NCBI RefSeq assembly: GCF_001280425.1
Contig: NZ_LIUF01000002.1
Coordinates: 806,001-870,000, forward strand
DNA: 64,000 bases
Origin: Haloarcula rubripromontorii
Lineage (GTDB): Archaea; Halobacteriota; Halobacteria; Halobacteriales; Haloarculaceae
Direction of reading: 5' to 3'
The number at the start of each line of letters is the position of its first letter. The stretch's first letter is position 1. The notes under the pieces were generated by a model. That model had not been told where the DNA came from and did no database searches. It saw nothing but the letters and a program-made list of their open reading frames with translations. The translations under genes and the position numbers were made by a program. Positions 1 to 64,000 of this stretch are shown piece after piece.

Positions 1-2
1 CG

Positions 3-137
3 ATTCAGGACCAGTCTGCAACTGCGGCCGTGTACGTGGCGGGACACGCTGAACGGCTGAGCGGGAAGCGGTTACAGGAGGATGTCCCCGGAATGATACT
101 GAGCGCTGTCAGGCAACTCAACGCGGAGCAAGTCTGA
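3..137 (+). CDS. IclR-family transcriptional regulator, C-terminal end (partial)
   Basis: The window opens inside a gene; 44 codons remain in the third frame before a TGA stop. The tail reads AAVYVAGHAERLSGKRL followed by an amphipathic helix. This is the pattern of the IclR effector-binding domain C-terminus (a small-residue strand, then SGxRL and a final helix of the VxxxxRQLN type). IclR proteins are dimeric DNA-binding repressors or activators that sense small metabolites. The glucose dehydrogenase gene begins 459 bases downstream on the same strand, so control of sugar catabolism is possible but not shown. The helix-turn-helix half lies outside the window. Confidence 0.55.
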   Translation: MQDQSATAAVYVAGHAERLSGKRLQEDVPGMILSAVRQLNAEQV

Positions 138-596
138 TCCGGTCGTTAATATTCCTTGTTCATGGGTACACCGTCAGGACAGTTTGGAAACAGTGTTTCC
201 CAGTCCATTCCCAGCAACGTCGGAGTGATCTGACCGACGGCAGTTCCGGCACTCCTGACACATATATCAACAGATATTATTATACGAAATAGAGTATTTC
301 TTTTAGTGAAACCATCTGAGAGTGCTTGGGGTATAAGATAACAGCAGTACATCTATTATTCTGATCTGGTCAACGGAACCCAGTGCATCCCAAATAAGGA
401 TATATCGTAATACAGAGGCGCTGTATCGGGTTTTCTTCATACGCTTACCTTTCATCGCCAGTGCGGTTTATTATGATTCTATCACACCAAGGTTTTTCAT
501 AATAGGAAACACAGTCGGATAACTACCGTTGTCGACTCGTCGAAACATTCAAATATTGATGGATGGTGGGTTTCATTTGCGGGGATACCTATCACA
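138..596. other. Intergenic region upstream of glucose dehydrogenase
   Basis: A 459-base AT-rich stretch between the regulator end and the dehydrogenase. A 68-codon open frame exists on the minus strand (146-352), but it has no recognisable motif. I see no convincing gene, RNA or repeat. Confidence 0.5.
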
Positions 597-1655
597 ATGG
601 ATGCAATTGCCGTCAGGCAGGGGAAGACTCGGCCCGAACTCATCGATATCGAGCGTCCGGAACCGGACGACGGAGAGGTCCTCGTGAAGACTCTCCGAGT
701 TGGCATCGACGGAACGGATTTTGAGGTGTTATCCGGATCACACGGCGAGTTTCCCGAGGGGAGTGAGTACCAGATACTGGGACACGAGGCCGTTGGCGTT
801 GTTGAGGCAGCCAATGGGACCGCGCTGAGCGAAGGAGAGATTGTCGTCCCAACGGTCCGGCGGCCTAAAAACACATCGAGCCGGTTCTTCGAGAACGACG
901 AGCCCGATATGGCACCGCCCGGTGAGTATGTCGAGCGGGGGATTGCGGGGGCGCACGGGTACATGGCCGAGTACTTCACCACACCTGCGTCGTTTCTCGT
1001 TTCGATTCCGGAGTCGCTGGCGGATGTCGGATTTCTGGTCGAGCCGATCAGCAATGCTGAAAAGGCACTCGAACTGGCACAGCGTTCCAGATCGACCTTC
1101 GAGTGGCAGGACTCTGCCGGACTCGTCCTTGGAAACGGACCGTTGGGATTGCTTACATTGGCAATGCTCACAGACCGGTGCGAGCGAACGTACTGCCTCG
1201 GTCGTCGTGAACGACCGGACCCGACCATCGATATCGTCGATGAACTTGGGGCCACGTACATCAACTCTCAACAGACGGCTGTAGATGAAATACCCGCAGC
1301 TCATGAGCCGATGGATCTGGTGTTTGAAGCGACGGGGCACGCAAAACACGCGTTTTCAACGATTGAGGCGCTTGATTCGAACGGGGTTGGAGTTCTGCTC
1401 GGTATTCCGGAAGACTGGGAATTCACCGTCAATGGCGGGGCGCTCCACCGGCAGTTGGTACTTCAGAACAAGGCACTACTCGGGAGCGTGAACTCGAACG
1501 TTCGACATTACAACCGCGCTCGGAACACGCTTGCAGAATACCCGGACTGGTTTGTTTCGTCCATCATGACGACGCGGTGTTCGGTGTCGGAGTTTGCGGA
1601 TGCATTCGAGCAATCACCGGAGAGCATCAAATCGTACATTGAGTTCAGCGCCTAG
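597..1655 (+). CDS. gdh: Glucose 1-dehydrogenase (medium-chain, zinc-dependent)
   Basis: A 352-residue medium-chain dehydrogenase closely resembling haloarchaeal glucose dehydrogenase, which oxidises glucose to gluconolactone with NADP as first step of the semi-phosphorylative Entner-Doudoroff route. Visible landmarks: VGIDGTD near residue 37 (Asp in place of the usual catalytic Cys zinc ligand, as in the Haloferax enzyme), the zinc-site GHEAVG near 63, the long VPTVRRP loop, AGAHGYMAEYF, VEPIS near 148, and the Rossmann turn LGNGPLGLL near 177. The length matches the family. Starting at this ATG gives the family N-terminus MxAIAVxxG. It stands alone downstream of an IclR-type gene end. Confidence 0.9.
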   Translation: MDAIAVRQGKTRPELIDIERPEPDDGEVLVKTLRVGIDGTDFEVLSGSHGEFPEGSEYQILGHEAVGVVEAANGTALSEGEIVVPTVRRPKNTSSRFFENDEPDMAPPGEYVERGIAGAHGYMAEYFTTPASFLVSIPESLADVGFLVEPISNAEKALELAQRSRSTFEWQDSAGLVLGNGPLGLLTLAMLTDRCERTYCLGRRERPDPTIDIVDELGATYINSQQTAVDEIPAAHEPMDLVFEATGHAKHAFSTIEALDSNGVGVLLGIPEDWEFTVNGGALHRQLVLQNKALLGSVNSNVRHYNRARNTLAEYPDWFVSSIMTTRCSVSEFADAFEQSPESIKSYIEFSA

Positions 1656-2214
1656 ATAGTGGCATACGCGCCGTATTTCATCCTCGTCCCAGAGAACTAG
1701 ATCCAAATACGCATATGAAAAATAATTTTAATTGTATTCTTGCCGGGTACGAACTCACTGTACGCTCCCAGAACCGCTCGTATTGATAAATATTGTTTTA
1801 TGATGATACTTTCCATTCATTTGGACGTTAATATCCGCTAAGCAGGTAGAAATAATCCGACACCCCGACATCGGTTTTTACACTGTAGCTGGATGCGGTT
1901 GTCTTTCAGAACACGCTCGAAACAGTCGACCCCTCGTTTCTGAAGACACGGCCAATCCTTGTTCGGAACGGGGCTTTTTTAGAACAGACAATGCGATTGC
2001 GGCGTATCCGCGTACAGATGTGGATACGCCGCGCCGAGTCGCTCTGTCATCGCAAAACCCGAGTGTGGGACACCAGTCCTTACCCGTTCCGCCAACCCCG
2101 AACCTGAAGCTATCAGCCTTCACCGAGGTGTTCTGGACCACGTATCCACGGCGGTAAGCCACGGGAGATACCTACGGCGGGCAACACCGTGGAAACGACA
2201 GCGCTCGCCGGTGG
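1656..2214. other. Intergenic region, possibly degenerate coding sequence
   Basis: 559 bases between convergent genes. The first 200 bases are AT-rich, and a T6 run lies at 1975-1980. A plus-strand frame stays open from 1807 to the TAA at 2155 (117 codons) but has no usable start near its beginning; its end reads AFTEVFWTTYPRR. A 94-codon minus frame (1878-2162) overlaps it. Neither is recognisable. This may be a decayed gene. Confidence 0.3.
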
Positions 2215-2799
2215 CTACGTCTGGGAGTACTCATCAACCCACTCCTGCAGCGTGATACCCATCGTTGACTGCGTAATCGCGTTCGAAGACGCGGAGTTTG
2301 CACTCTTGACGAGTTCGGCCTCTAATGTCCGTGTCGGGATCTCGCCGATAAAGTGCGGAATCGCTCGCTGGACCGCCAGTGGACAGCCGACCTCGTGAGC
2401 AAGTGCATAGCCTGACAGGGAGTGTGGTATTTCCTCGGTTGCGTATCTGGGGTCTGGATCGAGTAGCTTCTCGTCCTCGACAAAGTCAACGTACTCGTAG
2501 CACTTCCCGACATCGTGGAGAAGTGCGGCTGCCACAATGACATCGATATCTGGATCGGCACCGTGGAACTCCTGCTGTTCGATGGCGGATTCCCGTGCGA
2601 TTCTTGTGACCCCACGAATGTGCCTGACGTTGGTCACGTCATGGATATTCCAGGCGTAGGGAATGTCTGTAATGTCGCGCCAGCCACCTCGGTCAAGCGC
2701 GAGTGTCCACGCTTCGATGACTTTGTTGCGAAGGCTCTCTGATGAGATGTAGTCGAGTTCTGGAAACGCCTCCGTGACTTGCCCCTCGTAGTCGGGCAT
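2215..2799 (-). CDS. HD-domain phosphohydrolase-like protein
   Basis: A 194-residue protein with the HD superfamily metal-binding pattern: His in VRHIRGV (about residue 60), the HD pair in ALLHDVGK (about 93-100), and later SLSGYALA with a conserved Asp/His-rich helix set. HD proteins hydrolyse phosphate esters or nucleotides with divalent metals; the substrate is not evident. The ATG at 2799 sits one base after the stop of the EthD-repeat gene, so the two form an operon. An in-frame extension to 3057 exists but would run through the upstream gene and is rejected. Confidence 0.8.
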   Translation of the reverse strand: MPDYEGQVTEAFPELDYISSESLRNKVIEAWTLALDRGGWRDITDIPYAWNIHDVTNVRHIRGVTRIARESAIEQQEFHGADPDIDVIVAAALLHDVGKCYEYVDFVEDEKLLDPDPRYATEEIPHSLSGYALAHEVGCPLAVQRAIPHFIGEIPTRTLEAELVKSANSASSNAITQSTMGITLQEWVDEYSQT

Positions 2800-2800
2800 A

Positions 2801-3520
2801 TTACCCCTCGTCCGTGACGAGCTGTTCCTGACCGATAAACCGTGGCCGCTCGTCGATAGCCAAGAAGTTATCCACGTCCTCGCGTGCCGCTTTCGCTTTG
2901 CCTCTGTCAGGAGCGTAATCCCGTGACCCTTCGCTGCCGAGGGCGTCATATAGCTTCTCGAGGTCGTCAAAGTAGAGTTCGGCAACGCCGTCGAACTCGG
3001 CGTTCTCGGGGTCAGTGGGGATGACCGTATTGTACTTGACGACGCCCTCGATTTCACGGGCGATTGGCGTATGGTTGGTCTGCCAGTAGTCGACGAACTC
3101 CTCGTGGGTCATGTCATCTTGTCGGACGAGAAACGCCGAGTGCTTGTAGAGGCCGTCCGTGTCGCCGTCGACCGCGTCTTTCTGGACGATTTCTTCGCCG
3201 ATAATCCGTGGCCGCTCTTCGACAGCGAGGAAGTTGTTCACGTCGTCGCGGGCCTTTGCGGCGATCTCTTTGGTTGGGTCGTAATCTCGGGACCCAGGAC
3301 TGCCCAGCGCCTCGTGCAGGTCATCAAGCGTCTCGAAATACAGTTCTGCTAGGCCGTCAAATTCGGCGTGTGCTGGCTCTGTCGGAAGAACTTGCTGGTA
3401 GCGAACCACGCCTTCGATGTCTTTCGCGATTGGCGTGTGGTTAGTCTGCCAGTAATCGACGAACTCCTCGTGAGACATGCCCTCCTGTCTGACTAGCAGG
3501 GCTACATGCTTGTACATCAT
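2801..3520 (-). CDS. Tandem EthD-domain protein
   Basis: About 239 residues made of two near-identical ferredoxin-like EthD domains. Each begins with YKHxAxLVRQ and contains HEEFVDYWQTNHTPIA, then FDGxAELYF, a conserved SRDY segment and ERPRxIG. EthD-type proteins are dimeric alpha-beta barrel proteins associated with ring degradation and ether cleavage. Here two dimer halves appear fused. A TATA-like box (minus-strand TTTTATA at 3543-3549) lies about 26 nt upstream of the ATG at 3520, consistent with a leaderless mRNA, so the GTG further upstream (3526) is less likely. ATG 3517 is also possible. First gene of the EthD-HD operon. Confidence 0.8.
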   Translation of the reverse strand: MMYKHVALLVRQEGMSHEEFVDYWQTNHTPIAKDIEGVVRYQQVLPTEPAHAEFDGLAELYFETLDDLHEALGSPGSRDYDPTKEIAAKARDDVNNFLAVEERPRIIGEEIVQKDAVDGDTDGLYKHSAFLVRQDDMTHEEFVDYWQTNHTPIAREIEGVVKYNTVIPTDPENAEFDGVAELYFDDLEKLYDALGSEGSRDYAPDRGKAKAAREDVDNFLAIDERPRFIGQEQLVTDEG

Positions 3521-3624
3521 CAGCACATTTCTGACCTATGAGTATAAAAGCTACCGCTGTCACCTGTCAGGAAATTTGGGTCAGTAAAGATTAATGTATC
3601 CGTGACGCCGAACACTGAACCGAT

Positions 3625-4986
3625 ATGGAGGCAGTCAACCCCGCTACGGGCGAGCGGCTAAACGTGTACGACCCTGATGACGACGACGCAGTCGAGCGAA
3701 AGCTGGACCGTGCCACGTCGACGTTCGAGGACTGGCGTGAGGTTCCGCTGCGCGAACGAGAGGAGTTGCTTGAAAACGCCAGCGATGTTCTACGGGAGAA
3801 CAAACAGCGGTACGCCGAACTGATGACCCGGGAGATGGGGAAACCAATCACGCAGGCCATCGCTGAAGTCGAAAAGTGCGCATGGGCGTGTGACCATTAC
3901 GCCGAATACGCACACAAGTACCTCTCCGATGAACACCACCCCAGTCCGCCGGGCACGGAGGTAAAGACGGTCCATGATCCACTCGGGCCAGTGCTAGCAG
4001 TGATGCCCTGGAACTATCCGTTCTGGCAGGTCATTCGCTTTGCCGCGCCCTATCTCACTGCTGGCAACGTGGGCCTCCTCAAACACGCCTCAAACGTCCC
4101 CGGGTGTGCGCTCGCGCTCGAAGAAGTGTTTGCCGAAGCCGGCTATCCTGACGGCGCTTTTCAAACGTTGTTGGTTGGCTCCAGTAACGTCGACAGCATT
4201 CTCGCAGATGACCGTGTCCGCGCGGCGACGCTGACCGGAAGTGGTCCCGCCGGTCGTGCCGTCGCCGAAACCGCCGGCAAGCATCTGAAAAAGACCGTGC
4301 TGGAACTCGGCGGATCTGATCCGTTTATTGTCCTCGACGATGCTGATCTCGATGCGGCGCTCGAGACTGGGGTGCAGGCACGGACACTAAACGGCGGCCA
4401 ATCCTGTATCGCCGCCAAGCGATTTATTGTTCACACAGATGTCTATGAGGAGTACGTTGATCGGCTCGTCGCTGCCTTCGAAGACCTCACTGTCGGCGAT
4501 CCGATGTCCGAAGAAACCGATGTCGGCCCCCAGGCCGACCCTGACCTCATGGCCGAACTGCACGACCAGGTACAGGAAAGCGTCGACGCTGGTGCAACCC
4601 TGTTGACTGGGGGCGAGCCGCTTGCCCGAACCGGTGCGTTCTATCCACCGACAGTACTGACTGCTGTCCCGTCGGGATGCCCCGCCGACACAGAGGAGAC
4701 GTTCGGACCAGTGGCGACCGTCTACGAGGTCGGCGATGCGGAGGAAGCAATCGAAGTCGCAAACGACACCCGTTTCGGGCTGGGTGCGAGCCTCTGGACA
4801 GCGGACCGGGAACGTGGCCAGCGTCTGGCACGAGAGATTTCGGCGGGCTGCGTCTACATCAACGAGATGACCAAATCGGACCCGCGGGTTCCGTTCGGCG
4901 GCATCAAAGACGCCGGGTACGGCCGTGAACTCTCGGAGATGGGTATCAAAGAGTTCGTCAACAAAAAGACGGTCTGGGTCGAATAA
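3625..4986 (+). CDS. Aldehyde dehydrogenase, succinate-semialdehyde dehydrogenase-like
   Basis: A 453-residue NAD(P)-dependent aldehyde dehydrogenase. Motifs in order: MPWNYPFWQ (about 120-130), LTGSGPAGRAV, the catalytic Glu in VLELGGSDPFIVLDDAD (about 230), the nucleophilic Cys in NGGQSCIAAKRF (about 265), and EETFGPVATVY near 350. The length and GGSDPF/GGQSCIAAKR sequences fit the compact succinate-semialdehyde dehydrogenase (Sad/GabD-like) branch, but substrate cannot be fixed by eye. It is transcribed divergently from the EthD gene, so it may share regulation with it. Confidence 0.85.
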   Translation: MEAVNPATGERLNVYDPDDDDAVERKLDRATSTFEDWREVPLREREELLENASDVLRENKQRYAELMTREMGKPITQAIAEVEKCAWACDHYAEYAHKYLSDEHHPSPPGTEVKTVHDPLGPVLAVMPWNYPFWQVIRFAAPYLTAGNVGLLKHASNVPGCALALEEVFAEAGYPDGAFQTLLVGSSNVDSILADDRVRAATLTGSGPAGRAVAETAGKHLKKTVLELGGSDPFIVLDDADLDAALETGVQARTLNGGQSCIAAKRFIVHTDVYEEYVDRLVAAFEDLTVGDPMSEETDVGPQADPDLMAELHDQVQESVDAGATLLTGGEPLARTGAFYPPTVLTAVPSGCPADTEETFGPVATVYEVGDAEEAIEVANDTRFGLGASLWTADRERGQRLAREISAGCVYINEMTKSDPRVPFGGIKDAGYGRELSEMGIKEFVNKKTVWVE

Positions 4987-5119
4987 CTGCCGGGGTTTGC
5001 GCCTGGGTCATACGTCTATTGCTGGTGTGTCCGGTTTTCACGGCTAGTATCAGGGACGGTCGCCAGCAATTTGCGTGACAGGACAAAGCTTCTTATTTCA
5101 AGGGGCATTATGCGGGCGC

Positions 5120-5791
5120 ATGGAGTTAGCCATACTTGGCGGTACTGGTGATATCGGTGAGGGACTCGCGATGCGGTTTGCCTCCGACACGGCCCACACG
5201 ATTACTATCGGCTCGCGGGACGCTGCAAAAGCCAGCGAGCGAGCCAGAGCGTACGAAGACCGGCTATCCGCCCACGGTGTCGAGACTGAAATCAACGGAA
5301 CGGACAACAGCAGTGCCGCGGCTAGCGCAGACGTGGTTATTCTGGCCATTCCGCCACATCACGTCGGCGATACAGTTGAAGAACTAACTGAAGATGACGT
5401 GCTTTCGGACCAACTACTCATTAGCCCTGCTGTCGGGATGAGCGGCGACGAGGATGGACTTCACTACCGACCACCGTCGACGGGAAGCGTTACCGAATTT
5501 GTCGCACAGCAGGCCCCTGACTCGGTTCCAGTGGCGGGCGCGTTCCACAACCTCGCAGCGGACCGGCTGGCGGATCTAGAGGCCACGCTCGATGTGGATA
5601 CGCTGGTCGTCGCTGACGACCCGGAAGTCAGTGACCGCGTTGTGACGCTAACTGCTGACCTCGCGGGCGTCCGACCGATCCCTGCTGGCCCGCTTTCGAA
5701 CGCCTCGGAGGTCGAGAGCCTGACGCCACTGCTCATCAACATCGCTCGATACAACGAGGGGATGCACGATGTCGGTGTGACTTTCAGTTAG
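5120..5791 (+). CDS. npdG: F420H2:NADP+ oxidoreductase
   Basis: A 223-residue enzyme that moves hydride between NADPH and coenzyme F420. It has the N-terminal Rossmann turn AILGGTGDIGEGLA and the NADP-phosphate arginine in GSRDAAKA. AIPPHH follows near residue 77, with a family-typical C-terminal segment (AGPLSNASEVESLTPLLIN). The start is the ATG at 5120, which aligns with family N-termini; an upstream in-frame codon at 5075 would add 15 atypical residues. The luciferase-like oxidoreductase 680 bases away is of a class that often uses F420, so this enzyme may supply its cofactor. Confidence 0.88.
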   Translation: MELAILGGTGDIGEGLAMRFASDTAHTITIGSRDAAKASERARAYEDRLSAHGVETEINGTDNSSAAASADVVILAIPPHHVGDTVEELTEDDVLSDQLLISPAVGMSGDEDGLHYRPPSTGSVTEFVAQQAPDSVPVAGAFHNLAADRLADLEATLDVDTLVVADDPEVSDRVVTLTADLAGVRPIPAGPLSNASEVESLTPLLINIARYNEGMHDVGVTFS

Positions 5792-5922
5792 ACGCCGGCA
5801 GGGTTCTGTCCACCGCCATTGTTCACATGGTAGCGCCGCGCGGTCGGTTGCACGCTTGCTTTCGACGGTCTCTGCACACAATCACACCCAGGGAGGGACC
5901 TGTTCACTCGCTGCAGCTGAAC

Positions 5923-6312
5923 TTAGCCTGTCTTGTAGACGCCGCGTGCATCCGCGACCTGTGTACCGTTCTCGGCGTACACCTTGACGCTGACGACGCC
6001 AACATCACCACCGTGCCGAATCACGTCCGCCTCCGCTCGGAGGTCCCCTGTCCCGGCTTCGAGGTAATCGATGCGCATATCGATGGTCGGCACCGGCTGT
6101 TCGACGAGAGACACGAGAGCGGCCCCACCAACAGTATCGGCGAGGGTGAATGTAACACCGCCGTGGGCCATTATCTGTTCCTCGTTCCACGACAGTTCCT
6201 CGCGCATCTCGATGTGGCCTTCGGCGTGCCCGTTATCTACGGTGGTTATTTCGATATCGAGCAGGTCGGCAAACGGCATGTTCTCGAAGAACGCTTCGAT
6301 GTCCATACTCAT
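5923..6312 (-). CDS. Hotdog-fold thioesterase (PaaI/YbgC-like)
   Basis: About 129 residues of single hotdog fold. It has the family-typical segment IMAHGGVTFTLADTVGGAAL (the HGG loop and the Asp-bearing helix that form the acyl-CoA thioesterase site), then IDMRIDYLEAGTGDLRAEADV and a final strand. PaaI-type enzymes hydrolyse phenylacetyl-CoA or other acyl-CoAs. The ATG at 6312 is preferred; an in-frame TTG lies just upstream and another ATG at 6306. It is convergent with the F420 reductase gene and followed on the same strand by nothing closely spaced. Confidence 0.82.
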   Translation of the reverse strand: MSMDIEAFFENMPFADLLDIEITTVDNGHAEGHIEMREELSWNEEQIMAHGGVTFTLADTVGGAALVSLVEQPVPTIDMRIDYLEAGTGDLRAEADVIRHGGDVGVVSVKVYAENGTQVADARGVYKTG

Positions 6313-6469
6313 CAATTATGTTCTTCACCTGGGGAAATAAGTATTGGTGTTCACCCGGACCGAAATCCACGGGCAGCACTCAGAGAATCGCTTGCGCACA
6401 CGCTGTCACAACCCTCTCTCCCGGACTGTGTCTGGCGTCTCAGCAGCCACCGACACGGTCTGCCAGTCT

Positions 6470-7474
6470 CTAGCTGACCTTCGGTCGCACTTCTTCACCC
6501 AGCCGCCGAATACACTCGGCCATCGCCTGCGTCCCGGTTCCGGGATGATACGTCCGGAAGATGAAGTGAATGTCATCGCCCAGCGCCTCGCGGTACGTTT
6601 CCAGTTCGGCCGCGACTTGGTCGGGTGTCCCGAAGATGGCCTGTTCTTTGAGCTCCTGTTTGTGGTCGTCGTCCAGTTCCGGAACCGCCTCGCCCGAGAA
6701 TATCTCCTCGTACCGGCGCTGGATGTAGAGGTAGCCGTCGCGCATCTGCTCCCATGCGTCCTCGCGGGAGTCACCGACGAACCCGTGCTGGAGGACGTAC
6801 ACCTGAAAGTCGCCCTCGATATCCTCGTCGGCACGAACGTTTCGGATGTCCTCGACGCGCTTCCGGACGCCATCGACTGACAGCGATGACGGGGCACACC
6901 ATGCGTCAGCGGTCCGGGCGGCCCGCCGGACGGCAGGTCGGGACGCCCCACCAAGCATGAGGGGAACGTCGTGTGCAGGCTTCGGTGTCACAGTGACATC
7001 TGACGAGATGTCGTGGAACTCCGGCTCGTAGTCGAGCGGCCCGTCAGACCAGGCACCGCGAAGCGTATCGACCGTATCAGCTAGCCGCTCAGCCCGTTCG
7101 TCGTCGGGAATCCCGAAGGCGTCAAACTCGGAGACGTTCGACCCGATTGCCATCCCGAGCGTCGTTCGGCCACCGGAGATCTGGTCGACGGTTGCGATAT
7201 CTTCGGCGAGCCGGATTGAATCATACAGCGGCGCGAGTGCGATACAGGACCCGATTTCGATGGTGTCGGTGACTGCAGCTAACGCCCCGAGTGCCGGTGT
7301 GACGCCCGACAGATAGTCGTCGTCGAGGAAATGATGCTCCGAGACCCAGGCGCTATCGAGTCCCGCATTGTCGATCACTTCACCCAGTTCGAGCATTTCG
7401 TCGTAAATCTCGCTGGTCTCGCGGTCGTCGTCCGGGCGCTGCTGACAGGTAAACAGGCCTGTTCCCAGTTGCAT
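6470..7474 (-). CDS. LLM-class flavin/F420-dependent oxidoreductase
   Basis: A 334-residue luciferase-like TIM-barrel enzyme. Markers: N-terminal strand LGTGLFT, DSAWVSEHHF near residue 42 (the E-H-H motif of the bacterial luciferase family), IEIGSCIALAPLYDSIRLAEDIATVDQ near 72-100, SGGRTTLGMAIGS, and PLMLGGASRPAVRRAARTADAW. Such enzymes are FMN monooxygenases or F420-dependent dehydrogenases; the nearby F420:NADP reductase favours F420 but does not prove it. An AT-rich box (minus-strand ATTAAG near 7501) lies about 27 nt upstream of the ATG, suggesting a leaderless transcript. Confidence 0.82.
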   Translation of the reverse strand: MQLGTGLFTCQQRPDDDRETSEIYDEMLELGEVIDNAGLDSAWVSEHHFLDDDYLSGVTPALGALAAVTDTIEIGSCIALAPLYDSIRLAEDIATVDQISGGRTTLGMAIGSNVSEFDAFGIPDDERAERLADTVDTLRGAWSDGPLDYEPEFHDISSDVTVTPKPAHDVPLMLGGASRPAVRRAARTADAWCAPSSLSVDGVRKRVEDIRNVRADEDIEGDFQVYVLQHGFVGDSREDAWEQMRDGYLYIQRRYEEIFSGEAVPELDDDHKQELKEQAIFGTPDQVAAELETYREALGDDIHFIFRTYHPGTGTQAMAECIRRLGEEVRPKVS

Positions 7475-7560
7475 AAATTTCCGTTACGCCGCGACCGACT
7501 TAATGGTAGTGACGCGCCGGCACCCGGACAGTGCGTGCGACCGGCCGCGATACCTGCCAG

Positions 7561-8829
7561 TCAGTAGTCGATCCGAGTAATCTCCGCGACGGGCCACTCA
7601 CTGAGGATTTCCACGCCGTTCTCACGGACGACAACCATCTCCTCGACGCGGACGCCCTGCCGCTCCGCGGGTTGCATCGTCTCGACAGCCATCGTCATGC
7701 CCTCCTCGATTTCGATCGGGTGGTCCGGCGAGAGTCCACGCCAGATGAGCGGCGTCTCGTAGAGCTGTAGTCCCAGCCCATGAGCCCAGTGGTTGGTCGT
7801 CATCTGCCAGAACTCGTCGGCGTCGTACCAGTCCATATGCTCACCCTCTCTGTCGGGGAAGCCCTTGCAGATCTCGTCGGTCGTGGCCCCCGGCTTGATC
7901 CGTTCGAGGACGTCATAGAGGTCGTCACGAGCTTTTTCGTAGGCGTCTTTCTGTGCCTGTGTCGGTTCGCCCATGCTGAACGTACGGTAGTAACAGGAGC
8001 GATAGCCCAGATAGCCGATGTTGTAGAAATCAGCGTACACGAGGTCGTTCGGTCGAATCATTCGATCGGTCGTGTTCGCCTGATGTTTCGGCCAGGTGTT
8101 CGGACCGGAGGTCACGTAGCCACCCTGGGCCATTGCGCCGTGCCCCCAGAGTTCGCCGACCGCATCGCCCCAGACTTCCGACTCGCGCTTGCCTGGCTTT
8201 GCACTCTCCGTAATCTTCTGGAAACCAGCCTCACAGATAGCAGCGACCTGTCGCAGACACTCGACCTCGTCGCGGGTTTTGGTCTTCCGCGCGTCAAGCA
8301 TGATATCAGTCGCCGCGCTGGTGTCGACATCGACGCCGCGGTCCTCGAACTTCTCGATAAGTGCCCCGTTGCCCACGTCGATGCCCATCGGCTCCCGGTC
8401 GACACCGTACTCTTCCATGGCGGTGTACACCGTCTCGGCCATCTTGTCTTTGAGCCAGTCGCGCGCGGAAGCGCTGCCCGACGCCCGGGGAACGTTGCCG
8501 AGTCCCGGACAGGCATACCGGATGTCGTCGAGCCAGGGACAGTTGAATCGCTGGTTCGATGCGTGGTCAGCGGTGTCCCAGTGGACGATGTCCCCGTCTT
8601 CGGTCAGGAGCGTGTAGTGGTCCGCGCCGCTCCCGCCGGTCATCGCCAGCCCGGTGACGTACCGGACATTCGGGTCGTTGATCAGCAGCATCGACCCCAG
8701 TTCAGAGTCCTGCAGTCGGTCGAGGGCTCGGTCTTTGCGTTCGCGTCGCATCCGCTTGACGTCGATCCGTTCCTCCCAGTCGACGGCCATGGTGCCACGC
8801 GTTCCTTCCATGAAGTCGCGCTCGTACAT
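7561..8829 (-). CDS. M24-family (creatinase/prolidase-fold) hydrolase with altered metal site
   Basis: A 422-residue protein with the N-terminal creatinase-type domain (SMLLINDPNVRYVTGLAMTG near residues 47-66) and a pita-bread catalytic domain. Of the five M24 metal ligands, I can see the first Asp (VYADFYN), the His (NHWAHGLGLQ) and both Glu (AVETMQPA and RVEEMVVV). The second Asp, normally in a SDxTRTF motif, is replaced: here it reads SCYYRTF. That argues against ordinary Xaa-Pro peptidase activity and toward a creatinase-, ectoine-hydrolase- or DddP-like non-peptidase role. The ATG at 8829 is used; a GTG lies one codon upstream. Neighbours suggest catabolism. Confidence 0.8.
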   Translation of the reverse strand: MYERDFMEGTRGTMAVDWEERIDVKRMRRERKDRALDRLQDSELGSMLLINDPNVRYVTGLAMTGGSGADHYTLLTEDGDIVHWDTADHASNQRFNCPWLDDIRYACPGLGNVPRASGSASARDWLKDKMAETVYTAMEEYGVDREPMGIDVGNGALIEKFEDRGVDVDTSAATDIMLDARKTKTRDEVECLRQVAAICEAGFQKITESAKPGKRESEVWGDAVGELWGHGAMAQGGYVTSGPNTWPKHQANTTDRMIRPNDLVYADFYNIGYLGYRSCYYRTFSMGEPTQAQKDAYEKARDDLYDVLERIKPGATTDEICKGFPDREGEHMDWYDADEFWQMTTNHWAHGLGLQLYETPLIWRGLSPDHPIEIEEGMTMAVETMQPAERQGVRVEEMVVVRENGVEILSEWPVAEITRIDY

Positions 8830-8942
8830 CACGTAGGCGTACAGGCAGGTCCCTAATCAAACACTGGGGTCACTCTGGAGCACTGAGCGAAAAACGGGCC
8901 AACCCACAAGATGCACTACGCTCCGCCGGCGGGACTCGTGTC

Positions 8943-9905
8943 TCAGAGCGGTTCGAGGCCGTTCTCGTCCCGGAGTGTGTTGATGTATGACCGGAACCCG
9001 GCTTCGAGGCCGTACTCGACCTCGTAGCCGAAGTCTTGCTGTGCAGCGGTCATATCGAGATTCTGGGTCCAGGGAAGTTCGCCCGCATCAGAGACTTCAA
9101 GGTCGGCATCCGGGACGATTTCTCGGACCGTGTTGGCTGCTTCACGGATCGTTGCGAGGACACCGCGGACGTTGTAGATGCGTTGGGTGAGGTCGTCCTC
9201 GTCGACGAACGTTGCTTTCCGGAACGCCTGTGCGATATCGCGGGCGTGTTGCCAGTCGATCACCTGATCCCCGTACTCGACGCTAAAGGGTTCGCCGACT
9301 GCCGGCTTTTCGATGATATTTGCGAGGAACGCCGACCCACCGGTTTCCCGGTAGGGCCCGTACGCCACAGTCGGACGGAGTCCAACGTGGTCAACGCCGT
9401 AATCCTCGTAGTAGACGCGGGCCTGATGCTCGTTGTACTCTTTGGTCGCACCGTAGAGCGTATCCGGATACACGAGTTCGCTCTCGTCGACGTACTCGCC
9501 TTCGTAGTTATGTGGCGGCGCGTACACCGCCGCGCTGGAGGCCCAGGTGACGCGTTCGATCTGGTCGTCGAGGGTGCGTGCAGCCTCGAAGATGTTGTTG
9601 GTCCCTTTGATGTTGACATCGAGGCCAGCCCGCGGGTTGTCTCGTGCCGTGTTCGTCAGCAGTGCCGCGAGGTGCACGATGTGCGTCGCCCCCGTCTCTT
9701 TGACGGCACGAATCACGTCCGTCGCCTCAGAGACATCACCGCGCCGGATAGTCACATCGTCGGCGACACCCAACTTCGAGAGGATGTGGTCGTCCGTCGA
9801 AAGGTCGTAGGCCACGACATCGTGGCCGTGTTCAATCAGGTCCTCGACGACATACGAGCCGAGGAAGCCGGTTCCGCCAGTGACGAGTACCGTGGTATCT
9901 GTCAT
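8943..9905 (-). CDS. NAD-dependent epimerase/dehydratase (extended SDR)
   Basis: A 320-residue extended short-chain dehydrogenase. It has the glycine-rich TGGTGFLGSYV at residues 9-19, an acidic NAD-selecting residue in VAYDLS, HLAALLTNTARDNP, the catalytic Ser region WASSAAVYAP, and the Tyr-x-x-x-Lys pair in YGATKEYNE. Family members interconvert or dehydrate nucleotide sugars, but catabolic relatives act on other polyols or sugar acids; the substrate is unknown. It is followed by the M24 gene on the same strand and preceded by the ThDP enzyme 60 bases away, probably in one operon with the latter. Confidence 0.85.
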   Translation of the reverse strand: MTDTTVLVTGGTGFLGSYVVEDLIEHGHDVVAYDLSTDDHILSKLGVADDVTIRRGDVSEATDVIRAVKETGATHIVHLAALLTNTARDNPRAGLDVNIKGTNNIFEAARTLDDQIERVTWASSAAVYAPPHNYEGEYVDESELVYPDTLYGATKEYNEHQARVYYEDYGVDHVGLRPTVAYGPYRETGGSAFLANIIEKPAVGEPFSVEYGDQVIDWQHARDIAQAFRKATFVDEDDLTQRIYNVRGVLATIREAANTVREIVPDADLEVSDAGELPWTQNLDMTAAQQDFGYEVEYGLEAGFRSYINTLRDENGLEPL

Positions 9906-9965
9906 TGTTGTATCAATGTGTGTTCCGTAGTTGATTTATATTCTTTGCTACCCCTGCCCGGGAGT

Positions 9966-11669
9966 TCATTCGTGCAGCCCGCCGACTTCCTTGTAGAACG
10001 ACGACTGAAGGGACTCGACCATCTCTTCGTCACGGTCGATACGAACGTCGATGACGAAGGGAACATCGGCGCTGGTCCCGTCAGCGAGTGCATCCGCGAG
10101 TTCAGCGGGTGTCACTGCCCGCGTCGCTTCAGCGCCGAACGCTTCGGCTGCTTTCACAAAGTCAGTGTCGTGGAACTCGACGCCAGCGATGTCACCGTCT
10201 TCGTGTTGCATCTGTCGGACCATCCCGAGGCTGGTGTCGTTGAGGACGACGAACGTGGGCGCGACGTCGTTCTCGACGGCTGTCTCCACACTGGTCATTG
10301 TCATCGTGAAGCCACCGTCTCCCGCGACGCCGATGACATCTTTCTCCGTCGTGATGGCGGCGGACACTGCGGCCGGCGTTGCCCACCCCATCGCGCCGAC
10401 GCCACCGCTTCCGTAGTAGGTCCCGGTACCCGGTGTCTGAAGATAATTGAGCAACCAGAACCGGTTGTTGCCGGAGTCGGCGGTCACAATCGTTTCCGAA
10501 TCAACGACAGCCTCGATTTCTTTGACTGCACGCTGTGGCTTAATCGGCGACGCGTCCGACTCGCATTTGGGGGCGTAAAACGACTCCTGCGCTGTGGCCG
10601 CACGGTCACGCGCCCAGTCGTTTCCAGCGCTCTCGGGGAGGTTCGCCGCCAGATCATCGAGACTGTGGGCCGCATCACCGATGAGTGCGACATCTGCGGG
10701 GTAGACCCAGCCAGCATTGCGCGTGTCTATGTCAGCGTGGATAATGGTCTGCTCGTCGGGCCGGATGAACTCCGGGGACTGCCAGTTCGTGTCCATCGGG
10801 TTCATGCGACAGCCCACGACGAGGAGTACGTCCGCTTCACTGACAACCTGATTTGCGCCCTCGTGACCGAAGGAGCCGATAACACCCGCAGCCAGCTCAT
10901 GGGTTTCGGGGAACGTCGACTTGCCCAGATAGGAGGTAGTGACGACGGCATCAGTCGCCTCCGCGACAGTTGCTAGCTGGTCGTAGGCGTCGGCGGCGTG
11001 AACCCCGTTGCCGGCGACAATGACTGGTCGGTCAGCCTCGCTTAGCGCTGCAATCGCTGTCTGAACATCCTCCCGGGCCGGTCGCGAGTCCCAGTTTTGC
11101 ACCTGATCGTGGCCGTCCCAGACCGGCGGAATCGGATCGTCGGGCATTTTCTCGGTGACGGCGTCGCCGTCAAGGATTACCGCCGTTGGCCCGGGCCGGC
11201 CGGCTGTCGCGTGTTTGAACGCGAGCTGGAGGCTCCGTACCGTTTCTGTCGGGGAGCGCGGGAACCAGTTTTCTTTGGTGTAGGCATCGAGCGCTGACGG
11301 AAGGTCAAGCCCACCGTAGTCACCGCGGGCCTGCTGGTACGGCGCAAGCGTGGAATAGTCGCCCCGCTCGCTGGCCTCGGTAATGACGACCATCGGTGAG
11401 GAAGCGAGTTTTCCTTCCATCTGGCCGATTGCGCCGAGGCTCCCGATCCAGGGACCTTGTCCAGCGAGGACTCCGGGGTTGCCGGTGAGTCGTCCGTGCA
11501 TCTCGGCCATCACGCTGGCTTCTCGCTCATCGCGTGGCCGGACCATCTCCACATCGGCATCCGGGACATGGTCAAGGATCTCGATGGCGCGACCACCGGG
11601 ATATCCGAAGACGTACTCGACGCCTTGCTCATCCAGTTCCTCGACAAGGCGCTTTCCTGTATCAGTCAT
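9966..11669 (-). CDS. Thiamine diphosphate-dependent enzyme (acetolactate synthase large-subunit-like)
   Basis: A 567-residue ThDP enzyme with the three-domain layout of acetohydroxyacid synthase, glyoxylate carboligase and related decarboxylases. The N-terminal PYR domain begins VFGYPGGRAIEI and carries the proton-relay Glu in DEREASVMAE (near residue 48). The C-terminal PP domain shows GSGGVGAMGWATPAAV and the ThDP-Mg motif GDGGFTMT... ending in VVLNDTSLGMV. No regulatory subunit gene is adjacent and the context is catabolic, so true acetolactate synthesis for valine/leucine is not assumed. The last of the minus-strand catabolic genes, it is probably co-transcribed with the SDR gene. Confidence 0.82.
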   Translation of the reverse strand: MTDTGKRLVEELDEQGVEYVFGYPGGRAIEILDHVPDADVEMVRPRDEREASVMAEMHGRLTGNPGVLAGQGPWIGSLGAIGQMEGKLASSPMVVITEASERGDYSTLAPYQQARGDYGGLDLPSALDAYTKENWFPRSPTETVRSLQLAFKHATAGRPGPTAVILDGDAVTEKMPDDPIPPVWDGHDQVQNWDSRPAREDVQTAIAALSEADRPVIVAGNGVHAADAYDQLATVAEATDAVVTTSYLGKSTFPETHELAAGVIGSFGHEGANQVVSEADVLLVVGCRMNPMDTNWQSPEFIRPDEQTIIHADIDTRNAGWVYPADVALIGDAAHSLDDLAANLPESAGNDWARDRAATAQESFYAPKCESDASPIKPQRAVKEIEAVVDSETIVTADSGNNRFWLLNYLQTPGTGTYYGSGGVGAMGWATPAAVSAAITTEKDVIGVAGDGGFTMTMTSVETAVENDVAPTFVVLNDTSLGMVRQMQHEDGDIAGVEFHDTDFVKAAEAFGAEATRAVTPAELADALADGTSADVPFVIDVRIDRDEEMVESLQSSFYKEVGGLHE

Positions 11670-12780
11670 GAGTAGTAGATTTGGGTATCATTCTCTATCG
11701 TTGCGTTACGTCCCACTGTGGGTAACTCCCAAGATATAGAGTTTGGGGTGCAACGGTGCAGCAGTTTTGGCTGTATAGGGAGCACTCGGGGCCCTGCGAA
11801 ATCAACTGACTTGCTGTGCCGTTCAAGTAATTCGATCAGCCGATAGTACCGGAACCCGAGGACACCAATCACTTCGGGGACTGTATCATCTGTTTTTCTC
11901 AAAAGAGACGTTCTACTAATTCGAATTGGAGTGCCCCATGATACAATTGGTAGAAAACTCAGATAAGCCAAGAAAAAATGGATGAATAGTCGGGAAAGCT
12001 CTCTGTTCGACTGTATCTCCTGTGTAGGCCATCTGTCTTCTATAGCGTTGGATACAGCCACCGGCTGATTACAGTGGTATTGCTGTAACAGTTCCGACGC
12101 TACAATCGCAATTGCTGTTACAGACGTATGAATGTAACAATACTGCAAACACAGACTCGTGTTATACTATTCACGCAGTTTCAGTATCTCTCTCAACGAA
12201 TTGTCTTTCCGCTGCGTAGACACACTGCTCTTCGAGGTTACAGCGTACGTGACCTGTTGTCTGTTCGAGTTGCTCGAACTGACACTACACTATAACTGAT
12301 TTATATACTAGCGCCGTCCGGATAGTCGGCTGTCCAAACTGAGCGTGACCACTGCTCGCCGAACCTGAGACTGTCTACCGATGCGATATCTGTCCTGCAT
12401 GCTCAGTATAGACAGTCACCCACGGGTGAGCGATTGGACGCACGAACCAGACTTGTACCGCGGATACGTGCCTGTGAGAGTCAAGATTGCACTGTACCGG
12501 TCGGACGGTGTGTGCGACGACCCGCCGTCGACGCCGTTCGGAAGGTTCGAACGGGTATCGGCACTGACAGTGGAATAGACAGCCAGTTCAGACGAGAGTG
12601 TGCCGAATATCTGTGCGCTTGGTATCGGACGGGAACTGCTCACAACGAGGGACAACACAGTAGCGCAGGCGGAACAGTCGGGGCGTTGTCTGTGCCTGAC
12701 TTGGCCCCTCTCGGGGTCCCTTTGGTCTCTGTACAGACCTGCTGCGGTTCATAATAACGTTTATCACGAAAGATTGTGTC
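11670..12780. other. Long intergenic region between divergent operons
   Basis: 1.1 kb between the ThDP enzyme and livJ. A minus-strand open frame (11666-12148, 160 codons) overlaps the ThDP gene start and includes GVLGFRYYRLIELLERHSK, which I do not recognise; it may be a remnant. A perfect inverted repeat TTCGAG-TTG-CTCGAA lies at 12264-12278, and a TATA-like TTATATA follows at 12301. A 65-codon frame follows at 12381-12578 without family features. livJ has its own likely TATA (GTTTATCA near 12758). Confidence 0.4.
12264..12278. promoter_or_regulatory. Perfect inverted repeat, possible operator
   Basis: TTCGAG and CTCGAA arms with a 3-base spacer, about 25-30 bases upstream of the TATA-like sequence at 12301. 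The position suits an upstream activator or repressor site for a transcript starting near 12330. The bound protein is unknown. Confidence 0.3.
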
Positions 12781-14025
12781 ATGGCGAGTGTTGCGATGCA
12801 CGATACAGTCAGCCGTCGAACTGTGATGAAGAGCATTGGTGCCGCAGGCGCTGTCGGACTCGCAGGCTGTTCGACAGACGGTGGTAGTGGTAAAAACACC
12901 ATCAGCATGGGCATCCTAATGGGGGTAACAGGTGGGCTGTCCGAAGTAGGTCCCGCAATTCGAGACGCAGCAGAACTAGCTGTAAAGCAGGTCCGAGACG
13001 CGGACAACGGCTTCACAGTCGATACGCAGTTCGAGAACACGGAGACCAAGCCGAGTCGGGGCGTGAGTGGTGCAGAAGCTCTCGTGAACGCCGGGTATCC
13101 GATGATTTGCGGGGGACTGGCGTCGTCTGTGACACTGCAGGTCGCCGAGAACGTCGCCATTCCGAATCAGACGGTGATGTGCTCACCATCGGCGACGTCG
13201 CCCGATGTCTCCTCACTGGAAGATAACGACTTTGTGTACCGGACGCCGCCGACGGACAAGCTGCAGGGATCGCTGCTGGCACAGATAGCGGCCGAGCGGC
13301 TCGAAAAAGAGAGCGCAGCCATCCTCTTCCTCAATAACGCGTACGGGAACGGCCTGTCGAACGGTTTTACCAAGACGTTCGAGGCGGAGTACGGTGGTGA
13401 GGTGCTGAATCAGGTCTCGTACTCGGCGGGTCGTTCCTCATACACGTCACAGTTGCAAAACGCTCTTGATGGTGACCCGGGGACGCTCGTGATCATCGGC
13501 TATCCCGAGAGCGGGAACAAGATCTTCCGGAACTTCTACGAGAACTTCGACAGAGCGGACATGGATATCCTGGTCCCAGACGGACTCAGGGCGGATGACT
13601 TGCCCGGGAACGTGGGACACGATATGACAAACGTCCGCGGAACCAATCCGTCCTCGGCCGGTCCGGGGATCGAGTACTTCAGGTCGGCATATGAGGAGGA
13701 GTACGGCTCTGCGCCGGGACCGTTCAATCAGCAGTCGTTCGATGCTGCGGCAGTCCTCATGCTGGCACGCGCAGCAGCCGGTGAGGATGACGGGACTGCA
13801 GTCCGCGACCAAATGCGGGCAGTCACAGACTCCGGTGGCGAAACGGTCGGACCTGAAACCCTGGGAGAAGGCGTTTCGCTGGCGGCTGACGGGACCGAAA
13901 TCAATTATCAGGGGGTCTCGGGCCCGGTCGAGTTCGACAACAATGGTGATCTTGCCAGCGCCGTGTACAATTACTTCAGGTACACAGAGAACGGGACGGA
14001 GAACATCGAGCAGGTCGAAGTCTAA
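12781..14025 (+). CDS. livJ: Branched-chain amino acid-type ABC substrate-binding lipoprotein
   Basis: A 414-residue type I periplasmic-binding protein. The N-terminus has the twin-arginine signal SRRTVMK followed by a short hydrophobic stretch and lipobox LAGC (about residues 32-35), so it is exported folded and lipid-anchored outside the membrane. The mature part starts ISMGILMGVTGGLSEVG, has SPSATSPDVSSLED and ends with a typical Leu-binding lobe containing FNQQSFDAAAVLMLARAA. It delivers a ligand to LivHMGF encoded downstream. Ligand identity (Leu/Ile/Val, or another amide or acid) is inferred from context only. A TATA-like GTTTATCA lies about 22 nt before the ATG. Confidence 0.85.
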   Translation: MASVAMHDTVSRRTVMKSIGAAGAVGLAGCSTDGGSGKNTISMGILMGVTGGLSEVGPAIRDAAELAVKQVRDADNGFTVDTQFENTETKPSRGVSGAEALVNAGYPMICGGLASSVTLQVAENVAIPNQTVMCSPSATSPDVSSLEDNDFVYRTPPTDKLQGSLLAQIAAERLEKESAAILFLNNAYGNGLSNGFTKTFEAEYGGEVLNQVSYSAGRSSYTSQLQNALDGDPGTLVIIGYPESGNKIFRNFYENFDRADMDILVPDGLRADDLPGNVGHDMTNVRGTNPSSAGPGIEYFRSAYEEEYGSAPGPFNQQSFDAAAVLMLARAAAGEDDGTAVRDQMRAVTDSGGETVGPETLGEGVSLAADGTEINYQGVSGPVEFDNNGDLASAVYNYFRYTENGTENIEQVEV

Positions 14026-14212
14026 CTGAACCACCGTTTTGCTTTCTCACTCCAAGTCGCTTATGTTCCAGAGTCGGCCATCCCAGACGATTTTGTGACA
14101 CAGCCGTGACTCAGGGCGACCCTATCCAGCAGACTGTGCAGTACGGCTGGTGAGATACTCAGTGTCGGACAACCGAAAGACTATAATCAAATACCGTTAT
14201 ACTCATGAACTG

Positions 14213-15331
14213 ATGTCTCAGTACGCAGCACGCGTCGAAGCGATGGATATCAGTGGCATCCGTGAAGTCTTCGAGGCGGCAGGCGAAGACGCAATAAATC
14301 TGGGTCTCGGCCAGCCTGATTTCCCAACTCCAGACCACGCCCGGGAGGCAGCGGTGAGTGCGATTCAGGATGGCATGGGTGATTCATACACCTCCAACAA
14401 GGGGATTCCAGAACTCAGAGCGGCGATTAGTGACCGCTACGCCACCGACAACGGGCAGGACATCCCGCCTGAAAACATCATTGCTACTGCCGGGGCAAGT
14501 GAAGCAATTCACGTTGCAATCGAGGCCCATATCCAGCCCGGCGACGAAGTGCTTTGCCCTGACCCCGGGTTTCTCGCCTACGAACAACTGGTGCTACTCG
14601 CCGGCGGCGAACCAAAGCGGGTCGAGCTCAGGGACGACCTGACTCTTGACCCCGCTGCTGTTGAGGATGCCATCACGGAAAACACGGCGCTATTTATTGT
14701 TAACAGTCCAGCGAACCCCACTGGTGCAGTGCAATCGAAGCGAGACATGGCAGAGTTCGCGCGGATCGCGGACGAACACGAGATTATCTGCCTCTCTGAT
14801 GAGGTCTACGAGAAGATCGTCTTCGACGGTGAACACCATTCGCCGGCCGAATTCGCCACCTCTGATAGGGTCATCCAGGCCAGCGCGTGCTCCAAAACGT
14901 ACTCGATGACAGGCTGGCGGCTCGGTTGGGTAGCGGCCAGTACAGAGCGAATCGAGCGGATGCTTCGAGTGCACCAGTATGTGCAGGCGTGTGCCAGCGC
15001 TCCCTCACAGTACGCTGCCGAAGCGGCGCTTACTGGTCCACAGGAGCCGGTGCAGGAGATGGTGTCTGCTTTCGAGGAGCGGCGAAACGTCCTCCTCGAT
15101 GGGCTGGAGGATATCGGACTCGACACGCCGGTGCCGAAAGGGGCGTTCTACGCGATGCCTCACGTCCCAGACGGATGGACCCAGAAGATGCTGGACAACG
15201 ATGTCATCGTGGTTCCTGGCGAGGCGTTTGGGCCGAGTGGACGGGGGCAGGCGCGGATTTCGTATGCCACGAGTACAGCTGAACTGAAAGAGGCGCTGGA
15301 AGTGATGCGAACGGTCACGAATTCGCTGTAG
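14213..15331 (+). CDS. PLP-dependent class I/II aminotransferase
   Basis: A 372-residue fold-type I aminotransferase of the aspartate/aromatic/branched-chain group. Motifs: INLGLGQPDFPTP (near 29-41), YTSNKGIPELRAAI, the cofactor Asn in NSPANPTGAV, the Asp-Tyr pair in LSDEVYEKIV, the PLP-binding Lys in ACSKTYSMTGWRLGW (near 229) and the substrate-binding Arg in ARISYATS. Start: a TATA-like TATAATC at 14182-14188 is about 27 nt before ATG 14213, so a leaderless start there is preferred over the upstream in-frame start at 14150. Lying between livJ and livHMGF, it probably converts an imported amino acid to its 2-oxoacid for the downstream dehydrogenase complex. Confidence 0.85.
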   Translation: MSQYAARVEAMDISGIREVFEAAGEDAINLGLGQPDFPTPDHAREAAVSAIQDGMGDSYTSNKGIPELRAAISDRYATDNGQDIPPENIIATAGASEAIHVAIEAHIQPGDEVLCPDPGFLAYEQLVLLAGGEPKRVELRDDLTLDPAAVEDAITENTALFIVNSPANPTGAVQSKRDMAEFARIADEHEIICLSDEVYEKIVFDGEHHSPAEFATSDRVIQASACSKTYSMTGWRLGWVAASTERIERMLRVHQYVQACASAPSQYAAEAALTGPQEPVQEMVSAFEERRNVLLDGLEDIGLDTPVPKGAFYAMPHVPDGWTQKMLDNDVIVVPGEAFGPSGRGQARISYATSTAELKEALEVMRTVTNSL

Positions 15332-15594
15332 GGTGCCACTGGAACTCGTGCTTGACTGTACCTTCGGATGAGCGGCTTCCCATTTCTCATCGCGGGCGTC
15401 TGTGTCCGTGACGGTGTCTCTCCTGCTATCGACACCTGCAGGTCAACCCCGGTGGAACAAAATAGAATACATGCTTCTTGTTAGAAGTTGCCATGTGAAA
15501 AACTAGCAAGAAATTGGGACACGGCTTCGCCGCTCCCGGATTCTATGACGATTTTACATCAAGATTTTTAACACTGGGTAGAGAGCACAAACGT

Positions 15595-16692
15595 ATGGCG
15601 GCCCGAGACTACTACAGCCGTGGACAGAATATAGTGTACAACCGCCCAGTACTCGTTATATTCGCGGTTATCGGCGTGTTCCTCGTCTTCGATATCTTTC
15701 GGCAGGTCGGAACTGGAACAATTGCCGCCACAGATCTCATGAGTTATCTCTGGAACGGTCTGGTACTCGGGATGTCGCTCGGACTGGCTGGCGTCGGCCT
15801 CTCGATGACATACAGCATCCTCAATTTCGCGAACTTTGCCCACGGAGACTTGATCACGAGCGGTGCGTTCGCCGGATGGGCGACGGCGTTTCTGATTGCC
15901 GGGCTAGGTGAATTTTCCGTCGAAGCGCTCGTCCTCATCGGTGGCCCGATCGCAGTCGGTTCGAACGAACTTGGCATCAACGTCGTCAATACCCCACTGG
16001 CCCTGCTGGCTGGCTTACTCGTCGCTGCGGTCCTGACAGCCGCCCTTTCGCTCTTACTGGATCGAATCGTGTTCAAGCCGATGCGTAGCGCCGACGGTGT
16101 AACGCTGATGATCGCCAGCGTCGGTGTCGCACTGTTCCTCCGTAACTTTATCACCTACTCATTCCTGACTGACAGCCGCGGGCTGACAGGCGGAAACGTC
16201 CCCCAGTTTACTCTGGCGGGTGTCACGTTGGGCGGGCACCAGATTACGCTGGTCGTCGTCGCCGCACTTCTGATGCTTGCTACCCATGTTCTGCTCCAGT
16301 ACACCAAGATTGGTACGGCGATGCGTGCGATGGCTGCGAACAAAGACCTCGCGAAAGTCACAGGCATCCCGACGGAGCGCGTCGTCAAACTCACCTGGAG
16401 TATCGGCGGCGGGCTTACCGGGTGTGCAGGCTTTCTTATCGCATTACAGCAGGGAACGCTCACAGTAACAATGGGATGGGACCTGCTGTTACTAGTGTTC
16501 GCAGCGGTCATCCTCGGCGGTGTCGGTTCGATCTACGGAGCAATGGTCGGCGGTGTCATCCTCGGAATCGTGAGCCGACTCGCACTCGTCTGGATTCCGG
16601 CCAGTTTCCTTCTGGTCGCGGCATTCGTCATGATGATCGTCATGCTGCTCGTGCGCCCATCGGGGCTGTTCAGTGGGAGGACGACGGCATGA
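15595..16692 (+). CDS. livH: Branched-chain amino acid ABC transporter permease
   Basis: A 365-residue membrane permease with eight or more hydrophobic segments. It carries the LivH signature LAGVGLSMTYSILNFANFAHGD near residues 60-80 and the coupling region AMAANKDLAKVTGIPTERVVKLTW. The ATG at 15595 is preceded by AAGATTTTTAAC (centre near 15568), a TATA-like box at the leaderless distance; the upstream frame extension from 15514 is rejected. The stop overlaps the livM start (ATGA). Confidence 0.9.
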   Translation: MAARDYYSRGQNIVYNRPVLVIFAVIGVFLVFDIFRQVGTGTIAATDLMSYLWNGLVLGMSLGLAGVGLSMTYSILNFANFAHGDLITSGAFAGWATAFLIAGLGEFSVEALVLIGGPIAVGSNELGINVVNTPLALLAGLLVAAVLTAALSLLLDRIVFKPMRSADGVTLMIASVGVALFLRNFITYSFLTDSRGLTGGNVPQFTLAGVTLGGHQITLVVVAALLMLATHVLLQYTKIGTAMRAMAANKDLAKVTGIPTERVVKLTWSIGGGLTGCAGFLIALQQGTLTVTMGWDLLLLVFAAVILGGVGSIYGAMVGGVILGIVSRLALVWIPASFLLVAAFVMMIVMLLVRPSGLFSGRTTA

Positions 16693-17996
16693 GTACGGGT
16701 TCTATTCAGGCACGGGCTGAGGGCTGGCTCGGCAACAACGACGTGCGCTTGCTCATCGCCCTGGCCCTCGCTATCGGGGGCCTGTACGCGCTTTTCAGTG
16801 CCGTCCTCGGGTTCCAACTGAACGGCACAGTCAACACGCTTCGCCGTGTCGCGTTTCTCTCGGCGATCTATGCAATGTTAGCGCTCGCGCTGAACCTCCA
16901 GTGGGGATACGCAGGCCTGTTCAATCTCGGTGCGGCTGGATTCATGGCCATCGGCGTTTACACGATGGGGATACTGGCTGCTCCAGTGACGGCCAGTCCG
17001 CCCGGCTTCGGGCTGCCGCTGCCGGTCGCGATTCTGGGTGCGATACTCGTGACCGGGGTCATTGGCGGCCTCGCAGCGTTGCCTGCAATCAGACTCCGTG
17101 CCGATTATCTGGCAATCGTCACTGTCGCGTTCTCGGAAATCGTGCGTCTCACATTACGTGCGCCGGAGTTCGCGAACACTCGCATTGCCGGCGTTGCATT
17201 CGGGACGGGCGGTGCGACGGGGCTGTCCTTGCCAGCGAACCCGATCCGGATTCTCTTTTACACGGACCCCGCCGCAACAGCTCCAGCACCCAATGCGCTG
17301 GGGACGGCGATATTCAGTGCCGTGGCACCGCTGGGAATCGAGGAGACGCTGGTTATCGGCTGGGCGTACGTGGTTGTGCTATGCCTCTGTCTCGGCCTCC
17401 TGTACTGGCTGATGGTCCGCATCGGCAAGTCACCGTTCGGACGGGTCCTCAAGAGCATCCGCGAGGACCAGCAGGTCACGCAAGCGCTGGGGAAGGACAC
17501 GCGCCGATTCAAGATCAAGACGTTCGCGCTCGGCTGTGCGCTCATGGGGCTCATCGCTATTCTCTGGCGTCTCTCCGGGGGGTATGCGTCGCCACGGATG
17601 TTCAAGCCGATACAGACGTTCTACATCTTCATTGCGCTGTTTATCGGTGGGACTGGGTCGCCAACGGGAAGTATCGTCGGCGGTGCTCTGTTCGCCAGTC
17701 TGCTCTTCGAGGGGCCCTCGTTCATCCGGCGAGTCGTGGCGGAGTACCTCCAGCTCAGCAACGCACCCGATACGCTTGTCGGTGCTCTCGCCGAGCTAGG
17801 AACCCTTGATGTCACACCATTGCTGGCGTATTCCGTGCAGGACGTGAGCATCTCCGCGCTCCGGCTCATGCTGTTAGGCATCGTTCTAGTGTATCTTATG
17901 CAACGGCATCCGGATGGCCTGCTGGGTCATCGAAAAGCAATCGCATCGAGCGTTGACCTCTCACGACAGGAGCCTCGCGAGGGCGACAATGAGTAA
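16689..17996 (+). CDS. livM: Branched-chain amino acid ABC transporter permease
   Basis: A 435-residue permease partner of LivH. Characteristic segments: LALNLQWGYAGLFNLGAAGFMAIG (near residues 60-83), RLRADYLAIVTVAFSEIVRLT, FGRVLKSIREDQQVTQALGKDTRRFKI (the cytoplasmic loop that contacts the ATPases) and FIALFIGGTGSPTGSIVGG. The start at 16689 overlaps the livH stop by four bases, and the gene's end overlaps livG by eight, which indicates translational coupling. The C-terminus is longer than in many bacterial LivM proteins. Confidence 0.9.
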   Translation: MSTGSIQARAEGWLGNNDVRLLIALALAIGGLYALFSAVLGFQLNGTVNTLRRVAFLSAIYAMLALALNLQWGYAGLFNLGAAGFMAIGVYTMGILAAPVTASPPGFGLPLPVAILGAILVTGVIGGLAALPAIRLRADYLAIVTVAFSEIVRLTLRAPEFANTRIAGVAFGTGGATGLSLPANPIRILFYTDPAATAPAPNALGTAIFSAVAPLGIEETLVIGWAYVVVLCLCLGLLYWLMVRIGKSPFGRVLKSIREDQQVTQALGKDTRRFKIKTFALGCALMGLIAILWRLSGGYASPRMFKPIQTFYIFIALFIGGTGSPTGSIVGGALFASLLFEGPSFIRRVVAEYLQLSNAPDTLVGALAELGTLDVTPLLAYSVQDVSISALRLMLLGIVLVYLMQRHPDGLLGHRKAIASSVDLSRQEPREGDNE

Positions 17997-18816
17997 GAAC
18001 GTACAAGCAACACCGCGCGACCGGTCCCAGAACGGACAGCAAGAACAGATACTCAAAGTGGAGAACCTGCGAAAGACCTTTGGCGGTATCACAGCTGTCG
18101 CAGATGTCTCATTCCACGTCGAAAAAGGGACGATCACCGGCCTGATCGGTCCGAACGGAGCAGGGAAGTCGACGACATTCGACCTCATTACCGGGGTGCA
18201 ACGTCCGGACGGGGGCGCAGTCGAGTTCAACAACACGGAAATCACCGGGTATCGGTCAGATCAGGTCGCAAATCAGGGTCTCGTCCGCACGTTCCAGATA
18301 GCCCGAGAACTCTCGGAGATGACTGTGCTGGAAAACCTGATGCTGGCACCGCAGGATCAGGCCGGCGAAGCAGTCTGGCGGGCGGTCCTCCCGCGAGCCA
18401 GAACACAGGTCATCGAGCAGGAAAAGGCGCTCCGAGAACAGGCCTGGGAGATGCTCGAACTATTCGAGATTGAACACGTCGCGCACGAATCCGCCGGCAA
18501 TCTCTCAGGGGGCCAACGGAAGCTACTGGAGATGGCGCGTGTGCTTATGACCGAGCCGGAGATGGTGCTGCTGGATGAGCCGCTTGCGGGAGTCAACCCA
18601 ACACTGGAAGAGAAACTCATTGATCGGTTGCATACGCTCAAAGAGCAGGGCTACACTTTCCTCTTCGTCGAACACGACATGGACGTTATTATGAACAACT
18701 GCGATACGGTCATCGTGATGCACCAGGGGAGTGTTCTCACAGAGGGGCACCCGGACGCAGTGAAAAACAACGACAAAGTCCTCGATGCATATCTCGGGGA
18801 AGAGGTGAAAGCATGA
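17989..18816 (+). CDS. livG: Branched-chain amino acid ABC transporter ATP-binding protein
   Basis: A 275-residue ABC ATPase: Walker A GPNGAGKSTT (near 55), Q-loop in LVRTFQIARELSEM, signature LSGGQRKLLEMARVL, Walker B MVLLDEPLAGVNP and the H-loop in FLFVEHDMDVIM. The VNP after Walker B and the C-terminal extension VLDAYLGEE are typical of LivG. The N-terminal ~20 residues are polar and unaligned with the family. It energises LivHM together with LivF. Confidence 0.92.
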   Translation: MSKNVQATPRDRSQNGQQEQILKVENLRKTFGGITAVADVSFHVEKGTITGLIGPNGAGKSTTFDLITGVQRPDGGAVEFNNTEITGYRSDQVANQGLVRTFQIARELSEMTVLENLMLAPQDQAGEAVWRAVLPRARTQVIEQEKALREQAWEMLELFEIEHVAHESAGNLSGGQRKLLEMARVLMTEPEMVLLDEPLAGVNPTLEEKLIDRLHTLKEQGYTFLFVEHDMDVIMNNCDTVIVMHQGSVLTEGHPDAVKNNDKVLDAYLGEEVKA

Positions 18817-19517
18817 GTTTGCTGTCAGTACAGCAACTGGACGCCGGGTACGGTGATCTGCAGATTCTCACAGATATCGACATGGAGGTCGGACAGGGCG
18901 AGTACATCACTATCGTCGGCCCGAACGGCGCAGGCAAGTCCACTGTGATGAAATCAGTGTTCGGACTGACGACGTACATGGGGGGTGAAATCGTCTTCAA
19001 CGACAGGGACATCGCCGGTGAACAACCGGAAGATATCATCTCATATGGGTTGAGCTTCGTCCCGCAAAGCAACAACGTGTTTGAGCCGTTGACGGTCACG
19101 GAGAACCTCAAGATGGGTGCTTACACGCTGGACAGATTCCCGGAAGAGCGGTTACAGGCGGTTTACAACCGGTTCCCGATACTGGAAACCCGGTCGGGGC
19201 AGAAAGCAGGGACACTATCAGGGGGGCAACAACAGATGCTGGCGATGGGCCGTGCGCTCATGCTTGATCCCGACCTGTTACTGCTTGACGAACCCAGCGC
19301 AGGTTTGGCACCAGATCTCGTCGATGAGATGTTTGACCGCATCGACGAGATCAACGACGCCGGTACCGCTGTCCTCCTCGTCGAACAAAACGCAAAAGAG
19401 GCATTGCGGCGGTGTGATCGCGGCTATGTCCTTGTACAGGGGCAGAATCGACACGAAGACAGCGGTGAGGCACTCCTCAACGACCAACAGGTCCGCAAAG
19501 ACTTTCTGGGCGGGTAG
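18813..19517 (+). CDS. livF: Branched-chain amino acid ABC transporter ATP-binding protein
   Basis: A 234-residue second ATPase of the Liv transporter. Walker A GPNGAGKSTVMK, SFVPQSNNVFEPLTVTENL (Q-loop), signature LSGGQQQMLAMGRALM, Walker B LLLLDEPSAGLAP and LLVEQNAKEAL (H-loop position carries Gln, as is common in LivF). ATG overlaps the livG stop. A run of six T (GGACTTTTTTCG, near 19546-19551) follows the stop and may act as the operon terminator. Confidence 0.92.
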   Translation: MSLLSVQQLDAGYGDLQILTDIDMEVGQGEYITIVGPNGAGKSTVMKSVFGLTTYMGGEIVFNDRDIAGEQPEDIISYGLSFVPQSNNVFEPLTVTENLKMGAYTLDRFPEERLQAVYNRFPILETRSGQKAGTLSGGQQQMLAMGRALMLDPDLLLLDEPSAGLAPDLVDEMFDRIDEINDAGTAVLLVEQNAKEALRRCDRGYVLVQGQNRHEDSGEALLNDQQVRKDFLGG

Positions 19518-19931
19518 CTCCTGTCGCCCAGTACTGGCTTAGAGGACTTTTTTCGAACAAAAGCGTCTCCGTGAGATTCTCTACGGGCCGTTGAGCCGTC
19601 ACGGGCTGTTGTGTCCATAACGGCGCATATTCAGTGCCCGGATTTCCACACTGCAGCCCCGGATTCAATGAAATTATAGAGATTTGATGTATGTACCTCT
19701 TCACAGCACGCCATTATATCACAGTATCCGTATTAACGGCTGCATATCCACTCTGTTACCAGTATCGCAAGATGGAGAATGTGTGTGTGTTATGGTTTAT
19801 TATATTTCACTTCCTTTTCGACCGACGCCGCTTCGGACCTGTAACTGTCCCCGTTCACATCGGAATAGCTACTGTTACGTGTGAACGAGTGTCGCACAAA
19901 CAATAAGTATCTACCATGTCAGACTTCGCAT
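19518..19931. other. Intergenic region between livF and microprotein A
   Basis: 414 bases, AT-rich after 19680. It holds the presumed livF terminator T-run, and GTGTGAACG at 19880-19888, a box also found upstream of microprotein B. A TATA-like AATAAG near 19902-19907 is set about 28 nt before microprotein A. Otherwise I see no gene. Confidence 0.45.
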
Positions 19932-20054
19932 ATGCATCCGGGCTTGAACCCTACCGCCTGCCCTGCAGGTCAGCTGTCCCGGCAGTTAATGGACTGGGCA
20001 CTGCCCTCCGCCACAGCCCCGTCTTTTACATTTTCGACATTTAAACTGGCGTAG
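19932..20054 (+). CDS. Leaderless microprotein, copy A (M-x-P-G family)
   Basis: A 40-codon gene: begins MHPGLNPTAC, has LSRQLM in the middle and SFTFSTFKLA at the end. Two other genes in this window (26347-26454 minus, 26605-26709 plus) share M-x-P-G, S-R-[QHK]-[LA]-[MI] and [FY]-T-F-[FS] in the same order although their DNA has diverged, which supports coding. A TATA-like AATAAG lies about 28 nt upstream, so the start codon is near the transcript 5' end. The TAG stop lies inside the conserved GTAGACC box of the stem element that follows. No known domain is recognised. The 2-oxoacid dehydrogenase E1 alpha gene begins 144 bases after the stop. Confidence 0.5.
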   Translation: MHPGLNPTACPAGQLSRQLMDWALPSATAPSFTFSTFKLA

Positions 20055-20100
20055 ACCGCTAGCGCACAGGAGGTCCCTGTGCCCTGGTGGAAAACGCCAG
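20046..20100 (+). repeat. Stem element A with GTAGACC and GGTGGAAAAC boxes
   Basis: A 55-nt element. Outer arms CTGGCGT (20046-20052) and ACGCCAG (20094-20100) pair fully; an inner stem GCACAGG/CCTGTGC is closed by a 5-base loop. GTAGACC and GGTGGAAAAC flank the inner stem and recur in copies at 26301-26355 and 26711-26766. Arm bases differ between copies A and B by a compensatory pair (G-C versus A-T). It may be an RNA regulatory element or processing/termination structure; its function is unknown. Confidence 0.6.
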
Positions 20101-20197
20101 CCTTGAACACGCTCGGAGAGCTGTACCCAGCGGCTGTTCGGGTTCTCAGGGTCTGTCGAGGGAGCGTCTATCGAATATACAAACATCATCGAAAACA

Positions 20198-21346
20198 ATG
20201 AACATGAAAAACGAAGCAGGAAACACGGACTTGCCAGCGCCCGTCAGACAAGACTCGGAGCTAGTCCAGGTACTGGATGCTGAAGGCAACGTATTACCGC
20301 AGGCGTCTGTCCCGGATCTCTCAGACAGGGAGTTACTTGAGCTGTATGAGACAATCAAGCTCGCCCGTCACTTCGATCAGCGGGCGATCAGCTTCCAGCG
20401 ACAGGGACGACTGGCGACGTACGCACCAATGACCGGGCAGGAGGGGTCACAGGTCGCCACGAGCATGGCGCTTGCCGAGCAAGACTGGCTGTTCCCAACT
20501 TACAGAGAGCACGCGGCAAAGTACGCTCACGGAATGGAGCTGGCATCCCTCTTCGAACCACTGCGAGGCTATCGGGACGGATATGCAATCCCTGAAGATG
20601 TCAACGTGATGCCTGAGTATATTCCGATAGCGACTCAGGTTCCGCAGGCTATGGGAATGGCCTGGGGACACAAGCTACAGGGAAAGACCGATACGGCCGT
20701 CCTGTGTCACCTCGGTGATGGTGCGACCTCCGAAGGAGACTTCCACGAAGGACTGAATTTCGCCGGTGTATTCGACGTCCCTGCTGTGTTCGTCTGTAAC
20801 AACAATCAATGGGCGATTTCGGTCCCGCGAGAGCGACAGACTGCGAGCGAAACCATCGCTACAAAGGCACAGGCATACGGTATCGACAGCGTTCGTGTCG
20901 ACGGGCTGGACCCGCTCGCGGTCTACAAAGTCACCAGTGAGGCACTGGAGAAAGCTCGGAATCCGGCTCCCGGTGAGCTGCGGCCAACGCTTATCGAATC
21001 TGTCCAGTATCGCTTCGGCGCTCACACCACTGCGGATGACCCGTCCGTTTACAGAGACGAATCGGAGGAGGAGGCCTGGCGAGACCGCGACCCAGTGGAC
21101 CGCATCGAAAAGTACCTCTACAACGAGGATATCCTCGATTCGGACCTCGAAAGTGAGATCCAAGACCGAATCGAACAGGCGGTCAGCGAAGCGATAGAGA
21201 CAGCCGAACAGACGGAGACGAGTCCGGACAACATCGTTGAGCACGTGTACGACGACGTTCCGGCACGACTCGAAGAACAGCGGGACGAACTGAACCGACT
21301 GCGGGAAAAGTACGACGACGGCGCGTTCTCGGAGGTGCTGGAATGA
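20198..21346 (+). CDS. 2-oxoacid dehydrogenase E1 component, alpha subunit
   Basis: A 382-residue ThDP-binding alpha subunit of a pyruvate/branched-chain 2-oxoacid dehydrogenase complex. Markers: YETIKLARHFDQRAISFQRQG, PTYREHAA, the ThDP motif CHLGDGATSEGDFHEGLNFAGVF ending with VFVCNNNQWAIS, and the phosphorylation-loop region RFGAHTTADDPSVYR. The ATG at 20198 follows a TATA-like AATATA (20174-20179) at about 22-25 nt. Four genes follow in tight coupling to make the whole complex. Adjacency to Liv transport genes and an aminotransferase points to branched-chain 2-oxoacids rather than pyruvate, but this is inference. Confidence 0.88.
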   Translation: MNMKNEAGNTDLPAPVRQDSELVQVLDAEGNVLPQASVPDLSDRELLELYETIKLARHFDQRAISFQRQGRLATYAPMTGQEGSQVATSMALAEQDWLFPTYREHAAKYAHGMELASLFEPLRGYRDGYAIPEDVNVMPEYIPIATQVPQAMGMAWGHKLQGKTDTAVLCHLGDGATSEGDFHEGLNFAGVFDVPAVFVCNNNQWAISVPRERQTASETIATKAQAYGIDSVRVDGLDPLAVYKVTSEALEKARNPAPGELRPTLIESVQYRFGAHTTADDPSVYRDESEEEAWRDRDPVDRIEKYLYNEDILDSDLESEIQDRIEQAVSEAIETAEQTETSPDNIVEHVYDDVPARLEEQRDELNRLREKYDDGAFSEVLE

Positions 21347-22359
21347 GTTCGACAGCCAGCACGCAGTCGGGGCAAACGGTTCAGCGTCTCGCTCTCGTGG
21401 AGGCGATACAGGACGGGTTGTACACTGAAATGGCACAGGACGACAGCGTCGTCGTGCTGGGCGAAGATGTCGGAAAGAACGGCGGTGTCTTCAGAGCGAC
21501 CGACCAGCTCTACGAGGAGTTCGGTGAAGACCGCGTCATCGACACGCCACTGGCAGAAGCCGGAATTATCGGGGCTTCGATTGGACTTGCCCAGACCGGC
21601 ATGAAGCCCGTTCCCGAGATGCAGTTCATGGGCTTCATGTATCCTGCCTTCGATCAGATTGTCAGTCACGCCGCTCGCCTTCGGAGCCGTAGCCAGGGAC
21701 AGTATTCGGTGCCGATGGTGATACGGGCTCCGTACGGCGGTGGCATCCGAGCCCCAGAACACCACTCCGAGTCGAAGGAAGCGTTCTTCGTGCACGAGCC
21801 CGGTCTCAAGGTCGTCTCGCCGAGTACCCCCTACGATGCAAAGGGACTGCTGGCGGCGTCCATCCACGACCCGGATCCAGTCATCTTCCTGGAGCCGAAG
21901 TTGATCTACCGCGCCTTCCGTGAAGATGTCCCGACGAAACCGTATGCCGTGTCGCTGAGTGAGGCTGCTGTCCGGCGGGAGGGGAACGACATCTCAGTCT
22001 ACACTTGGGGCGCGATGACCCGGCCGGCACTGATTGCTGCGGAGAATCTGAGCCAGTCGCATGGCATCGATGCCGAAGTCATCGACCTGCGAACCCTGTC
22101 TCCCCTCGATATAGAGACGATCACCGACTCGTTTAAAAAGACCGGGCGAGCCGCGATTGTCCACGAAGCACCGAAGACTGGCGGATTGGGAGCCGAAATC
22201 GCAACGACGATTCAGGAGGAAGCGCTCGTGCATCAGGAAGCGCCGATCAAGCGAATCGCCGGCTTCGATGCCCCCATGCCACTCCACTCGTTAGAGGACT
22301 ACTACCTGCCACAGGCGGTCCGTATCCAGGACGGAATTCGCGAAACGGTCGACTTCTAA
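21343..22359 (+). CDS. 2-oxoacid dehydrogenase E1 component, beta subunit
   Basis: A 338-residue transketolase-type beta subunit. It shows LVEAIQDGLYTEMAQDDSVVVLGEDVGKNGGVFRATDQL, then DTPLAEAGIIGASIGLAQTGMKPVPEMQFMGF, the GGGIRAPEHHSES loop and a C-terminal swivel domain with EVIDLRTLSPLD and IVHEAPKTGGLGAEI. It forms an alpha2beta2 heterotetramer with the alpha subunit and decarboxylates the 2-oxoacid, passing the acyl group to the E2 lipoyl arm. The start overlaps the alpha stop by four bases. Confidence 0.9.
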   Translation: MSSTASTQSGQTVQRLALVEAIQDGLYTEMAQDDSVVVLGEDVGKNGGVFRATDQLYEEFGEDRVIDTPLAEAGIIGASIGLAQTGMKPVPEMQFMGFMYPAFDQIVSHAARLRSRSQGQYSVPMVIRAPYGGGIRAPEHHSESKEAFFVHEPGLKVVSPSTPYDAKGLLAASIHDPDPVIFLEPKLIYRAFREDVPTKPYAVSLSEAAVRREGNDISVYTWGAMTRPALIAAENLSQSHGIDAEVIDLRTLSPLDIETITDSFKKTGRAAIVHEAPKTGGLGAEIATTIQEEALVHQEAPIKRIAGFDAPMPLHSLEDYYLPQAVRIQDGIRETVDF

Positions 22360-22360
22360 C

Positions 22361-23875
22361 ATGGTACGCGAATTCGAACTCCCCGATGTCGGTGAAGGCG
22401 TCGCCGAGGGCGAACTGCTTCGCTGGCGCGTTGCGCCGGGCGACGCAGTTTCGGAAGACCAGCCAGTAGCGGAAGTCGAGACCGACAAAGCCGTCGTTGA
22501 TGTTCCGTCCCCAGTCGACGGTGTCGTCGAAGAACTCCGTGCTACGGAAGGTGAGGTTGTCCCGGTCGGTGATGTGATTGTCGTCTTCCGGGTAGATGGT
22601 GAAACCGACTCAGACGGAACCGAAGTAACGCCTCCAGATGACGCCACCTCGGAAAGTGGCCAGCAGACCGATGACGAAGCTGCACCACAGCCAGCCGGAG
22701 ATGCGCAGTCAGATCCAGCGGTGACCCAGAGCGTCCAAATCCCCGCACCGCCGTCCGTACGGCGTCTCGCCCGGGAACTAGGCGTTGATATTTCCAGCAT
22801 TGCAGATTCGTCTCCCGGGCGTATAACGGAATCGGATGTCCGCGCGTACGCGAGCGAGTCCTCAACTCAGGAACGTTCAAGTCACCAGACCGCGGCTGCA
22901 AAGCAACGAGAACAGCAGCCAGCCCCGGCGCAGTCTGTCAGTTCGGCACAGATGCAAGAAACGGCAGACCGGGAAACGACCGTTGCCGTTCCGAAAACCA
23001 GACACATCGCAGCGGAGGAAGGAATTGACCTCAATACCGTTCCCACCGATGAACGAAAAGACGGCGAACCCTTTGTCACGCTCGAAACGGTCCGGGAGTA
23101 CGCAGAGGCACAGAAAACGGATCGAGAAGCGGTAACCAAGAGAGAAGCGACAGACGAGCCAGCGCGCCCGGAATCTCGGAAACCGTACAACGGGATCAGG
23201 CAGTCGATTGGATCGGCGATGACATCGTCGAAATACACGGCCCCGCACGTCACCCATCAGGACGAGGTCGATGTCACCGCTCTGGTCGACGCCCGCTCGG
23301 ACCTCAAACAGGAGGCCGAGGAGCACGATATCCGACTGACGTATCTGCCGTTCGTGATGAAAGCGTGCGCCGCGGCCTTACAAGAGAACCCACAGGTAAA
23401 CGTCTCTCTCGACGAAGCAAACGAGGAGATCGTCGAGAAACAGTACTACAATATCGGTGTCGCAACGGCGACTGATGACGGCCTGCTGGTTCCTGTCGTC
23501 GAGGATGTCGATACGAAGGGCCTGCTCGAAGTCGCCGCTGAAACCTACGAAAAGACTCAGAAGGCCAGAGAACGGAGTCTTTCGCCGGAAGAAATGCGTG
23601 GCGGGACATTTACCATCTCGAACATCGGCGGAATAGGCGGGGAGTACGGGACCCCGATCATCAACCAACCGGAGAGCGCCATCCTGGCACTGGGAGAAAT
23701 AAAAAAGAAGCCACGAGTCGTCGAAAGTGATGGTGAGGAGACGATAGAACCCCGCCACGTCATGACCCTCTCGCTGTCGTTCGACCACCGAGTGCTTGAC
23801 GGCGCAGACGCCGCCCAGTTCACGAATGCCGTACAGAAATACCTGCGAAATCCAAATCTGCTACTACTAGAATAA
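22361..23875 (+). CDS. 2-oxoacid dehydrogenase E2, dihydrolipoamide acyltransferase
   Basis: 504 residues. Domains in order: one lipoyl domain (residues 1-80, lipoyl Lys in VETDKAVVDVPSP near 43) and a long acidic linker. Next come a peripheral subunit-binding domain (PSVRRLARELGVDI, near 129-163), a second Ala/Pro/Gln-rich linker, and a second segment of the same type (KTRHIAAEEGIDL, near 207-245). The catalytic acyltransferase domain (from about 270) carries the conserved His-Asp pair in FDHRVLDGADAAQF near the end. The doubled subunit-binding region is unusual. One base separates it from E1 beta, and its stop overlaps the E3 start. Confidence 0.9.
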   Translation: MVREFELPDVGEGVAEGELLRWRVAPGDAVSEDQPVAEVETDKAVVDVPSPVDGVVEELRATEGEVVPVGDVIVVFRVDGETDSDGTEVTPPDDATSESGQQTDDEAAPQPAGDAQSDPAVTQSVQIPAPPSVRRLARELGVDISSIADSSPGRITESDVRAYASESSTQERSSHQTAAAKQREQQPAPAQSVSSAQMQETADRETTVAVPKTRHIAAEEGIDLNTVPTDERKDGEPFVTLETVREYAEAQKTDREAVTKREATDEPARPESRKPYNGIRQSIGSAMTSSKYTAPHVTHQDEVDVTALVDARSDLKQEAEEHDIRLTYLPFVMKACAAALQENPQVNVSLDEANEEIVEKQYYNIGVATATDDGLLVPVVEDVDTKGLLEVAAETYEKTQKARERSLSPEEMRGGTFTISNIGGIGGEYGTPIINQPESAILALGEIKKKPRVVESDGEETIEPRHVMTLSLSFDHRVLDGADAAQFTNAVQKYLRNPNLLLLE

Positions 23876-25308
23876 TGGTTGTCGGAGATGTAACTACGTC
23901 GACTGACGTACTGGTTATTGGGGCGGGTCCCGGCGGATACGCCGCCGCAATCCGCGCTGCACAGCTTGACCTCGATGTCACGCTCGTGGAAAAGGAAGCG
24001 TATGGCGGTGCCTGTCTCAACCGTGGCTGTATTCCCTCAAAGGCGCTGATAAACGGTTCAAAACTGGCTTCGAAGGCGGGCAACTCGGAGGAACTGGGAA
24101 TTTACGCAGACCCGACGGTTGCGCTTGACGAGATGATGGACTGGAAAGACGGCGTCGTCGATCAATTAACAAGCGGTATCGAACAACTGTGTACGGCAGC
24201 TGGCGTGAACCTGCTGCAAGGGACTGCCGAATTTGCTGCTGAAAACAAGATCAGAATCGTCCATCAGGGTGAGGGACAGGGGTCTGAATCGCTGAAATTC
24301 GAACGCTGCATCATCGCGACAGGGTCCAGACCGGTTGCAATCCCGGGATTCGACTTCGATGACGAGTATATCGTTTCCTCCGCCGGCGCTCTGTCCCTCG
24401 AAACAGTACCCGACGAACTCGCAATCGTTGGAGCCGGATACATCGGCATGGAGCTGGCGACCGTCTACAGCCGACTTGGAAGCGACGTCACGGTCATTGA
24501 GATGCTGGAGCAAGCGCTTCCCAGCTATGAGCGAGACATTGCTTCGGTAGTCCGCCAGCGAGCGGAGAATCTCGGTGTGGATTTCCATTTCGGGTACACT
24601 GCGGATAGCTGGGCGGCGTCTGGTGACAAGGCCGTTCTGACTGCTGTCCCCGCCGACGAAGCGGCAGATGATAGCGATGTAGAGATCACCGCCGAAAAAA
24701 TACTGGTCGCTGTCGGCCGACGTCCGGTGACTGACACGCTCAGTATCGATGCCGCTGGCGTCGAAACCAATTCTCAGGGGTTCATTCCAACGGATAGCAG
24801 GTGCCGGACGAACAAGGAGCATATTTTCGCGGTCGGTGACGTTGCTGGTGAACCGATGCTCGCGCACAAGGGATCGAAAGAAGGGGAAGTTGCGGCGGAA
24901 GTAATCGCCGGCGAACCCGCGGCAGTCGATTATCAGGCCCTCCCGGCTGCCGTGTTTACCGAGCCGGAAATCGGAACTGTCGGGCTCACCACGACCCAAG
25001 CAGCGAACGAGGGTATTACGCCAGTTACAGGTAAGTTCCAGTTTCAGGCGTCTGGCCGGGCACTAACAGCAAACCGGACGGACGGCTTTGTCCGAATTGT
25101 CGCCGCAAAAGAGACCGAACGCGTGATCGGTGCACAGATTGTCGGTCCGGAGGCATCCGAGTTGATTGCAGAAATCGCAGCAATGATCGAAATGGGTGCA
25201 AAGCTTCAAGACATCGGCTCCACGGTCCACACGCATCCAACACTAAGTGAATCAGTAATGGAAGCTGCACAGAACGCAAGAGGGAAAGCGATACATAAAC
25301 GCAACTGA
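23875..25308 (+). CDS. lpdA: 2-oxoacid dehydrogenase E3, dihydrolipoamide dehydrogenase
   Basis: A 477-residue flavoprotein disulfide reductase. FAD motif VIGAGPGGYAAAIRAAQ, redox cysteines in GGACLNRGCIPSKALI (Cys-x4-Cys, near 46-51), NAD motif IVGAGYIGMELATVY, second FAD motif HIFAVGDVAGEPMLAHKG and the C-terminal His-Glu dyad in VHTHPTLSESVMEAA. It reoxidises E2 dihydrolipoamide with NAD. Its ATG overlaps the E2 stop by one base (TAATG), making this the last gene of the operon. Confidence 0.93.
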   Translation: MVVGDVTTSTDVLVIGAGPGGYAAAIRAAQLDLDVTLVEKEAYGGACLNRGCIPSKALINGSKLASKAGNSEELGIYADPTVALDEMMDWKDGVVDQLTSGIEQLCTAAGVNLLQGTAEFAAENKIRIVHQGEGQGSESLKFERCIIATGSRPVAIPGFDFDDEYIVSSAGALSLETVPDELAIVGAGYIGMELATVYSRLGSDVTVIEMLEQALPSYERDIASVVRQRAENLGVDFHFGYTADSWAASGDKAVLTAVPADEAADDSDVEITAEKILVAVGRRPVTDTLSIDAAGVETNSQGFIPTDSRCRTNKEHIFAVGDVAGEPMLAHKGSKEGEVAAEVIAGEPAAVDYQALPAAVFTEPEIGTVGLTTTQAANEGITPVTGKFQFQASGRALTANRTDGFVRIVAAKETERVIGAQIVGPEASELIAEIAAMIEMGAKLQDIGSTVHTHPTLSESVMEAAQNARGKAIHKRN

Positions 25309-25334
25309 CTGACCGAATTGAGACTTCGGTCCCT

Positions 25335-25637
25335 CTATCTACGTCCAAATTGTGAGAGACGCCACTCAATTATGGCCCATACGAAACTCTCTGCTGCCTC
25401 GAAGCCGTAACTCCGGAACAGACCGCCGCTAGCGAACTCCACATCTTCCTTGCTGGCCATGTACGCCCCCAGACAGGCCCAACGGCGGATGTCGGCTACG
25501 AACCAGTATCAGTCGTTTGCGACTGTTTTGGTTGCGCTGCCGTCACTGGTGCGTAGCTTGCTGTCTTCTTCGGGTCTCGGTACGTCTGTTGGTAACTCTT
25601 CGTACAGGATCCCCTTGCTGTCGTTGTAGTATGTCAT
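25335..25637 (-). pseudogene. Small hypothetical protein gene interrupted by an in-frame stop
   Basis: Reading leftward from the ATG at 25637 gives 42 residues beginning MTYYNDSKGILYEELPTDVP. A TGA follows at 25509-25511, and another 58 in-frame codons (YWFVADIRRWACLG ... YGFEAAESFVWAI) run to a TAG at 25335. Both parts have haloarchaeal-like composition and look like one ~100-residue protein. A sequencing error, recent nonsense mutation or genuine short protein are all possible. No domain is recognised. Confidence 0.45.
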
Positions 25638-25946
25638 GCCATCTCATGGCTCGTGGACACACCTAAACCCATCCCTTATGTTATATCATTGAATATTAAC
25701 ACTCAGGGGAAATTTATATATCAAACAATCCAGCAGAACGGCAAAATAGTGTATCTGTGTGGCGAATCCGGATAGAACCGGGGCACTCAAACTATTTCTG
25801 GGACGAATACATGGGAAACCAGTCCTATTTCGTGAATTGTGATTATTTGATTATCTTCTATACAGGTTATAATATGAATATCTTGCAGTATCTTCGACAG
25901 GATCGTATATTTGAGGTCTGTAACAGCCGAAATCCAAACAGGAATC

Positions 25947-26222
25947 TCAGATATTGGGGTACTGCGATGTCATGCATTCCTCTTCACAGAAAAAATGCTC
26001 TGTTATCTCTCCGTCTGAGTCTCGTATCGTTAGACCGCTGTACCTCATCTGTTCGCTGATCACCTGCCCACAGTAGTCGCAACGGTAGGTCGGTGACCCA
26101 CCAACCAAGACTCGGGTCGACTTGTTTGTGACAATCAGTTCGGCAGTGGTTGTGTTGCCGCTGACTTCCATAGCGCGGCGACCGGTTGCTAGCGACTTTT
26201 CTGCGTCAGTTTGTCCATTCAT
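25947..26222 (-). CDS. Small zinc-finger protein, paralogue 1 (CxxCG...FCxxxC)
   Basis: 91 residues. The C-terminal half has a four-Cys metal site, RCDYCGQVI followed 25 residues later by HFFCEEEC, and between them a beta-rich stretch (MRYSGLTIRDSDGEITE). It matches gene 26868-27146 along its length, and the shared N-terminus MN[GA]Q fixes the start at 26222 rather than the upstream in-frame codon at 26273. It resembles small haloarchaeal treble-clef/CPxCG-like proteins (DUF7576 type), whose roles are largely unknown. A microprotein gene and a stem element lie just upstream on the same strand. Confidence 0.7.
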   Translation of the reverse strand: MNGQTDAEKSLATGRRAMEVSGNTTTAELIVTNKSTRVLVGGSPTYRCDYCGQVISEQMRYSGLTIRDSDGEITEHFFCEEECMTSQYPNI

Positions 26223-26300
26223 CGTTCGTATCGATTCGTTGTTGACGGACTCGTCCCATCGACTGATCCACACTACTCCACAGTCGCGATAATCGACTCA

Positions 26301-26355
26301 CCGACGTTTTCCACCGATGCGGGGGTTCTGCCCGGACTGCGATGGTCTACGCGGG
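26301..26355 (-). repeat. Stem element C with GTAGACC and GGTGGAAAAC boxes
   Basis: Minus-strand copy of the 55-nt element. Arms CCCGCGT (26355-26349) and ACGTCGG (26307-26301) pair with one mismatch and one wobble. GTAGACC (26350-26344) and GGTGGAAAACG are identical to the other copies, while the inner sequence differs. It overlaps the stop codon of microprotein C and ends 79 bases before zinc-finger paralogue 1. Confidence 0.55.
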
Positions 26356-26454
26356 GTACAGAGCAGGCGGTGTAAAAAACGTATAACCGGTCGCTACGGC
26401 GATTGCTGCCATCGCTTTCCGGGACGCTTCTCTCGTCGGGAAACCCGGCTCCAT
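26347..26454 (-). CDS. Leaderless microprotein, copy C (M-x-P-G family)
   Basis: 35 codons: starts MEPGFPTREASRKAM, continues AAIAVATGYTFFTPPALYPA and stops at a TAG inside the GTAGACC box. It shares M-x-P-G, S-R-K-A-M and Y-T-F-F with copies A and B. A TATA-like TTAAATA (minus strand, 26482-26476) is about 27 nt upstream, which places the ATG at the transcript start. An AACCA-TT-TGGTT inverted repeat lies next to that box. The gene is divergent from copy B, with 150 bases between the start codons, and lies upstream of zinc-finger paralogue 1. Confidence 0.5.
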   Translation of the reverse strand: MEPGFPTREASRKAMAAIAVATGYTFFTPPALYPA

Positions 26455-26604
26455 GTACCAACATAACAAATTATTGTATTTAACCATTTGGTTAGTTCCT
26501 CTCAACCCATCCACTGAGATGTGGCCGTCTGCAAACCCGGATACTTGCTGGGTGTGAACGTCACTCACATAATTATTAAGTGTACATCCAGTGAAATTGC
26601 GCCT
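26455..26604. promoter_or_regulatory. Divergent promoter region between microproteins C and B
   Basis: 150 bases with two TATA-like boxes: minus-strand TTAAATA at 26476-26482 for copy C, and plus-strand ATTATTAAG near 26572-26580 for copy B. GTGTGAACG at 26552-26560 also occurs upstream of copy A at a similar distance from its TATA box, so it may be a regulator site. Confidence 0.45.
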
Positions 26605-26709
26605 ATGAATCCGGGCGTCGACTGTACGGCTTGGAAAGCAAGCCCGCTGTCCCGGCACTTGATCGGTACGGATCGTTCTACATCCGGTTTTACATTTTTC
26701 AAATTTTAA
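26605..26709 (+). CDS. Leaderless microprotein, copy B (M-x-P-G family)
   Basis: 34 codons: begins MNPGVDCTAWKAS, then PLSRHLIG, ending TSGFTFFKF and TAA. It aligns with copy A over its whole length (M-x-P-G, T-A, L-S-R-x-L, F-T-F). The TAA ends just before the outer arm of stem element B, so here the GTAGACC box is outside the frame. A TATA-like ATTATTAAG is about 29 nt upstream. The zinc-finger paralogue 2 gene starts 158 bases after the stop. Confidence 0.5.
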   Translation: MNPGVDCTAWKASPLSRHLIGTDRSTSGFTFFKF

Positions 26710-26710
26710 A

Positions 26711-26766
26711 CTGACGTAGACCACCACAGTGCGGGCAAACGCCCGCACACAGGTGGAAAACGTCAG
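26711..26766 (+). repeat. Stem element B with GTAGACC and GGTGGAAAAC boxes
   Basis: 56 nt. Outer arms CTGACGT (26711-26717) and ACGTCAG (26760-26766) pair fully; inner stem GTGCGGGC/GCCCGCAC is closed by AAAC. The boxes match copies A and C. Against copy A, the fourth arm pair changes from G-C to A-T and the inner stem is replaced by a different, fully paired one, indicating selection for structure. Confidence 0.6.
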
Positions 26767-26867
26767 TTCTGGCTGGTCTCCAGAGCACCGGCCAACGGCA
26801 TCGGGTCGCGATGACCCATCACACGACGCGCTGTGACACAAACTACAAATCCACACTCAGCACCATC

Positions 26868-27146
26868 ATGAACGCACAAAACACGCAGGAGTATCGTAGC
26901 CAACAACCAGCGGACATCGCAAACGCAGACCAGGCCCGGAATGCCGCCCCCGAGAGTGTCGAGAGCCAATCTATCAGGGTCGTCATTAGCTCGATTGCAA
27001 CGCGCCACTGCGACCACTGCGGAGCACCGATCGGAGAAAACGTCCAGTATCGAAACGTCACTACCAGAGATAGGGCTGGTAACGTCACGGAATACGCGTT
27101 CTGTAGCGTCGACTGTAAGTCCGCCCGGTTCCCGAGGCTCGACTGA
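26868..27146 (+). CDS. Small zinc-finger protein, paralogue 2 (CxxCG...FCxxxC)
   Basis: 92 residues, homologous to gene 25947-26222. It has HCDHCGAPIGENVQYRNVTTRD, then YAFCSVDCKSARFP, giving four Cys ligands spaced like a treble clef. The N-terminal 45 residues are polar and variable. Start at ATG 26868 by comparison with the paralogue; the longer frame from 26811 is rejected. No enzymatic motif is visible; a protein- or nucleic-acid-binding role is possible. It is the distal gene of the plus-strand microprotein module. Confidence 0.7.
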   Translation: MNAQNTQEYRSQQPADIANADQARNAAPESVESQSIRVVISSIATRHCDHCGAPIGENVQYRNVTTRDRAGNVTEYAFCSVDCKSARFPRLD

Positions 27147-27230
27147 TTACTTTCTGTCGCGGGACTCCGTCCGCTTACAGACCCGCTGTCTGAGCTCCCA
27201 GCGTTCCTGCGCCTGGCTGGGCAGAAACCC

Positions 27231-27845
27231 TCATGCGGACTGGCAGTCGCAGCCACTCTGTTCCAGAAACGCGACAACATCGTAGCTACGCCCACAGTCC
27301 TCACACAGCACCTGTAGTTCGTTGATGATGTTGAAATCGCCTGCCGAGATGGCGTCGTTCTTTTCTAGACTCTCGATAGTTTGCCTCGTTACAGCGGTCG
27401 TTCGCCCCCGGAGGCGCTGTACTCTGTCGATGGCACGTTCCTTCCGTTCTGCGGGTGTCTGCTCAGGTCTGGCCGCGCCCCGGTCGTTCTTGAGATAGCG
27501 ATACACCGTCTGGTGGGAGATAAAATCAGCCATCACAGATTCGATATCGACTCCACTCTGTTCGAGGCGGGAGCGTATGAGTGGGGCGTCGGCGTCGTCT
27601 TCACTGAGTGACTGATAGACCTGTTGGATATCGCCACTCAATGTCGGGGCGTCAACCCCTTCGATAGCGGTTTCGAGCACTGATTGATTGAAATAATCCG
27701 CAAGGTCGCGGGTGCTTTGTTCCTCTCCATCGTCACCAACCCATCGGCTCTCGAGTTCTGCACCCATCCCGACAAGACCGTACTTCTGAATCACGGCATC
27801 GACCTTGCTCGTTCCTCCACCGGACTGTGGGTCGTCTGTGGTCAT
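27231..27845 (-). CDS. rdfA: Rod-determining factor RdfA
   Basis: 204 residues. The N-terminal part reads KVDAVIQKYGLVGMGAELESRW, then RDLADYFNQSVLETAI (a helix-turn-helix-like segment). A middle SHQTVYRYLKNDRG follows, then a helical RxxAVTxxTIESL segment and a C-terminal Cys cluster CEDCG...CDC. This layout is that of the haloarchaeal rod-determining factor A family, needed for the rod/motile cell form in Haloferax. The start at 27845 gives the family N-terminus. Its zinc-ribbon end suggests metal binding. It is convergent with zinc-finger paralogue 2. Confidence 0.75.
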   Translation of the reverse strand: MTTDDPQSGGGTSKVDAVIQKYGLVGMGAELESRWVGDDGEEQSTRDLADYFNQSVLETAIEGVDAPTLSGDIQQVYQSLSEDDADAPLIRSRLEQSGVDIESVMADFISHQTVYRYLKNDRGAARPEQTPAERKERAIDRVQRLRGRTTAVTRQTIESLEKNDAISAGDFNIINELQVLCEDCGRSYDVVAFLEQSGCDCQSA

Positions 27846-27961
27846 GATTCGATTTACGTGGTACCCATAGTTACTAAACACTCCCGCATATCCAGAGGCC
27901 CACCGAGGTCCCGCGCACGCAGAGACCTACCAGACCCGTACTCCGGGATATGCTGGCAGAT

Positions 27962-28858
27962 TCACAAATTGACCTCCTCATCTGATCCAGCGTCAGGCTC
28001 GCGAACCCACGTCACTGGAACTGGGGATGTCCGAATGATTTTGGCGCTGACACCACCCATAGCGTACCTGCTGAAATCAGTCTGTCCGTGCGTCCCCATA
28101 ACCGCGAGATCGATCTGGTGCTCGTCGATGTAGGCACGAATCTCCTTCGACGGGGTCCCATGTTCGATGGCGGTGGTGATCGAATCAAGCGACGTTTCCT
28201 CGACTCTCTCGGTCGCCTCAGCTATAATTTCGTTCGCCCGTTCAGTCAACTCCCCTTCTTTCAGGACAGAGCGTGCATCGAGCCCGAGACCGCCGGTCTC
28301 GACAACGTGGAGCAGATGGAGTGTTGCCCCCGTCGCGTTCGCAACAGCAATCCCCTGTGTCACTGCGAGCTCCGCGCCACGGCTGCCATCTGTCGGGACG
28401 AGGACGTGCTTCGGCGGATACACGAGTGACCGATCTCTTCCGGGGTTGATCGCAACGACGGGAACCGTCGCCGTGTTGATGACCCGTTCGGTGACGCTTC
28501 CGAGGAGGATTCGTTTGATGCCACGTTGTCCGTGTGTCGGCATGACGATGCAGTCAATGTCGGACTGTTCGCTGTAGTCAAGTATCGTCTTGTGCGGGTC
28601 TCCCTGGAGGACCGTCGAGACGACTGGAACGCCCTCATCCTTCGCATACTGTGCGGCTTCCGCCACAATGCGCTCTCCTTCTGTTTCGAGAACGTCGATG
28701 ACCTCTCCACGGATCGTGGTGACACTGTCTCGGCCAGTGTCGGCGACGTTGAGGATATGTATGGTCGCCTCGTGTTCGGCTGCGATCTGTAGCGCGTATT
28801 CAAGGGCCGATTCTGCGGCGTCGCTCCCGTCAGTCGGGAACAGGATGGTGTCGTACAT
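27962..28858 (-). CDS. Tandem universal stress protein (UspA)
   Basis: 298 residues with two Usp domains. Domain 1 (1-145) begins ILFPTDGSDAAESALEYAL and contains PTHGQRGIKRILLGSVTERV. Domain 2 (about 155-298) begins VLVPTDGSRGAELAV and ends GTHGQTDFSRYAMGGVSAKIIRTSPVPV. Both keep the G-x2-G-x9-G-[ST] ATP-binding pattern, so this is probably an ATP-binding stress protein. Monocistronic. Confidence 0.88.
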   Translation of the reverse strand: MYDTILFPTDGSDAAESALEYALQIAAEHEATIHILNVADTGRDSVTTIRGEVIDVLETEGERIVAEAAQYAKDEGVPVVSTVLQGDPHKTILDYSEQSDIDCIVMPTHGQRGIKRILLGSVTERVINTATVPVVAINPGRDRSLVYPPKHVLVPTDGSRGAELAVTQGIAVANATGATLHLLHVVETGGLGLDARSVLKEGELTERANEIIAEATERVEETSLDSITTAIEHGTPSKEIRAYIDEHQIDLAVMGTHGQTDFSRYAMGGVSAKIIRTSPVPVTWVREPDAGSDEEVNL

Positions 28859-29213
28859 ACTGGGAGTCGCTTGGTTGAATCTCGGTCAGCTATCTGGGCA
28901 ACGGAGGGCGTCGCGGGGTGATTGAAGCCGGGGCTCTATTTGCACCCGTCCGTGACTGTGGCTTCTGAGCCGCTGCTGTGTCAGCGTCCGCGCAGCAAAC
29001 TGGCCGGCTCGGTGTCGTTGCAGATGCATGGTACTCCAGAGACGCTGTTCGACGACCTACACAGTGAGATCTAATAACATCTCGCCTGCGGAAGGTTCTT
29101 GCCAGCTTTGGATACTGGATGTACAGTATCGCCGTCAGGTACTCGATAGGAGTGGTGCGGTGACAGGGTGGTGTTGGCACACATTTTTACTATCCCCCCT
29201 CACGTGTTGAGAT
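28859..29213. other. Intergenic region, divergent promoters
   Basis: 355 bases between the Usp gene and the DUF211 gene. An ATTTTTAC TATA-like box at 29183-29190 lies about 27 nt before the DUF211 start. No gene or repeat is seen. Confidence 0.4.
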
Positions 29214-29504
29214 ATGGCAGCAGTCCGACGCCTTGTAATCGATGTCCTGAAACCACACGACCCACCGCTACTGACGTTCACCGACCAACTGGCCGAAATT
29301 GCGGGGGTCGATGGAGTAACATCGTCTCTGATTGAACTGGATCAGGAAGTGCAAAATGTCAAGGTCACGTTCGAAGGCGACGATCTGGATTTCGAGGCAA
29401 TCGATGAAACGATCGAACACCTCGGCGGGTCAGTGCACTCTGTGGACCAGGTTGCCTGTGGTGACGCTGTTGTCACGGATCGACGGACGTTACAGGATGG
29501 CTGA
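29214..29504 (+). CDS. DUF211 family protein
   Basis: 96 residues, a ferredoxin-like small archaeal protein: RRLVIDVLKPHDPPLLTFTDQLAEIAGVDGV near the N-terminus, then DQEVQNVKVTFEGDDLDFEAIDETIEHLGGSVHSVDQV. Family members form oligomers; their role is unknown, with metal binding suggested for homologues. The ATG is at leaderless distance from a TATA-like box. Six bases separate it from the next membrane protein gene, so the two are co-transcribed and probably act together. Confidence 0.85.
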   Translation: MAAVRRLVIDVLKPHDPPLLTFTDQLAEIAGVDGVTSSLIELDQEVQNVKVTFEGDDLDFEAIDETIEHLGGSVHSVDQVACGDAVVTDRRTLQDG

Positions 29505-29510
29505 TGCGCT

Positions 29511-30092
29511 GTGGCGTCCATTCGACAATTCTTCAGGCGACTGCTCGGAAAGGAAGACGTTCTTGCTATCTCCCGTCGGTACTTCATTTCGAACGGCTTT
29601 GACGGGACGCTCACGAGCATTGGCATCATCGTCGGCGCTGTCCTCTCTGGGGTCCCTGATGGATACACTGTGATCAAAATCGGACTGGGCGCGGCAGTTG
29701 GACTCGGGACCTCTGCGGTCTGGAGCGTGTGGGAAATCGAACGTGCCGAAACCCGGGCCGAAATCAGACGTATCGAGCAAGCGATGCTCACGGATCTTGA
29801 TGATACCCGCGTGCAGCGGAACCAGCGCGGTGCCCGATTCGTCCATGCCATTATGAGCGGCCTCGGCCCCCTTGTCGGGATTCTGATTCCGCTGACTCCG
29901 TTCCTTGTCGCAGGAACTGTCGTCACAATGGCAGAGGCGGCACTCATTGCGGTTGGCCTCGGTGTCGGTGTCTTGGGTGCGTTCGGAGCCTACATGGGTT
30001 CGATTTCGGGCCAGCAGTGGTACGTTGCCGCCGCGCGAATGGGCCTCGCCGGCGTAGTCGTGGCCGTTCTCAATCTCTTTCTCCCCGGATGA
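29511..30092 (+). CDS. VIT1/CCC1-like membrane transporter
   Basis: 193 residues with four to five hydrophobic segments. The early SRRYFISNGFDGTLTSIGIIVGAVLSG matches the first membrane helix of VIT1/CCC1 iron-manganese transporters (acidic residue in the FDG motif), followed by a charged cytoplasmic helix (ERAETRAEIRRIEQAM) and a C-terminal helical hairpin. GTG start at 29511. Coupling to a DUF211 gene recurs in archaea and suggests metal handling; the transport substrate is inferred only. Confidence 0.6.
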   Translation: MASIRQFFRRLLGKEDVLAISRRYFISNGFDGTLTSIGIIVGAVLSGVPDGYTVIKIGLGAAVGLGTSAVWSVWEIERAETRAEIRRIEQAMLTDLDDTRVQRNQRGARFVHAIMSGLGPLVGILIPLTPFLVAGTVVTMAEAALIAVGLGVGVLGAFGAYMGSISGQQWYVAAARMGLAGVVVAVLNLFLPG

Positions 30093-30167
30093 GAGACAGC
30101 GACTCTGTTTGCTCACTGGAGTACAAATCCCAACTTGCTTTCCACTGGCTGCCATACGAGATCGTAG

Positions 30168-30557
30168 ATGCGTGTAGGCTTGCGGCAGTTCAAACGGCCG
30201 TTGCGCTACGTGATGGCGATCCTGTATATTGTTGCTGGGATACTGCATTTCGTCGTCCCAGAACTATACGTCCAGATCGTGCCGCCGGTCTTGCCAGCGC
30301 CGCTTGCGCTGGTGTATCTGTCCGGCGTCGCTGAGATCGGTGTCGGGGCTGGCCTGCTGGTACCACGGACGCGCGCATACGCTGCATGGGCGACAATCGC
30401 ATTGCTCGTCGCGATCTTCCCTGCAAACGTCTACATGGCGGTCTCTATGGTCACTATCGACGGCACTGGCGGCGGCCAGCCGTCTGCACTGGTCCGCTGG
30501 GCACGGTTACCGCTTCAGGGCGTGTTGATTCTCTGGGCGTACTGGTACACCGACTGA
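30168..30557 (+). CDS. DoxX-like membrane protein
   Basis: 129 residues with four membrane helices: AILYIVAGILHFVVPELY, LALVYLSGVAEIGVGAGLLVP, AAWATIALLVAIFPANVYMAV and LQGVLILWAYW. The AGxxHFxxP pattern and the E-x-G in the second helix are typical of the DoxX/DoxD-like family. Function is unknown in haloarchaea. Confidence 0.75.
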   Translation: MRVGLRQFKRPLRYVMAILYIVAGILHFVVPELYVQIVPPVLPAPLALVYLSGVAEIGVGAGLLVPRTRAYAAWATIALLVAIFPANVYMAVSMVTIDGTGGGQPSALVRWARLPLQGVLILWAYWYTD

Positions 30558-30678
30558 GCGTGGCGACAGGCTCTCGTCCAACCACGACGAGTTCGCCACG
30601 ATACCTGAGTTGAATGAGTAGTTGGACCACGTCTCCTGACTGAACGTTTTATTAGGAAGAAGTGGGAGACGTAGCACA

Positions 30679-30834
30679 ATGGTCCTTGAATTCCTCCTCC
30701 CCGGCCTGCTCGGATTCGTGTTCGTAATGATTGCAGCCTATGCCGGCTCACTTCGGGCACTGGAAGTCTACTTCGACTCGGAGCAAGACAGTATCTTCCT
30801 CTCGGATGACTACGAACCGCCAGGTGAGCAGTAG
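30679..30834 (+). CDS. Small single-span membrane protein
   Basis: 51 codons: MVLEFLLPGLLGFVFVMIAA forms one membrane helix, followed by an acidic cytoplasmic tail ending FLSDDYEPPGEQ. A TATA-like TTTTATTA (30645-30652) is about 27-30 nt upstream, consistent with a leaderless gene. No family is recognised. Confidence 0.5.
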   Translation: MVLEFLLPGLLGFVFVMIAAYAGSLRALEVYFDSEQDSIFLSDDYEPPGEQ

Positions 30835-30975
30835 CCCCGCGGAATCAGCCACCGAATCGAGGCCTGTGCTGAAAGCTGGAGACAGCTGTTCCGACGCGCT
30901 GCTTCGTGGCAGGCCTGTGTTCAGGCGCTCTGTCGCGGAACCCGATTTAGGCGCAGCGGTCAATAGTGTCTGTAC

Positions 30976-31299
30976 TCACACCATTTTCTGCCAGGCCGGG
31001 CTCGCTTCAAGTTCTTGCATCGCTGTGCGGAGCTCTGACTGAATCGCCCCATAATATCGCTTTCGACCAACTGGTGTCTCGATGCGGATAATGGCGGTTT
31101 CGCTCGTCACCTCAAACAGCGACAGGGACCACTGTCCGGCCTGATAGGACCAGTCGCCGAGTGCTATCGTTTGCTCGTCCTGAATAGAGCGTGTACCTAA
31201 TTCCCAACTCTGGCGTGTCAAATGAGAGAGGGTGAACGGCACAACATCGGGAAGCGTGGCAGCACAGCCACTTTCACACCGGTTGTTATCTACCGCCAT
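30976..31299 (-). CDS. Hypothetical protein, 107 residues
   Basis: A small soluble protein of unknown function. The central part alternates beta strands (WSLSLFEVTSETAIIRIETP) before a C-terminal helix (IQSELRTAMQELEAS). Two Cys occur near the N-terminus (RCESGC). A TATA-like TTTTTAC (minus strand, near 31325-31331) is about 27 nt upstream of the ATG, supporting expression. Not recognised. Confidence 0.5.
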   Translation of the reverse strand: MAVDNNRCESGCAATLPDVVPFTLSHLTRQSWELGTRSIQDEQTIALGDWSYQAGQWSLSLFEVTSETAIIRIETPVGRKRYYGAIQSELRTAMQELEASPAWQKMV

Positions 31300-31504
31300 G
31301 GTGCGAAATCCGGAATCGATCAGTAAAAACGTATCTACTTTCCCGGCTCAAATCTGACGCGACGTGGAGTACTCAGTGTCGCGCAAACTGCTGTCCATTC
31401 CCAAATAGACACTTACGCTACTCATCAGCGAATAGCAGTTCACTTTGAGCGGCCATTCAACGTCGTTTTGGGCCATATACAGAGACATTCCTCGCCTGAG
31501 CCGA

Positions 31505-32869
31505 TCAGCATTCTCGGAGCCGGCCATCCACTTGGACAGTGAGGCCTTCTTGGCGAGCGTAGTCTGCAACCGTCTTGAACGGGGGTCCGAATGAATCGAC
31601 AGTTGTCTCGCGCGGAATCGGCCAGTCATCGCTGTAGACGACGTACGAGCTGGTGGCAATCCTGTACTCGCGACCGGCCTCGATAGGCTGGTCGTTGACA
31701 GCCACACTCACTAGCCGTCCAGCCTCGGTGTCGTATTCGACGGTCATCCCGCTGATGTCGCCATGCCAGAGCCGTCCGTCATCGCGGTGCGGACGGAAGG
31801 CCGCATCAAGGAGAGTTCGTAGCTGGTCACCCGAGACGTGGAGGGCCTCCACCTTGCCGCGGAAAGGGTTTACGCTGGCCATCTCGCCAGCCGTGACCTC
31901 GCCGGACAGAGGTCGCCCCTCTCGAAGGCCGCCATTATGGACAAAGGCGACATCGGCATCAGCCGCCCAGCGATAGGCGTCGGCCACGAGGTTGCCAACA
32001 CGACTCTCGCCGCGGGTACGCCGGTCGATATCCCGATAGATCGGGTCATCGACAGTGGCGACAGTCTCCAGCAGGTCGACATCGGCCAGCTGCTCGCGGG
32101 TCGTGTCGGCCATAGACTCGTCGATAGGTCCCTCGGCTGTCGAGTGTCGAGTGGCCATCGGCGGGCGATTCCCGTCGAACAGTTCGACTTCCCAGACCAC
32201 TTGCCCGTTCGCTCCGGGGCGGACAACCAGTGTTCCGTCGACGATCTCGTGGCGTTCCCTGTGGACGTGGCCCCCGAGGACTACGTCGACGCCGTCGACG
32301 GCCGCAACGGCGGTCTCGAAGTCACTCCGCAAGTGTGCGAGCACCACGAACTGATCGACAGTCTGACTGAGTTCACTGAGTGCTGTCCGCACGCTCTCGA
32401 CAGGACTGGTCACGGTCAGCTCTGACGCGCCGGTGGGAGCAATACGGGGAGTTGCAGGATCGATTACCCCGACGAATCCGACCAGTTGCCCATCTCGGTG
32501 TAGGACTGTCGTTCCGTCTAACTCAGCGATGCCAGGACTACACCCGCTCTCACTGTCGCCGTCAGTCACGTTCGCGACGATCCACTCCTGTGGACTCTCC
32601 GAGATGACGTCTAGAATGGGAGCAGTCCCGAAGTCGAAATCGTGGTTTCCTACCGTCTCCACATCGGTACTCACTGCCCGGAAAAACGGTAGCGCTTGAC
32701 GGCCTTCGCAGTAATGAGCGAGAACACCCGGGGCAGTGTTGTCGCCGGTACCAGCGACGACTGTGTCCTCTCCGTGGATCGACTGGATCGTTCCGGCGAG
32801 CTGACCCATCCGAACGGGGTCGTCACAGGCGTTCTCAATGTCAGAGTAATGGACCAACCGGACTGACAT
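31505..32869 (-). CDS. 5'-nucleotidase/2',3'-cyclic phosphodiesterase-type metallophosphoesterase
   Basis: 454 residues. The N-terminal calcineurin-like domain has modified metal motifs: HYSDIENA (D-x-E instead of D-x-H), GTGDNTAPG, GNHDFDFG, LAHL and GGHVHRE. The C-terminal 5'-nucleotidase domain contains NLVADAYRWAADADVAFVHNGGLR and NPFRGKVEALHVSGDQLRTLLD. No signal peptide is visible, so it may be cytoplasmic, unlike secreted UshA. It likely releases phosphate from nucleotides. Confidence 0.85.
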   Translation of the reverse strand: MSVRLVHYSDIENACDDPVRMGQLAGTIQSIHGEDTVVAGTGDNTAPGVLAHYCEGRQALPFFRAVSTDVETVGNHDFDFGTAPILDVISESPQEWIVANVTDGDSESGCSPGIAELDGTTVLHRDGQLVGFVGVIDPATPRIAPTGASELTVTSPVESVRTALSELSQTVDQFVVLAHLRSDFETAVAAVDGVDVVLGGHVHRERHEIVDGTLVVRPGANGQVVWEVELFDGNRPPMATRHSTAEGPIDESMADTTREQLADVDLLETVATVDDPIYRDIDRRTRGESRVGNLVADAYRWAADADVAFVHNGGLREGRPLSGEVTAGEMASVNPFRGKVEALHVSGDQLRTLLDAAFRPHRDDGRLWHGDISGMTVEYDTEAGRLVSVAVNDQPIEAGREYRIATSSYVVYSDDWPIPRETTVDSFGPPFKTVADYARQEGLTVQVDGRLREC

Positions 32870-33045
32870 CGCTCAAAGCTGATTCCAGCGACGCATGGAA
32901 ATCAATTTCGCTTGTGACTTCTCGGCAGTGAGCTGACGTTCTGGGCCGCCTCGGCGAGACCGTTCCCGTTGCTGGGCGAGATCAACTGCCCCAAAGCAAA
33001 GTAGCCTCGACCGGGGCGTCCGCCAGTTGTTCCAGTCAGAGGTCT

Positions 33046-34152
33046 CTATGTTGACTGATCGGCTAGCTCTTTGAGCTCCACCAGCCGCGGCAGTTCTGTA
33101 ACGCCGCTAAGTACGACTAAAACCGACAACGTGTTTCGGTCGGGTGTCGGCATGTCGCCACTCCGGACCTCCGGCGACTGGAGTTCCTCGGTAAGCCATC
33201 GCCGCCCGTCGGTAACGGCATCCCGAATCAGCCACGCGGGCGGCCCAGCAAACACAGCCAGGGCTCTATCGGCGGACGCCAGCTCGCACTGTGTCGTTAG
33301 TTTGCCACGCACCGCTCGGCGAAGTGTCGTCTCGACGGCGTTGTATGCCTCTATCTCGTCAACGTCGTCCGAGCTGTCACCGAGAAAACGGTTCTTGAGC
33401 TGGTCTATAACTGTCCCGGCCCCGCTCCCACTGTCCGCCTGCAGGTCCTGACTGGCGTAGCCAAGCGTTGTGAAACCAGAGTCTGAAACGGTATTGATAA
33501 TCTCGCTAGCGTCAACGACACTCTGACCGACAGTGTCGGATCCCGTCGCTTCACCTGCGGCGAATAGCGCCCCGAGCCGCGCCACAACTGTTTCGTTCAG
33601 TGTCTCGGAGGCCTCATCGACCGTCTGGCCGCTCCCGAGCCACGCTTGGTTGTCGAACAGTATCTGTCCGTCGACGGTCGATTCCAGCGCCCGGAGTGCC
33701 TGCATCGTGTTCGCGGCTGCGTCGTCGTCGCTGCCGGCGGGTAACACCGATAAACAGTAGAGTGGGGTCGAGTAAACCGCTCTGAGCGCGTCGGCAATGT
33801 GGGCTGTGGCGCCGCTGCCAGTCCCGCCTGCAAGCCCGGCCACGAGGACGATGGCGTCGATATCACTCGTTATCAGTTCGTCTATCGCCCGGCGAACTTC
33901 GCGCCGTTCGTCTTCGATGGCGGCGATAGCGCTCGCTCGGTCCCCGTTCGTTCCGGTCCCAGTTGTTTCGGAGAGCCCGAAGGCATGTCGCCGGTCGGCC
34001 GGGAGTCTTTCCAGTTCGCCGAGCGCTTCGGTGTCCGTGTCGAAGGCACAGGCTGCGCCGAGATACGGCGCTTCGCGGCGTTCGCTGTCCTGCCACAGTC
34101 GCTCAACGATTCGGCCACCGGCACCACCGATACCAACTGCCGCGACTCGCAT
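33046..34152 (-). CDS. cetZ: CetZ-type tubulin/FtsZ superfamily GTPase
   Basis: 368 residues. It begins AVGIGGAGGRIVERL (the GTP-binding start of FtsZ/CetZ) and has the tubulin signature GLAGGTGSGATAHIADAL near 108-125, then a long C-terminal activation domain. The T4 loop is GGTGSG as in all family members. The sequence departs from FtsZ and fits CetZ, haloarchaeal cytoskeletal proteins that control cell shape and motility. An RdfA gene lies 5 kb away. Which CetZ subgroup this belongs to cannot be told by eye. Confidence 0.85.
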   Translation of the reverse strand: MRVAAVGIGGAGGRIVERLWQDSERREAPYLGAACAFDTDTEALGELERLPADRRHAFGLSETTGTGTNGDRASAIAAIEDERREVRRAIDELITSDIDAIVLVAGLAGGTGSGATAHIADALRAVYSTPLYCLSVLPAGSDDDAAANTMQALRALESTVDGQILFDNQAWLGSGQTVDEASETLNETVVARLGALFAAGEATGSDTVGQSVVDASEIINTVSDSGFTTLGYASQDLQADSGSGAGTVIDQLKNRFLGDSSDDVDEIEAYNAVETTLRRAVRGKLTTQCELASADRALAVFAGPPAWLIRDAVTDGRRWLTEELQSPEVRSGDMPTPDRNTLSVLVVLSGVTELPRLVELKELADQST

Positions 34153-34571
34153 ACGTCCCGTTTCGTGTCGTCTACTATTAATAATCCGACTCAGTGCGAT
34201 ACCACCACCGGTATTGCTACGAGAAGAGTTACGGCAGAAGCTACGAAGGTGCTTCAGTAGCGCCCCACAGAAGTAATATTTGAGCGCAGTACTATCACCT
34301 ACTGTCGGAACAGAGGCCTGTCACACGACAAGCGCTGAAGAGGACCGTGGCTCACGAGCTTGCCAATGAACCAGCCGACTCTCTGTCTGTCATCGTTTCA
34401 GGCGGGTCGATAGGTGGCCTGTTTACCGGCATTGCTCTCGAAAATTATAGGCTCCGCTCTGTGTGCGGTCCTCTCGGTTCTCAAAGGGCTGGCTCGTAGA
34501 GTCTGGTGTTGGTTTCCCGCTGTGTAAGAATGGATGGGGTGTTACTTGCCTGCTTGTCTGGTAGTCAGTAT
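34153..34571. other. Intergenic region between cetZ and Usp-like gene
   Basis: 419 bases between divergent genes. AT-rich near 34170-34200, which may hold the cetZ promoter. No gene or repeat is recognised. Confidence 0.4.
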
Positions 34572-35081
34572 ATGACTCTCGTTGTGCCGTTTGACGGCTC
34601 CGAATTAGCAGAGGCAGCACTCGTCCGGGCAACGGAGTTCGGCAACGTCTTCGAAGAGGACGTGCTGGCCGTCAGTGTCGTCCGGAACGGGAATGCAGAG
34701 TACGCTCGGGAACACGACTGGATCGGGCCGAACGAAGGATTCGACTTGGAGAGCGTTGTCAGCTCACTGCACGAGCAGGTGATAGAACTGTGTCCGAGTT
34801 CCGATTTCCGACATACAGTCGTGGATCGGTACGCACCGGCCGGGTCGGTGGCGAAAGCCATCCGCAAGATGGCCAAGAGAGAAGACGCGTCAATGGTCTT
34901 TATCGGGAGTGAAAACGCCGGCCACCTCGTCACGAGTATCAGCAGTGTCGGCGGATCGATTGCCTCGGACGACGCTTACGACGTCGTCATCGTTCGCAAT
35001 TGCAATCCGTCCAAAATCGCTAAACTCAAGAATACGTCCCCACACAGGCAGTCGAAATCCGATTTTTATCTCCCGGAATAG
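34572..35081 (+). CDS. Universal stress protein-like protein
   Basis: 169 residues of one Usp-like fold: LVVPFDGSELAEAALVRATEFG, VDRYAPAGSVAKAIRKMAKREDASMVFIGSENAG. The final ATP-binding glycine pattern is degenerate (SISSVGGSIASDD), so ATP binding is doubtful. The ATG at 34572 gives the expected N-terminal strand; the frame is open further upstream (34506) but that extension is not Usp-like. Confidence 0.72.
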   Translation: MTLVVPFDGSELAEAALVRATEFGNVFEEDVLAVSVVRNGNAEYAREHDWIGPNEGFDLESVVSSLHEQVIELCPSSDFRHTVVDRYAPAGSVAKAIRKMAKREDASMVFIGSENAGHLVTSISSVGGSIASDDAYDVVIVRNCNPSKIAKLKNTSPHRQSKSDFYLPE

Positions 35082-35170
35082 GGAACGATGCCGGCCGCAC
35101 AGTATCCCGGAACCGACAGAAGGAAGGCTGATATCACAACTATTTTTGTTACCAACTGTATATCGTTAGG

Positions 35171-35304
35171 TGGGTTCTGGTCCTCGCTCCATTTCCCCTT
35201 GAATCCAATCCAGTTCATCGATTGGCCCGAGTCCAGAACCTGTCGTCGTGGATGACGACTTCGAATGGTGCGTGCACGCCACTCCCCCCGGCTGCCCACC
35301 ATTC
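35171..35304 (+). ncRNA. Putative small RNA, repeat family copy 1
   Basis: A TATA-like TATTTTTG (35141-35148) lies 23-30 nt before TGGGTTCTGG. The outer stem GGTTCTGG/CCAGAACC encloses CTCG/CGAG; then comes a GTCGTC...GACGAC hairpin and a GAATGGTG/CACCATTC hairpin (35263-35304). The same order of elements occurs at 45586 and 46164. The CTCG/CGAG pair is CCCG/CGGG in the other copies, a compensatory change. No ORF is conserved. Transcription is predicted, not shown. Confidence 0.5.
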
Positions 35305-35675
35305 ATTTGCTGACGACTACTGAGTCGCTGTTGTCCCATGTAGCACCTTTGTGGATATTCACCTGTCGACACGCCGCTTCCTCCAGTAGCGGAGTGGCTA
35401 CCGGCCAGTGTGTTGGCACTCGTTGTTCGTGCGTTCTAACCGGCGTACTATATCGTTAAATCGGCCGGTCATCCACGCCACTCTCGTCGTACATTCACGC
35501 GGCGCTGTAGTCGTCGATGGCGACTCGTAAAACGGAGAAGGGGAAAACCAGGTTGGCAGACACTGGCGTTGGCCCCACTGGCTATATATACTCCAGTAGT
35601 ATAAGCTTTTTGATATTTCAGTTATAGTATTATCTAATAGTGTAGCGAATAATAGGCGACGCGGGAGGCGAACGC
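35305..35675. other. Intergenic region downstream of phnE
   Basis: 371 bases after the putative RNA; AT-rich from 35590. It contains the 3' side of the phosphonate operon, with T-rich stretches on the minus strand that could terminate it. No gene is recognised. Confidence 0.4.
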
Positions 35676-36470
35676 CTACATTACTTTTTTGCGCAGATAG
35701 GCTGAGATGGCTTCACTGATGAGCACAAGGCCCAGAATCGAGATGAGTATCGTCAGGACTGCTTCCCAATTGAAGTAATTGATCTCTGTTTGAAGCGGGA
35801 CGCCGATCCCGCCTGCACCGACGAACCCGATGATCGTCGACGCTCTGACGTTGATATCCCATCGAAGCGTCGCGACGCTGATGAACGCCGGCTTGATCTG
35901 TGGAACGATACTGTAGATGAGCACATCAACGGACGATGCCCCAGCCGCTGTGATCGCTTCGACGGACCCGCGGTCGATCTCCTCGATGGCCTCTGCGATT
36001 AGCTTTGCAGTGAACCCGATCGACCTGATCGAAATCGCAAGTACGCCAGCGAGGGCCCCCGGACCGAAGATAACCACGAAGATCAGCGCCCAGATGATGA
36101 CGTTGACCGAACGGGTAAACGAGATGATGAACTTACCCAGCAGGTACGCCGGCTTGTTGGGCGTCGTGTTGCTGGCACCGAGGAACGCGACCGGAATCGC
36201 CATTACGATAGCCAGCGCCGTGCCGAGGATCGAGATGTTGATGGTCTCGAGGAGCGGCCCGACAATCTTCCGGGAGTATCCCACATTGGGAGGATACATC
36301 CGGCCGAAGAGGTCGGCCAGCTCACGCGGGGCAGTCACGGCATAGCCGTAATTCACTTCCATGGCTCGCCAGGCTGCGACGAGGATGACAAGGCCAGCCA
36401 GCAGCCCAAAGAACCGGAGCAATCGCTCACGACGATCGAACCGACTCCAGGAATCAGTGCTGTTTGACAT
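35676..36470 (-). CDS. phnE: Phosphonate ABC transporter permease (second copy)
   Basis: 264 residues, about six membrane helices. It has the PhnE-type motif FVVIFGPGALAGVLAISIRSIGFTAKLIAEAIEEIDRGSVEAITAAGAS and, near the end, RWDINVRASTIIGFVGAGGIGVPL. Its start overlaps the stop of the first permease gene (TAATG), so both are translated from one mRNA and likely form a heterodimer. Last gene of a PhnD-C-E-E operon. Confidence 0.9.
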   Translation of the reverse strand: MSNSTDSWSRFDRRERLLRFFGLLAGLVILVAAWRAMEVNYGYAVTAPRELADLFGRMYPPNVGYSRKIVGPLLETINISILGTALAIVMAIPVAFLGASNTTPNKPAYLLGKFIISFTRSVNVIIWALIFVVIFGPGALAGVLAISIRSIGFTAKLIAEAIEEIDRGSVEAITAAGASSVDVLIYSIVPQIKPAFISVATLRWDINVRASTIIGFVGAGGIGVPLQTEINYFNWEAVLTILISILGLVLISEAISAYLRKKVM

Positions 36471-37285
36471 TATTGGATCCGCCTCCGGACGAGAGCGCTG
36501 ACACCTTCACCGACCATGACGATCGCGACGATGACGGCGATAATCGCCATACTGAATTGGTAGTCGTACTTATCGAAGGAGTTCAGCAGCGTGATCCCGA
36601 TACCACCTGCTCCGACAATCCCAACGACAGTGCTGTGACGCAGGTTGATATCCAGGCGGTAGATCGACAGCCCGACAATCCGGGGCATTACCTGTGGGAG
36701 AACGCCATAGACATACGTCTGGATAGGCGTCCCGCCAACGGCAGTGATCGCCTCCATCTGCCCACGGTCGATATCTTCGATCTCCTCTGCGAGGAGTTTC
36801 GCGAAGAATCCGATCGTTTTGAACGCGAGTGCTAGGACACCAGCGAGCGGACCGAACCCGACCGCTTTGACCATGATGATCGCAACGATAAGCTCGTGCA
36901 GCGAGCGCGTGACGGCGACAATGCTGCGACCGACGTAGTAGACCGGCTTCGGCGAGAGGTTGTTGGAAGACATGACAGCGACCGGCACGCTGACGATGAT
37001 GCCCATTGTCGTGGCGACAATCGTCATCACAATGCTCTCGAGGATACCCTGTATGAGGAGTTCCCGTTGCGACGGCGTGTACGCTGGTGGGAGCATGCTC
37101 GAGACGAGCTCGACACCGGCTCCGATCCCTCGCAGAAATCGGCTGGGGGAAATCCGGAGGTTCCAGAAGCTATACGCGAAGAACAACAAGATAAGCCCGT
37201 AGATGAGATACTTGACTTTCTTGTTGTAGAAGACTGTGGGTCGCTCCCAGGATCCTTCAACGGCCGATCCAGATTCAGCAGCCAT
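36470..37285 (-). CDS. phnE: Phosphonate ABC transporter permease (first copy)
   Basis: 271 residues. Polar N-terminus (~25 residues), then membrane helices, the coupling motif FFAKLLAEEIEDIDRGQMEAITAVGGTP and the C-terminal RLDINLRHSTVVGIVGAGGIGITL typical of PhnE. It is paralogous to the following gene. Five bases separate it from phnC. Confidence 0.9.
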   Translation of the reverse strand: MAAESGSAVEGSWERPTVFYNKKVKYLIYGLILLFFAYSFWNLRISPSRFLRGIGAGVELVSSMLPPAYTPSQRELLIQGILESIVMTIVATTMGIIVSVPVAVMSSNNLSPKPVYYVGRSIVAVTRSLHELIVAIIMVKAVGFGPLAGVLALAFKTIGFFAKLLAEEIEDIDRGQMEAITAVGGTPIQTYVYGVLPQVMPRIVGLSIYRLDINLRHSTVVGIVGAGGIGITLLNSFDKYDYQFSMAIIAVIVAIVMVGEGVSALVRRRIQ

Positions 37286-37290
37286 ATTGA

Positions 37291-38106
37291 TTAGTCACCT
37301 CGCTCGGCAATGACGTCGTCAGAGTCGGTGCTGCTACTGGCACTCGGCGCTTCGCGGTCCGCAATGGATTCACCGCCGCGATAGATTTCGTCTCTGGCCG
37401 CCTGATCCAGATCGTCGGGCGGGCCGTTAAAGACGATTTCACCGTCACTGAGACCGATGATCCGGTCCGCGTAGTCGACCGCTAGATCGACTTCGTGGAT
37501 GTTGATGATGATCGGGATATCGTCTTCATGAGCGATGTCCGTCAGGAGGCTCATGACCTCCCGGGAGGTGTCGGGGTCCAGCGCACTCGTCGGTTCGTCA
37601 GCGAGCAGGATTTTCGGCCGCTGAATGACGGCACGGGCGATACCCACGCGCTGTCGCTGGCCACCAGAGAGCTCATCTGCACGGTTGTTCTCGACGCCCT
37701 CCAGATTCACGCGACTGAGAATCTCACGTGCGCGCCTGATGTCTTCCGGTGGGAAGTTCCGCCGGAACGCGTTCCACGTGCTGAGATAGCCCAGGCGGCC
37801 GGAGAGTATGTTCTCCATGACCGTGAGGCGCTCTACGAGATTGAACTCCTGGAAGATCATGCCCATGTCGCGACGGACATCGCGCAGGGCTGATTTGTCC
37901 AGGCCAGTCACCTCTGTATCGTCGAGTGAGACACGCCCACCAGTTGGCTCGGTCAGTCTGTTGATACTACGAACGAGTGTGCTTTTCCCGGCCCCGCTCG
38001 GCCCGATGATTGCAACAATCTCGTTTCCACTGACTTCGAATGAGACACCTTTGAGTGCTTTATCACCGGAGTCGTACGTTTTTTCCAAATTATCTACAGT
38101 GAGCAT
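37291..38106 (-). CDS. phnC: Phosphonate ABC transporter ATP-binding protein
   Basis: 271 residues with Walker [15 protein letters not shown]-loop [19 protein letters not shown], signature [15 protein letters not shown], Walker [14 protein letters not shown] and the H-loop in INIHEVDLA. The [12 protein letters not shown] segment is characteristic of PhnC. The acidic Ser-rich C-terminus (ASSSTDSDD) is a halophilic addition. It powers PhnE permeases for phosphonate, phosphite or phosphate ester uptake. Confidence 0.92.
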
Positions 38107-38121
38107 TATTCGAGTCTCTTC

Positions 38122-39300
38122 TTAGCCTTCGATGTTATCGGTGTTGTACTTGATCTCGTTATTCTCCTGAATCTGGAGGATGATATCGTAGACTGTGGCG
38201 TAATCGATCTCCGTCCACTTTCCGCGACCTCCGAAGACCTCCGCGATCTTGGTGTCCGAGTAGTCGTAATCGAGGAACGCCGCTCTGATCCCTTCCTGAA
38301 TTTCTGGTTTCAGGTTGTAGCGGTAACAGAAGCTCGTTGTGGGGAACGGATTGCTGGCCCACACAACTTTGAGATTCGTCGGATCGATGTTATCCGCTTC
38401 GGCAACACGCGTGACACAGGTGCTACAAACGGGGGCAGCATCGTAGTCGTCGTTTGCCACTCCGAGGATGCTCTGTTCGTGCCCGCCAGAGTAACTCACT
38501 TCGTAGTCGTCGCCCGGAGTGACGCCCTGGTTCGAGAACAGCGCACGCGGAGCGAGGTTCCCGGAGTTGGACGACGGCTCAGCGTGTGCGACACGCTTGC
38601 CCTTGAGGTCTTCCAGCGAGGAGATGTCGTCGTTGTCTGCCTGAGTGGCGAGCCACAGCCGATATCCGAAGTCGCCCTCCTTCGAGATCTGGAGCGAGAA
38701 CGGGACAGCTCCGGCCAGATTCACAGCGAACGGCGTTGGCCCGGTGGAGAATCCGGCGACGTGGAGGCGTTCGGATCGCATCGCCTCAATCTGGGACGCG
38801 TACGAGTTGAGGGGGAAGTACTTGACCGATTTCCCCGTTTCCTCGGCGATGTTGTCCATCAGCGGCTGCATGGTATCCCGATAGACTGCCGGGTCCTCTG
38901 TCGGCGTCATCGCAAACGCGATGCGATCCGGGTCAATCAGCTCGTCTTCATTGTCGGGCGTACTCTGGACCGGGTTACCGTAGCGAGGCTTCTCGCGCTC
39001 CTGCATGTTCTTCAGGTCCTGCAGGGACCCCGTCTCGAACCCGGCCTCAATGAGCGTCTGCATCAGCTGCGGGAACTCCGGGTTCGCCGGATCGAACTCG
39101 GGGTAGCTGTTACTCTGTCCGGAACTACCGTCGCCACTACTGGACCCATCACTGCCATCAGAGCCGTCTCCGCCAGATGTCTCGGTGCTTTGACTACTCT
39201 CCTGAGAACAGCCTGCAACGCCCGCTGCGAGCGCAGTAGCGCCAATTTTCAACACAGATCGTCGGTCAACTGGGTTCTGTTTCATTGTCGACGCAGACAT
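38122..39300 (-). CDS. phnD: Phosphonate ABC transporter substrate-binding lipoprotein
   Basis: 392 residues. It carries a Tat motif DRRSVLK, hydrophobic segment and lipobox VAGC, followed by a 40-residue Gly/Ser/Asp-rich linker. The PhnD ligand domain includes IAFAMTPTEDPAVYRD, VAGFSTGPTPFAVN, HAEPSSNSGNLAPRALF and YSGGHEQSILGVANDDYDAAPVCS. The start at 39300 follows a TATA-like TATTTATA (minus strand, 39323-39330) by about 27 nt. First gene of the operon. No C-P lyase genes lie in the window, so the ligand may be any phosphonate or phosphite. Confidence 0.9.
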   Translation of the reverse strand: MSASTMKQNPVDRRSVLKIGATALAAGVAGCSQESSQSTETSGGDGSDGSDGSSSGDGSSGQSNSYPEFDPANPEFPQLMQTLIEAGFETGSLQDLKNMQEREKPRYGNPVQSTPDNEDELIDPDRIAFAMTPTEDPAVYRDTMQPLMDNIAEETGKSVKYFPLNSYASQIEAMRSERLHVAGFSTGPTPFAVNLAGAVPFSLQISKEGDFGYRLWLATQADNDDISSLEDLKGKRVAHAEPSSNSGNLAPRALFSNQGVTPGDDYEVSYSGGHEQSILGVANDDYDAAPVCSTCVTRVAEADNIDPTNLKVVWASNPFPTTSFCYRYNLKPEIQEGIRAAFLDYDYSDTKIAEVFGGRGKWTEIDYATVYDIILQIQENNEIKYNTDNIEG

Positions 39301-39600
39301 ATGCGAAATCTGGGTTAAAAAGTATTTATATTTAATTTTGACAAAACGCTGTCGCCTTTGAAACGAGTTGTTGGCCCTATCTGACGTAGAATCAAAAATC
39401 AGTATCAAAACAGAAGGTATGACAGTTATTAGGTACTAACCGCTGGTCGAGAGCTGCTTTCGATCTTCACAGAGACCATATCGATATTCAGGCCAGCCTC
39501 AAGGCCAACACCTATTACCCATCAGTATATTTGTCTCCATATAGAATATAGTAGTATATAGACTATATAAAAATGACGGAACCACCGCTTGAAAGCTAAG

Positions 39601-40902
39601 ATGACTGTAATGAGTGCAATCGCGAATACGGCTGTTTTCGGAGGTATAGAGGGGATAACTGTCGATCCTGAGATACTCCACCTTTTCATCGCAGGTGCGC
39701 TGGGGATGCTGCTCGGGCTCGAACGAGAGTGGGCTAACAAGTCAGCAGGCATCCGCACGTTTACCCTGACGAGCCTGGTCGGGGCTGCGGCAATGTCGCT
39801 AAACGAGACGATTCTACTGGCTTCTGGCGGCGCTCTGGTTCTCGTACAGGGAGGGTTACTCGGAGTCCGGGGTATAGTCGCACAGTGGACTGGCGACGAT
39901 AGTGAGCTAGACTCTGGCCTGTCCCTGACAACGTCGACCTCACTCCTTGTCGCGTACGCGGTCGGGATTTTGGTTGGTGCCAATCACGTCCTGATCGGCG
40001 TCATCATTGGGATAACCTCGTCGTTCCTGCTGGTCCTTCGGAGGGAGCTTCACGAGTTTGCGAACCAGTTATCGCGAGAGGAAGTACGCAGCGCCGGTGA
40101 GTTTGCGATCATCTCATTTGTCGTGTATCCGCTCCTGCCCGGCGGAACGTACGGGCCGTGGGATGCGATCGATCCGAAACTGGTCTGGATGCTCGTGATC
40201 GCAGTCAGTGGGATCGGGTTTGTCAACTACATCGTGATGCAACGATACGGCAGCAAGGGGATCGCTGTCACCGGCTTCTTCGGTGGTTTGGTGAACTCCA
40301 CGGCCGTGATCGGTGAAATCGCGGGCCGTGCAAAGAACAACGTGGGAATCACAGAGCTTGCAGTGGGAACGATACTGATAGCTGATGCGGCGATGGCGGT
40401 CCGGAATTTAGCGATCATCGTTGCGTTCGTCCCCGAGTCGGCTGTCAGCGTTGGACTCCCCCTCGGCCTGATCGCCATCAGCGGCGTTGGACTCGCATAT
40501 TACGATAGCAACTGGGAGGGCGATCTGGAATTGGATTTCGACTCGCCATTTAGTAGCGCGAATGCGCTGAAATTCGGGTTACTCTTCCTTGCCGTCTTGA
40601 TTCTCACCGCTGGCGCACAGCGTATCTTCGGAACAGCTGGCTTCCTGATTACGAGCTTCCTCAGCGGCATCGTCTCGAGCGGCACGACGACAACGACTGC
40701 GGTGACGCTGACATCGACTGGGCAGATATCGCCGGCGGTCGCGGCACAGGGTGTGCTGGCCGGAACCCTCTCCAGTATCCTCGTGAAGATCGGGTTTGCA
40801 ACGAGTATCAACCGCTCACTGCTAGCGCCGGTGGTCCGAAAGTCGCTCTACCTGTCGTTGATCGGAATCGGTGGTGTGGTTATCAGCCTCCAAGTGATAT
40901 GA
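39601..40902 (+). CDS. MgtC/SapB-DUF4010 family membrane protein
   Basis: About 433 residues, with ten or more hydrophobic segments. The N-terminal MgtC/SapB part shows LHLFIAGALGMLLGLEREWANKSAGIRTFTLTSLVGA. The C-terminal DUF4010 part has GFFGGLVNSTAVIGEIAGRAK and FLSGIVSSGTTTTTAVTL. Such proteins are implicated in magnesium and membrane-potential homeostasis; the precise role is unknown. A TATA-like ACTATATAAAAA (39562-39573) lies about 30 nt before ATG 39601. Divergent from phnD, so shared regulation by nutrient limitation is possible. Confidence 0.82.
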   Translation: MTVMSAIANTAVFGGIEGITVDPEILHLFIAGALGMLLGLEREWANKSAGIRTFTLTSLVGAAAMSLNETILLASGGALVLVQGGLLGVRGIVAQWTGDDSELDSGLSLTTSTSLLVAYAVGILVGANHVLIGVIIGITSSFLLVLRRELHEFANQLSREEVRSAGEFAIISFVVYPLLPGGTYGPWDAIDPKLVWMLVIAVSGIGFVNYIVMQRYGSKGIAVTGFFGGLVNSTAVIGEIAGRAKNNVGITELAVGTILIADAAMAVRNLAIIVAFVPESAVSVGLPLGLIAISGVGLAYYDSNWEGDLELDFDSPFSSANALKFGLLFLAVLILTAGAQRIFGTAGFLITSFLSGIVSSGTTTTTAVTLTSTGQISPAVAAQGVLAGTLSSILVKIGFATSINRSLLAPVVRKSLYLSLIGIGGVVISLQVI

Positions 40903-41023
40903 ACCGGCATAGCTATCGGAATGGTGCGAGGGCCGCCGCGGTCCCCGCGGCGAAGGAATCGCCTGTGAACTCGTCAGCAGCAGCTTTTGCGATGCGTTAC
41001 TGTTCGAAACGGAGGACCTCTAT

Positions 41024-41815
41024 ATGACGTACACCAGTGCCATTATCGATCTCGACGGAACAGTATACCGAGGGGAGTCGTTAGTTGAAAACGCCGCTGA
41101 AGGGATACAAACGGTGCGTAATGCGGGGCTTTCGACCCTGTTCGTTACGAACAAGCCGATTGATCGCCGAGAGACATACTGTGAGAAGCTGAACGCGCTG
41201 GGCATTGAGTGCAGCAGTGATGACATAATCACGTCCGCCACGGCAGCAGCAGACTATCTATCCGCGCAGTATCCGGAGCGTGAGATCTACGTTATCGGCG
41301 AGGACGCCCTGGTCGCGGAGTTGCGCGCCGCTGGATTGAAGACGACGACTGACCCAGAGCGAGCAGGCACCGTGATCGCATCGCTCGATTTCGGGTTTGA
41401 TTACGAGACGCTACAGGATGCGCTAATCGCACTCACTGAGAACGACGCGCTCTTCGTTGCGACCAACCCGGATCGAACGTGTCCTGTAGATGACGGTGAG
41501 ATTCCCGATGCTGCAGGGATGATCGGAGCGATAGAGGGAGTGACTGGGCAGGAGTTGGACCAGCTGATTGGGAAGCCGTCCAACGTAATCCTGCAGATGG
41601 CGCTCGAACGGGTCGGTGGAAAGCCCGACCGTTGCCTCATGATCGGTGACCGGCTTGAGACAGACATCAGAATGGGAAATCAGGCTGGAATGGAGACGGT
41701 CCTGCCACTCACTGGCGTTACCAGCACCGCGGACTTAGCCGACAGTGAGGTGCGTGCTGACCACGTCGTGGCCGACCTTTCAGAGCTGGCAGCGATTGTA
41801 GCGAACGGGCGATAG
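41024..41815 (+). CDS. HAD-superfamily IIA sugar/acid phosphatase (NagD-like)
   Basis: 263 residues. Motif I IIDLDGTVYRGE (nucleophile Asp and acid Asp), motif II TLFVTNKP, motif III Lys in IGKPSNVILQMAL and motif IV MIGDRLETDIRMGNQAGMETVLPLTG. The cap between motifs II and III is the alpha-beta IIA type of NagD and 4-nitrophenylphosphatase. It probably dephosphorylates small phosphate esters in the cytoplasm. A Shine-Dalgarno-like GGAGG (41011-41015) lies nine bases before the ATG, unusual among the leaderless genes here. Confidence 0.87.
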   Translation: MTYTSAIIDLDGTVYRGESLVENAAEGIQTVRNAGLSTLFVTNKPIDRRETYCEKLNALGIECSSDDIITSATAAADYLSAQYPEREIYVIGEDALVAELRAAGLKTTTDPERAGTVIASLDFGFDYETLQDALIALTENDALFVATNPDRTCPVDDGEIPDAAGMIGAIEGVTGQELDQLIGKPSNVILQMALERVGGKPDRCLMIGDRLETDIRMGNQAGMETVLPLTGVTSTADLADSEVRADHVVADLSELAAIVANGR

Positions 41816-41866
41816 GGTGGGAACAACGAGCGGTTAGCTGTCCCCACTGCGCCTCTGCCTCAGATA

Positions 41867-42811
41867 TCAATCGAGCACGCCGGGGTAGTCAGCGATGATT
41901 CCGTCGACACCGGCCTCGACCAGTTTCTCCGCCTGATGCCAGGTCGTTATCGTGTACGGGATTACCTTCCGCCCCTCCTCGTGGGCAGTCTCGACCAGAT
42001 CAATCTCGGCAAAGCCAGGGTCTTCGAGGTAATAATCTTCGTTGAAGAAGGGCGTGTTCATAATCATATTGTATGGGGGCTGGATGTACTCCGCGTCCAG
42101 ATCACGGACGACAGACAGACCCTCCTCGATGGAGTCCCAGAGCAGGTACGCGATCGGAATATCGGCATTCGCGTTTCTGACGGACGCCAGTGCAGCCTTC
42201 TGGAACGACTGAACAATAAAATCGTTCTCGTGAGTGGAGAGCACGTCAAGCGCCTGTTCGGTAAACGGGTCCCAGGTCTCAACGGACGATTCTGACGCGT
42301 CATCGTCGGGAGAGACTCCAGCGGCCTTCCACTCGATGTTGAGCGGGATGCTGTCCGGAGTGGCTTCGACGAACTCGTCTAGACGGGGGATCGTCTCCCC
42401 GCTGTCGCGGATTTCGGCGTCTAGAACGGTCTGCACATCGGTCTCCCAGACGTACCCGGATTCGTCTGTCAGGTCGTCCAGCTTATCATCGTGGAATACA
42501 ACGATTTCGAAGTCCTCGCCCTTCCAGGGTTTCCCGCCTGCAGGGACGAGGTCACACTCCATCATGTCGGTGTCGTATCCCTGACCGCTACGACCGCCGT
42601 ACGCTGCCTGTTGGACAGCAGCAATGGTGTTTTGCGGATACAGACCGCGATAGCCACGGTGTGCAGCAAGGATCGGTGTGGAAGCGATAGGCGGCTCGGT
42701 GCTGTCGTGATCGTTTTCTCTGCCAGCGGCAGTGCCCACGATGGACCCCACAGCGGCGGCAGACGCACTCTTCAGCACAGTTCGACGGCAAATGTCTGGT
42801 ATTCGAACCAT
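41867..42811 (-). CDS. Secreted glycerophosphodiester phosphodiesterase
   Basis: 314 residues. It has a twin-arginine signal CRRTVLKSASAAAVGSIVGTA, then the GDPD catalytic barrel. ILAAHRGYRGLYPQNTIAAV carries the catalytic HRG and E/N positions; further on come MMECDLVP (metal ligands), FHDDKLDD, NIEWK and a final GVDGIIADYP. The GDPD motif PENT is PQNT here. It hydrolyses glycerophosphodiesters to glycerol-3-phosphate, fitting the phosphorus-acquisition neighbourhood. A TATA-like TATATATAAC is about 27 nt upstream. Confidence 0.88.
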   Translation of the reverse strand: MVRIPDICRRTVLKSASAAAVGSIVGTAAGRENDHDSTEPPIASTPILAAHRGYRGLYPQNTIAAVQQAAYGGRSGQGYDTDMMECDLVPAGGKPWKGEDFEIVVFHDDKLDDLTDESGYVWETDVQTVLDAEIRDSGETIPRLDEFVEATPDSIPLNIEWKAAGVSPDDDASESSVETWDPFTEQALDVLSTHENDFIVQSFQKAALASVRNANADIPIAYLLWDSIEEGLSVVRDLDAEYIQPPYNMIMNTPFFNEDYYLEDPGFAEIDLVETAHEEGRKVIPYTITTWHQAEKLVEAGVDGIIADYPGVLD

Positions 42812-43155
42812 TCCGTGGTCTATTACCTACACAATCTATATATAACTATTGTTTGCTAATATCGATATATATGAGTCTGGAGTTCCGAGTCATTTTACCC
42901 TTCCCAGTAGGCGTATCTGTAGCTCAGTCGGAGCTGACCGAACGTCAACAGCCTGACGGCGACAAGCGGGACGACGGAGTTCGCTGGGGCGGACCCACAC
43001 TCGTAGAACTGGACGGGGTCCGGGAGAGGCATAGATGGTTGCGTACCGGTACGACCGTGCGATGTAGACACGTACCGAAATGACATACAGCTGTGGCTAT
43101 TCGACGGTCTTCGCTCAGTCAGCGTGATCGATTACTCAGTACGGGGACGTAGCTG
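42812..43155. other. Intergenic region
   Basis: 344 bases between GDPD and a small membrane protein gene. It includes the GDPD promoter. Short open frames on both strands (42853-43083 plus, 42895-43086 minus) overlap and show no motif. Nothing else is seen. Confidence 0.4.
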
Positions 43156-43323
43156 TCAGGGCCACGTATCAGAAAGCAGCGCCATCAGGAAAACAGTCGT
43201 TCCCAGAGCACCGAACATCAGTCCTACAGTCGGATACGGAAAGACTCCGTCGAAGAATATGACCAGAAACAATCCGACAAGTGTCATCTGCACGCCGAGA
43301 AGCTCCGCCTCTGTCGTCTCCAT
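43156..43323 (-). CDS. Small two-span membrane protein
   Basis: 55 codons: METTEAELLGVQ, then two hydrophobic helices (MTLVGLFLVIFF and TVGLMFGALGTTVFLMALL) split by DGVFPYP. A TATA-like GTTTTTAA (minus strand, near 43344-43352) is about 25 nt upstream, as for other leaderless genes here. It is divergent from the thiolase gene. No family is recognised. Confidence 0.55.
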   Translation of the reverse strand: METTEAELLGVQMTLVGLFLVIFFDGVFPYPTVGLMFGALGTTVFLMALLSDTWP

Positions 43324-43437
43324 ATCGCTCGTTCTCTACCAGCCGTTAAAAACGGTTGTGTGGTTCGACGGCAAACAGTTCTGGTACCGTAAAAATGTGA
43401 ACTGTTAACTAACAACGTTGAGATATGGGAGGCACGG

Positions 43438-44607
43438 ATGCCACAGCCAGTCATTGCATCGGTCGGTGCCTCACCGCTCGGCCGCACGGACCTCCCGGGC
43501 CGCGACCTGTTCTCGGTCGCTCTCGCGGAGGCGTTCGACGAACTGCCCGACCCTGCCGACATCGTCGAGGCGGTGTACGTCGGCAACCAATCGGAGAGTT
43601 ACGAACACCAGATCATGTACGGGACGCTGCTGGCGGAGTGGGCCGGCCTTCGGTATATCCCCGCCGAGCGGGTCGAAGGGTGTGCCGCCGCGGGCGCGCT
43701 CGCGCTGCGCCACGCAGTCAAGGATGTCCGCAACGGTGAGCACGAGGCCGTGCTCGCCTGCGGTGTCGAAAAGATGACGTCCGCGGGCACAAGCGGCGCG
43801 ACGGACGCGCTGTCGGCGGCGTTCGACCGCGCCACCGAGCAGCGCTCCGGAATCACCGCACCCAGCCAGTACGCACTGCTTGGCCAGCGCTACCTCCACG
43901 AGACCGACGCCACGGAACGGGACCTTGCCGAGATCGCGGTGAAGAACCACGCCAACGCCGCTCACAACCCTCGGGCGCAGTTCCCGAAGGAGATCGACGT
44001 GGCGACTGTGCTGGAATCGGACCCGGTTGCCCCGCCGCTGAAGCTCTACGATTGTGCGCCGGTCGGCGACGGTGCCGCCGCTGTTCTCGTGACGACCGCC
44101 GAACGAGCGGCAGACCTCGACCGGCCGCAGGTGCGCGTTGCGGGCAGCGGGGCCGCTGCGAACAACATCGCGGTCGCCGAGCGGAACATGACCGATATCG
44201 CGGGCGCTCGCATTGCTGCCGAGACGGCCTACGAGGAGGCAGGCATCGACGCCGCGGCTGTCGACATCGCAGAGGTTCACGACGCGTTCACCGTCTGCGA
44301 GGCGCTCCTCGCGGAAGCTGCCGGCTTCGCGCCCGCAGGCACGGGCTATCAGAGCTATCAGCCGCCGGCGGAGCGGGCTGACGGCTGGACGGACGTACAG
44401 TTGAGTCCGAGCGGCGGGCTGAAGGCTCGCGGCCACCCCATCGGTGCGACTGGACTCCTGCAGGCGCTCGAAGCCTACGAGCAGCTCACCGGAGCCGCAG
44501 GTGACCGAGCAGTCGAAGGGGCCGAGACGGCCCTGTTGCTCAACGAGGGTGGCGTCGCTGACGCTGTCACCGTCGGTCACGTGCTCACGACGGCGGAGGC
44601 ACAATGA
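43438..44607 (+). CDS. Thiolase-domain acetyltransferase (archaeal SCP2-thiolase type)
   Basis: 389 residues of thiolase fold. The nucleophilic Cys lies in RVEGCAAAGALALRHA (near 82). The His positions are in AEVHDAFTVCEALLAE and SPSGGLKARGHPIGATGLLQALE. LKLYDCAPVGDGAAAVLV is also typical of this family. These enzymes act with a DUF35/OB-fold partner, which is the next gene overlapping by four bases. In archaea such a pair can feed HMG-CoA synthase in the mevalonate route, or act in fatty-acid/ketone breakdown. No HMG-CoA synthase gene is nearby. Confidence 0.87.
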   Translation: MPQPVIASVGASPLGRTDLPGRDLFSVALAEAFDELPDPADIVEAVYVGNQSESYEHQIMYGTLLAEWAGLRYIPAERVEGCAAAGALALRHAVKDVRNGEHEAVLACGVEKMTSAGTSGATDALSAAFDRATEQRSGITAPSQYALLGQRYLHETDATERDLAEIAVKNHANAAHNPRAQFPKEIDVATVLESDPVAPPLKLYDCAPVGDGAAAVLVTTAERAADLDRPQVRVAGSGAAANNIAVAERNMTDIAGARIAAETAYEEAGIDAAAVDIAEVHDAFTVCEALLAEAAGFAPAGTGYQSYQPPAERADGWTDVQLSPSGGLKARGHPIGATGLLQALEAYEQLTGAAGDRAVEGAETALLLNEGGVADAVTVGHVLTTAEAQ

Positions 44608-45035
44608 GTGACGACGACCTCGACGCGACTGACCCGCGGACACTGCCGGGGTTCTTCGACGCCCTTGCAGACGGGGAGCTATTGGGCGGGGTCTGTGCGG
44701 ACTGTGGACAGGTGCTGTTGCCGCCGCGGCCGGCTTGCTACGCCTGCGGCAGCCGCGCCGTCGATGTCGAACCGCAGGCACCCGAGGGCCAGATCTTCTC
44801 GTACACGGCGGTTCACACGCCACCGCCGGCATTCGCGGAAGACGCACCATACACGGTCGCCGTCGTGGAACTCGCGGACGGTGGCCGCCTCCTCGGACGC
44901 GTCGCCGCCGACTATACCGATGTCTCCATCGGTGACCCGGTCGAACTCACGGTGCGCGAGCCGACGGCTACAGAGAGAGAGGTAGCGCTCGACTACGAAA
45001 CCGACTGGCCGGTTCACGTCTTCAAGCCGCGGTGA
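44604..45035 (+). CDS. Zn-ribbon/OB-fold (DUF35) thiolase partner
   Basis: 143 residues. An N-terminal helix is followed by a rubredoxin-like zinc ribbon CADCGQVLLPPRPACYACGS (four Cys) and an OB domain (GQIFSYTAVHTPPPAF ... DGGRLLGRVAADYTDVSIGDPVELTV). DUF35 proteins scaffold thiolase complexes and bind CoA esters. It is translationally coupled to the thiolase gene. Confidence 0.9.
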   Translation: MSDDDLDATDPRTLPGFFDALADGELLGGVCADCGQVLLPPRPACYACGSRAVDVEPQAPEGQIFSYTAVHTPPPAFAEDAPYTVAVVELADGGRLLGRVAADYTDVSIGDPVELTVREPTATEREVALDYETDWPVHVFKPR

Positions 45036-45157
45036 GAGCAGGTCCACCAGATGACAGCAAGACGGTGGCGGCCACCGTAGCCAGCCCTACTTGACCCAGG
45101 AACGGTGACTGGGACAATGGACGCGCTGAGACGAGGCACGGAACCACGAGGTATAAA

Positions 45158-45448
45158 TTATCGTCCCGTCGCATCAGTTTCACGCCAGCATCCCGGGAAT
45201 TTTGAGACGGTAAGCGTACGCCGTTGGAGGATCCCCTCGCCAAACCATCCGAAGTCGAGAACAGCTTCGAAGGACAATCGTTGACGGTGACATGCCGCAC
45301 CTGTGTCGGCTGACGGACCGTTCGAAACATCGCCGTACGTGAGGTCAAACAAGCCTGATTCTCCCTGCCAGTTCCCGTGCATAATCGCCGCTGACCTGAG
45401 AAGTTCATCGAAACCCAGTAATAGCGCCTCGTTGACGGTGGTCGTCAT
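45158..45448 (-). CDS. Hypothetical ORF, doubtful
   Basis: 96 codons beginning MTTTVNEALLLGFDELLRSAA and containing SFEAVLDFGWFGEGILQRRTL. The first half is plausible for a haloarchaeal protein; the C-terminal end (SKFPGCWRETDATGR) is not. It may be a gene fragment. No family is recognised. Confidence 0.25.
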   Translation of the reverse strand: MTTTVNEALLLGFDELLRSAAIMHGNWQGESGLFDLTYGDVSNGPSADTGAACHRQRLSFEAVLDFGWFGEGILQRRTLTVSKFPGCWRETDATGR

Positions 45449-45585
45449 GACGACGATCTCAGTGGCCGACGGTCAGTCACCCGCTGCCTCCTGATAGCTA
45501 GACAGTGAGTTTCTAGCAGTTATCTAGAGAACAGACTGTCAATACAGTCCACAAGTATTTTAATACTAATCATATAATGATTGGT

Positions 45586-45719
45586 TGGGTTCTGGTCCCC
45601 GCTCCACTTCCCTCTGGATCGCCCCCAATTCATCGACTGGCTCGGGTCCAGAACCCGTTGTCGTGGATGACGACTTCCAATGGTGTGTTGCACGCTGCTG
45701 CCCCCTGGCACCACACCAT
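45586..45719 (+). ncRNA. Putative small RNA, repeat family copy 2
   Basis: A TATA-like TATTTTAA (45556-45563) sits at exactly the same distance (23-30 nt) from TGGGTTCTGG as in copy 1. The outer stem GGGTTCTGG/CCAGAACCC extends with CCCG/CGGG. The second hairpin GTTGTC/GACGAC uses a wobble where copy 1 has a C-G pair, and the third is ATGGTGTG/CACACCAT (45680-45719). Sequence outside the stems diverges from copy 1, while pairing is kept. Confidence 0.5.
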
Positions 45720-46163
45720 ATCCCCCACACTGTTGTTGCCTGATCGGTAGTGGCTGTGCAGGCGTGTCAGTGTCTACCTGGATTTATTAGTAAGTGGTCC
45801 AGAACTCGGCAGGCAGCGAGGAATATAACACGTGGTTCTCCGCATTCGACTCAGAACTACGTTGATTCCGTGCCCTGTCTACTCCCCTTGATTCGGCCGT
45901 TCTATCGACTCTGTCGGTGCTAAACTCTGTCGTCGACACCAATGATGCCCGCTGGCTCAGTGCATCCCGGTGCTACCACCCTCAGCAACTGACCGCTCCG
46001 TTGATGTACATGGTGGGGACAGGGTTGTGCGACGTACAAGTGAGGGCACCGATAGAAACACCGGAATTGTGGCAGGCTGGCTGGTATCCGAGAGTGATTG
46101 ACTCATGCTATTTGATACCATGTATCAACAAAGTCTATTTGTCAGGCGGTTATTGCACTCGAA
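45720..46163. other. Intergenic region between RNA copies 2 and 3
   Basis: 444 bases without a convincing gene; a 92-codon frame (45917-46195) overlaps RNA copy 3 and lacks family features. A perfect inverted repeat TTGATAC-CAT-GTATCAA occurs at 46112-46128, just upstream of the TATA-like TATTTG (46136-46141) of copy 3. Confidence 0.4.
46112..46128. promoter_or_regulatory. Perfect inverted repeat upstream of RNA copy 3
   Basis: Seven-base arms TTGATAC and GTATCAA with spacer CAT, ending 8 bases before the TATA-like box. The location suits a transcription factor operator. Confidence 0.35.
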
Positions 46164-46290
46164 TGGGTTCTGGTCCCCGCTTCAATCACCCCTGATTGCT
46201 GGTCGTCTGGTAGGGTTTCTCGGGTCCGGAACCCAGCCGTGCCTCTGACATAGCAGCACGGTGGGCCACAATTGCCCATTGTGGGCCACC
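46164..46290 (+). ncRNA. Putative small RNA, repeat family copy 3
   Basis: Outer stem GGGTTCTGG/CCGGAACCC (one U-G wobble) plus CCCG/CGGG. Interior sequence differs from copies 1 and 2. The last hairpin is a 12-bp stem with a single mismatch (46260-46271 with 46279-46290). A TATA-like TATTTG lies 23-28 nt upstream. The second hairpin of copies 1 and 2 is not conserved. This is the most divergent member. Confidence 0.42.
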
Positions 46291-46620
46291 ATTTTCCCTC
46301 CAAACGAGCGGGCAAGGGCCTGTCGCACTACTCCGCTTGCATAGTACTGTTGTCCCGTTGAACACCGTCGGTAAAATGGAGTCGCAGCGTTTTGCAAACG
46401 TCTCTACACAGGACTGGACCAGCTATGTCCCAGCGTCAGTCAGCGTATATACGCTGGTGCAGGCGTTGAGGCCGTCATCGGTCCCCTCTCTGCCATCGGC
46501 TCGGTGGCGGATTCCTGTGTGGCCGGGACGTTTGTATCTGGTCCGTAGGATCACTAAGGGTCGTCATTTCCCGCTTTCTGCGTGTCTTTGGCAAGCGTTC
46601 AGCACTTCGCTAGATACGCT
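46291..46620. other. Intergenic region
   Basis: 330 bases after RNA copy 3. A plus-strand frame (46337-46645) is open but runs into the ACT-protein gene on the other strand and shows no motif. Nothing else is recognised. Confidence 0.35.
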
Positions 46621-47019
46621 TCAACAGGTGGCCTGTCGTGTTTGAACCCTACACCCCAGGTCGTCAAGCGTCTGAAGCGCCGTTTCGAGGTCCGACTGTT
46701 TGACTAGTACGTGGTCCGTCGAATACGCCGAGACGACGAACACAGAGACGTCGGCGTCGGCCAGGGCCGACGCAACCACTGCGAGGAACCCGACCAGTTC
46801 GAACGGGAGTTCCACATCGAAGGTCAGTCGCTTCCAGCCACGTTCCACGGAAGCGGCCTCATCCACGGTTGTGCTGGTCTGGTCGACGATGACGGTGGTC
46901 TCTGTCTCGTCCTGCACCATCGCGAACGCGTCCGGGTCTGGGTGGGCCGTCCGGCAGACGGCATACACCTCGTCAGCAACAGTGACCGTGGCGTCTTCTA
47001 GAAAGTCAGCCGGTTCCAT
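46621..47019 (-). CDS. ACT-domain protein
   Basis: 132 residues with two ACT-like halves. The first half reads AVCRTAHPDPDAFAMVQDETETTVIVDQ, and the second WKRLTFDVELPFELVGFLAVVASALADADVSVFVVSAYSTDHVLV. The latter is the amino-acid-sensing ACT fold found in stand-alone ACT proteins (CASTOR/ThrR-like). It probably binds an amino acid; a partner is unknown. Confidence 0.78.
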   Translation of the reverse strand: MEPADFLEDATVTVADEVYAVCRTAHPDPDAFAMVQDETETTVIVDQTSTTVDEAASVERGWKRLTFDVELPFELVGFLAVVASALADADVSVFVVSAYSTDHVLVKQSDLETALQTLDDLGCRVQTRQATC

Positions 47020-47451
47020 CTCGTCGTCCTTGGTTCCTCTCCCACTAGTAGTGGTCGGTGTTCTCTGCGCGGCTGTGTCTTCTCTCCACTCCTCGCAGTG
47101 ATGCTAACAGCACTGACAGCCGGTGCCAGCGCCAGCTTCGGGGTTCGACGAGTTTCGCTACTGCTACCGGTACCAGCACTTGCGGCCGCTGTCCCCCTGG
47201 GGCTGTATGCTTTTGCCCGGGACACATTTGTCTGAGGAAGGCGACGGTACCGTTGGCACTCGAAGACTGACGTTGAAGTACTCAACGAGTAACGTTCTCC
47301 GGCCCAACTCGCCATGCGAAGCTACCTATGCCTGCCAAATCTGCGTAATTCTCTGGGTGTGCAATGAGCTATCCGGACTACTGCCACACGTGATCGTATT
47401 AGGTAAAAACCTCACCGCACTGAAATAGTGCGTGCCGCGTGTGTGGTCCAA
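47020..47451. other. Intergenic region
   Basis: 432 bases. A 44-codon hydrophobic frame (47101-47235, MLTALTAGASASFGVRR... ) could be a small membrane protein, but no promoter or family supports it. No repeat is seen. Confidence 0.35.
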
Positions 47452-47646
47452 TCAGTTACGCCACTCGTTGATGAGTGTCGGTATGATGACGCCAACGCCG
47501 AGTAGCACAGCGAAATGAATCCATTGACTGTCAGTAACAGTTGTTGTACCGAATACCGCCACGAGAGCGAGTATAATAAAGACCGCTGTGATCTTGGTCT
47601 CTGTACTGACAAAGTTCGTTGAACTACTGGAGGGCGGTTCTGACAT
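47452..47646 (-). CDS. Small two-span membrane protein
   Basis: 64 residues: polar Ser-rich N-terminus, helix ITAVFIILALVAVFGTT, short loop, helix IHFAVLLGVGVIIPTLI, and a basic end NEWRN. A TATA-like TTTTTATA (minus strand, near 47670-47677) is about 27 nt upstream of the ATG, consistent with a leaderless gene. Function unknown. Confidence 0.6.
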   Translation of the reverse strand: MSEPPSSSSTNFVSTETKITAVFIILALVAVFGTTTVTDSQWIHFAVLLGVGVIIPTLINEWRN

Positions 47647-48017
47647 CTGGTCAATGTTTGACCGCAGTATAAAAATGTCTTACCCAGAGTATCAGACCCG
47701 GCAACTGCCCCGGACCGACCAGTATAAGAGGCGCACCCGCCTAAAAATGGGGCTCCACACACGGCCCGGAGCTTACAAAAAGCAATCAGCGATTCGGGTA
47801 TGTAATTCTGAAAGGTCGACATAGTGCGGCGTCAATCCGCACACTAACTGATTAGGGAGTGACTGATGTAACAGAGAACACCCGAACGGCGATACCTTTT
47901 CTTCTCGACGGCCTCTCCGTACCGTACTGGCAAAGGACATACGGGTTCAGTTTAGCCGTGATATCGAATTTGAAGTATGTTTGTTATTCAGGTGTAACGA
48001 CTTGAGTGCCTCCAATC
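47647..48017. other. Intergenic region
   Basis: 371 bases. A GTGCGG/CCGCAC hairpin lies near 47824-47842. The promoter of the small membrane protein is at its left end. No gene is recognised. Confidence 0.35.
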
Positions 48018-48518
48018 ATGACCCAGCGGTTCCCGACTTTCGTCCGCGGTCTGAGTATAGTCTTTGCGAACTGTATTCCGCTTGTCGGAGTCACTGCCTG
48101 GGGCTGGGACCTATGGCTATTACTTGTTGTCTACATAGCTGAGGCCGCATTTTCAGTCATCATCGCAGCGACGAAAGCCCTGTTCGCTGAGCAGAGGTCT
48201 CCGGGACGTCCCGGACAGCACGAGCCATTACATGAGCTCCGGGAGAAACGCGGTAGTTTTCACCTCTATTCGAATTGGCCCCCAATTTATCCACGGAACG
48301 TCTCAGCTGGCCTCGCTGTGACCATCGCGGCGTTGCTGTTCTCACAGATCGAAGAGTTCGTGGCTGAGTACATCGGCACCGGTGAGTATCGCGACGTGTC
48401 CGCACAGGAACTGATCCGGACACCGGCACAGTTGACCCCGGTACTGCTTTTCCTCGGCTTCTCACGTTGGGTGGGTCCCGGGCCGGTCGTATCCACGGGG
48501 CTTTCCTTTAGCCAGTGA
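48018..48518 (+). CDS. DUF6498-like membrane protein, probably truncated
   Basis: 166 residues. It begins with a hydrophobic helix after FVRGLSIVFANCIPLVGVTAWGWDLWLLLVVYIAEA, a pattern of haloarchaeal DUF6498 proteins. These are usually longer, with several more helices; here the frame ends after FLGFSRWVGPGPVV. A central charged loop (EPLHELREKRGSFHLY) is typical. The downstream 340 bases hold remnants only, so the gene may have lost its 3' half. Confidence 0.5.
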   Translation: MTQRFPTFVRGLSIVFANCIPLVGVTAWGWDLWLLLVVYIAEAAFSVIIAATKALFAEQRSPGRPGQHEPLHELREKRGSFHLYSNWPPIYPRNVSAGLAVTIAALLFSQIEEFVAEYIGTGEYRDVSAQELIRTPAQLTPVLLFLGFSRWVGPGPVVSTGLSFSQ

Positions 48519-48650
48519 GAGGCCACCTGTTCCGGAAAGTCAAAGGTGACTCGTTCGGCGTGCTATGGTTTTCTTAGAACACTCTATTCACCGTTCCTGA
48601 CGGGTATGCGTCTTCTAGGAACGATCCGACGAAGGCCTTCGGACTAGTGA

Positions 48651-48788
48651 GGCATTGGGGCGGTACTCGACATTGACGATGTCTTGCCACAGAGCGAGAT
48701 CGTCACCCGGACAGAACTCTCGAAAATAACTGTTAGTCGTACGCTCAACAGTCTGGAAGCCAAAAATCTCGTTGCACGAATCGGCTAA
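48651..48788 (+). pseudogene. Winged-helix regulator remnant
   Basis: An in-frame run without a start translates as DIDDVLPQSEIVTRTELSKITVSRTLNSLEAKNLVARIG before TAA (split here: the motif is LPQSEIVTRTELSKITV, then SRTLNSLEAKNLV). This is the core of a MarR/IclR-like winged helix. No upstream domain is present, so it is probably the tail of a deleted regulator gene. Confidence 0.45.
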
Positions 48789-48858
48789 TAGAGGGCCTCC
48801 ACAGTCGTGTGGCTGCAGATTTCGCATCGTACTTGATCCGGGAGCCGTGACTTACTGT

Positions 48859-49197
48859 ATGCGCACCGCCCTCCGATACGCTATTTCAGCAGGCGTTGGA
48901 CTACTAATCACAGTTCTTGCAGTAGCGTTCGCCACATCGGACCACCTGGTCATACTTTCGCTTCTCCCACTGTACGGTGCGGTAACGTCAATGATTCTGG
49001 CACATAAACAGCAGTGGCTCTCTCTTTCCCGTGGGGAGCCGAATCGGTCGACGAGGAAACGAGGGGGTATTATCGGCGGCGTCGGAGCATTTACTGGGTA
49101 TTTGCTTCTGCAGGCATCAATCCCCGCCGGCCTCGCTGGGTACGGATTAATGCTTCTTGGTATGGCTGGAGCGATTGGCGATATGGACGGGGCCTGA
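48859..49197 (+). CDS. Four-helix membrane protein
   Basis: 112 residues with hydrophobic helices at about 6-27, 33-50, 68-88 and 92-108; the loop after helix 2 is basic (HKQQWLSLSRGEPNRSTRKR). The ATG at 48859 begins the first helix with MRTALRYAISAGVG. Upstream in-frame codons encode unlike sequence. Not recognised. Confidence 0.5.
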   Translation: MRTALRYAISAGVGLLITVLAVAFATSDHLVILSLLPLYGAVTSMILAHKQQWLSLSRGEPNRSTRKRGGIIGGVGAFTGYLLLQASIPAGLAGYGLMLLGMAGAIGDMDGA

Positions 49198-49462
49198 GTC
49201 TGTTGTACTGACCCGTTCGCCTGAACTACGCCTCCAAAGCCGACCGCTTTTCACAGCCTACTATCGGATCAGCTATGAGTTTGACGGGCCTGTCGTTTCG
49301 GCTGCTTGGGACGCCGACAAGGTTGTATTGTGGACTCTACTGTTCGAAATCCTTGACAGTGGTGTGACTGTACTCGCGGCGAGCGTCGTATTCGAAACAA
49401 CACCACAATCAGCCCGTGAAACCGTATTTTATATTCATCCAAGCAGTACCGTATCCTAACAG

Positions 49463-50692
49463 ATGTATCGGTTTGCGAGGAAGCTATTCAGTTTGCGAGG
49501 GGTTGTGCGTGTACTTGTTGTTGTGGTACTGGTCACAGCGAGCGGATGCAGTGCAATCGGGAGTTCGTCCAGCGGTCATTCGGAGCTACCGTCAGAGGAT
49601 GAGGCAACAGACCGCTACGCATCGCTAGATACAGTCAACGCGACAGTAACGACAGTCCGAACCCGGAACGACAAAACAACAACAATTGTCACTCAAAAGC
49701 GGGAACGAGTTCACTCATTTGCGTACTTTGAGCGGGTGATATCGGTTACTAGAGCAGAGGAGACAAGGCCTCCGCGGGTTGGTGAAGGCGGATTTATTAT
49801 TGCAAACGGGTCAACGCTCGTGTCCTATGATCCAGAGTCAAATGAACTCCACCGAATGTCGTTCCAGACCACCGATAGCGGTACAGGGACGACGTATCCA
49901 GAACTTCTCGCCGCTGCGAAAAGTAACCGCCCTGTCTCGCAGCCGACGTCGACCCCAGGCATTTCGCCCCTGCCGGTAGTGCCACAAGAAGACGAGTCCG
50001 GAGAAAACAGTTCATCTGCGTATCGTGGCGGGAACGTGACAGTCGTATACAACGGCACAGAAACGATTGCTGGACGAGAAGCCTATCGGTTAGAGATAGC
50101 CCCGGCCAGTGAAGATATGTCGTTACAGTCACAGACGCTGTGGCTAGATACTGAGTTCCTGTTTCCGATCAAGCGACAGACGGCGTTCGTTGCCAACGGT
50201 GATGACTACGAATACATAGTCACATATCGGAATGTGACGTTCAATCCGGCGTTCGAACCTGGAACGTTCCAACTCGAACCACAAGAGGTTCCGGATGATG
50301 CACAACAGGTCCAGTTCAATACCTACGAGTCACGAGCGGCGCTGGACGACGCTGCTTCACTTCCGGTTCCGAACCCGGACATGCCGGCAGAATTCGAGTT
50401 AGAAGTCGCATCGCACCGCTCAACTGATCCGGAGGTAGCGATGCTCAGGTATGAGTCTACAGGCACTGACACACACTACAGGATTGGCATTCTCAACGGG
50501 ACACAGAACACGACCACAGGAACGCCCGTGCAAGTGGGTGAGTACGAAGCAAGACAAACGCAGACGAACAGAACGGTACGGATTAGTTGGTCGGTAAATG
50601 GCACCACATATTATGTGAGCAGGTTCCCTGCCGACACAGCCGACAACAGCACGTTACTACGTGTTGCACGCTCGGTTGCGAAGACTACGTGA
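49463..50692 (+). CDS. LolA-like/DUF2092 lipoprotein
   Basis: 409 residues. Signal peptide LFSLRGVVRVLVVVVLVTASGC with a lipobox ending at Cys 29; no twin arginine, so Sec export is likely. The middle is a beta-rich domain (GGFIIANGSTLVSYDPESNELHRM, REAYRLEIAPA, LWLDTEFLFPIKRQ) typical of LolA-like outer-membrane lipoprotein carrier folds, used in haloarchaea as surface lipoproteins. The C-terminal half (DMPAEFELEV ... ARSVAKTT) resembles a second sensor-type domain. A TATA-like TATTTTATATTC is about 30 nt upstream. Confidence 0.7.
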   Translation: MYRFARKLFSLRGVVRVLVVVVLVTASGCSAIGSSSSGHSELPSEDEATDRYASLDTVNATVTTVRTRNDKTTTIVTQKRERVHSFAYFERVISVTRAEETRPPRVGEGGFIIANGSTLVSYDPESNELHRMSFQTTDSGTGTTYPELLAAAKSNRPVSQPTSTPGISPLPVVPQEDESGENSSSAYRGGNVTVVYNGTETIAGREAYRLEIAPASEDMSLQSQTLWLDTEFLFPIKRQTAFVANGDDYEYIVTYRNVTFNPAFEPGTFQLEPQEVPDDAQQVQFNTYESRAALDDAASLPVPNPDMPAEFELEVASHRSTDPEVAMLRYESTGTDTHYRIGILNGTQNTTTGTPVQVGEYEARQTQTNRTVRISWSVNGTTYYVSRFPADTADNSTLLRVARSVAKTT

Positions 50693-50987
50693 CAGCCGAC
50701 CCGATCAGCCGTGTTGCTATGTCGGCCGTATAATCCACCCCGTGGCCAGCCGCCCGTATCGGATGGTACACAGGTGTAGCCGAACGGGCTACCGCTGAAA
50801 CGCGAGGCCAGAGGATCGTCGGTAACAGCAGCGATAGCTTTCGATAGATCGCATCAAAAGCTCGTAGCTTCAAGGCTAACAGTTGTCCCGTACTTTCTGT
50901 TGAGTTGGTGCACGCCGTTCAAACAGTACAGCCGGGGTGCGTCTCTGGCTGGCAAGATACATACTACTTGGAGGCGAAAGGCGGCAT

Positions 50988-51218
50988 ATGGGCAGTGTCG
51001 CGCGACAATTTTGGCTCACGATTGTCCCCTCGGTGACTAGTCTTTCGACCATGGGCCTGCTCATTTTGCTTGCGCTCTTTCCAGATCGGCTGTTTACTAT
51101 CAGTACTGCCGGGTACATCGTTACGGCTGCAATCGCGTTCGTCTCGATCGGAATTCTCGTGTGGCAACTCAGCAGCAGCAGTGAGACCCAGAATGCTATC
51201 GACCGGCCAGAGGAGTAA
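50988..51218 (+). CDS. Small two-span membrane protein
   Basis: 76 residues: VARQFWLTIVPSVTSLSTMG leads into a helix (LLILLALFPDRLF), then GYIVTAAIAFVSIGILVWQL and a polar acidic tail. The ATG at 50988 is chosen because it opens the first helix. No family is recognised. Confidence 0.5.
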   Translation: MGSVARQFWLTIVPSVTSLSTMGLLILLALFPDRLFTISTAGYIVTAAIAFVSIGILVWQLSSSSETQNAIDRPEE

Positions 51219-51550
51219 GGGAAGCGAGGACACTCCGTCCACCGGCCGGTCGAGGGTTTCGTCACGACCTGTTCAAGACCGGTGAGAAAGGGATCAACCG
51301 CGTCACTCCGTAGCGTACTTCGATCGACGGACTGCGGCCCTGCGCCAGAACCTGTTAGCGGCAGGTCCCGCGAATACGCGAGTATATCTCTGTCGCTGAT
51401 GGCTGGTTTGCACTTACCCGTGCCATAGGTTCCGGGTGTAGCTGGAGGGGTATCAGCGCTGCCCCCTCGTAGAGATGCGTCTACACTTGGCGTGGTTGTA
51501 TGTTATTCTCGGTTGGAAGGAAAGATTATATTAATTGCTGTCCTCTCATT
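51219..51550. other. Intergenic region upstream of the SsuA-like operon
   Basis: 332 bases without a gene. Near the right end AGATTATATTAATT (51521-51534) supplies a TATA-like box for the downstream operon. Nothing else is recognised. Confidence 0.4.
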
Positions 51551-51579
51551 TTAGGCATGCCTAATTTAGGCTGCCCTAA
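51551..51579 (+). promoter_or_regulatory. Tandem DtxR/SirR-type operator overlapping a leaderless start
   Basis: Two 14-base palindromes 15 bases apart: TTAGGCATGCCTAA (51551-51564, perfect; the ATG start codon 51557-51559 lies inside it) and TTAGGCTGCCCTAA (51566-51579, one mismatch). Both match the TTAGGnnnnCCTAA core of DtxR-family iron/manganese regulators (DtxR box; haloarchaeal SirR/Idr sites are similar). Sited over the transcription start, binding should block initiation, so the ABC operon is predicted to be repressed when metal is plentiful. Confidence 0.6.
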
Positions 51580-52645
51580 TAATTCGAGTCGGTCCGCCGA
51601 AACACGTCTCCAGAGTAGACGACGTTTCCTCGCGAAAGCTGGTGCAGCAGTCGGCGCAAGCACACTTACCGGCCTCTCTGGGTGTACATCTCTGCTCAGT
51701 GGCAACTCCATGGATACCCTCAGCGTTGCATTCAAGCCACCGTTCCCGTTCCTCCAGTACCACGTGATGAATCAGGAAGGGTACTTTGAACAACTGGATC
51801 CCGACATCGAGGCGACGAACTTCGCTAACGAGGGTCTCACCATCGTTTCAGCGTACTCCGACGGGGACATCGACCTCGCTTTCATGGGCATCACCCCTGC
51901 GATTAAGATGAAGAGTAAGGATGTCCCGGGGAAAGTCACAGCGGCCAATCACAAGAACGGGTTTGTCGTATTCGCTCACGAAGACTTTGCTGCTCTCTGG
52001 GATGAACACGGTGCCGACGCTTTCCGGGTCTTCCGTGAGAAAAACGGGCGGAAATTCAAGTTCAGCACCTTCCCAAAAGGCAGTGTCGCGTTTATTCTTC
52101 TCCACTATTGGCTCCGCGAGGAACTCGGAATCTCCCCGGATCTTGTTGACATCGAGCCGATGGCGGGTGGTAGCCCCGTCAAACGCTCGCTGCTCTCCGG
52201 GAACGTCGATGGCACTGTCATTATGGAACCCATCCCAACTGCGCTTGAACAGAGAGGCGCACCCTTTGAGCGCATTACGTGGGCTGGCTCGTTCATGTCA
52301 GGCCAGCCTGGCGGCATCATGTTCATGCACGACCGCCTCTGGGACGATCACCCGGACATCGCGAAGTCTGTAATTACCCAACATTCGCGTGCCACTGAAA
52401 CCATTCAGGAACAGCCGGCTATCGCTGCGGAGGCCGTGAGTAAGGCCAAAGGCGACAAACTCCCGACGAAGATTGCTCGGAAAGCCCTCAGGTCGAAGGC
52501 GTCGAACTACATCAGCGACCCGGCACAGATTACAGAGAGTACGCAGCTTTTCGCTGCGCAGATGGAGGAACTCGGCCAGATCGAAAGCGGAGTGTCTACC
52601 GACAAACTCTTCGAGCAGTCACTCTACGACGACATCGCCGAATAG
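51557..52645 (+). CDS. NitT/TauT-type ABC substrate-binding lipoprotein
   Basis: 362 residues. Tat motif SRRRFLAKAGAAVGAS and lipobox LSGC (near 44), then a type II binding protein of the SsuA/TauA/THI5 group. It shows LSVAFKPPFPFLQYHVMNQEGYF, IVSAYSDGDIDLAFMGITPAI and EPIPTALEQRGAPFERI. Ligands of this family include sulfonates, nitrate, thiamine precursors and others; the predicted metal-dependent operator over the start points to something linked to iron or manganese status. The start codon itself lies within that operator, consistent with a leaderless mRNA (TATA near 51524-51531). Confidence 0.82.
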   Translation: MPNLGCPNNSSRSAETRLQSRRRFLAKAGAAVGASTLTGLSGCTSLLSGNSMDTLSVAFKPPFPFLQYHVMNQEGYFEQLDPDIEATNFANEGLTIVSAYSDGDIDLAFMGITPAIKMKSKDVPGKVTAANHKNGFVVFAHEDFAALWDEHGADAFRVFREKNGRKFKFSTFPKGSVAFILLHYWLREELGISPDLVDIEPMAGGSPVKRSLLSGNVDGTVIMEPIPTALEQRGAPFERITWAGSFMSGQPGGIMFMHDRLWDDHPDIAKSVITQHSRATETIQEQPAIAAEAVSKAKGDKLPTKIARKALRSKASNYISDPAQITESTQLFAAQMEELGQIESGVSTDKLFEQSLYDDIAE

Positions 52646-52646
52646 G

Positions 52647-53471
52647 ATGGCCACCGAATTTGACCCAGTAGCGGACTCATCCGGCATCCGCTCTCAGCCG
52701 ACAACTACGACTGCGTTCGGCCGAGAATGGAATCTGACACGTCTGTGGTATGGATCTGTGGGAACTGCTGGATTTCTGGCAGTCTGGTGGGCGGGGGGCC
52801 GTGAAGTTCCGTCGTACCTGTTGCCGACTCCCAGCGAGGTGGCGGGCGCGCTGTGGACGGAGCTGGTTAGCGGCGAATTACTTGTTCATCTCAGTGAGAG
52901 TCTCCTCCACTACGTTCCCGGTGTCGCCGTTGGCATTGTGGCTGGCGGTCTACTTGGCATCGGCATGGGGTGGAGTCTGGTCATTGACGCCGCCCTCACA
53001 CCCATCGTGCGGGTACTCCGGCCGATTCCACCATTGGCGTGGATCGTGTTCGCCATCATCTGGCTTGGACTCGGTCACACCGGTGCGGCCTTTATTGTGT
53101 TCATCGGTGCATTTTGGATTACGTTCTATAATGCGTACGAGGGGGTAGAGAACGCCTCGAACGAGCTAATCGAGGTCGCTACGACGCTGGGTGTCGATAG
53201 CAATCGCCGGCTGCTGTGGCGGGTCGTCATTCCAGATGCGTTACCGGGGATTCTGACCGGAGTCCGTACGAGCGTCGGCCAGTGCTGGATGATGGTGATT
53301 GCAGCCGAGTTGTTCGGCGCGCCCGGTGTCGGGTACGAAATTATCACGAGCGCAAATAACCTCGCGATGGCGCGTAGCATCGCGTATATGCTGGTGATTA
53401 GTGTGGTGTTCCTGCTCAGCGACTGGGGCGTCCGGCGAGTCCGTGCCCACCTCCTCGACTGGCAACAATGA
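52647..53471 (+). CDS. NitT/TauT-type ABC transporter permease
   Basis: 274 residues. About six helices; LVHLSESLLHYVPGVAVGIVAGGLLGIGMGW and the EAA coupling loop LIEVATTLGVDSNRRLLWRVVIPDALPGILTGVRTSVGQCWMMVIAAELFGA are typical of SsuC/TauC. The ATG lies one base after the binding-protein stop, and the stop overlaps the ATPase start. Confidence 0.9.
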   Translation: MATEFDPVADSSGIRSQPTTTTAFGREWNLTRLWYGSVGTAGFLAVWWAGGREVPSYLLPTPSEVAGALWTELVSGELLVHLSESLLHYVPGVAVGIVAGGLLGIGMGWSLVIDAALTPIVRVLRPIPPLAWIVFAIIWLGLGHTGAAFIVFIGAFWITFYNAYEGVENASNELIEVATTLGVDSNRRLLWRVVIPDALPGILTGVRTSVGQCWMMVIAAELFGAPGVGYEIITSANNLAMARSIAYMLVISVVFLLSDWGVRRVRAHLLDWQQ

Positions 53472-54232
53472 GGGACAGTACGGATACCGTAATCGCCATC
53501 GACGGGGTCGCCAAGCAGTACAAGAGGGACGGCAGAAGTACTACAGCCCTCCGTGACGTGTCGCTGAGTGTCTCATCTGGCGAGTTCGTCACTGTGGTCG
53601 GCCCGTCAGGCTGCGGGAAGACAACACTGCTCAGGCTTGTCAGTGGACTGGAATCGCCAACGGACGGTGACATCACAGTCGCGGGGAAGCCGGTTCAAGG
53701 TCCTGACCCGAATCGGGGAACGGTGTTTCAGGAGTACCACCTGTTCCCGTGGCTGACAGTCCGGGAAAACGTCGCCTTCGGATTGGTGGAGCAGGGAGTG
53801 CCAGCTGCTGAGCGGCAGGAGCGAGTCCAAGAACTGCTCTATGTTATTGGACTGTCTGACTTTGCAGATGCATACCCGAAGGAACTCTCAGGCGGTATGA
53901 AACAGCGCGTCGGTCTTGCACGCGCACTCGCTGTGGACCCAGATATCCTCTTGTTGGACGAGCCGTTTGGCAGCGTGGATATGCAGACACGCCGCCAACT
54001 CCAACGCGAACTGCTCGAAATCTGGCGTGGCACCGACAAAACCGTGTTGTTCGTAACCCATGACATTGAGGAGGCCGTTGCGCTCTCGGACAGAATTGTC
54101 ATCATGTCCGGCACGCCGGGGCGCGTTCGAGCGACGGTTTCTGTGGCGGAATCTCGGCCTCGCAACCGCAGTGCGCAGTGGTTCGTCGACCAGGTTGAAA
54201 CACTGTTCGAGCGAATTGAATCGCATGCGTAG
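53468..54232 (+). CDS. NitT/TauT-type ABC transporter ATP-binding protein
   Basis: 254 residues: Walker A GPSGCGKTTLLRL, Q-loop TVFQEYHLFPWLTVRENVAFG, signature LSGGMKQRVGLARAL, Walker B ILLLDEPFGSVD, and FVTHDIEEAVALSDRIVIM. The EYHLFPW and FGSVDMQTR segments fit the SsuB/TauB branch. It completes a three-gene operon. Confidence 0.92.
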   Translation: MRDSTDTVIAIDGVAKQYKRDGRSTTALRDVSLSVSSGEFVTVVGPSGCGKTTLLRLVSGLESPTDGDITVAGKPVQGPDPNRGTVFQEYHLFPWLTVRENVAFGLVEQGVPAAERQERVQELLYVIGLSDFADAYPKELSGGMKQRVGLARALAVDPDILLLDEPFGSVDMQTRRQLQRELLEIWRGTDKTVLFVTHDIEEAVALSDRIVIMSGTPGRVRATVSVAESRPRNRSAQWFVDQVETLFERIESHA

Positions 54233-54622
54233 TTTCTGAATGTGTCTTCTGCATACGCCGTGGTGGTTAGTTCACTGCCTACTGACTGGTGGTCTCAGTA
54301 TCGCTGTGCCATATCTCGGCGTCGCTCCCCGCTGAGCCGATGTGTCTGACCGGACCAGCGATGCGTATTGCACAGAATGATGTGTACAGTAGTTCCGCCA
54401 CAAGACAACGCAAACATTGGCCAGAGCGTAAATCAGGTCTCTAAACAAGCCTCTCGCACTCGCTGTAGCGTGTGGTCTAGTAGATTACTGACTGGCAACC
54501 CTACAGCCCTACGGGCAGAGGTTGCCCACAAAAACAGGTCGTGCTTGAACCCTACTGTCCCAACGTGGGAATCCCTGCTTCAGCACGGGAGGTTCTCAAG
54601 CAGGCCGAGACGGCACGTTTGT
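54233..54622. mobile_element. Possible IS200/IS605-type right-end remnant
   Basis: 390 bases without an intact gene. Near 54541-54610 the sequence CTTGAACCCTACTG leads into GTGGGAATCCCTGCTTCAGC, then ACGGGAGGTTCTCAA. This resembles the imperfect hairpin and GGGAGG...TCAA end of haloarchaeal TnpB-bearing (IS1341-type) elements. An open frame across it ends like a TnpB tail (NPTALRAEVAHKNRSCLNP). No transposase core or left end is present, so this would be a decayed fragment. Confidence 0.3.
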
Positions 54623-54973
54623 TCAGGGACACGAGGGAGTCACTCCCTGTTCAATGGTTATCCTGTCGTTTTGAATCTGGATGAAAATAGTTTGTTCAGG
54701 CTCATCAGAGACTGTGACAGCAGCGGTGGACTCCTGCTGCCCGTCGAGAACGGCCGTCACCTTGTAGCAGCCATTCCGTAGTAAGTTGACCGAACAACCC
54801 GACTGGCCTGACAGAAGCTGATAGTGTGCTGTATGACAACACTCTTCGTCATCGTATATCTCTATGTACACATCATGCTTGGCATCTGAGTCATTTCTGA
54901 TATGGAGGTCTTCGTGTGCTAAGCGCCACTCTTCACTGGTCGCCGAGAGGAGTGTACGGCTGCTGGAGGGCAT
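54623..54973 (-). CDS. Hypothetical beta-rich protein, 116 residues
   Basis: The sequence alternates short strands (DLHIRNDSDAKHDVYIEIYDDEECC ... CSVNLLRNGCYKVTAVLDGQQESTAAVTVSDEPEQTIFIQI), suggesting an immunoglobulin-like fold with four Cys. No signal peptide. A TATA-like ATATATATT lies about 30-38 nt upstream. Function unknown. Confidence 0.5.
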   Translation of the reverse strand: MPSSSRTLLSATSEEWRLAHEDLHIRNDSDAKHDVYIEIYDDEECCHTAHYQLLSGQSGCSVNLLRNGCYKVTAVLDGQQESTAAVTVSDEPEQTIFIQIQNDRITIEQGVTPSCP

Positions 54974-55127
54974 GTCGACAGTGTATCTATGTTACAACTA
55001 CAATATATATCTTAAGATGGATGTCTAATCTACATGTACCCAGCGCCATCTGTTTACACGTACAAACTCAGCCTTTGCCAGGGCCGTCCACGTCGGATTT
55101 TTATTTGTCCGTCATCTTGATAATCGT

Positions 55128-55571
55128 ATGCAGTTTTACGAGGATATTTCGGTCGGTGACGTGCGAGAATCGGATGGATACACAGTGTCGAAATCTGAGA
55201 TCGTGGACTTCGGCGAGAAGTACGATCCGCAACCGTTCCACACTGACGAGGAGGCAGCGAAGGACTCGGTGTTCGGTGGGCTAGTCGCGTCTGGCTGGCA
55301 GACAGCCGCAATCTGTATGCGTCTCAACGTCGAGACCAGCGAGGACATCGCAACACAGGCCGGCGTCGGTGTCGACAATCTCCGCTGGCATCTACCGCTC
55401 CAACCCGGTGATACGCTCCGATTACGAACTGAAATCACCGACAAGCGACCCTCCGACAGTGACCCAAGTCGAGGATACCTCACCACTCGTCACGAAGGGC
55501 TCAATCAGGACGACGAACTGGTTATTTCATACGAGGCGACGGCCATGATTCGCCGGAAGACCGACGGGTGA
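55128..55571 (+). CDS. MaoC-family (R)-hydratase-like protein
   Basis: 147 residues of hotdog fold. The hydratase motif is YDPQPFHTDEEAAKDSVFGGLVASGW (catalytic Asp and His near 33-38), then ITDKRPSDSDPSRGY and a final beta strand. MaoC dehydratases hydrate enoyl-CoAs, but many stand-alone members have unknown substrates. Its 3' end overlaps the convergent methyltransferase gene by about 50 bases. Confidence 0.85.
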   Translation: MQFYEDISVGDVRESDGYTVSKSEIVDFGEKYDPQPFHTDEEAAKDSVFGGLVASGWQTAAICMRLNVETSEDIATQAGVGVDNLRWHLPLQPGDTLRLRTEITDKRPSDSDPSRGYLTTRHEGLNQDDELVISYEATAMIRRKTDG

Positions 55572-56460
55572 CGATACGGCCCAGGAAATCCAGTTGGTGT
55601 GTGTGGTACAGCAACTCAGCTGCAGCGACCTGCTCACGCCGACCCGCCAGCCAGTCGTCGAGTCCCTCGAAGTCGCGATCAGCCACCTCGCCGACTGCAT
55701 CCTCGATAGTGTCGAGAATGTATCGGAGGAAGTAGGCTTCGTCGGCCGGATAGCTCCCGTCGATCGGTCGGACAATCCAGTCCGACCCGGCAACCGCTGA
55801 AAGCGCTGTGCCGTCGAGGCGCTGAAGCCGACCGAGTACGTCGCTACCGGCGCGGCTGTCACCGCCCTGCTTCCCGTCCATGTGCTCGTGATAGAGCCGT
55901 TCGACCGTCCGGTCGGCTGGATGGCTCGGCTGGAAGCGAGTTGCCCCGTCAAATGTGAGCGGGAAGTAATACAGGCCACCCGGCGCGAGCGGTTCGAGCA
56001 ATGTCGGCAGCTCCTGCCGGTCGAGAATATCGAGCAGGGCAGCCCCGATGAGGAGGTCGTACTCGCTGTCAGCGGCCGTCGCGTGCGCCACCGCCTCGGC
56101 TTGCACCGTCTCAATCTCGATCCGTCGGTTTTCGCTGGCCAGGACGAGCGGTCCGTCTCTCACAGATGTCTGCCGGTCAGCGGCCCAGTCCCGGATGTGG
56201 TCTGGCAAGTGAGCCACGTTCTCCGACTGGATATCGACTGCAGTGTAATGGACTTCGCCGGCAGGAAGCACGTCCCAGTCGAGGAACCGGGTGAGCATCG
56301 TGCCGATACCAGCCCCGATTTCGAGGACGCGTAGCGGCCCGTCGCTGTCGGCTGCCCGGTCAGCCAACTGCTCGCGGAGCAGCTTGACCAGCCGGCGGTC
56401 CAGCGCGCGGTCGTCGACTGTCCGTTTTGCCCGGAGATATCGCTGGAACGACTTCGTCAT
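55522..56460 (-). CDS. Class I SAM-dependent methyltransferase
   Basis: 312 residues. Rossmann-type methyltransferase: motif I VLEIGAGIGTMLTRFL (near 48), motif II acidic in HYTAVDIQSENVAHL, and EYDLLIGAALLDILDRQELPTLL plus ALAPGGLYYFPL for motifs IV-V. The long C-terminal tail has family-specific helices. The acceptor is unknown. Start ATG 56460 overlaps the glycosyltransferase stop by four bases, so the two are coupled. Last gene of the minus-strand cluster 55.5-59.9 kb. Confidence 0.8.
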   Translation of the reverse strand: MTKSFQRYLRAKRTVDDRALDRRLVKLLREQLADRAADSDGPLRVLEIGAGIGTMLTRFLDWDVLPAGEVHYTAVDIQSENVAHLPDHIRDWAADRQTSVRDGPLVLASENRRIEIETVQAEAVAHATAADSEYDLLIGAALLDILDRQELPTLLEPLAPGGLYYFPLTFDGATRFQPSHPADRTVERLYHEHMDGKQGGDSRAGSDVLGRLQRLDGTALSAVAGSDWIVRPIDGSYPADEAYFLRYILDTIEDAVGEVADRDFEGLDDWLAGRREQVAAAELLYHTHQLDFLGRIVTRRSSGESWPSPRMK

Positions 56461-57524
56461 GCTAGTCCCTCCGCAGGCTGGACGATGGCAGACAGCAGGC
56501 TGCGTACCCGCCCGACCGTCTCTTCCCAGTCCGGATGCGCCTCGTAGCTCTGTCTCGCGGCCCACCCCATCTCGGCCAAGCGGTCGCGGTCGGTGGCGAA
56601 CCGCTCCAACTCGCGAGCGACGGCTGCAGAGTCGTCCGGGTCGACGAGTGCCCCCGTTTCGCCGTCGGTTACGACGTCGCTCGCCCCGCCAGCCCGGGTG
56701 GCCAGCGCTGGGAGGCCAAAGCTCATCCCCTCCAGATAGACGATGCCGAACCCCTCGTACCGGGACGGGACCGCCAAGACGTGGCTCGACCGGAGCGTGC
56801 GCTGTAGCTCGTCCTCCGCCAGTCGGCCCGTGAACGCTACGCGGTCATTCAGACCGTGGTCTCGGATACGGTCCCGGACTGCATCGACGTGACTGCCGTC
56901 GACGGCCCGACCGACTACGGTGAGGTCGATGTCGGCGTCAGCGCCCGCCACGCCATCGACGAGCGTATCCAACCCCTTTCGAGGTGTGATGTTTCCGACG
57001 AAAACCACTCGCAGCGGCTCGGTAGTAGCCCGTTCCGCAACCGCGGCTCGGTCGATTTCCGGCGCGAATCGGTCTCCGGCCGGCGGTGCGACGACGGTGT
57101 CGGCGGGGTCGACGCCAAGGTCCGAAACGACACGTCGGGTGGTGGCGCTGTTACAGACAACTCTGTGGACCGTCCCGAGGTAACGACGCTCTACCGCGCG
57201 GTACAGCGGGGCGAGTCGACGCGGCTCGCTTGCCCGCAGATGGTGGACGATGCTGACAACCGGGTAGGGGAGGGTGCGGTTCGTGTGAACAAGCGACGGG
57301 TGTGCGAGTTCGTCCTGTAACATGATGTCGACATCTACGTCCAGTTGTCGTCGGAGCTTGCGCGACCCGTTGTCGAGCAGCCCACGGTGGTAGTTCCGCC
57401 AGGGGAGCTGGATACATTCGACAGTGTCGCCGGCCGCTCGAAGTCCCTCGATGAGTTTTCTATCGTAGCGAAACCCGCCCGACTGCTCGTCGAGGCTCCC
57501 GTACAGGGTCAGGCCGACTCTCAT
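56457..57524 (-). CDS. Family 4 glycosyltransferase
   Basis: 355 residues of GT-B fold. VGLTLYGSLDEQSGGFRYDRKLIEGLRAAG at the N-terminus, an acceptor loop SIVHHLRASE, FVGNITPRKGLDTLVDGVAG at the inter-domain linker and the donor-binding EGFGIVYLEGMSFGLPALATRAGGASDVVTDGETGALVDPDD with the E-x7-E pattern. It probably transfers a sugar from an NDP-sugar. Overlapping starts and stops with the pterin-synthase homologue and the methyltransferase show a single operon. Confidence 0.87.
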   Translation of the reverse strand: MRVGLTLYGSLDEQSGGFRYDRKLIEGLRAAGDTVECIQLPWRNYHRGLLDNGSRKLRRQLDVDVDIMLQDELAHPSLVHTNRTLPYPVVSIVHHLRASEPRRLAPLYRAVERRYLGTVHRVVCNSATTRRVVSDLGVDPADTVVAPPAGDRFAPEIDRAAVAERATTEPLRVVFVGNITPRKGLDTLVDGVAGADADIDLTVVGRAVDGSHVDAVRDRIRDHGLNDRVAFTGRLAEDELQRTLRSSHVLAVPSRYEGFGIVYLEGMSFGLPALATRAGGASDVVTDGETGALVDPDDSAAVARELERFATDRDRLAEMGWAARQSYEAHPDWEETVGRVRSLLSAIVQPAEGLA

Positions 57525-57898
57525 ACGGCGGCGTCGTAACTCGCAGCGGCGTCCTCGTCCTCCCAGACGGTGACCGATAGTTCAGTGACCGTCTCGTCGG
57601 TGACACGCGCAATGACGCGCTCGAAGATGACACGGGCAAACCGTTCCACGCTGGGATTATACCCCTCGAACTCTGGGAGGTCGTTGAGCAGTGTGTCCTG
57701 ATAGCGGTCAGCGAGTGACGACAAGGCTGCCTCGGCGTTGTCTATATCGACGATGTAGTCGAACTCGTTGAGTTCGGGACCGCGGAAACACAGTTCGACC
57801 CGGTAGTGGTGTGAATGCGGGTCACCTTCGGGGCCCGGGTCCGGGACAGTGAGGTAGTGCTGTGCCACGAACTCGGTCCGGACCGTCGTCGCGTACAT
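57521..57898 (-). CDS. 6-pyruvoyl-tetrahydropterin synthase/QueD homologue with Cys-to-Glu change
   Basis: 125 residues of T-fold. The zinc ligands are visible: His in EFVAQHYL and the HSHHY pair. In QueD/PTPS the catalytic Cys is four residues before the HGH motif; here that position is Glu (PEGDPHSH). Also, HGH is HSH. The Glu-bearing variant recalls PTPS-III type enzymes, which cleave dihydroneopterin triphosphate to 6-hydroxymethyl-dihydropterin. The end VTELSVTVWEDEDAAASY carries the conserved substrate Glu region. Overlap with the glycosyltransferase gene suggests a pterin or deazapurine-related product rather than queuosine. Confidence 0.8.
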   Translation of the reverse strand: MYATTVRTEFVAQHYLTVPDPGPEGDPHSHHYRVELCFRGPELNEFDYIVDIDNAEAALSSLADRYQDTLLNDLPEFEGYNPSVERFARVIFERVIARVTDETVTELSVTVWEDEDAAASYDAAV

Positions 57899-57937
57899 GC
57901 CCGAACAGACGGCCGGGACACACCTAAATCACGGGTG

Positions 57938-58918
57938 TCAGTTGTACGTCAACACTACTTGCACGGCGTCGTCTGGCCGGTTCGCCAGCAGTTGATATGC
58001 CTCGCCTGCACGCTCGATGTCGATCTCGTGTGTCAACAGCGCCGAGAGGTCGGTGTCGCGCAGCCACGACCGGACAACGTCCAGTCGGCGGTCCTTGTCC
58101 CAGCGGTCGGCGTGGTCCGGGTCGATACGGCTCACCTGGCTGCTGCGAACGCGGATGTGGCTCCGATGGAAGTGGTGTCCGAGGTCCAGTGACACGCCTT
58201 TCGAGCCGTACCACGACCCGACGATGACCTGGCCCGCGTAGCCGGTGGCGTCGATAGCCCTGTCGAGGGCAGGCGGGTTCCCCGAGAGTTCGAACGTGAT
58301 GTCGGCGTCGACATCGCCGAGATCTCCGGGCGTGACCGAGCGGTCTGCCCCGAGCGCTTCCGAGAGCCGGCGACGGCTTTCACAGGGGTCGACTGTCACG
58401 AGTGACGCTAACGGAAAATCAGCCAGAAGTCCAGTCGTCAACAGTCCGACCGGTCCCTGGCCGAAGACGACCACCCGAGCGCCGATACGCGGCCGAGCGT
58501 CCATGACGAAGTTAACGGCCGCCTCAACGTTCGGCATGAACACCGCCTGTTCCGGGGGTAACGTCGTGGGAATGAGCGACGACGGCTCGGCGAGAAAGTG
58601 GCTCTCGTGTGGATTAAACGCGAACACACGACGGTCGAGCCAGTCGTTGTCGACTTCGTCACCGATGGCGGTGACGCGGCCGACTGCGGCGTAGCCGTAC
58701 TGCAGTGGATACGAGAACGTCCCACCTAAGGCGTCGATTGTCTCGTCGGTCGCGAGTTCCGAATCGACCTCACCGCGGTACACCAACAGCTCCGTTCCGG
58801 GACTGATTCCCGAGAGTTCTGTTCGGACACGGACCTGCGATGGGCCGGGATCAGGCACCGCCTCCTCGTCGACTCTGACTGATTCCGCACCGGTAAAGTA
58901 CAGCGTTCTGGCGGACAT
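57938..58918 (-). CDS. Medium-chain dehydrogenase (zinc-binding-type alcohol dehydrogenase homologue)
   Basis: 326 residues. The expected zinc-ligand region reads TELSGISPGTELLVYRGE (Cys replaced, as in the BchC-like group). Further landmarks are FSYPLQYGYAAVGRV, FAFNPHESHFL, RVVVFGQGPVGLLTTGLLA (NAD(P) turn) and the C-terminal RSSQVSRIDPDHADRWDKDRRL. The lack of structural-zinc cysteines fits that group. Starting at the ATG 58918 avoids a 107-residue unsupported extension. The gap to the pterin-synthase homologue is 39 bases; the neighbour genes suggest a shared pathway. Confidence 0.8.
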   Translation of the reverse strand: MSARTLYFTGAESVRVDEEAVPDPGPSQVRVRTELSGISPGTELLVYRGEVDSELATDETIDALGGTFSYPLQYGYAAVGRVTAIGDEVDNDWLDRRVFAFNPHESHFLAEPSSLIPTTLPPEQAVFMPNVEAAVNFVMDARPRIGARVVVFGQGPVGLLTTGLLADFPLASLVTVDPCESRRRLSEALGADRSVTPGDLGDVDADITFELSGNPPALDRAIDATGYAGQVIVGSWYGSKGVSLDLGHHFHRSHIRVRSSQVSRIDPDHADRWDKDRRLDVVRSWLRDTDLSALLTHEIDIERAGEAYQLLANRPDDAVQVVLTYN

Positions 58919-59049
58919 TACACTGTCTCTTGGAGACGTGGGCGGCCGGTGCCGATGTTTCGATGCCAACTCTTCCGGACGTGGCGACGGCTCCGGGAAT
59001 ACACGTCTCCTATCCAGGCTTTCTCTGACTAAAAAGTATCTCCGATTGA

Positions 59050-59919
59050 CTACAAATACCCGAGTGACTCCAGCCGGCCTCTGTCGCTCTCGGTACCGTA
59101 GACACGCGACACTGGAAGCGGTTCGGGCGGATGCAGATCTGGCTCGCGTCCCCCGCCGTCGACGCCGTCGGTCTCGGCCCACGGCACCGCTAGTAAGGCT
59201 GGTACTGGCGTGTGCATCGGATGGCCGTACAGCCCCCACTCCCCGAACAGATTACCGTGGTCGGCGGTGACGGCGAGGTGACCGTCGACGTTTTCCGCCA
59301 GCGCTTCGACTTCGCGGAGGACGTATCGGAGGTTCGCCTCGTATGCGTCCCAGACGCGGTCCGGCGAGACCTCGCCACGGCGGAGCGCGACCCACGGATT
59401 TGCCGTGTTGCTGTGGTGTCCAGTGCGGGCCAGCCCGTCGTCGCTGTCAAGCGGGTCGGGGACAAACGGGTGATGTGGTTGCATGTAGTGGACGACCAGC
59501 CGCTCGGGGTTCAGCCGCCGGGCCAGTGCGATGGCACGGTCGGTTACAGCTTCAGCCGGGACGGTGTTCAGGTCCTCGTCCCACGCGTACTTCCAGACCT
59601 CGTCCAGCGCAGCGAAGGCGTCGGCATCCAGATACCGGTCAGTCCACGTGTTGCCGGTGATCATAACGGTGTGGGCTGTCTCTGGATGCCCGGGGAACGT
59701 GTTTTCGAGCCACTCCGAGGACGAACTCCCGACCGAGCGGACCGTCGAGACGGTGTCGAACAACTCGCTATCGGAGGCAACCGTCTGTAGCAGGTCCGCT
59801 CGACAGGCGTCGAGGACGACGAGTACGTCCCAGTCGCGTTCATAAATGGTCGTTCCGTACGGAATCCGCTGGCCCAGCGCCTGCACCGCTCGCAAGTACG
59901 CCGTGCCTAGCCGGCTCAT
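59050..59919 (-). CDS. Sulfatase/alkaline-phosphatase superfamily protein
   Basis: 289 residues. Starts VLVVLDACRADLLQTVAS (metal Asp near 37), then GSSSSEWLENTF at the nucleophile position, HYMQPHHPFVPDP, and the C-terminal metal motif VTADHGNLFGEWGLYGHPMHTPVPALLAVPW. The length and motifs match haloarchaeal small sulfatase-fold proteins often found in cell-surface glycan loci; activity could be sulfate, phosphate or phospholipid-headgroup transfer. First gene of the minus-strand cluster, starting 90 bases before the divergent fusion-protein gene. Confidence 0.8.
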   Translation of the reverse strand: MSRLGTAYLRAVQALGQRIPYGTTIYERDWDVLVVLDACRADLLQTVASDSELFDTVSTVRSVGSSSSEWLENTFPGHPETAHTVMITGNTWTDRYLDADAFAALDEVWKYAWDEDLNTVPAEAVTDRAIALARRLNPERLVVHYMQPHHPFVPDPLDSDDGLARTGHHSNTANPWVALRRGEVSPDRVWDAYEANLRYVLREVEALAENVDGHLAVTADHGNLFGEWGLYGHPMHTPVPALLAVPWAETDGVDGGGREPDLHPPEPLPVSRVYGTESDRGRLESLGYL

Positions 59920-60008
59920 CCCCGGTTCTGTCACGTCCGGTATTCGGTGGCGGCGACTAAAGTCCCACCGGCGATATAATATATATGTGTGGACGCCCCC
60001 ATTGGAGT

Positions 60009-61979
60009 GTGCAGTGTCTGTTCGTCGGAGCGGGCAGTATCGCGGCGGAGTACGCGGACGGACTGGCAGACAGCCCACTCTCGCTGGCGGGCGTCTGCGA
60101 CCTCGACGAAGACCGGGCTGCGTCACTCGCCGCAGCGCACGATTGTCCGGCGTTTACCGACCTCGATACCGCGCTCACTGCTGTTGACGCGCCGCTGGTC
60201 GTGAACCTGACGAACCACCCCGCCCACGCACCGGTGACCAGAACGGCGCTCGAAGCAGAGCGACACGTTTACTCGCAGAAGCCGCTGGCGCTGGAAGAGA
60301 CGGCGGCCGCGGAGCTACTGGCCCTAGCCAGTGATAAGGACTTGGCGCTGGGCTGTGCCCCGGGGACGCCCGATGCGCCGTCGCAGCGTCGTGCCGGACG
60401 ATTGCTCGCCGACGGTCGCATGGGACCCGTTCAGCTGGGCTATGCCCACGCCCACGTCGGCCGCGTGACCGAGTGGCACGACCGCCCCGATTCGTTTCTC
60501 TCTATCGGGCCGCTGTACGACGGCGGCGTCTACCCGCTTGCTTTGCTGGTGTCGTGGTTCGGTCCTGTCAAATCTGTCCAGTCCGCGACTGCACTCGATA
60601 GCTGGCCTGACCGGGAGCCAAAGCGGCCATCGGTCCCGAGTCATGTCGAGGCGATGCTTTCGTTTGACGGGGGACTGACAGTCCGGCTGACCGCGAGCTT
60701 CTACGCGCCACACCGGAGCCGAGAGTTCTACGGACTCGAACTCCACGGCGACGATGGGTCAGTATACCTCCGTGGGACCGGCGCAATGGCAGACAGCCAC
60801 GAAGCCGTTCGCTACGGCCGATCTGGTCGCGAATACATCGATGCTCCCGCCCAGCACCCCACGCAACCGTACCGCTATCTCGACCCTGTCGAGTCGCTTG
60901 CGGCCAGTGTCACCCGTGGGTCTCCGGCCCGGGAGACTGGCCGCCGTGGTGCCCACGTCGTTGCAGTCTGTAATGCGACTGAGACGGCTGCGGAGACGGG
61001 TGAGCCGACGGTCGTGTCCGACCACGGAGTGTCGGCCGCCCCGCCGCCAGCGCCGACTGTCACCCCAGACAGCGCCCGAAGCAGTGGACGTGCGGGAGCG
61101 ATTCGACTGCCGCCTGTCGGATTCGGCTGTTCCCGCTACCGTGACGGAACGTACGTCGACCGCGCGGACTCCATCGCGGCGGCCCTCGACGCTGGCTACC
61201 GACTGCTCGACAGCGCCGAACTGTACGGCAATGAACACCGTATCGGTCGTATCCTTGCCGCTCCGGGCGCACCCGACCGGCATCGGGTGTTCCTGCTCGG
61301 GAAGGTCTGGCGCACGAACCACAGCCGGGAGCACATGGTGACGGCCTGTCGGGGCAGTCTCGACGAACTCGGTATCGACGCCTTCGACTGCTACGCGCTG
61401 CACTGGCCCGAGGCGTGGGCACACCGCGGGCCACTGGAACGACTGGCCGAGAAACCGGTCGCGCGTCAGGAGGCGTTGACCTTCCCCGAGGATGACGGGG
61501 GCGACATCGAGACGGACTCGATTCCGCTCCGGCGCGCCTGGGAGAATCTGGAGACCCTCCACGAACAGGGGTGGGCGCGCACGCTCGGCCTCTGTAACGT
61601 CTCGCAGACACAGCTGGAGACCGTTATCGATACGGGGACTATCAGGCCGGCACTCGTCCAGATCGAACGCCACCCGTACCAGCCACGGACAGACATCGTC
61701 GAGTACTGTCACGAGCGAGGCATCAGAGTCGTGGCCCACTCGCCGCTGTCGGCTCCCGGATTGCTCGACGAGCCTGTCCTGACGGATATCGCAGACGAAT
61801 ACGGCCTTTCCTCGGCCGGTGTGGTGCTGGCGTGGAACGTCACACAGGGGGTTGTTCCGATTCCGTCCAGTACGACACCGTCTCATATCGTCGAAAACCT
61901 CGTCGCAGCTGGGCGGCGACTCGACACAGAGACGTGTGCCCGCATCGAGGCGCTTCAACAGCCGGATTTCGAGCGGTAA
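60009..61979 (+). CDS. Fused Gfo/Idh/MocA oxidoreductase and aldo-keto reductase
   Basis: About 656 residues. N-terminal half (1-325): a Gfo/Idh/MocA dehydrogenase with Rossmann turn FVGAGSIAAEYADGL, the NAD site VNLTNHPAHAPVT and the EKP-equivalent YSQKPLALEE. After an Ala/Pro-rich linker (330-355), an aldo-keto reductase follows with an intact catalytic tetrad: Asp and Tyr in LLDSAELYGNE, Lys in LLGKVW and His in YALHWPE. Two bound NAD(P) domains in one chain suggest successive oxidation and reduction (epimerisation or sugar-to-polyol conversion). A TATA-like TATAATATATA (59974-59984) lies about 27 nt before the GTG at 60009; an in-frame ATG at 59985 would overlap it and is less likely. Confidence 0.75.
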   Translation: MQCLFVGAGSIAAEYADGLADSPLSLAGVCDLDEDRAASLAAAHDCPAFTDLDTALTAVDAPLVVNLTNHPAHAPVTRTALEAERHVYSQKPLALEETAAAELLALASDKDLALGCAPGTPDAPSQRRAGRLLADGRMGPVQLGYAHAHVGRVTEWHDRPDSFLSIGPLYDGGVYPLALLVSWFGPVKSVQSATALDSWPDREPKRPSVPSHVEAMLSFDGGLTVRLTASFYAPHRSREFYGLELHGDDGSVYLRGTGAMADSHEAVRYGRSGREYIDAPAQHPTQPYRYLDPVESLAASVTRGSPARETGRRGAHVVAVCNATETAAETGEPTVVSDHGVSAAPPPAPTVTPDSARSSGRAGAIRLPPVGFGCSRYRDGTYVDRADSIAAALDAGYRLLDSAELYGNEHRIGRILAAPGAPDRHRVFLLGKVWRTNHSREHMVTACRGSLDELGIDAFDCYALHWPEAWAHRGPLERLAEKPVARQEALTFPEDDGGDIETDSIPLRRAWENLETLHEQGWARTLGLCNVSQTQLETVIDTGTIRPALVQIERHPYQPRTDIVEYCHERGIRVVAHSPLSAPGLLDEPVLTDIADEYGLSSAGVVLAWNVTQGVVPIPSSTTPSHIVENLVAAGRRLDTETCARIEALQQPDFER

Positions 61980-62028
61980 CCGGTGCAATTGGCAGTATAA
62001 TTATGTGACTGAAACCCGAATCGAAAAC

Positions 62029-62412
62029 ATGACCGCGACGGAGACACAGGGACGTTCACTCGACGTAGCTTCGCTGGACAGCCGACACTGGCTCGGTATC
62101 GTGGCGGCACTGGTCTCGGCGGCGATACACCTCCTGCTCGGTATCAGGCTGGCCCCGTCCGGTCTGGGTATCAGCTTCATCCTCGCGGGGCTTGGGTTTC
62201 TGGGCGGTGTCGCGCTGGTCGGCCTGGGTATTCGCCGTCGCCTCGTCTACGCCGTCGGCGTTCCGTTCACGCTCGTCCAGATTCTGCTGTGGTACTACGT
62301 CAATTTCGCCGCCGGGCCGAAATCGTTCCCGACTGATATCGGGACACTGGGTGCGGTCGACAAGGTCGCACAGCTTGTCCTGCTGGCGGTCCTCGTTGCG
62401 CTGTTGCGATGA
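62029..62412 (+). CDS. Four-helix membrane protein
   Basis: 127 residues. Four hydrophobic helices (IVAALVSAAIHLLLGI, ISFILAGLGFLGGVALVGL, VYAVGVPFTLVQILLWYYVNF, AVDKVAQLVLLAVLVALL) after a short polar N-terminus. A TATA-like AGTATAATTA (61994-62003) is about 28 nt upstream of the ATG. It resembles small haloarchaeal DUF7475-type membrane proteins, without known role. The next gene follows at 43 bases. Confidence 0.62.
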   Translation: MTATETQGRSLDVASLDSRHWLGIVAALVSAAIHLLLGIRLAPSGLGISFILAGLGFLGGVALVGLGIRRRLVYAVGVPFTLVQILLWYYVNFAAGPKSFPTDIGTLGAVDKVAQLVLLAVLVALLR

Positions 62413-62454
62413 ACTGTGCTACTGTGGCGGCTGACAGGCAGCGGGGAGGTGTCG

Positions 62455-63228
62455 ATGGCCGAGCAACACGGTGACGGTGCAATCCCCGTCGAACTTTCGG
62501 TGATCGGCGGGTTCGTTATCGCCGGGATTGTCGGCGTGCTGTTCCCCGCAGACGCGATGACCCATTGGCTGTTCCACCCGGCGGTCGTCGCAGGCTGTTG
62601 CTGGGCCGGACAGCTCTGGTACGTCGGCCGAACGGTCAGTGTCACGCCGGCTACCGGTGACCCCTGGCGCTACACCTTTGGGATTGCAAACACCGTGACG
62701 CTACTTCGCGGCGGGCTTTATGCCGTCGTCGCTGGCTTTCTCGTGGTGCCGGTGACGACCGAGCTCGTCTGGGTCCCAGCGGCCTGCTACGGCGCTGGGG
62801 TCGTACTCGATAGGCTCGATGGCACCGTCGCCCGAACCGTCGGCAAACAGACCCAGCTGGGCACGCGGTTAGACATGGCTTTCGACACTTTCGGGTTCGT
62901 GGTTGCACCGCTTGTCGCAGTCCTCTGGGGCCAGCTCCCCGCCCTGTACCTCTCACTGTCGGCTGCTCGCTACGTCTACGTCGCCGGGATTCGCTGGCGG
63001 CGCTACCGAAACCGGCCCGTCTTCGAGCGGCCTGACAGCAACCTCGGGAAGTATCTCGCCGGCGTCCAGATGGCGTTTATTACCGCCGCGCTCGTCCCTA
63101 CCGCGCCGACGGGACTAGTCTTCAGACTCACACCGGTCGTCATTGCACCGTCGCTGATGGTGTTCCTCCGTGACTTCCTCGTCGCTAGCGGTCGACTTCC
63201 TCGGGAGTGGTTCGACCGGCAGCGTTGA
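62455..63228 (+). CDS. CDP-alcohol phosphatidyltransferase
   Basis: 257 residues, about six membrane helices. It carries the complete family signature DG-x2-AR-x8-G-x3-D-x3-D in VLDRLDGTVARTVGKQTQLG and the following TRLDMAFD (near 120-140). A soluble FERPDSNLGKYL segment follows. Such enzymes join a CDP-lipid to an alcohol acceptor. The ATG at 62455 has a Shine-Dalgarno-like GGAGGTG 5 bases upstream and is preferred over the GTG at 62416. The acceptor cannot be deduced. Confidence 0.83.
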   Translation: MAEQHGDGAIPVELSVIGGFVIAGIVGVLFPADAMTHWLFHPAVVAGCCWAGQLWYVGRTVSVTPATGDPWRYTFGIANTVTLLRGGLYAVVAGFLVVPVTTELVWVPAACYGAGVVLDRLDGTVARTVGKQTQLGTRLDMAFDTFGFVVAPLVAVLWGQLPALYLSLSAARYVYVAGIRWRRYRNRPVFERPDSNLGKYLAGVQMAFITAALVPTAPTGLVFRLTPVVIAPSLMVFLRDFLVASGRLPREWFDRQR

Positions 63229-63253
63229 TACGTCTCTGTCCCTATATCTTGGT

Positions 63254-63733
63254 ATGCTCTTCCCGACACACCTGCTCGCGGCCGCGCTTCTGGGACGTGT
63301 GTCGCGGTTGTCGCCGCTGTGGCTTGTGGTCGGGACCGCCTTTCCGGACGTGGTAGACAGGCCGCTAGCATCGGTCGGTGTCACCGCCCTCTATCATTCA
63401 ATCGGCCACTCTGCACTGCTCGTGGTCGTTGCGCTCCCGCTGGCTCTCTCGGGCCGGACAGGACTGTCGGCGGCAGCTGGATGGGCGTTACATCTCCTCC
63501 TTGACACCGTCCACGTCGTTCTCAACGGCCGCCCCGGCGACGCGGTCTTTCTGCTTTGGCCTGTTCTTACTCCGACGGACCCACTGGCGCTCCCGCCGGG
63601 GTCGTTCTTCGTGTACTACCTCTGGAGTCCATCATTCTTCCTCGAAGTCGCGCTCTGGCTCACGACCGCTGGCCTGCTCGCCAGACACGCCACAAGAGAG
63701 GGCCGTGCTGGCTCCCGAGATCGGGTCGATTGA
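63254..63733 (+). CDS. YdjM/DUF457-type membrane metal-dependent hydrolase-like protein
   Basis: 159 residues, four or more helices. FPTHLLAAALLGRVSRLSPLWLVVGTAFPDVVDRP, LYHSIGHSALLVV and WALHLLLDTVHVVLNGR give the His/Asp pattern (H, FPD, HS, H-x3-D) of the DUF457/YdjM family of membrane-embedded predicted hydrolases. Twenty-five bases after the CDP-alcohol phosphatidyltransferase stop, so likely co-transcribed. Confidence 0.65.
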   Translation: MLFPTHLLAAALLGRVSRLSPLWLVVGTAFPDVVDRPLASVGVTALYHSIGHSALLVVVALPLALSGRTGLSAAAGWALHLLLDTVHVVLNGRPGDAVFLLWPVLTPTDPLALPPGSFFVYYLWSPSFFLEVALWLTTAGLLARHATREGRAGSRDRVD

Positions 63734-63882
63734 GCCTCCCAGTCGCTGTGGAGACATAATACGATGGCACAATCCCTGAAACGCTGCAATATAGTGACTA
63801 TCGACACTGTCCGACTGAATCAGTACACGATGACACACCAACCCAACTGAGAGGGCCTCGGTTGGCGGCACTCCGTCGCGTC

Positions 63883-64000
63883 TCAGCTTTCTACGCAGTC
63901 CGTACAGCGGCTAGCGCCGGGTAGCGAGGACCGACCACACTCTGTACACGCATCGAGGCCTGCGCTTGGCTTCTCCCGTGGGACAGGTAACGTGTTCAGT
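63883..64000 (-). CDS. Zinc-ribbon protein, C-terminal end (partial)
   Basis: The reading frame enters from the right end and stops at 63883. The visible tail reads LPVPREKPSAGLDACTECGRSS then PGASRCTDCVES, giving a CxxCG...CxxC zinc ribbon at the very C-terminus. The rest of the protein lies outside the window, so its identity is unknown. Confidence 0.5.
   Translation of the reverse strand, partial: LNTLPVPREKPSAGLDACTECGRSSLPGASRCTDCVES

Follow-up and report, generated by a model that had tools for sequence, protein, structure and literature searches.

Organization of the locus

The window (the entire 64,000-nt stretch of Haloarcula rubripromontorii DNA analysed here) contains two half-modules that face away from each other, each of which comprises a putative promoter, an apparently leaderless open reading frame (ORF) of 31-40 codons with a T-rich tail, a stem element of approximately 57 nt and a DUF7576 zinc-finger gene. 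A sequence-only reading of this DNA had described this duplication, and the two ORFs, the two zinc-finger genes and both stem elements are indeed present where it put them, with the start codons of the divergent ORFs 150 nt apart. The two half-modules are real, but a third full copy of ORF and stem (19932-20101) had been missed. Its stem, at 20045-20101, was revealed by a covariance model for which copy A and two relatives from outside the genus served as input. The three copies, referred to as P, A and B, precede a 2-oxoacid dehydrogenase operon, zinc-finger gene A and zinc-finger gene B, respectively:

19879..19901 (+): operator-like motif of copy P (GTGTGAACGAGTGTCGCACAAAC), exact in this genome and in genome G012 and aligned in 12 genomes
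19902..19909 (+): TATA-like element of copy P (AATAAG), putative promoter, invariant in 12 genomes
19932..20054 (+): leader ORF P (MHPGLNPTACPAGQLSRQLMDWALPSATAPSFTFSTFKLA, then stop), 40 codons in 12/12 Haloarcula genomes
20045..20101 (+): stem element P, 43.5 bits with covariance model R1 and 72.7 bits with R2
20198..25308 (+): 2-oxoacid (pyruvate-type) dehydrogenase operon, E1alpha-E1beta-E2-E3 (NCBIfam TIGR03181, 438 bits; TIGR01350, 515 bits)
25947..26222 (-): zinc-finger gene B, DUF7576-like (26.3 bits with Pfam, narrowly under the cut-off)
26300..26356 (-): stem element B, decaying (covariance model, 31.9 bits)
26347..26454 (-): leader ORF B (MEPGFPTREASRKAMAAIAVATGYTFFTPPALYPA, then stop), decaying, with a variable stop position and a T6 tract in most copies
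26477..26484 (-): putative TATA-like element of copy B (GGTTAAATAC), from the alignment
26552..26574 (+): operator-like motif of copy A (GTGTGAACGTCACTCACATAATT), from sequence comparison and alignment
26573..26580 (+): putative TATA-like element of copy A, from the alignment
26605..26709 (+): leader ORF A (MNPGVDCTAWKASPLSRHLIGTDRSTSGFTFFKF, then stop) with a T-rich tail (TTTTACATTTTTCAAATTTTAA) containing T5C, in 12/12 genomes
26710..26767 (+): stem element A, three helices of 8+5+8 bp separated by two 3x3 internal loops
26868..27146 (+): zinc-finger gene A, DUF7576 (Pfam, 34.2 bits)

ORFs A and B look leaderless because, in alignments of the divergent pair, conserved TATA-like elements lie approximately 27-30 nt upstream of each ATG, and the same reasoning applies to ORF P, whose TATA-like element is approximately 28 nt before the start. 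The operator-like motif of copy P recurs with two mismatches upstream of copy A, and the form GTGTGAAC-N5-TCRCA is common to both copies. The stop codon of each leader ORF sits at or inside the 5' arm of the covarying stem (the TAG of ORF P falls inside stem P) and is followed by a spacer of approximately 80-100 nt that leads to the gene. In all leaders, 107-158 nt separate the stop codon from the start of the gene. Additional conserved hairpins (GGCTGGT..ACCGGCC and GGGTCGCGATGACCC) are observed at 26770-26835 (+), between stem A and zinc-finger gene A, and the spacer of copy P is likewise conserved and structured.

The dehydrogenase operon begins directly downstream of leader P, and its end adjoins zinc-finger gene B. 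When copy P is included in the covariance model, P is found in all 12 genomes that contain the zinc-finger pair, approximately 6-7 kb from the pair, whereas no P leader is present in the other Haloarcula genomes searched. An E1alpha ortholog with at least 92% identity occurs in exactly the 12 Haloarcula genomes with leader P. Directly 5' of this leader, LivM/LivG/LivF-type branched-chain amino acid ABC transporter genes are located at 16422-19517 (+), and Liv-type transporter genes are conserved in the other Haloarcula loci read.

The zinc-finger proteins

The zinc-finger proteins are 91-92 aa in length, share the invariant residues C48, C51, C79 and C83, and begin with MNAQ or MNGQ (the common MN[GA]Q start of these paralogs had been noted previously); they are 30% identical. 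Protein A passes the DUF7576 (PF24461) cut-off of 27 bits. The AlphaFold2 model of this protein has a mean pLDDT of 75.7, with values of approximately 90 over residues 31-90. No solved structure is significantly related to the zinc finger by sequence (the best is a TFIIS finger, with an E value of 0.05), and matches to PARP/ligase-III fingers in a fold search are weak and not significant (E values of 0.04-0.4, with probabilities of up to 0.99).

A gene for an RdfA-family protein (PF21811, 221 bits) is located at 27231-27881 (-), convergent with zinc-finger gene A. Most RdfA-family genes adjoin an SMC-like gene (PMC10869688); no SMC-like partner gene was recognised beside this one.

Structure and covariation of the stem element

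Stem A folds with a free energy of -42.9 kcal/mol and a z-score of -8.2 relative to shuffled sequences, far from chance. Stem B on its own folds no better than shuffles (z = -0.2), yet is clearly homologous in sequence, and a pattern derived from stems A and B together matches only these two sites in the whole 3.97-Mb genome. When copies A and P are taken together (14 distinct sequences), 95.5% of the positions of the three-helix structure form standard pairs, compared with 29-40% in slid controls. Seven pairs are changed on both sides, and the covariation score is 0.30 versus 0.19 in shuffled alignments, none of which (0/500) reaches the observed value. The third helix is largely replaced between A and P by compensatory changes that keep the pairing, and the structure accommodates many G-U pairs. 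Conservation across the three Haloarcula copies is highest at the AGA/AAA internal loop and the pairs on either side of it. In copy B, pairs are lost in several genomes.

No Rfam family reaches its gathering score in the window, none is found at E <= 1 over 19800-27200, and the window contains no tRNA or tmRNA. A box H/ACA guide RNA, which the 3x3 internal loops had brought into consideration, is likewise without an Rfam match. In the consensus folds, neither an antiterminator hairpin that is mutually exclusive with a terminator, as in bacteria, nor a terminator hairpin followed by a T-run was found; the T-run lies before the single conserved stem. A possible antiterminator, in which ACGTTTT of the ORF tail would pair with AAAACGT in the 3' arm of the stem, was rejected, since consensus folding prefers the stem.

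Constraint and codon usage in the leader ORFs

The dN/dS ratios, which are based on 28-40 codons, are 0.29 for ORF P, 0.40 for ORF A and 1.35 for ORF B, compared with 0.81-1.33 for P and A in their two alternative frames. ORFs P and A are thus under weak purifying selection, with constraint on the reading frame. ORF P is of constant length and follows the pattern MHPG...LSR...FTFSTFKLA-stop, the indels in ORF A are of 9 nt and remain in frame, and both predicted leader peptides conserve an M-P-G start and an LSR motif. Copy B is decaying in both ORF and stem, as indicated by its dN/dS ratio, a stop codon that wanders between genomes and a stem that folds like shuffled sequence. The existence of two microproteins, as proposed previously, is therefore safe for A (and holds for P), but B shows no protein-level constraint.

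The tails of all nine diverged leaders (9/9) are rich in Phe and Thr, and the T-rich run, in which TTT-ACA codons are repeated, is read in frame as Phe-Thr in every one. TTT accounts for 30/43 tail Phe codons (70%) in the nine leaders versus 21/99 (21%) in neighbouring genes, and ACA accounts for 25/36 tail Thr codons (69%) versus 41/236 (17%). The word TTYACA occurs 33 times in 128 kb (both strands of the 64 kb) and never twice within 60 nt, whereas six of the eight tails counted hold 2-4 such words. Runs of five or more T residues appear once in 11 kb of coding strand and in 7/9 leaders, with P taken in its majority form: T5C is present in the tails of A, G072, G110, G063 and G343, and B and the majority of P copies have T6. 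The tails of P in this genome, of G415 and of G403 contain T4 at most. Because the T-rich run is always in frame as Phe-Thr, the sequences suggest that selection acts at the codon level and not solely on the nucleotide sequence.

Distribution of the leaders

The zinc-finger pair is present in 12/32 Haloarcula genomes, including named, culturable species such as H. japonica and H. amylolytica, and absent from 20. A search for the co-occurrence of ORF, stem and zinc finger, which the sequence-only reading had proposed, finds both ORFs and both stems in the same divergent layout in all 12 genomes that carry the pair (in G009, copy B is visibly decayed), and finds an ORF, a stem region and a zinc finger as a single copy in six genomes of two other genera. 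In Haloarcula, P, A and B travel as one inherited syntenic block, which represents a single linkage event, and kinship inflates the raw counts; the independent weight comes from the other genera. In Haloarcula sinaiiensis pHsi540 (locus L129, 105000-120000), copy A and zinc-finger gene A are missing, and leader P, copy B and zinc-finger gene B remain, with a transposase-like sequence beside copy B, which makes this a natural test strain.

A zinc-finger profile run over 392 genomes of the order matches 21 genomes. Outside Haloarcula, a single leader of the same plan precedes the zinc-finger gene in G072 and G110, which belong to one genus of another family, and in G063, G415, G343 and G403, which belong to one genus (g18) of the same family. 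In these six leaders, a TATA-like element is followed approximately 28 nt later by an ORF of 37-46 codons with a Phe-Thr-rich tail, potential stem-loops start near the stop codon, and 107-146 nt separate the stop codon from the gene. The ORFs have diverged, and in genus g18 the stem sequence is largely unrelated. A 10-bp stem in G415 (CTGGCGTAGG/CCTGCGCCGG) and the position of its stop codon match the Haloarcula plan, the stem in G403 (GATGTGTTC/GAACACATC) is unrelated to Haloarcula in sequence, and the folds in G063 and G343 are not better than those of shuffles. The spacers of G415 and G403 (L185 and L188) have GTTCGTTGCCAGCG[AG]AC in common, approximately 100 nt before the zinc finger, though their main stems differ.

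No such leader lies upstream of the zinc-finger genes of G218, G437 and G100, and none was seen before other DUF7576 genes in these genomes. Covariance-model matches with E values of 0.001-0.1 in G061, G418, G220, G258, G406, G286, G269, G008 and G020 were rejected, as they have no leader ORF or T-tract. Short-pattern matches outside Haloarcula lie inside coding sequence and were attributed to chance, with reversed control patterns giving similar numbers.

The E1alpha genes of G100, G071 and G099 are preceded by leader ORFs with an F-T-F/V-x-LA tail, and in these genomes and G054 the arm TCCGCCAG, close to the ATG, has its complement in CTGGCGGA at the tail. The ORF upstream of E1alpha-E1beta at four loci from other genera (L114, L115, L116 and L119) looks leaderless and starts with M[AV]SAS. 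At the same loci, TTCCGCCAG near the ATG is complementary to CTGGCGGAA approximately 100 nt later, with a G-U change in L119; this is an alternative pairing of the same motif. Additionally, a zinc finger of the subfamily adjoins E1alpha-E1beta in G100 (L114, 9418-9795, -) in a different arrangement and without a stem leader, which constitutes a second association of the zinc finger with the dehydrogenase enzyme.

The observed unit is a regulatory leader and not a microprotein/zinc-finger system, because copy P precedes a metabolic operon and some zinc-finger genes have no leader. The earlier proposal that the three parts work as one unit holds insofar as they are linked and regulatory in character, but an obligatory role of the zinc finger as third part is not supported: copy P is followed by the dehydrogenase operon, and some zinc-finger genes have no leader. 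That a conserved cis-regulatory leader is common to the three transcription units is well supported and very probable.

Possible mechanisms of regulation

The leaders may function as archaeal leader-ORF attenuators, in which translation of the leader ORF would control termination at its own tail; judged from the sequences, we place the chance of this just short of even. This reading is favored because a putative terminator occupies the tail of the leader ORF, the stop codon lies at the stem, and a metabolic operon follows. Work on Haloferax volcanii showed in vivo termination of 95% of transcripts at a T5C stretch, and its authors remark that coding regions seldom contain T stretches (PMC7237163). 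FttA termination needs U-rich RNA approximately 30-36 nt behind the polymerase (PMC11616081). The U-rich tail would thus be a haloarchaeal terminator inside the leader ORF. A leading ribosome that follows the polymerase to the stop codon would cover the U-tract and open the stem, and the polymerase would read into the operon. If the ribosome falls behind on the leader or does not translate it, the U-tract would lie exposed when the polymerase has advanced some 30-60 nt beyond it into the stem, where T5C termination or FttA cleavage would end the transcript. That FttA and the ribosome may compete sterically has been suggested (PMC11616081). The zinc finger would be a co-regulated partner that possibly feeds back on the same leaders. 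The fuller version, in which the terminator is written in the Phe-Thr codons of a leaderless ORF and the device has been copied to the dehydrogenase operon and the zinc-finger pair with possible feedback, is somewhat less probable and is put forward tentatively. Against attenuation, the tails of this genome's P, of G415 and of G403 have no run longer than T4, copy B has retained T6 although its ORF shows no protein constraint, no bacterial-type antiterminator hairpin was found, and the three Haloarcula copies are inherited as a single block.

The main rival explanation, which we consider unlikely, is that the zinc-finger protein recognises the conserved stem with its internal loop (GUAGACC/GGUGGAAAAC) in the leaders of the zinc-finger mRNAs and of the dehydrogenase operon, and thereby represses or activates all three post-transcriptionally, with a minor part for the leader ORF. 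In favor of such binding, the internal loop and the pairs beside it are the most conserved nucleotides in all three copies, the zinc-finger genes adjoin the dehydrogenase operon, and the fold weakly resembles the nucleic-acid-binding PARP/ligase-III fingers. However, the fold match is not significant, the stem sequence differs in genus g18 while the ORF tail persists, G100, G218 and G437 have the finger without the leader, and H. sinaiiensis keeps leader P and copy B in the absence of finger A. Less probable again is a 5' UTR that acts on translation or senses a ligand (riboswitch-like, or with reinitiation limited by the leader ORF) and does not involve regulated termination. Although several conserved hairpins follow the main stem in A and P and the interval between stop codon and gene start is kept at 107-158 nt in all leaders, no Rfam match is obtained even at E = 1, the conserved unpaired core would make a very small ligand pocket, and the spacer is long for direct reinitiation; the T-runs and the choice of TTT and ACA codons would be left unexplained.

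The persistence of tail, codons and stop position between genera in which the N-terminal parts of the peptides hardly align argues against microproteins that act in trans, for instance on the dehydrogenase or the zinc finger, with the stem protecting or ending their mRNA. The dN/dS ratios below 1 for P and A and the conserved M-P-G start and LSR motif would suit such peptides, but B is unconstrained, and each intact copy lies immediately 5' of a larger gene; we regard this explanation as improbable, behind both of the preceding ones. Finally, the dyad is a near-perfect inverted repeat, such that the covariance model also matches the reverse strand, which would be expected of a DNA operator or a mobile repeat for which the RNA is irrelevant. 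This explanation is very improbable: the tolerated G-U pairs fit RNA better than DNA, only three copies exist per genome and always at the same genes, and no flanking repeats typical of mobile elements are seen.

Comparison with known systems

The putatively P-controlled operon is of the same type (E1alpha-E1beta-E2-E3) as the haloarchaeal 2-oxoacid dehydrogenase operons of van Ooyen and Soppa (2007) and of related studies, which are cited in PMC8305020. A literature search found no description of a leader ORF or stem 5' of a haloarchaeal 2-oxoacid dehydrogenase operon. The micro-proteins of Haloferax volcanii with two C(P)XCG motifs (PMC6562870, PMC10716476) are likewise small, haloarchaeal, predicted to bind zinc and likely regulatory. 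An assignment of zinc fingers A and B to this group was rejected, since those proteins are shorter than 70 aa and have two such motifs, whereas the proteins described here have 91-92 aa, one CxxCG and one CxxxC, and belong to DUF7576. If the zinc finger did bind the stem, it would act on its own mRNA as autoregulating ribosomal proteins do.

The U-rich signal itself is similar to the haloarchaeal T5C and FttA/aCPSF1 terminators (PMC7237163, PMC11616081, PMC8716108); however, the known terminators mark gene ends in intergenic DNA, whereas the signal here lies in a leader ORF before candidate targets. The leaders are short and occur in culturable species, and would offer a direct way to find out if U-rich terminators are shielded by ribosomes in archaea, a question left by the structural work on FttA (PMC11616081).

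The bacterial trp, phe, thr and ilv attenuators resemble the leaders described here in having a short, codon-biased leader ORF whose stop codon is next to a strong hairpin, and a likely premature-termination signal before a metabolic operon. They differ in that the T-run here is before the hairpin and inside the ORF, the host is an archaeon and the mRNA is apparently leaderless; additionally, no terminator hairpin with a following T-run and no alternative antiterminator was found in these leaders. Leader-peptide attenuation is textbook regulation in bacteria, but no archaeal example is known to us as established, and none emerged from a text search that combined haloarchaea with leader peptides and attenuation. 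The leaders also provide a first regulatory context for a DUF7576 zinc finger and a haloarchaeal 2-oxoacid dehydrogenase and, if the attenuator reading is correct, would represent an archaeal version of the bacterial "attenuator" switches.

What the first reader, a model, noticed from the sequence alone, without database searches (positions are those of the whole stretch)
26711..26766. 55-nt stem element with fixed GTAGACC and GGTGGAAAAC boxes and compensatory changes
Three copies (20046-20100, 26301-26355, 26711-26766) keep the two boxes exactly, while the outer arms (CTGGCGT/ACGCCAG versus CTGACGT/ACGTCAG) and the inner stems change together and stay paired. In copies A and C the microprotein stop codon TAG is part of the GTAGACC box, hinting at a link between translation termination and RNA folding. 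This could be a new archaeal riboswitch-like, processing or termination element.
Basis: partly seen in the sequence, partly recalled or inferred. Interest (0 to 1): 0.78.

Follow-up and report, generated by a model that had tools for sequence, protein, structure and literature searches.

The report
Archaeal uORF-and-hairpin regulatory mRNA leader
The three repeated hairpins sit in the 5' leaders of co-regulated genes of a salt-loving archaeon, where a tiny reading frame at the very start of the transcript ends at or just before a folded RNA stem, an arrangement like bacterial leader-peptide attenuators, a kind of control not yet known in archaea.

Summary
The three copies are real. Each lies in a 5' leader of about 220-270 nt that is inferred to begin at a leaderless 34-40 codon uORF. 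Copy A precedes a pyruvate-dehydrogenase-like E1a/E1b/E2/E3 operon; B and C precede divergent DUF7576 zinc-protein genes. The uORF body is bridged by CCGGG/CCCGG, its 3' end is an AU-rich tract of rare TTT/ACA/AAA codons, and its stop lies at or within 11 nt upstream of the GTAGACC box. An expanded alignment (22 sequences, three genera) keeps P1-P3 97% paired, with two-sided changes at 7 pairs and an invariant AGA/AAA loop. The same dehydrogenase gene has related uORF leaders in five haloarchaeal families, with a TATA box and usually an operator at fixed distances from the uORF start. No Rfam family matches. The hairpin is not an intrinsic terminator. I favour an attenuator in which uORF translation competes with leader folding or termination. 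Mechanism, ligand and transcript ends are untested.

The parts
19880..19896 (+). operator-like palindrome TGTGA-N7-TCGCA at -52 from the uORF A start codon
19901..19907 (+). TATA-box-like element at -31 from the uORF A start codon
19932..20054 (+). uORF A, 40 codons, MHPGLNPTACPAGQLSRQLMDWALPSATAPSFTFSTFKLA*, stop TAG inside the GTAGACC box
19938..19942 (+). P0 5' strand CCGGG (copy A)
19978..19982 (+). P0 3' strand CCCGG (copy A)
20010..20051 (+). AU-rich 3' end of uORF A (TTT, ACA, AAA codons)
20046..20100 (+). hairpin copy A: P1 CTGGCGT/ACGCCAG, internal loop AGA/AAA, P2, P3
20198..21346 (+). E1 alpha of a pyruvate-dehydrogenase-like complex, first gene after leader A
21343..25308 (+). E1 beta, E2 and E3 genes of the same operon
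26347..26454 (-). uORF B, 35 codons, MEPGFPTREASRKAMAAIAVATGYTFFTPPALYPA*, stop TAG in the box
26301..26355 (-). hairpin copy B, degenerate (z -1.0)
25947..26222 (-). DUF7576-like small CxxC/CxxxC protein gene after leader B
26553..26569 (+). operator-like palindrome TGTGA-N7-TCACA at -52 from the uORF C start codon, in the divergent B/C promoter region
26574..26580 (+). TATA box TATTAAG at -31 from the uORF C start codon
26605..26709 (+). uORF C, 34 codons, MNPGVDCTAWKASPLSRHLIGTDRSTSGFTFFKF*, stop TAA just 5' of the hairpin
26611..26615 (+). P0 5' strand CCGGG (copy C)
26651..26655 (+). P0 3' strand CCCGG (copy C)
26687..26709 (+). U-rich tract at the end of uORF C
26711..26766 (+). hairpin copy C: P1 CTGACGT/ACGTCAG, internal loop AGA/AAA, P2 CCACC/GGTGG, P3
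26868..27146 (+). DUF7576 small CxxC/CxxxC protein gene after leader C

Best explanation
The element is the stem of a cis-acting regulatory 5' leader shared by a haloarchaeal 2-oxoacid dehydrogenase operon and two DUF7576 zinc-protein genes. SHOWN by comparison: it lies in a leader whose only conserved promoter elements stand at the uORF; the 3' part of the uORF is held AU-rich; the uORF stop is placed at the junction of the AU-rich tract and the stem; P0-P3 are RNA helices. INFERRED: transcription starts at the uORF AUG, so that AUG is read first as a leaderless start. The ribosome then runs over P0 and the U-rich, rare-codon tract and terminates at the foot of the hairpin. Ribosome progress and leader folding are mutually exclusive. 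When the uORF is translated promptly, the U-tract (a termination signal in haloarchaea) is covered and P0 stays open; when translation lags or stalls near the stop, the leader refolds and RNA polymerase terminates, or the main gene is not translated. The net effect is attenuation of the downstream gene. The invariant AGA/AAA loop is a likely contact site for a protein, possibly DUF7576 itself (autoregulation). Which state is ON is not known.
For: Promoter: a TATA element at -31/-32 and an operator TGTGA-N7-TCACA at -52/-53 of the uORF ATG recur in A, C, Haloferax-like copies and most relatives; the TATA match is much weaker at the main start codon, 220-273 nt downstream. Stop placement: -11 to +1 nt from the box in 19 of 19 distinct sequences with exact boxes. 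In genus g8 unrelated stems follow the uORF stop (11 leaders, combined p 5e-5, 5 of 11 at p 0.05 or less). AU-rich tract: TTT for 154 of 195 Phe codons over the uORF groups, against 18% of 73 in seven window genes. RNA structure: A5 alignment 96.9% of cells paired, 37 two-sided cells against at most 11 when slid. P0 forms five standard pairs in 37 of 39 leaders, with CTGGG/CCCAG in L173 although this changes two amino acids. T-stretches terminate transcription in Haloferax volcanii (PMC7237163, passages). Coding signal in A and C: pN/pS 0.31 and 0.37.
Against: No transcript, ribosome-profiling or reporter data were available. Coding constraint is absent or weak in other groups: B pN/pS 1.17, g8 0.77, long leaders 0.72. 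Copy B is degenerate, and one B relative (L185) has lost the box. In many relatives the uORF is longer and runs through the hairpin (52-53 codons), so the stop at the stem is a lineage feature rather than a universal one. The G-U bias is not seen in the long-leader alignment (9 G-U versus 11 A-C). The T-runs are short and sit before, not after, the hairpin. No pair of exclusive terminator/antiterminator helices was demonstrated.
Confidence: 0.45

Rival explanations
1. A ligand- or protein-binding element: the hairpin with its invariant AGA/AAA internal loop is recognised by a metabolite or by a protein such as DUF7576, and the uORF is only a by-product of a leaderless promoter. Binding changes stability or translation of the mRNA.
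For: The internal loop and its closing pairs are invariant in A5 while P2 and P3 change. The hairpin occurs with this DUF7576 subfamily in the 12 genus g1 genomes, in G031 and G127, and in Haloferax mediterranei, and two of three window copies precede DUF7576 genes.
Against: The stop codon tracks the stem even where the hairpin sequence is unrelated (genus g8). No conserved aptamer-like junction was found, and Rfam has no match.
Confidence: 0.25
2. The uORF is a genuine microprotein gene (a short hydrophobic FTFF-type peptide); the hairpin is a 3' end or processing structure of its own transcript, and the downstream gene is read through.
For: The peptide looks constrained in A and C (pN/pS 0.31, 0.37), and an FTFFT.KLA ending recurs in Haloferax-like leaders.
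Against: B, g8 and long versions lack clear coding constraint. The U-tract lies before the stop codon, so termination there would leave a message without a stop. No conserved promoter is seen for the main gene.
Confidence: 0.12
3. A processing or stability element: an endonuclease cuts the leader at the hairpin and so sets the amount of main-gene mRNA.
For: A strong hairpin with a symmetric internal loop placed well upstream of the gene.
Against: It does not have the bulge-helix-bulge anatomy of archaeal splicing sites (recalled definition). It does not explain the stop position or the AU-rich end of the uORF.
Confidence: 0.12
4. A DNA-level inverted repeat: a protein-binding site or a remnant of a mobile element.
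For: Three copies lie within 7 kb, and two of them flank a divergent promoter region.
Against: G-U rather than A-C wobble is favoured on the gene-sense strand (28 versus 3). The copies sit at a fixed place relative to the uORF. A relaxed-box pattern gave only 3 matches in the viral contigs; the two inspected (L257, L258) show no leader context.
Confidence: 0.04

Closest known systems
Bacterial leader-peptide transcription attenuators (trp, pheL, tnaC; recalled)
   Same: Short reading frame at the start of a leader, a structured RNA around its stop codon, an amino-acid or oxoacid metabolism operon downstream; copy C's peptide end is Phe-rich like PheL (recalled).
   Different: No hairpin followed by a U-run; the U-rich tract lies inside the uORF, before the stem; the uORF is leaderless; archaeal polymerase and termination factor; no ligand or control codon established.
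Archaeal fluoride riboswitch of Thermococcus kodakarensis (PMC8241225 calls it the only natural riboswitch determined experimentally in archaea; passages)
   Same: Structured archaeal 5' leader presumed to act in cis.
   Different: Different gene context; no Rfam family matches here; a uORF is central here.
T-stretch and hairpin termination signals of Haloferax volcanii (PMC7237163, passages)
   Same: The U-rich tract resembles the T-stretch signal (95% termination for their expected-site control in the reporter); a hairpin (S12) terminated 59%.
   Different: Here the tract lies near the start of a transcript inside a uORF, and the hairpin comes after it.
DUF7576 (PF24461)
   Same: Both Zn proteins match it (E 2.3e-8, above the curated cut-off; 6.8e-6, just below it).
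   Different: It is a protein family of unknown function; nothing links it to RNA except the co-occurrence found here.

Membership tests
Leader-peptide attenuator | Leader transcript upstream of, and co-transcribed with, the regulated gene | tested here: inconclusive
   Promoter elements at fixed distance from the uORF and a much weaker TATA match at the main ATG; no transcript data
Leader-peptide attenuator | Short translated ORF in the leader | tested here: inconclusive
   pN/pS 0.31 (A) and 0.37 (C), but 1.17 (B), 0.77 (g8), 0.72 (long)
Leader-peptide attenuator | Mutually exclusive hairpins, one of them a terminator stem with a U-run | tested here: not met
   No U-run follows the stem; the terminator scan gives none at the hairpin. 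A U-tract lies upstream instead
Leader-peptide attenuator | Regulated readthrough in response to a signal | not testable with these tools
   Needs 3'-end mapping or reporters
Riboswitch | Match to a described aptamer family | tested here: not met
   Rfam 15: no hit in the window or in 10 relatives at E up to 1
Riboswitch | Direct ligand binding | not testable with these tools
   needs a binding assay
Structured RNA (any) | Covarying base pairs beyond controls | tested here: met
   A4: 66 two-sided cells against at most 12 slid; A5: 37 against at most 11
Archaeal bulge-helix-bulge processing site | Two 3-nt bulges on opposite strands around a 4-bp helix (recalled) | tested here: not met
   A symmetric 3x3 loop AGA/AAA between 7-bp and 5-bp helices
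Intrinsic terminator | GC-rich stem directly followed by a T-run | tested here: not met
   Sequences after 20100 and 26766 hold no T-run

The most novel reading that the evidence does not exclude
This is an archaeal transcription attenuator driven by translation of a leaderless leader peptide. A uORF that begins at the transcript's first nucleotides controls termination at a U-tract built into its own codons, with the stop codon set at the foot of a recognition hairpin, and the same switch coordinates a 2-oxoacid dehydrogenase complex with DUF7576 proteins that may bind the hairpin and autoregulate.
Probability: 0.3. Interest if true: 0.9.

Novelty: new variant of a known kind. Interest (0 to 1): 0.72.

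Why it matters
[quoted passage not shown] This leader gives a compact candidate in cultivated strains, present on plasmid pHME505 of Haloferax mediterranei ATCC 33500 and pHsi540 of Haloarcula sinaiiensis ATCC 33800. It makes the question of whether archaeal ribosomes control RNA polymerase through a leader peptide directly testable. It also ties an uncharacterised zinc-protein family (DUF7576) to a 2-oxoacid dehydrogenase operon of unknown substrate.

Tried and rejected
Weak R1 hits (L211-L218, E 0.001-0.07) are treated as chance; L211-L213 were inspected and L214-L218 were not.

Rejected: an intrinsic terminator made by the hairpin; a bulge-helix-bulge site; the TAG-in-box claim for copy C; a leader around the second, paralogous E1a of the same genome (L300, none seen on reading its upstream sequence). 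A terminator-like match in leader C (26669-26686) did not look conserved in related C leaders on reading the sequences.

Rows dropped: alignment A5 leaves out all B copies, which pair worse (A4 keeps 11 of them). L185 (degenerate B) was left out of A2, A4 and the pN/pS count. L146 and L175-L178 were left out as identical hairpins. In one search, 23 distinct leaders were scored: 22 show the long-range helix, some weakly, and L160 does not. Leaders filtered out there were scored (6 of 7; L159 does not). One C leader (L178) was missed by the main-start pattern. The p-values combine related sequences and are not independent.

Not done: structure prediction of DUF7576; a full-leader covariance model.

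Full report
OBSERVATION. The two-box pattern GTAGACC-N-GGTGGAAAAC occurs three times in the window and in none of 100 shuffles. The hairpins are 20046-20100 (+, copy A), 26301-26355 (-, copy B) and 26711-26766 (+, copy C). A and C fold with z -6.7 and -9.2; B reaches only -1.0. The common plan is P1 (7 bp), a symmetric internal loop AGA/AAA, P2 (CCRYY/GGTGG, 5 bp), a second loop, and P3. No Rfam family matches the window.

WHERE IT SITS. Each copy is in a 5' leader. A precedes E1a (start 20198), E1b, E2 and E3 of a pyruvate-dehydrogenase-like complex; E1a passes the TIGR03181 cut-off. B and C precede two divergent DUF7576 genes (26222 minus, 26868 plus; B's protein scores just below the curated cut-off). 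Upstream lie a branched-chain-type ABC transporter and an aminotransferase. Each hairpin is preceded by a uORF: A 40 codons, B 35, C 34. In all 19 distinct copies with exact boxes, the uORF stop lies between -11 and +1 nt of the box.

PROMOTER AND LEADER START. A TATA-like element stands at -31/-32 of the uORF ATG. An operator-like palindrome TGTGA-N7-TCACA stands at -52 in A (11 of 11 distinct upstream regions within 2 mismatches) and C (12 of 12), in three Haloferax-like copies (two at -52, one at -54), and at -52/-53 in most related leaders. It is not found in B, and only weakly or not at all in genus g8. The TATA match at the main gene's start is much weaker (4.6 against 7.0 of 7 for A, 4.3 against 6.5 for C). 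The main ATG lies 220-273 nt downstream of the uORF ATG. From this I infer a leaderless uORF. No transcript data were available.

DISTRIBUTION. The exact pattern was found in 12 of 391 class genomes, all of the window's genus g1. Model R1 found three copies in each of those 12 (of 24 genus genomes sampled) and one each in G031 and G127 of another family (E about 1e-14). Eight further genomes gave single hits at E 0.001-0.07, taken as chance. Of 32 genus g1 genomes, 12 hold the E1a ortholog at 90% identity or more and the same 12 hold both DUF7576 genes. All 12 A leaders and all 12 C leaders carry the hairpin; one of the 12 B leaders (L185) has lost the box. Named hosts are Haloarcula sinaiiensis plasmid pHsi540 (A, B and C) and Haloferax mediterranei plasmid pHME505 (one copy, upstream of a DUF7576 gene about 8 kb from pdhA). 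The genus name Haloarcula for g1 is inferred from 85-91% identity.

RNA STRUCTURE. On 32 sequences (A4) the 19 pairs are 91.3% paired, with 66 two-sided cells against at most 12 when the partners are slid. On 22 sequences without B (A5) the figures are 96.9%, 37 and at most 11, and 7 pairs have two-sided changes. The Haloferax-like copies change P2 to CTGCC/GGCAG and CTACC/GGTAG and keep the AGA/AAA loop. On the gene-sense strand wobble is 28 G-U against 3 A-C cells in A5. A second helix, P0, joins CCGGG at +7 to CCCGG at +47 (A, C, L209), +44 (L260) or +32 (B). It has five standard pairs in 37 of 39 leaders scored, one of them (L260) with a wobble, and is imperfect in L185 and L210 at the positions scored. 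In L173 both strands changed together (CTGGG/CCCAG), altering Pro to Leu and Arg to Gln. L210 carries TCGGG and CCCGA one base out of that register (read).

THE uORF. pN/pS is 0.31 for A and 0.37 for C (shifted frames 0.82-1.25), but 1.17 for B, 0.77 for genus g8 and 0.72 for the longer relatives. A coding constraint is therefore suggested only in A and C. The last 42 nt average GC 0.30-0.49 by group against 0.57-0.64 in the body. Phe is coded by TTT in 154 of 195 cases, against 18% of 73 in seven window genes. So the 3' end is held AU-rich beyond what the peptide needs.

WIDER FAMILY. In genus g8 all seven E1a leaders and four DUF7576 leaders examined have a uORF whose stop lies next to a stem of unrelated sequence. 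Stem strength after the stop is above shuffles overall (combined p 5e-5; 5 of 11 at p 0.05 or less). E1a orthologs (E up to 1e-55) occur in 43 of 391 class genomes and 14 genera. Their leaders outside g1 and g8 begin mostly with ATGGNNNCCGCCAG. A strand often just after an AU-rich tract (TTTACATTTAMACTGGCGG) is complementary to it in 22 of 23 distinct leaders (some weakly), plus 6 of 7 scored later; the misses, L160 and L159, are both of genus g12. Extension bases change in step (TTCCGCCAG/CTGGCGGAA, CTCCGCCAGT/ACTGGCGGAG, GTCAGT/ACTGAC). An 11-sequence alignment of long leaders supports three helices (90.5% paired; 9 two-sided cells against at most 4 slid), although there G-U shows no excess over A-C (9 against 11). 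In these the uORF runs on through the hairpin (52-53 codons). In the genus with 31-32 codon uORFs it stops just before the stem strand. Homology of the short and long leaders rests on gene position, promoter spacing and the ...TF.LA / CTGGCG segment, and is an inference.

LINK TO DUF7576. In a further family (f8) a DUF7576-like gene lies directly after E1b of the same cluster. In H. mediterranei the cluster shares the M24, epimerase, TPP-enzyme, aminotransferase, E1a and E1b genes with the window. This ties DUF7576 to the pathway independently of the hairpin.

MECHANISM. I commit to an attenuator: ribosome progress along a leaderless uORF competes with leader folding, and premature termination at the U-tract (or loss of main-gene translation) is the OFF state. 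Supporting knowledge: T-stretches terminate transcription in H. volcanii, with 95% termination reported for a reporter site, and a hairpin gave 59% (PMC7237163, passages). Against a bacterial-type design, no U-run follows the hairpin. The conserved internal loop leaves room for a binding protein. DUF7576 is my first candidate, by co-occurrence only.

NOVELTY. PMC8448881 (passages) states that no transcription attenuation or antitermination mechanism was known in archaea in 2021. PMC8241225 (passages) names one natural archaeal riboswitch determined by experiment. My searches (listings) showed no archaeal leader-peptide attenuator in the held library, which lacks most subscription journals. PMC8116511 and PMC8305020 were read as passages only.

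Noticed in passing
window 19880-19896 and 26553-26569: A palindrome TGTGA-N7-TCACA at a fixed -52/-53 from the uORF starts recurs upstream of orthologous genes in several haloarchaeal families: a likely operator of a shared regulator (an IclR-family gene lies nearby in Haloferax mediterranei).
   Followed up: partly
L248, L269, L270 (family f8): A DUF7576-like gene follows E1 beta directly in a third arrangement, suggesting DUF7576 is a functional partner of this dehydrogenase.
   Followed up: partly
L274, L278, L283, L262 (after the uORF stop): A conserved block near CGTTCCCANCGATCCCGGGGTNACCCAGACCGGCCGTGGTACAG lies between the long uORF and the E1 alpha start; CTGGG/CCCAG may close it. Possibly a second RNA domain.
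   Followed up: partly
L150-L156, L180, L184: A second small hairpin with a CGTTGGCACCG/CGTTGCCAGCG-like loop lies downstream of the uORF stop in genus g8 leaders.
   Followed up: no
L141-L149, copy A relatives: CTGGC of P1 can also pair locally with GCCAG inside the hairpin (CTGGCGTAGACTGCCAG) in several A leaders, a possible alternative fold.
   Followed up: no
window 27234-27848 (-): Rod-determining factor RdfA gene next to the DUF7576 gene of copy C.
   Followed up: no
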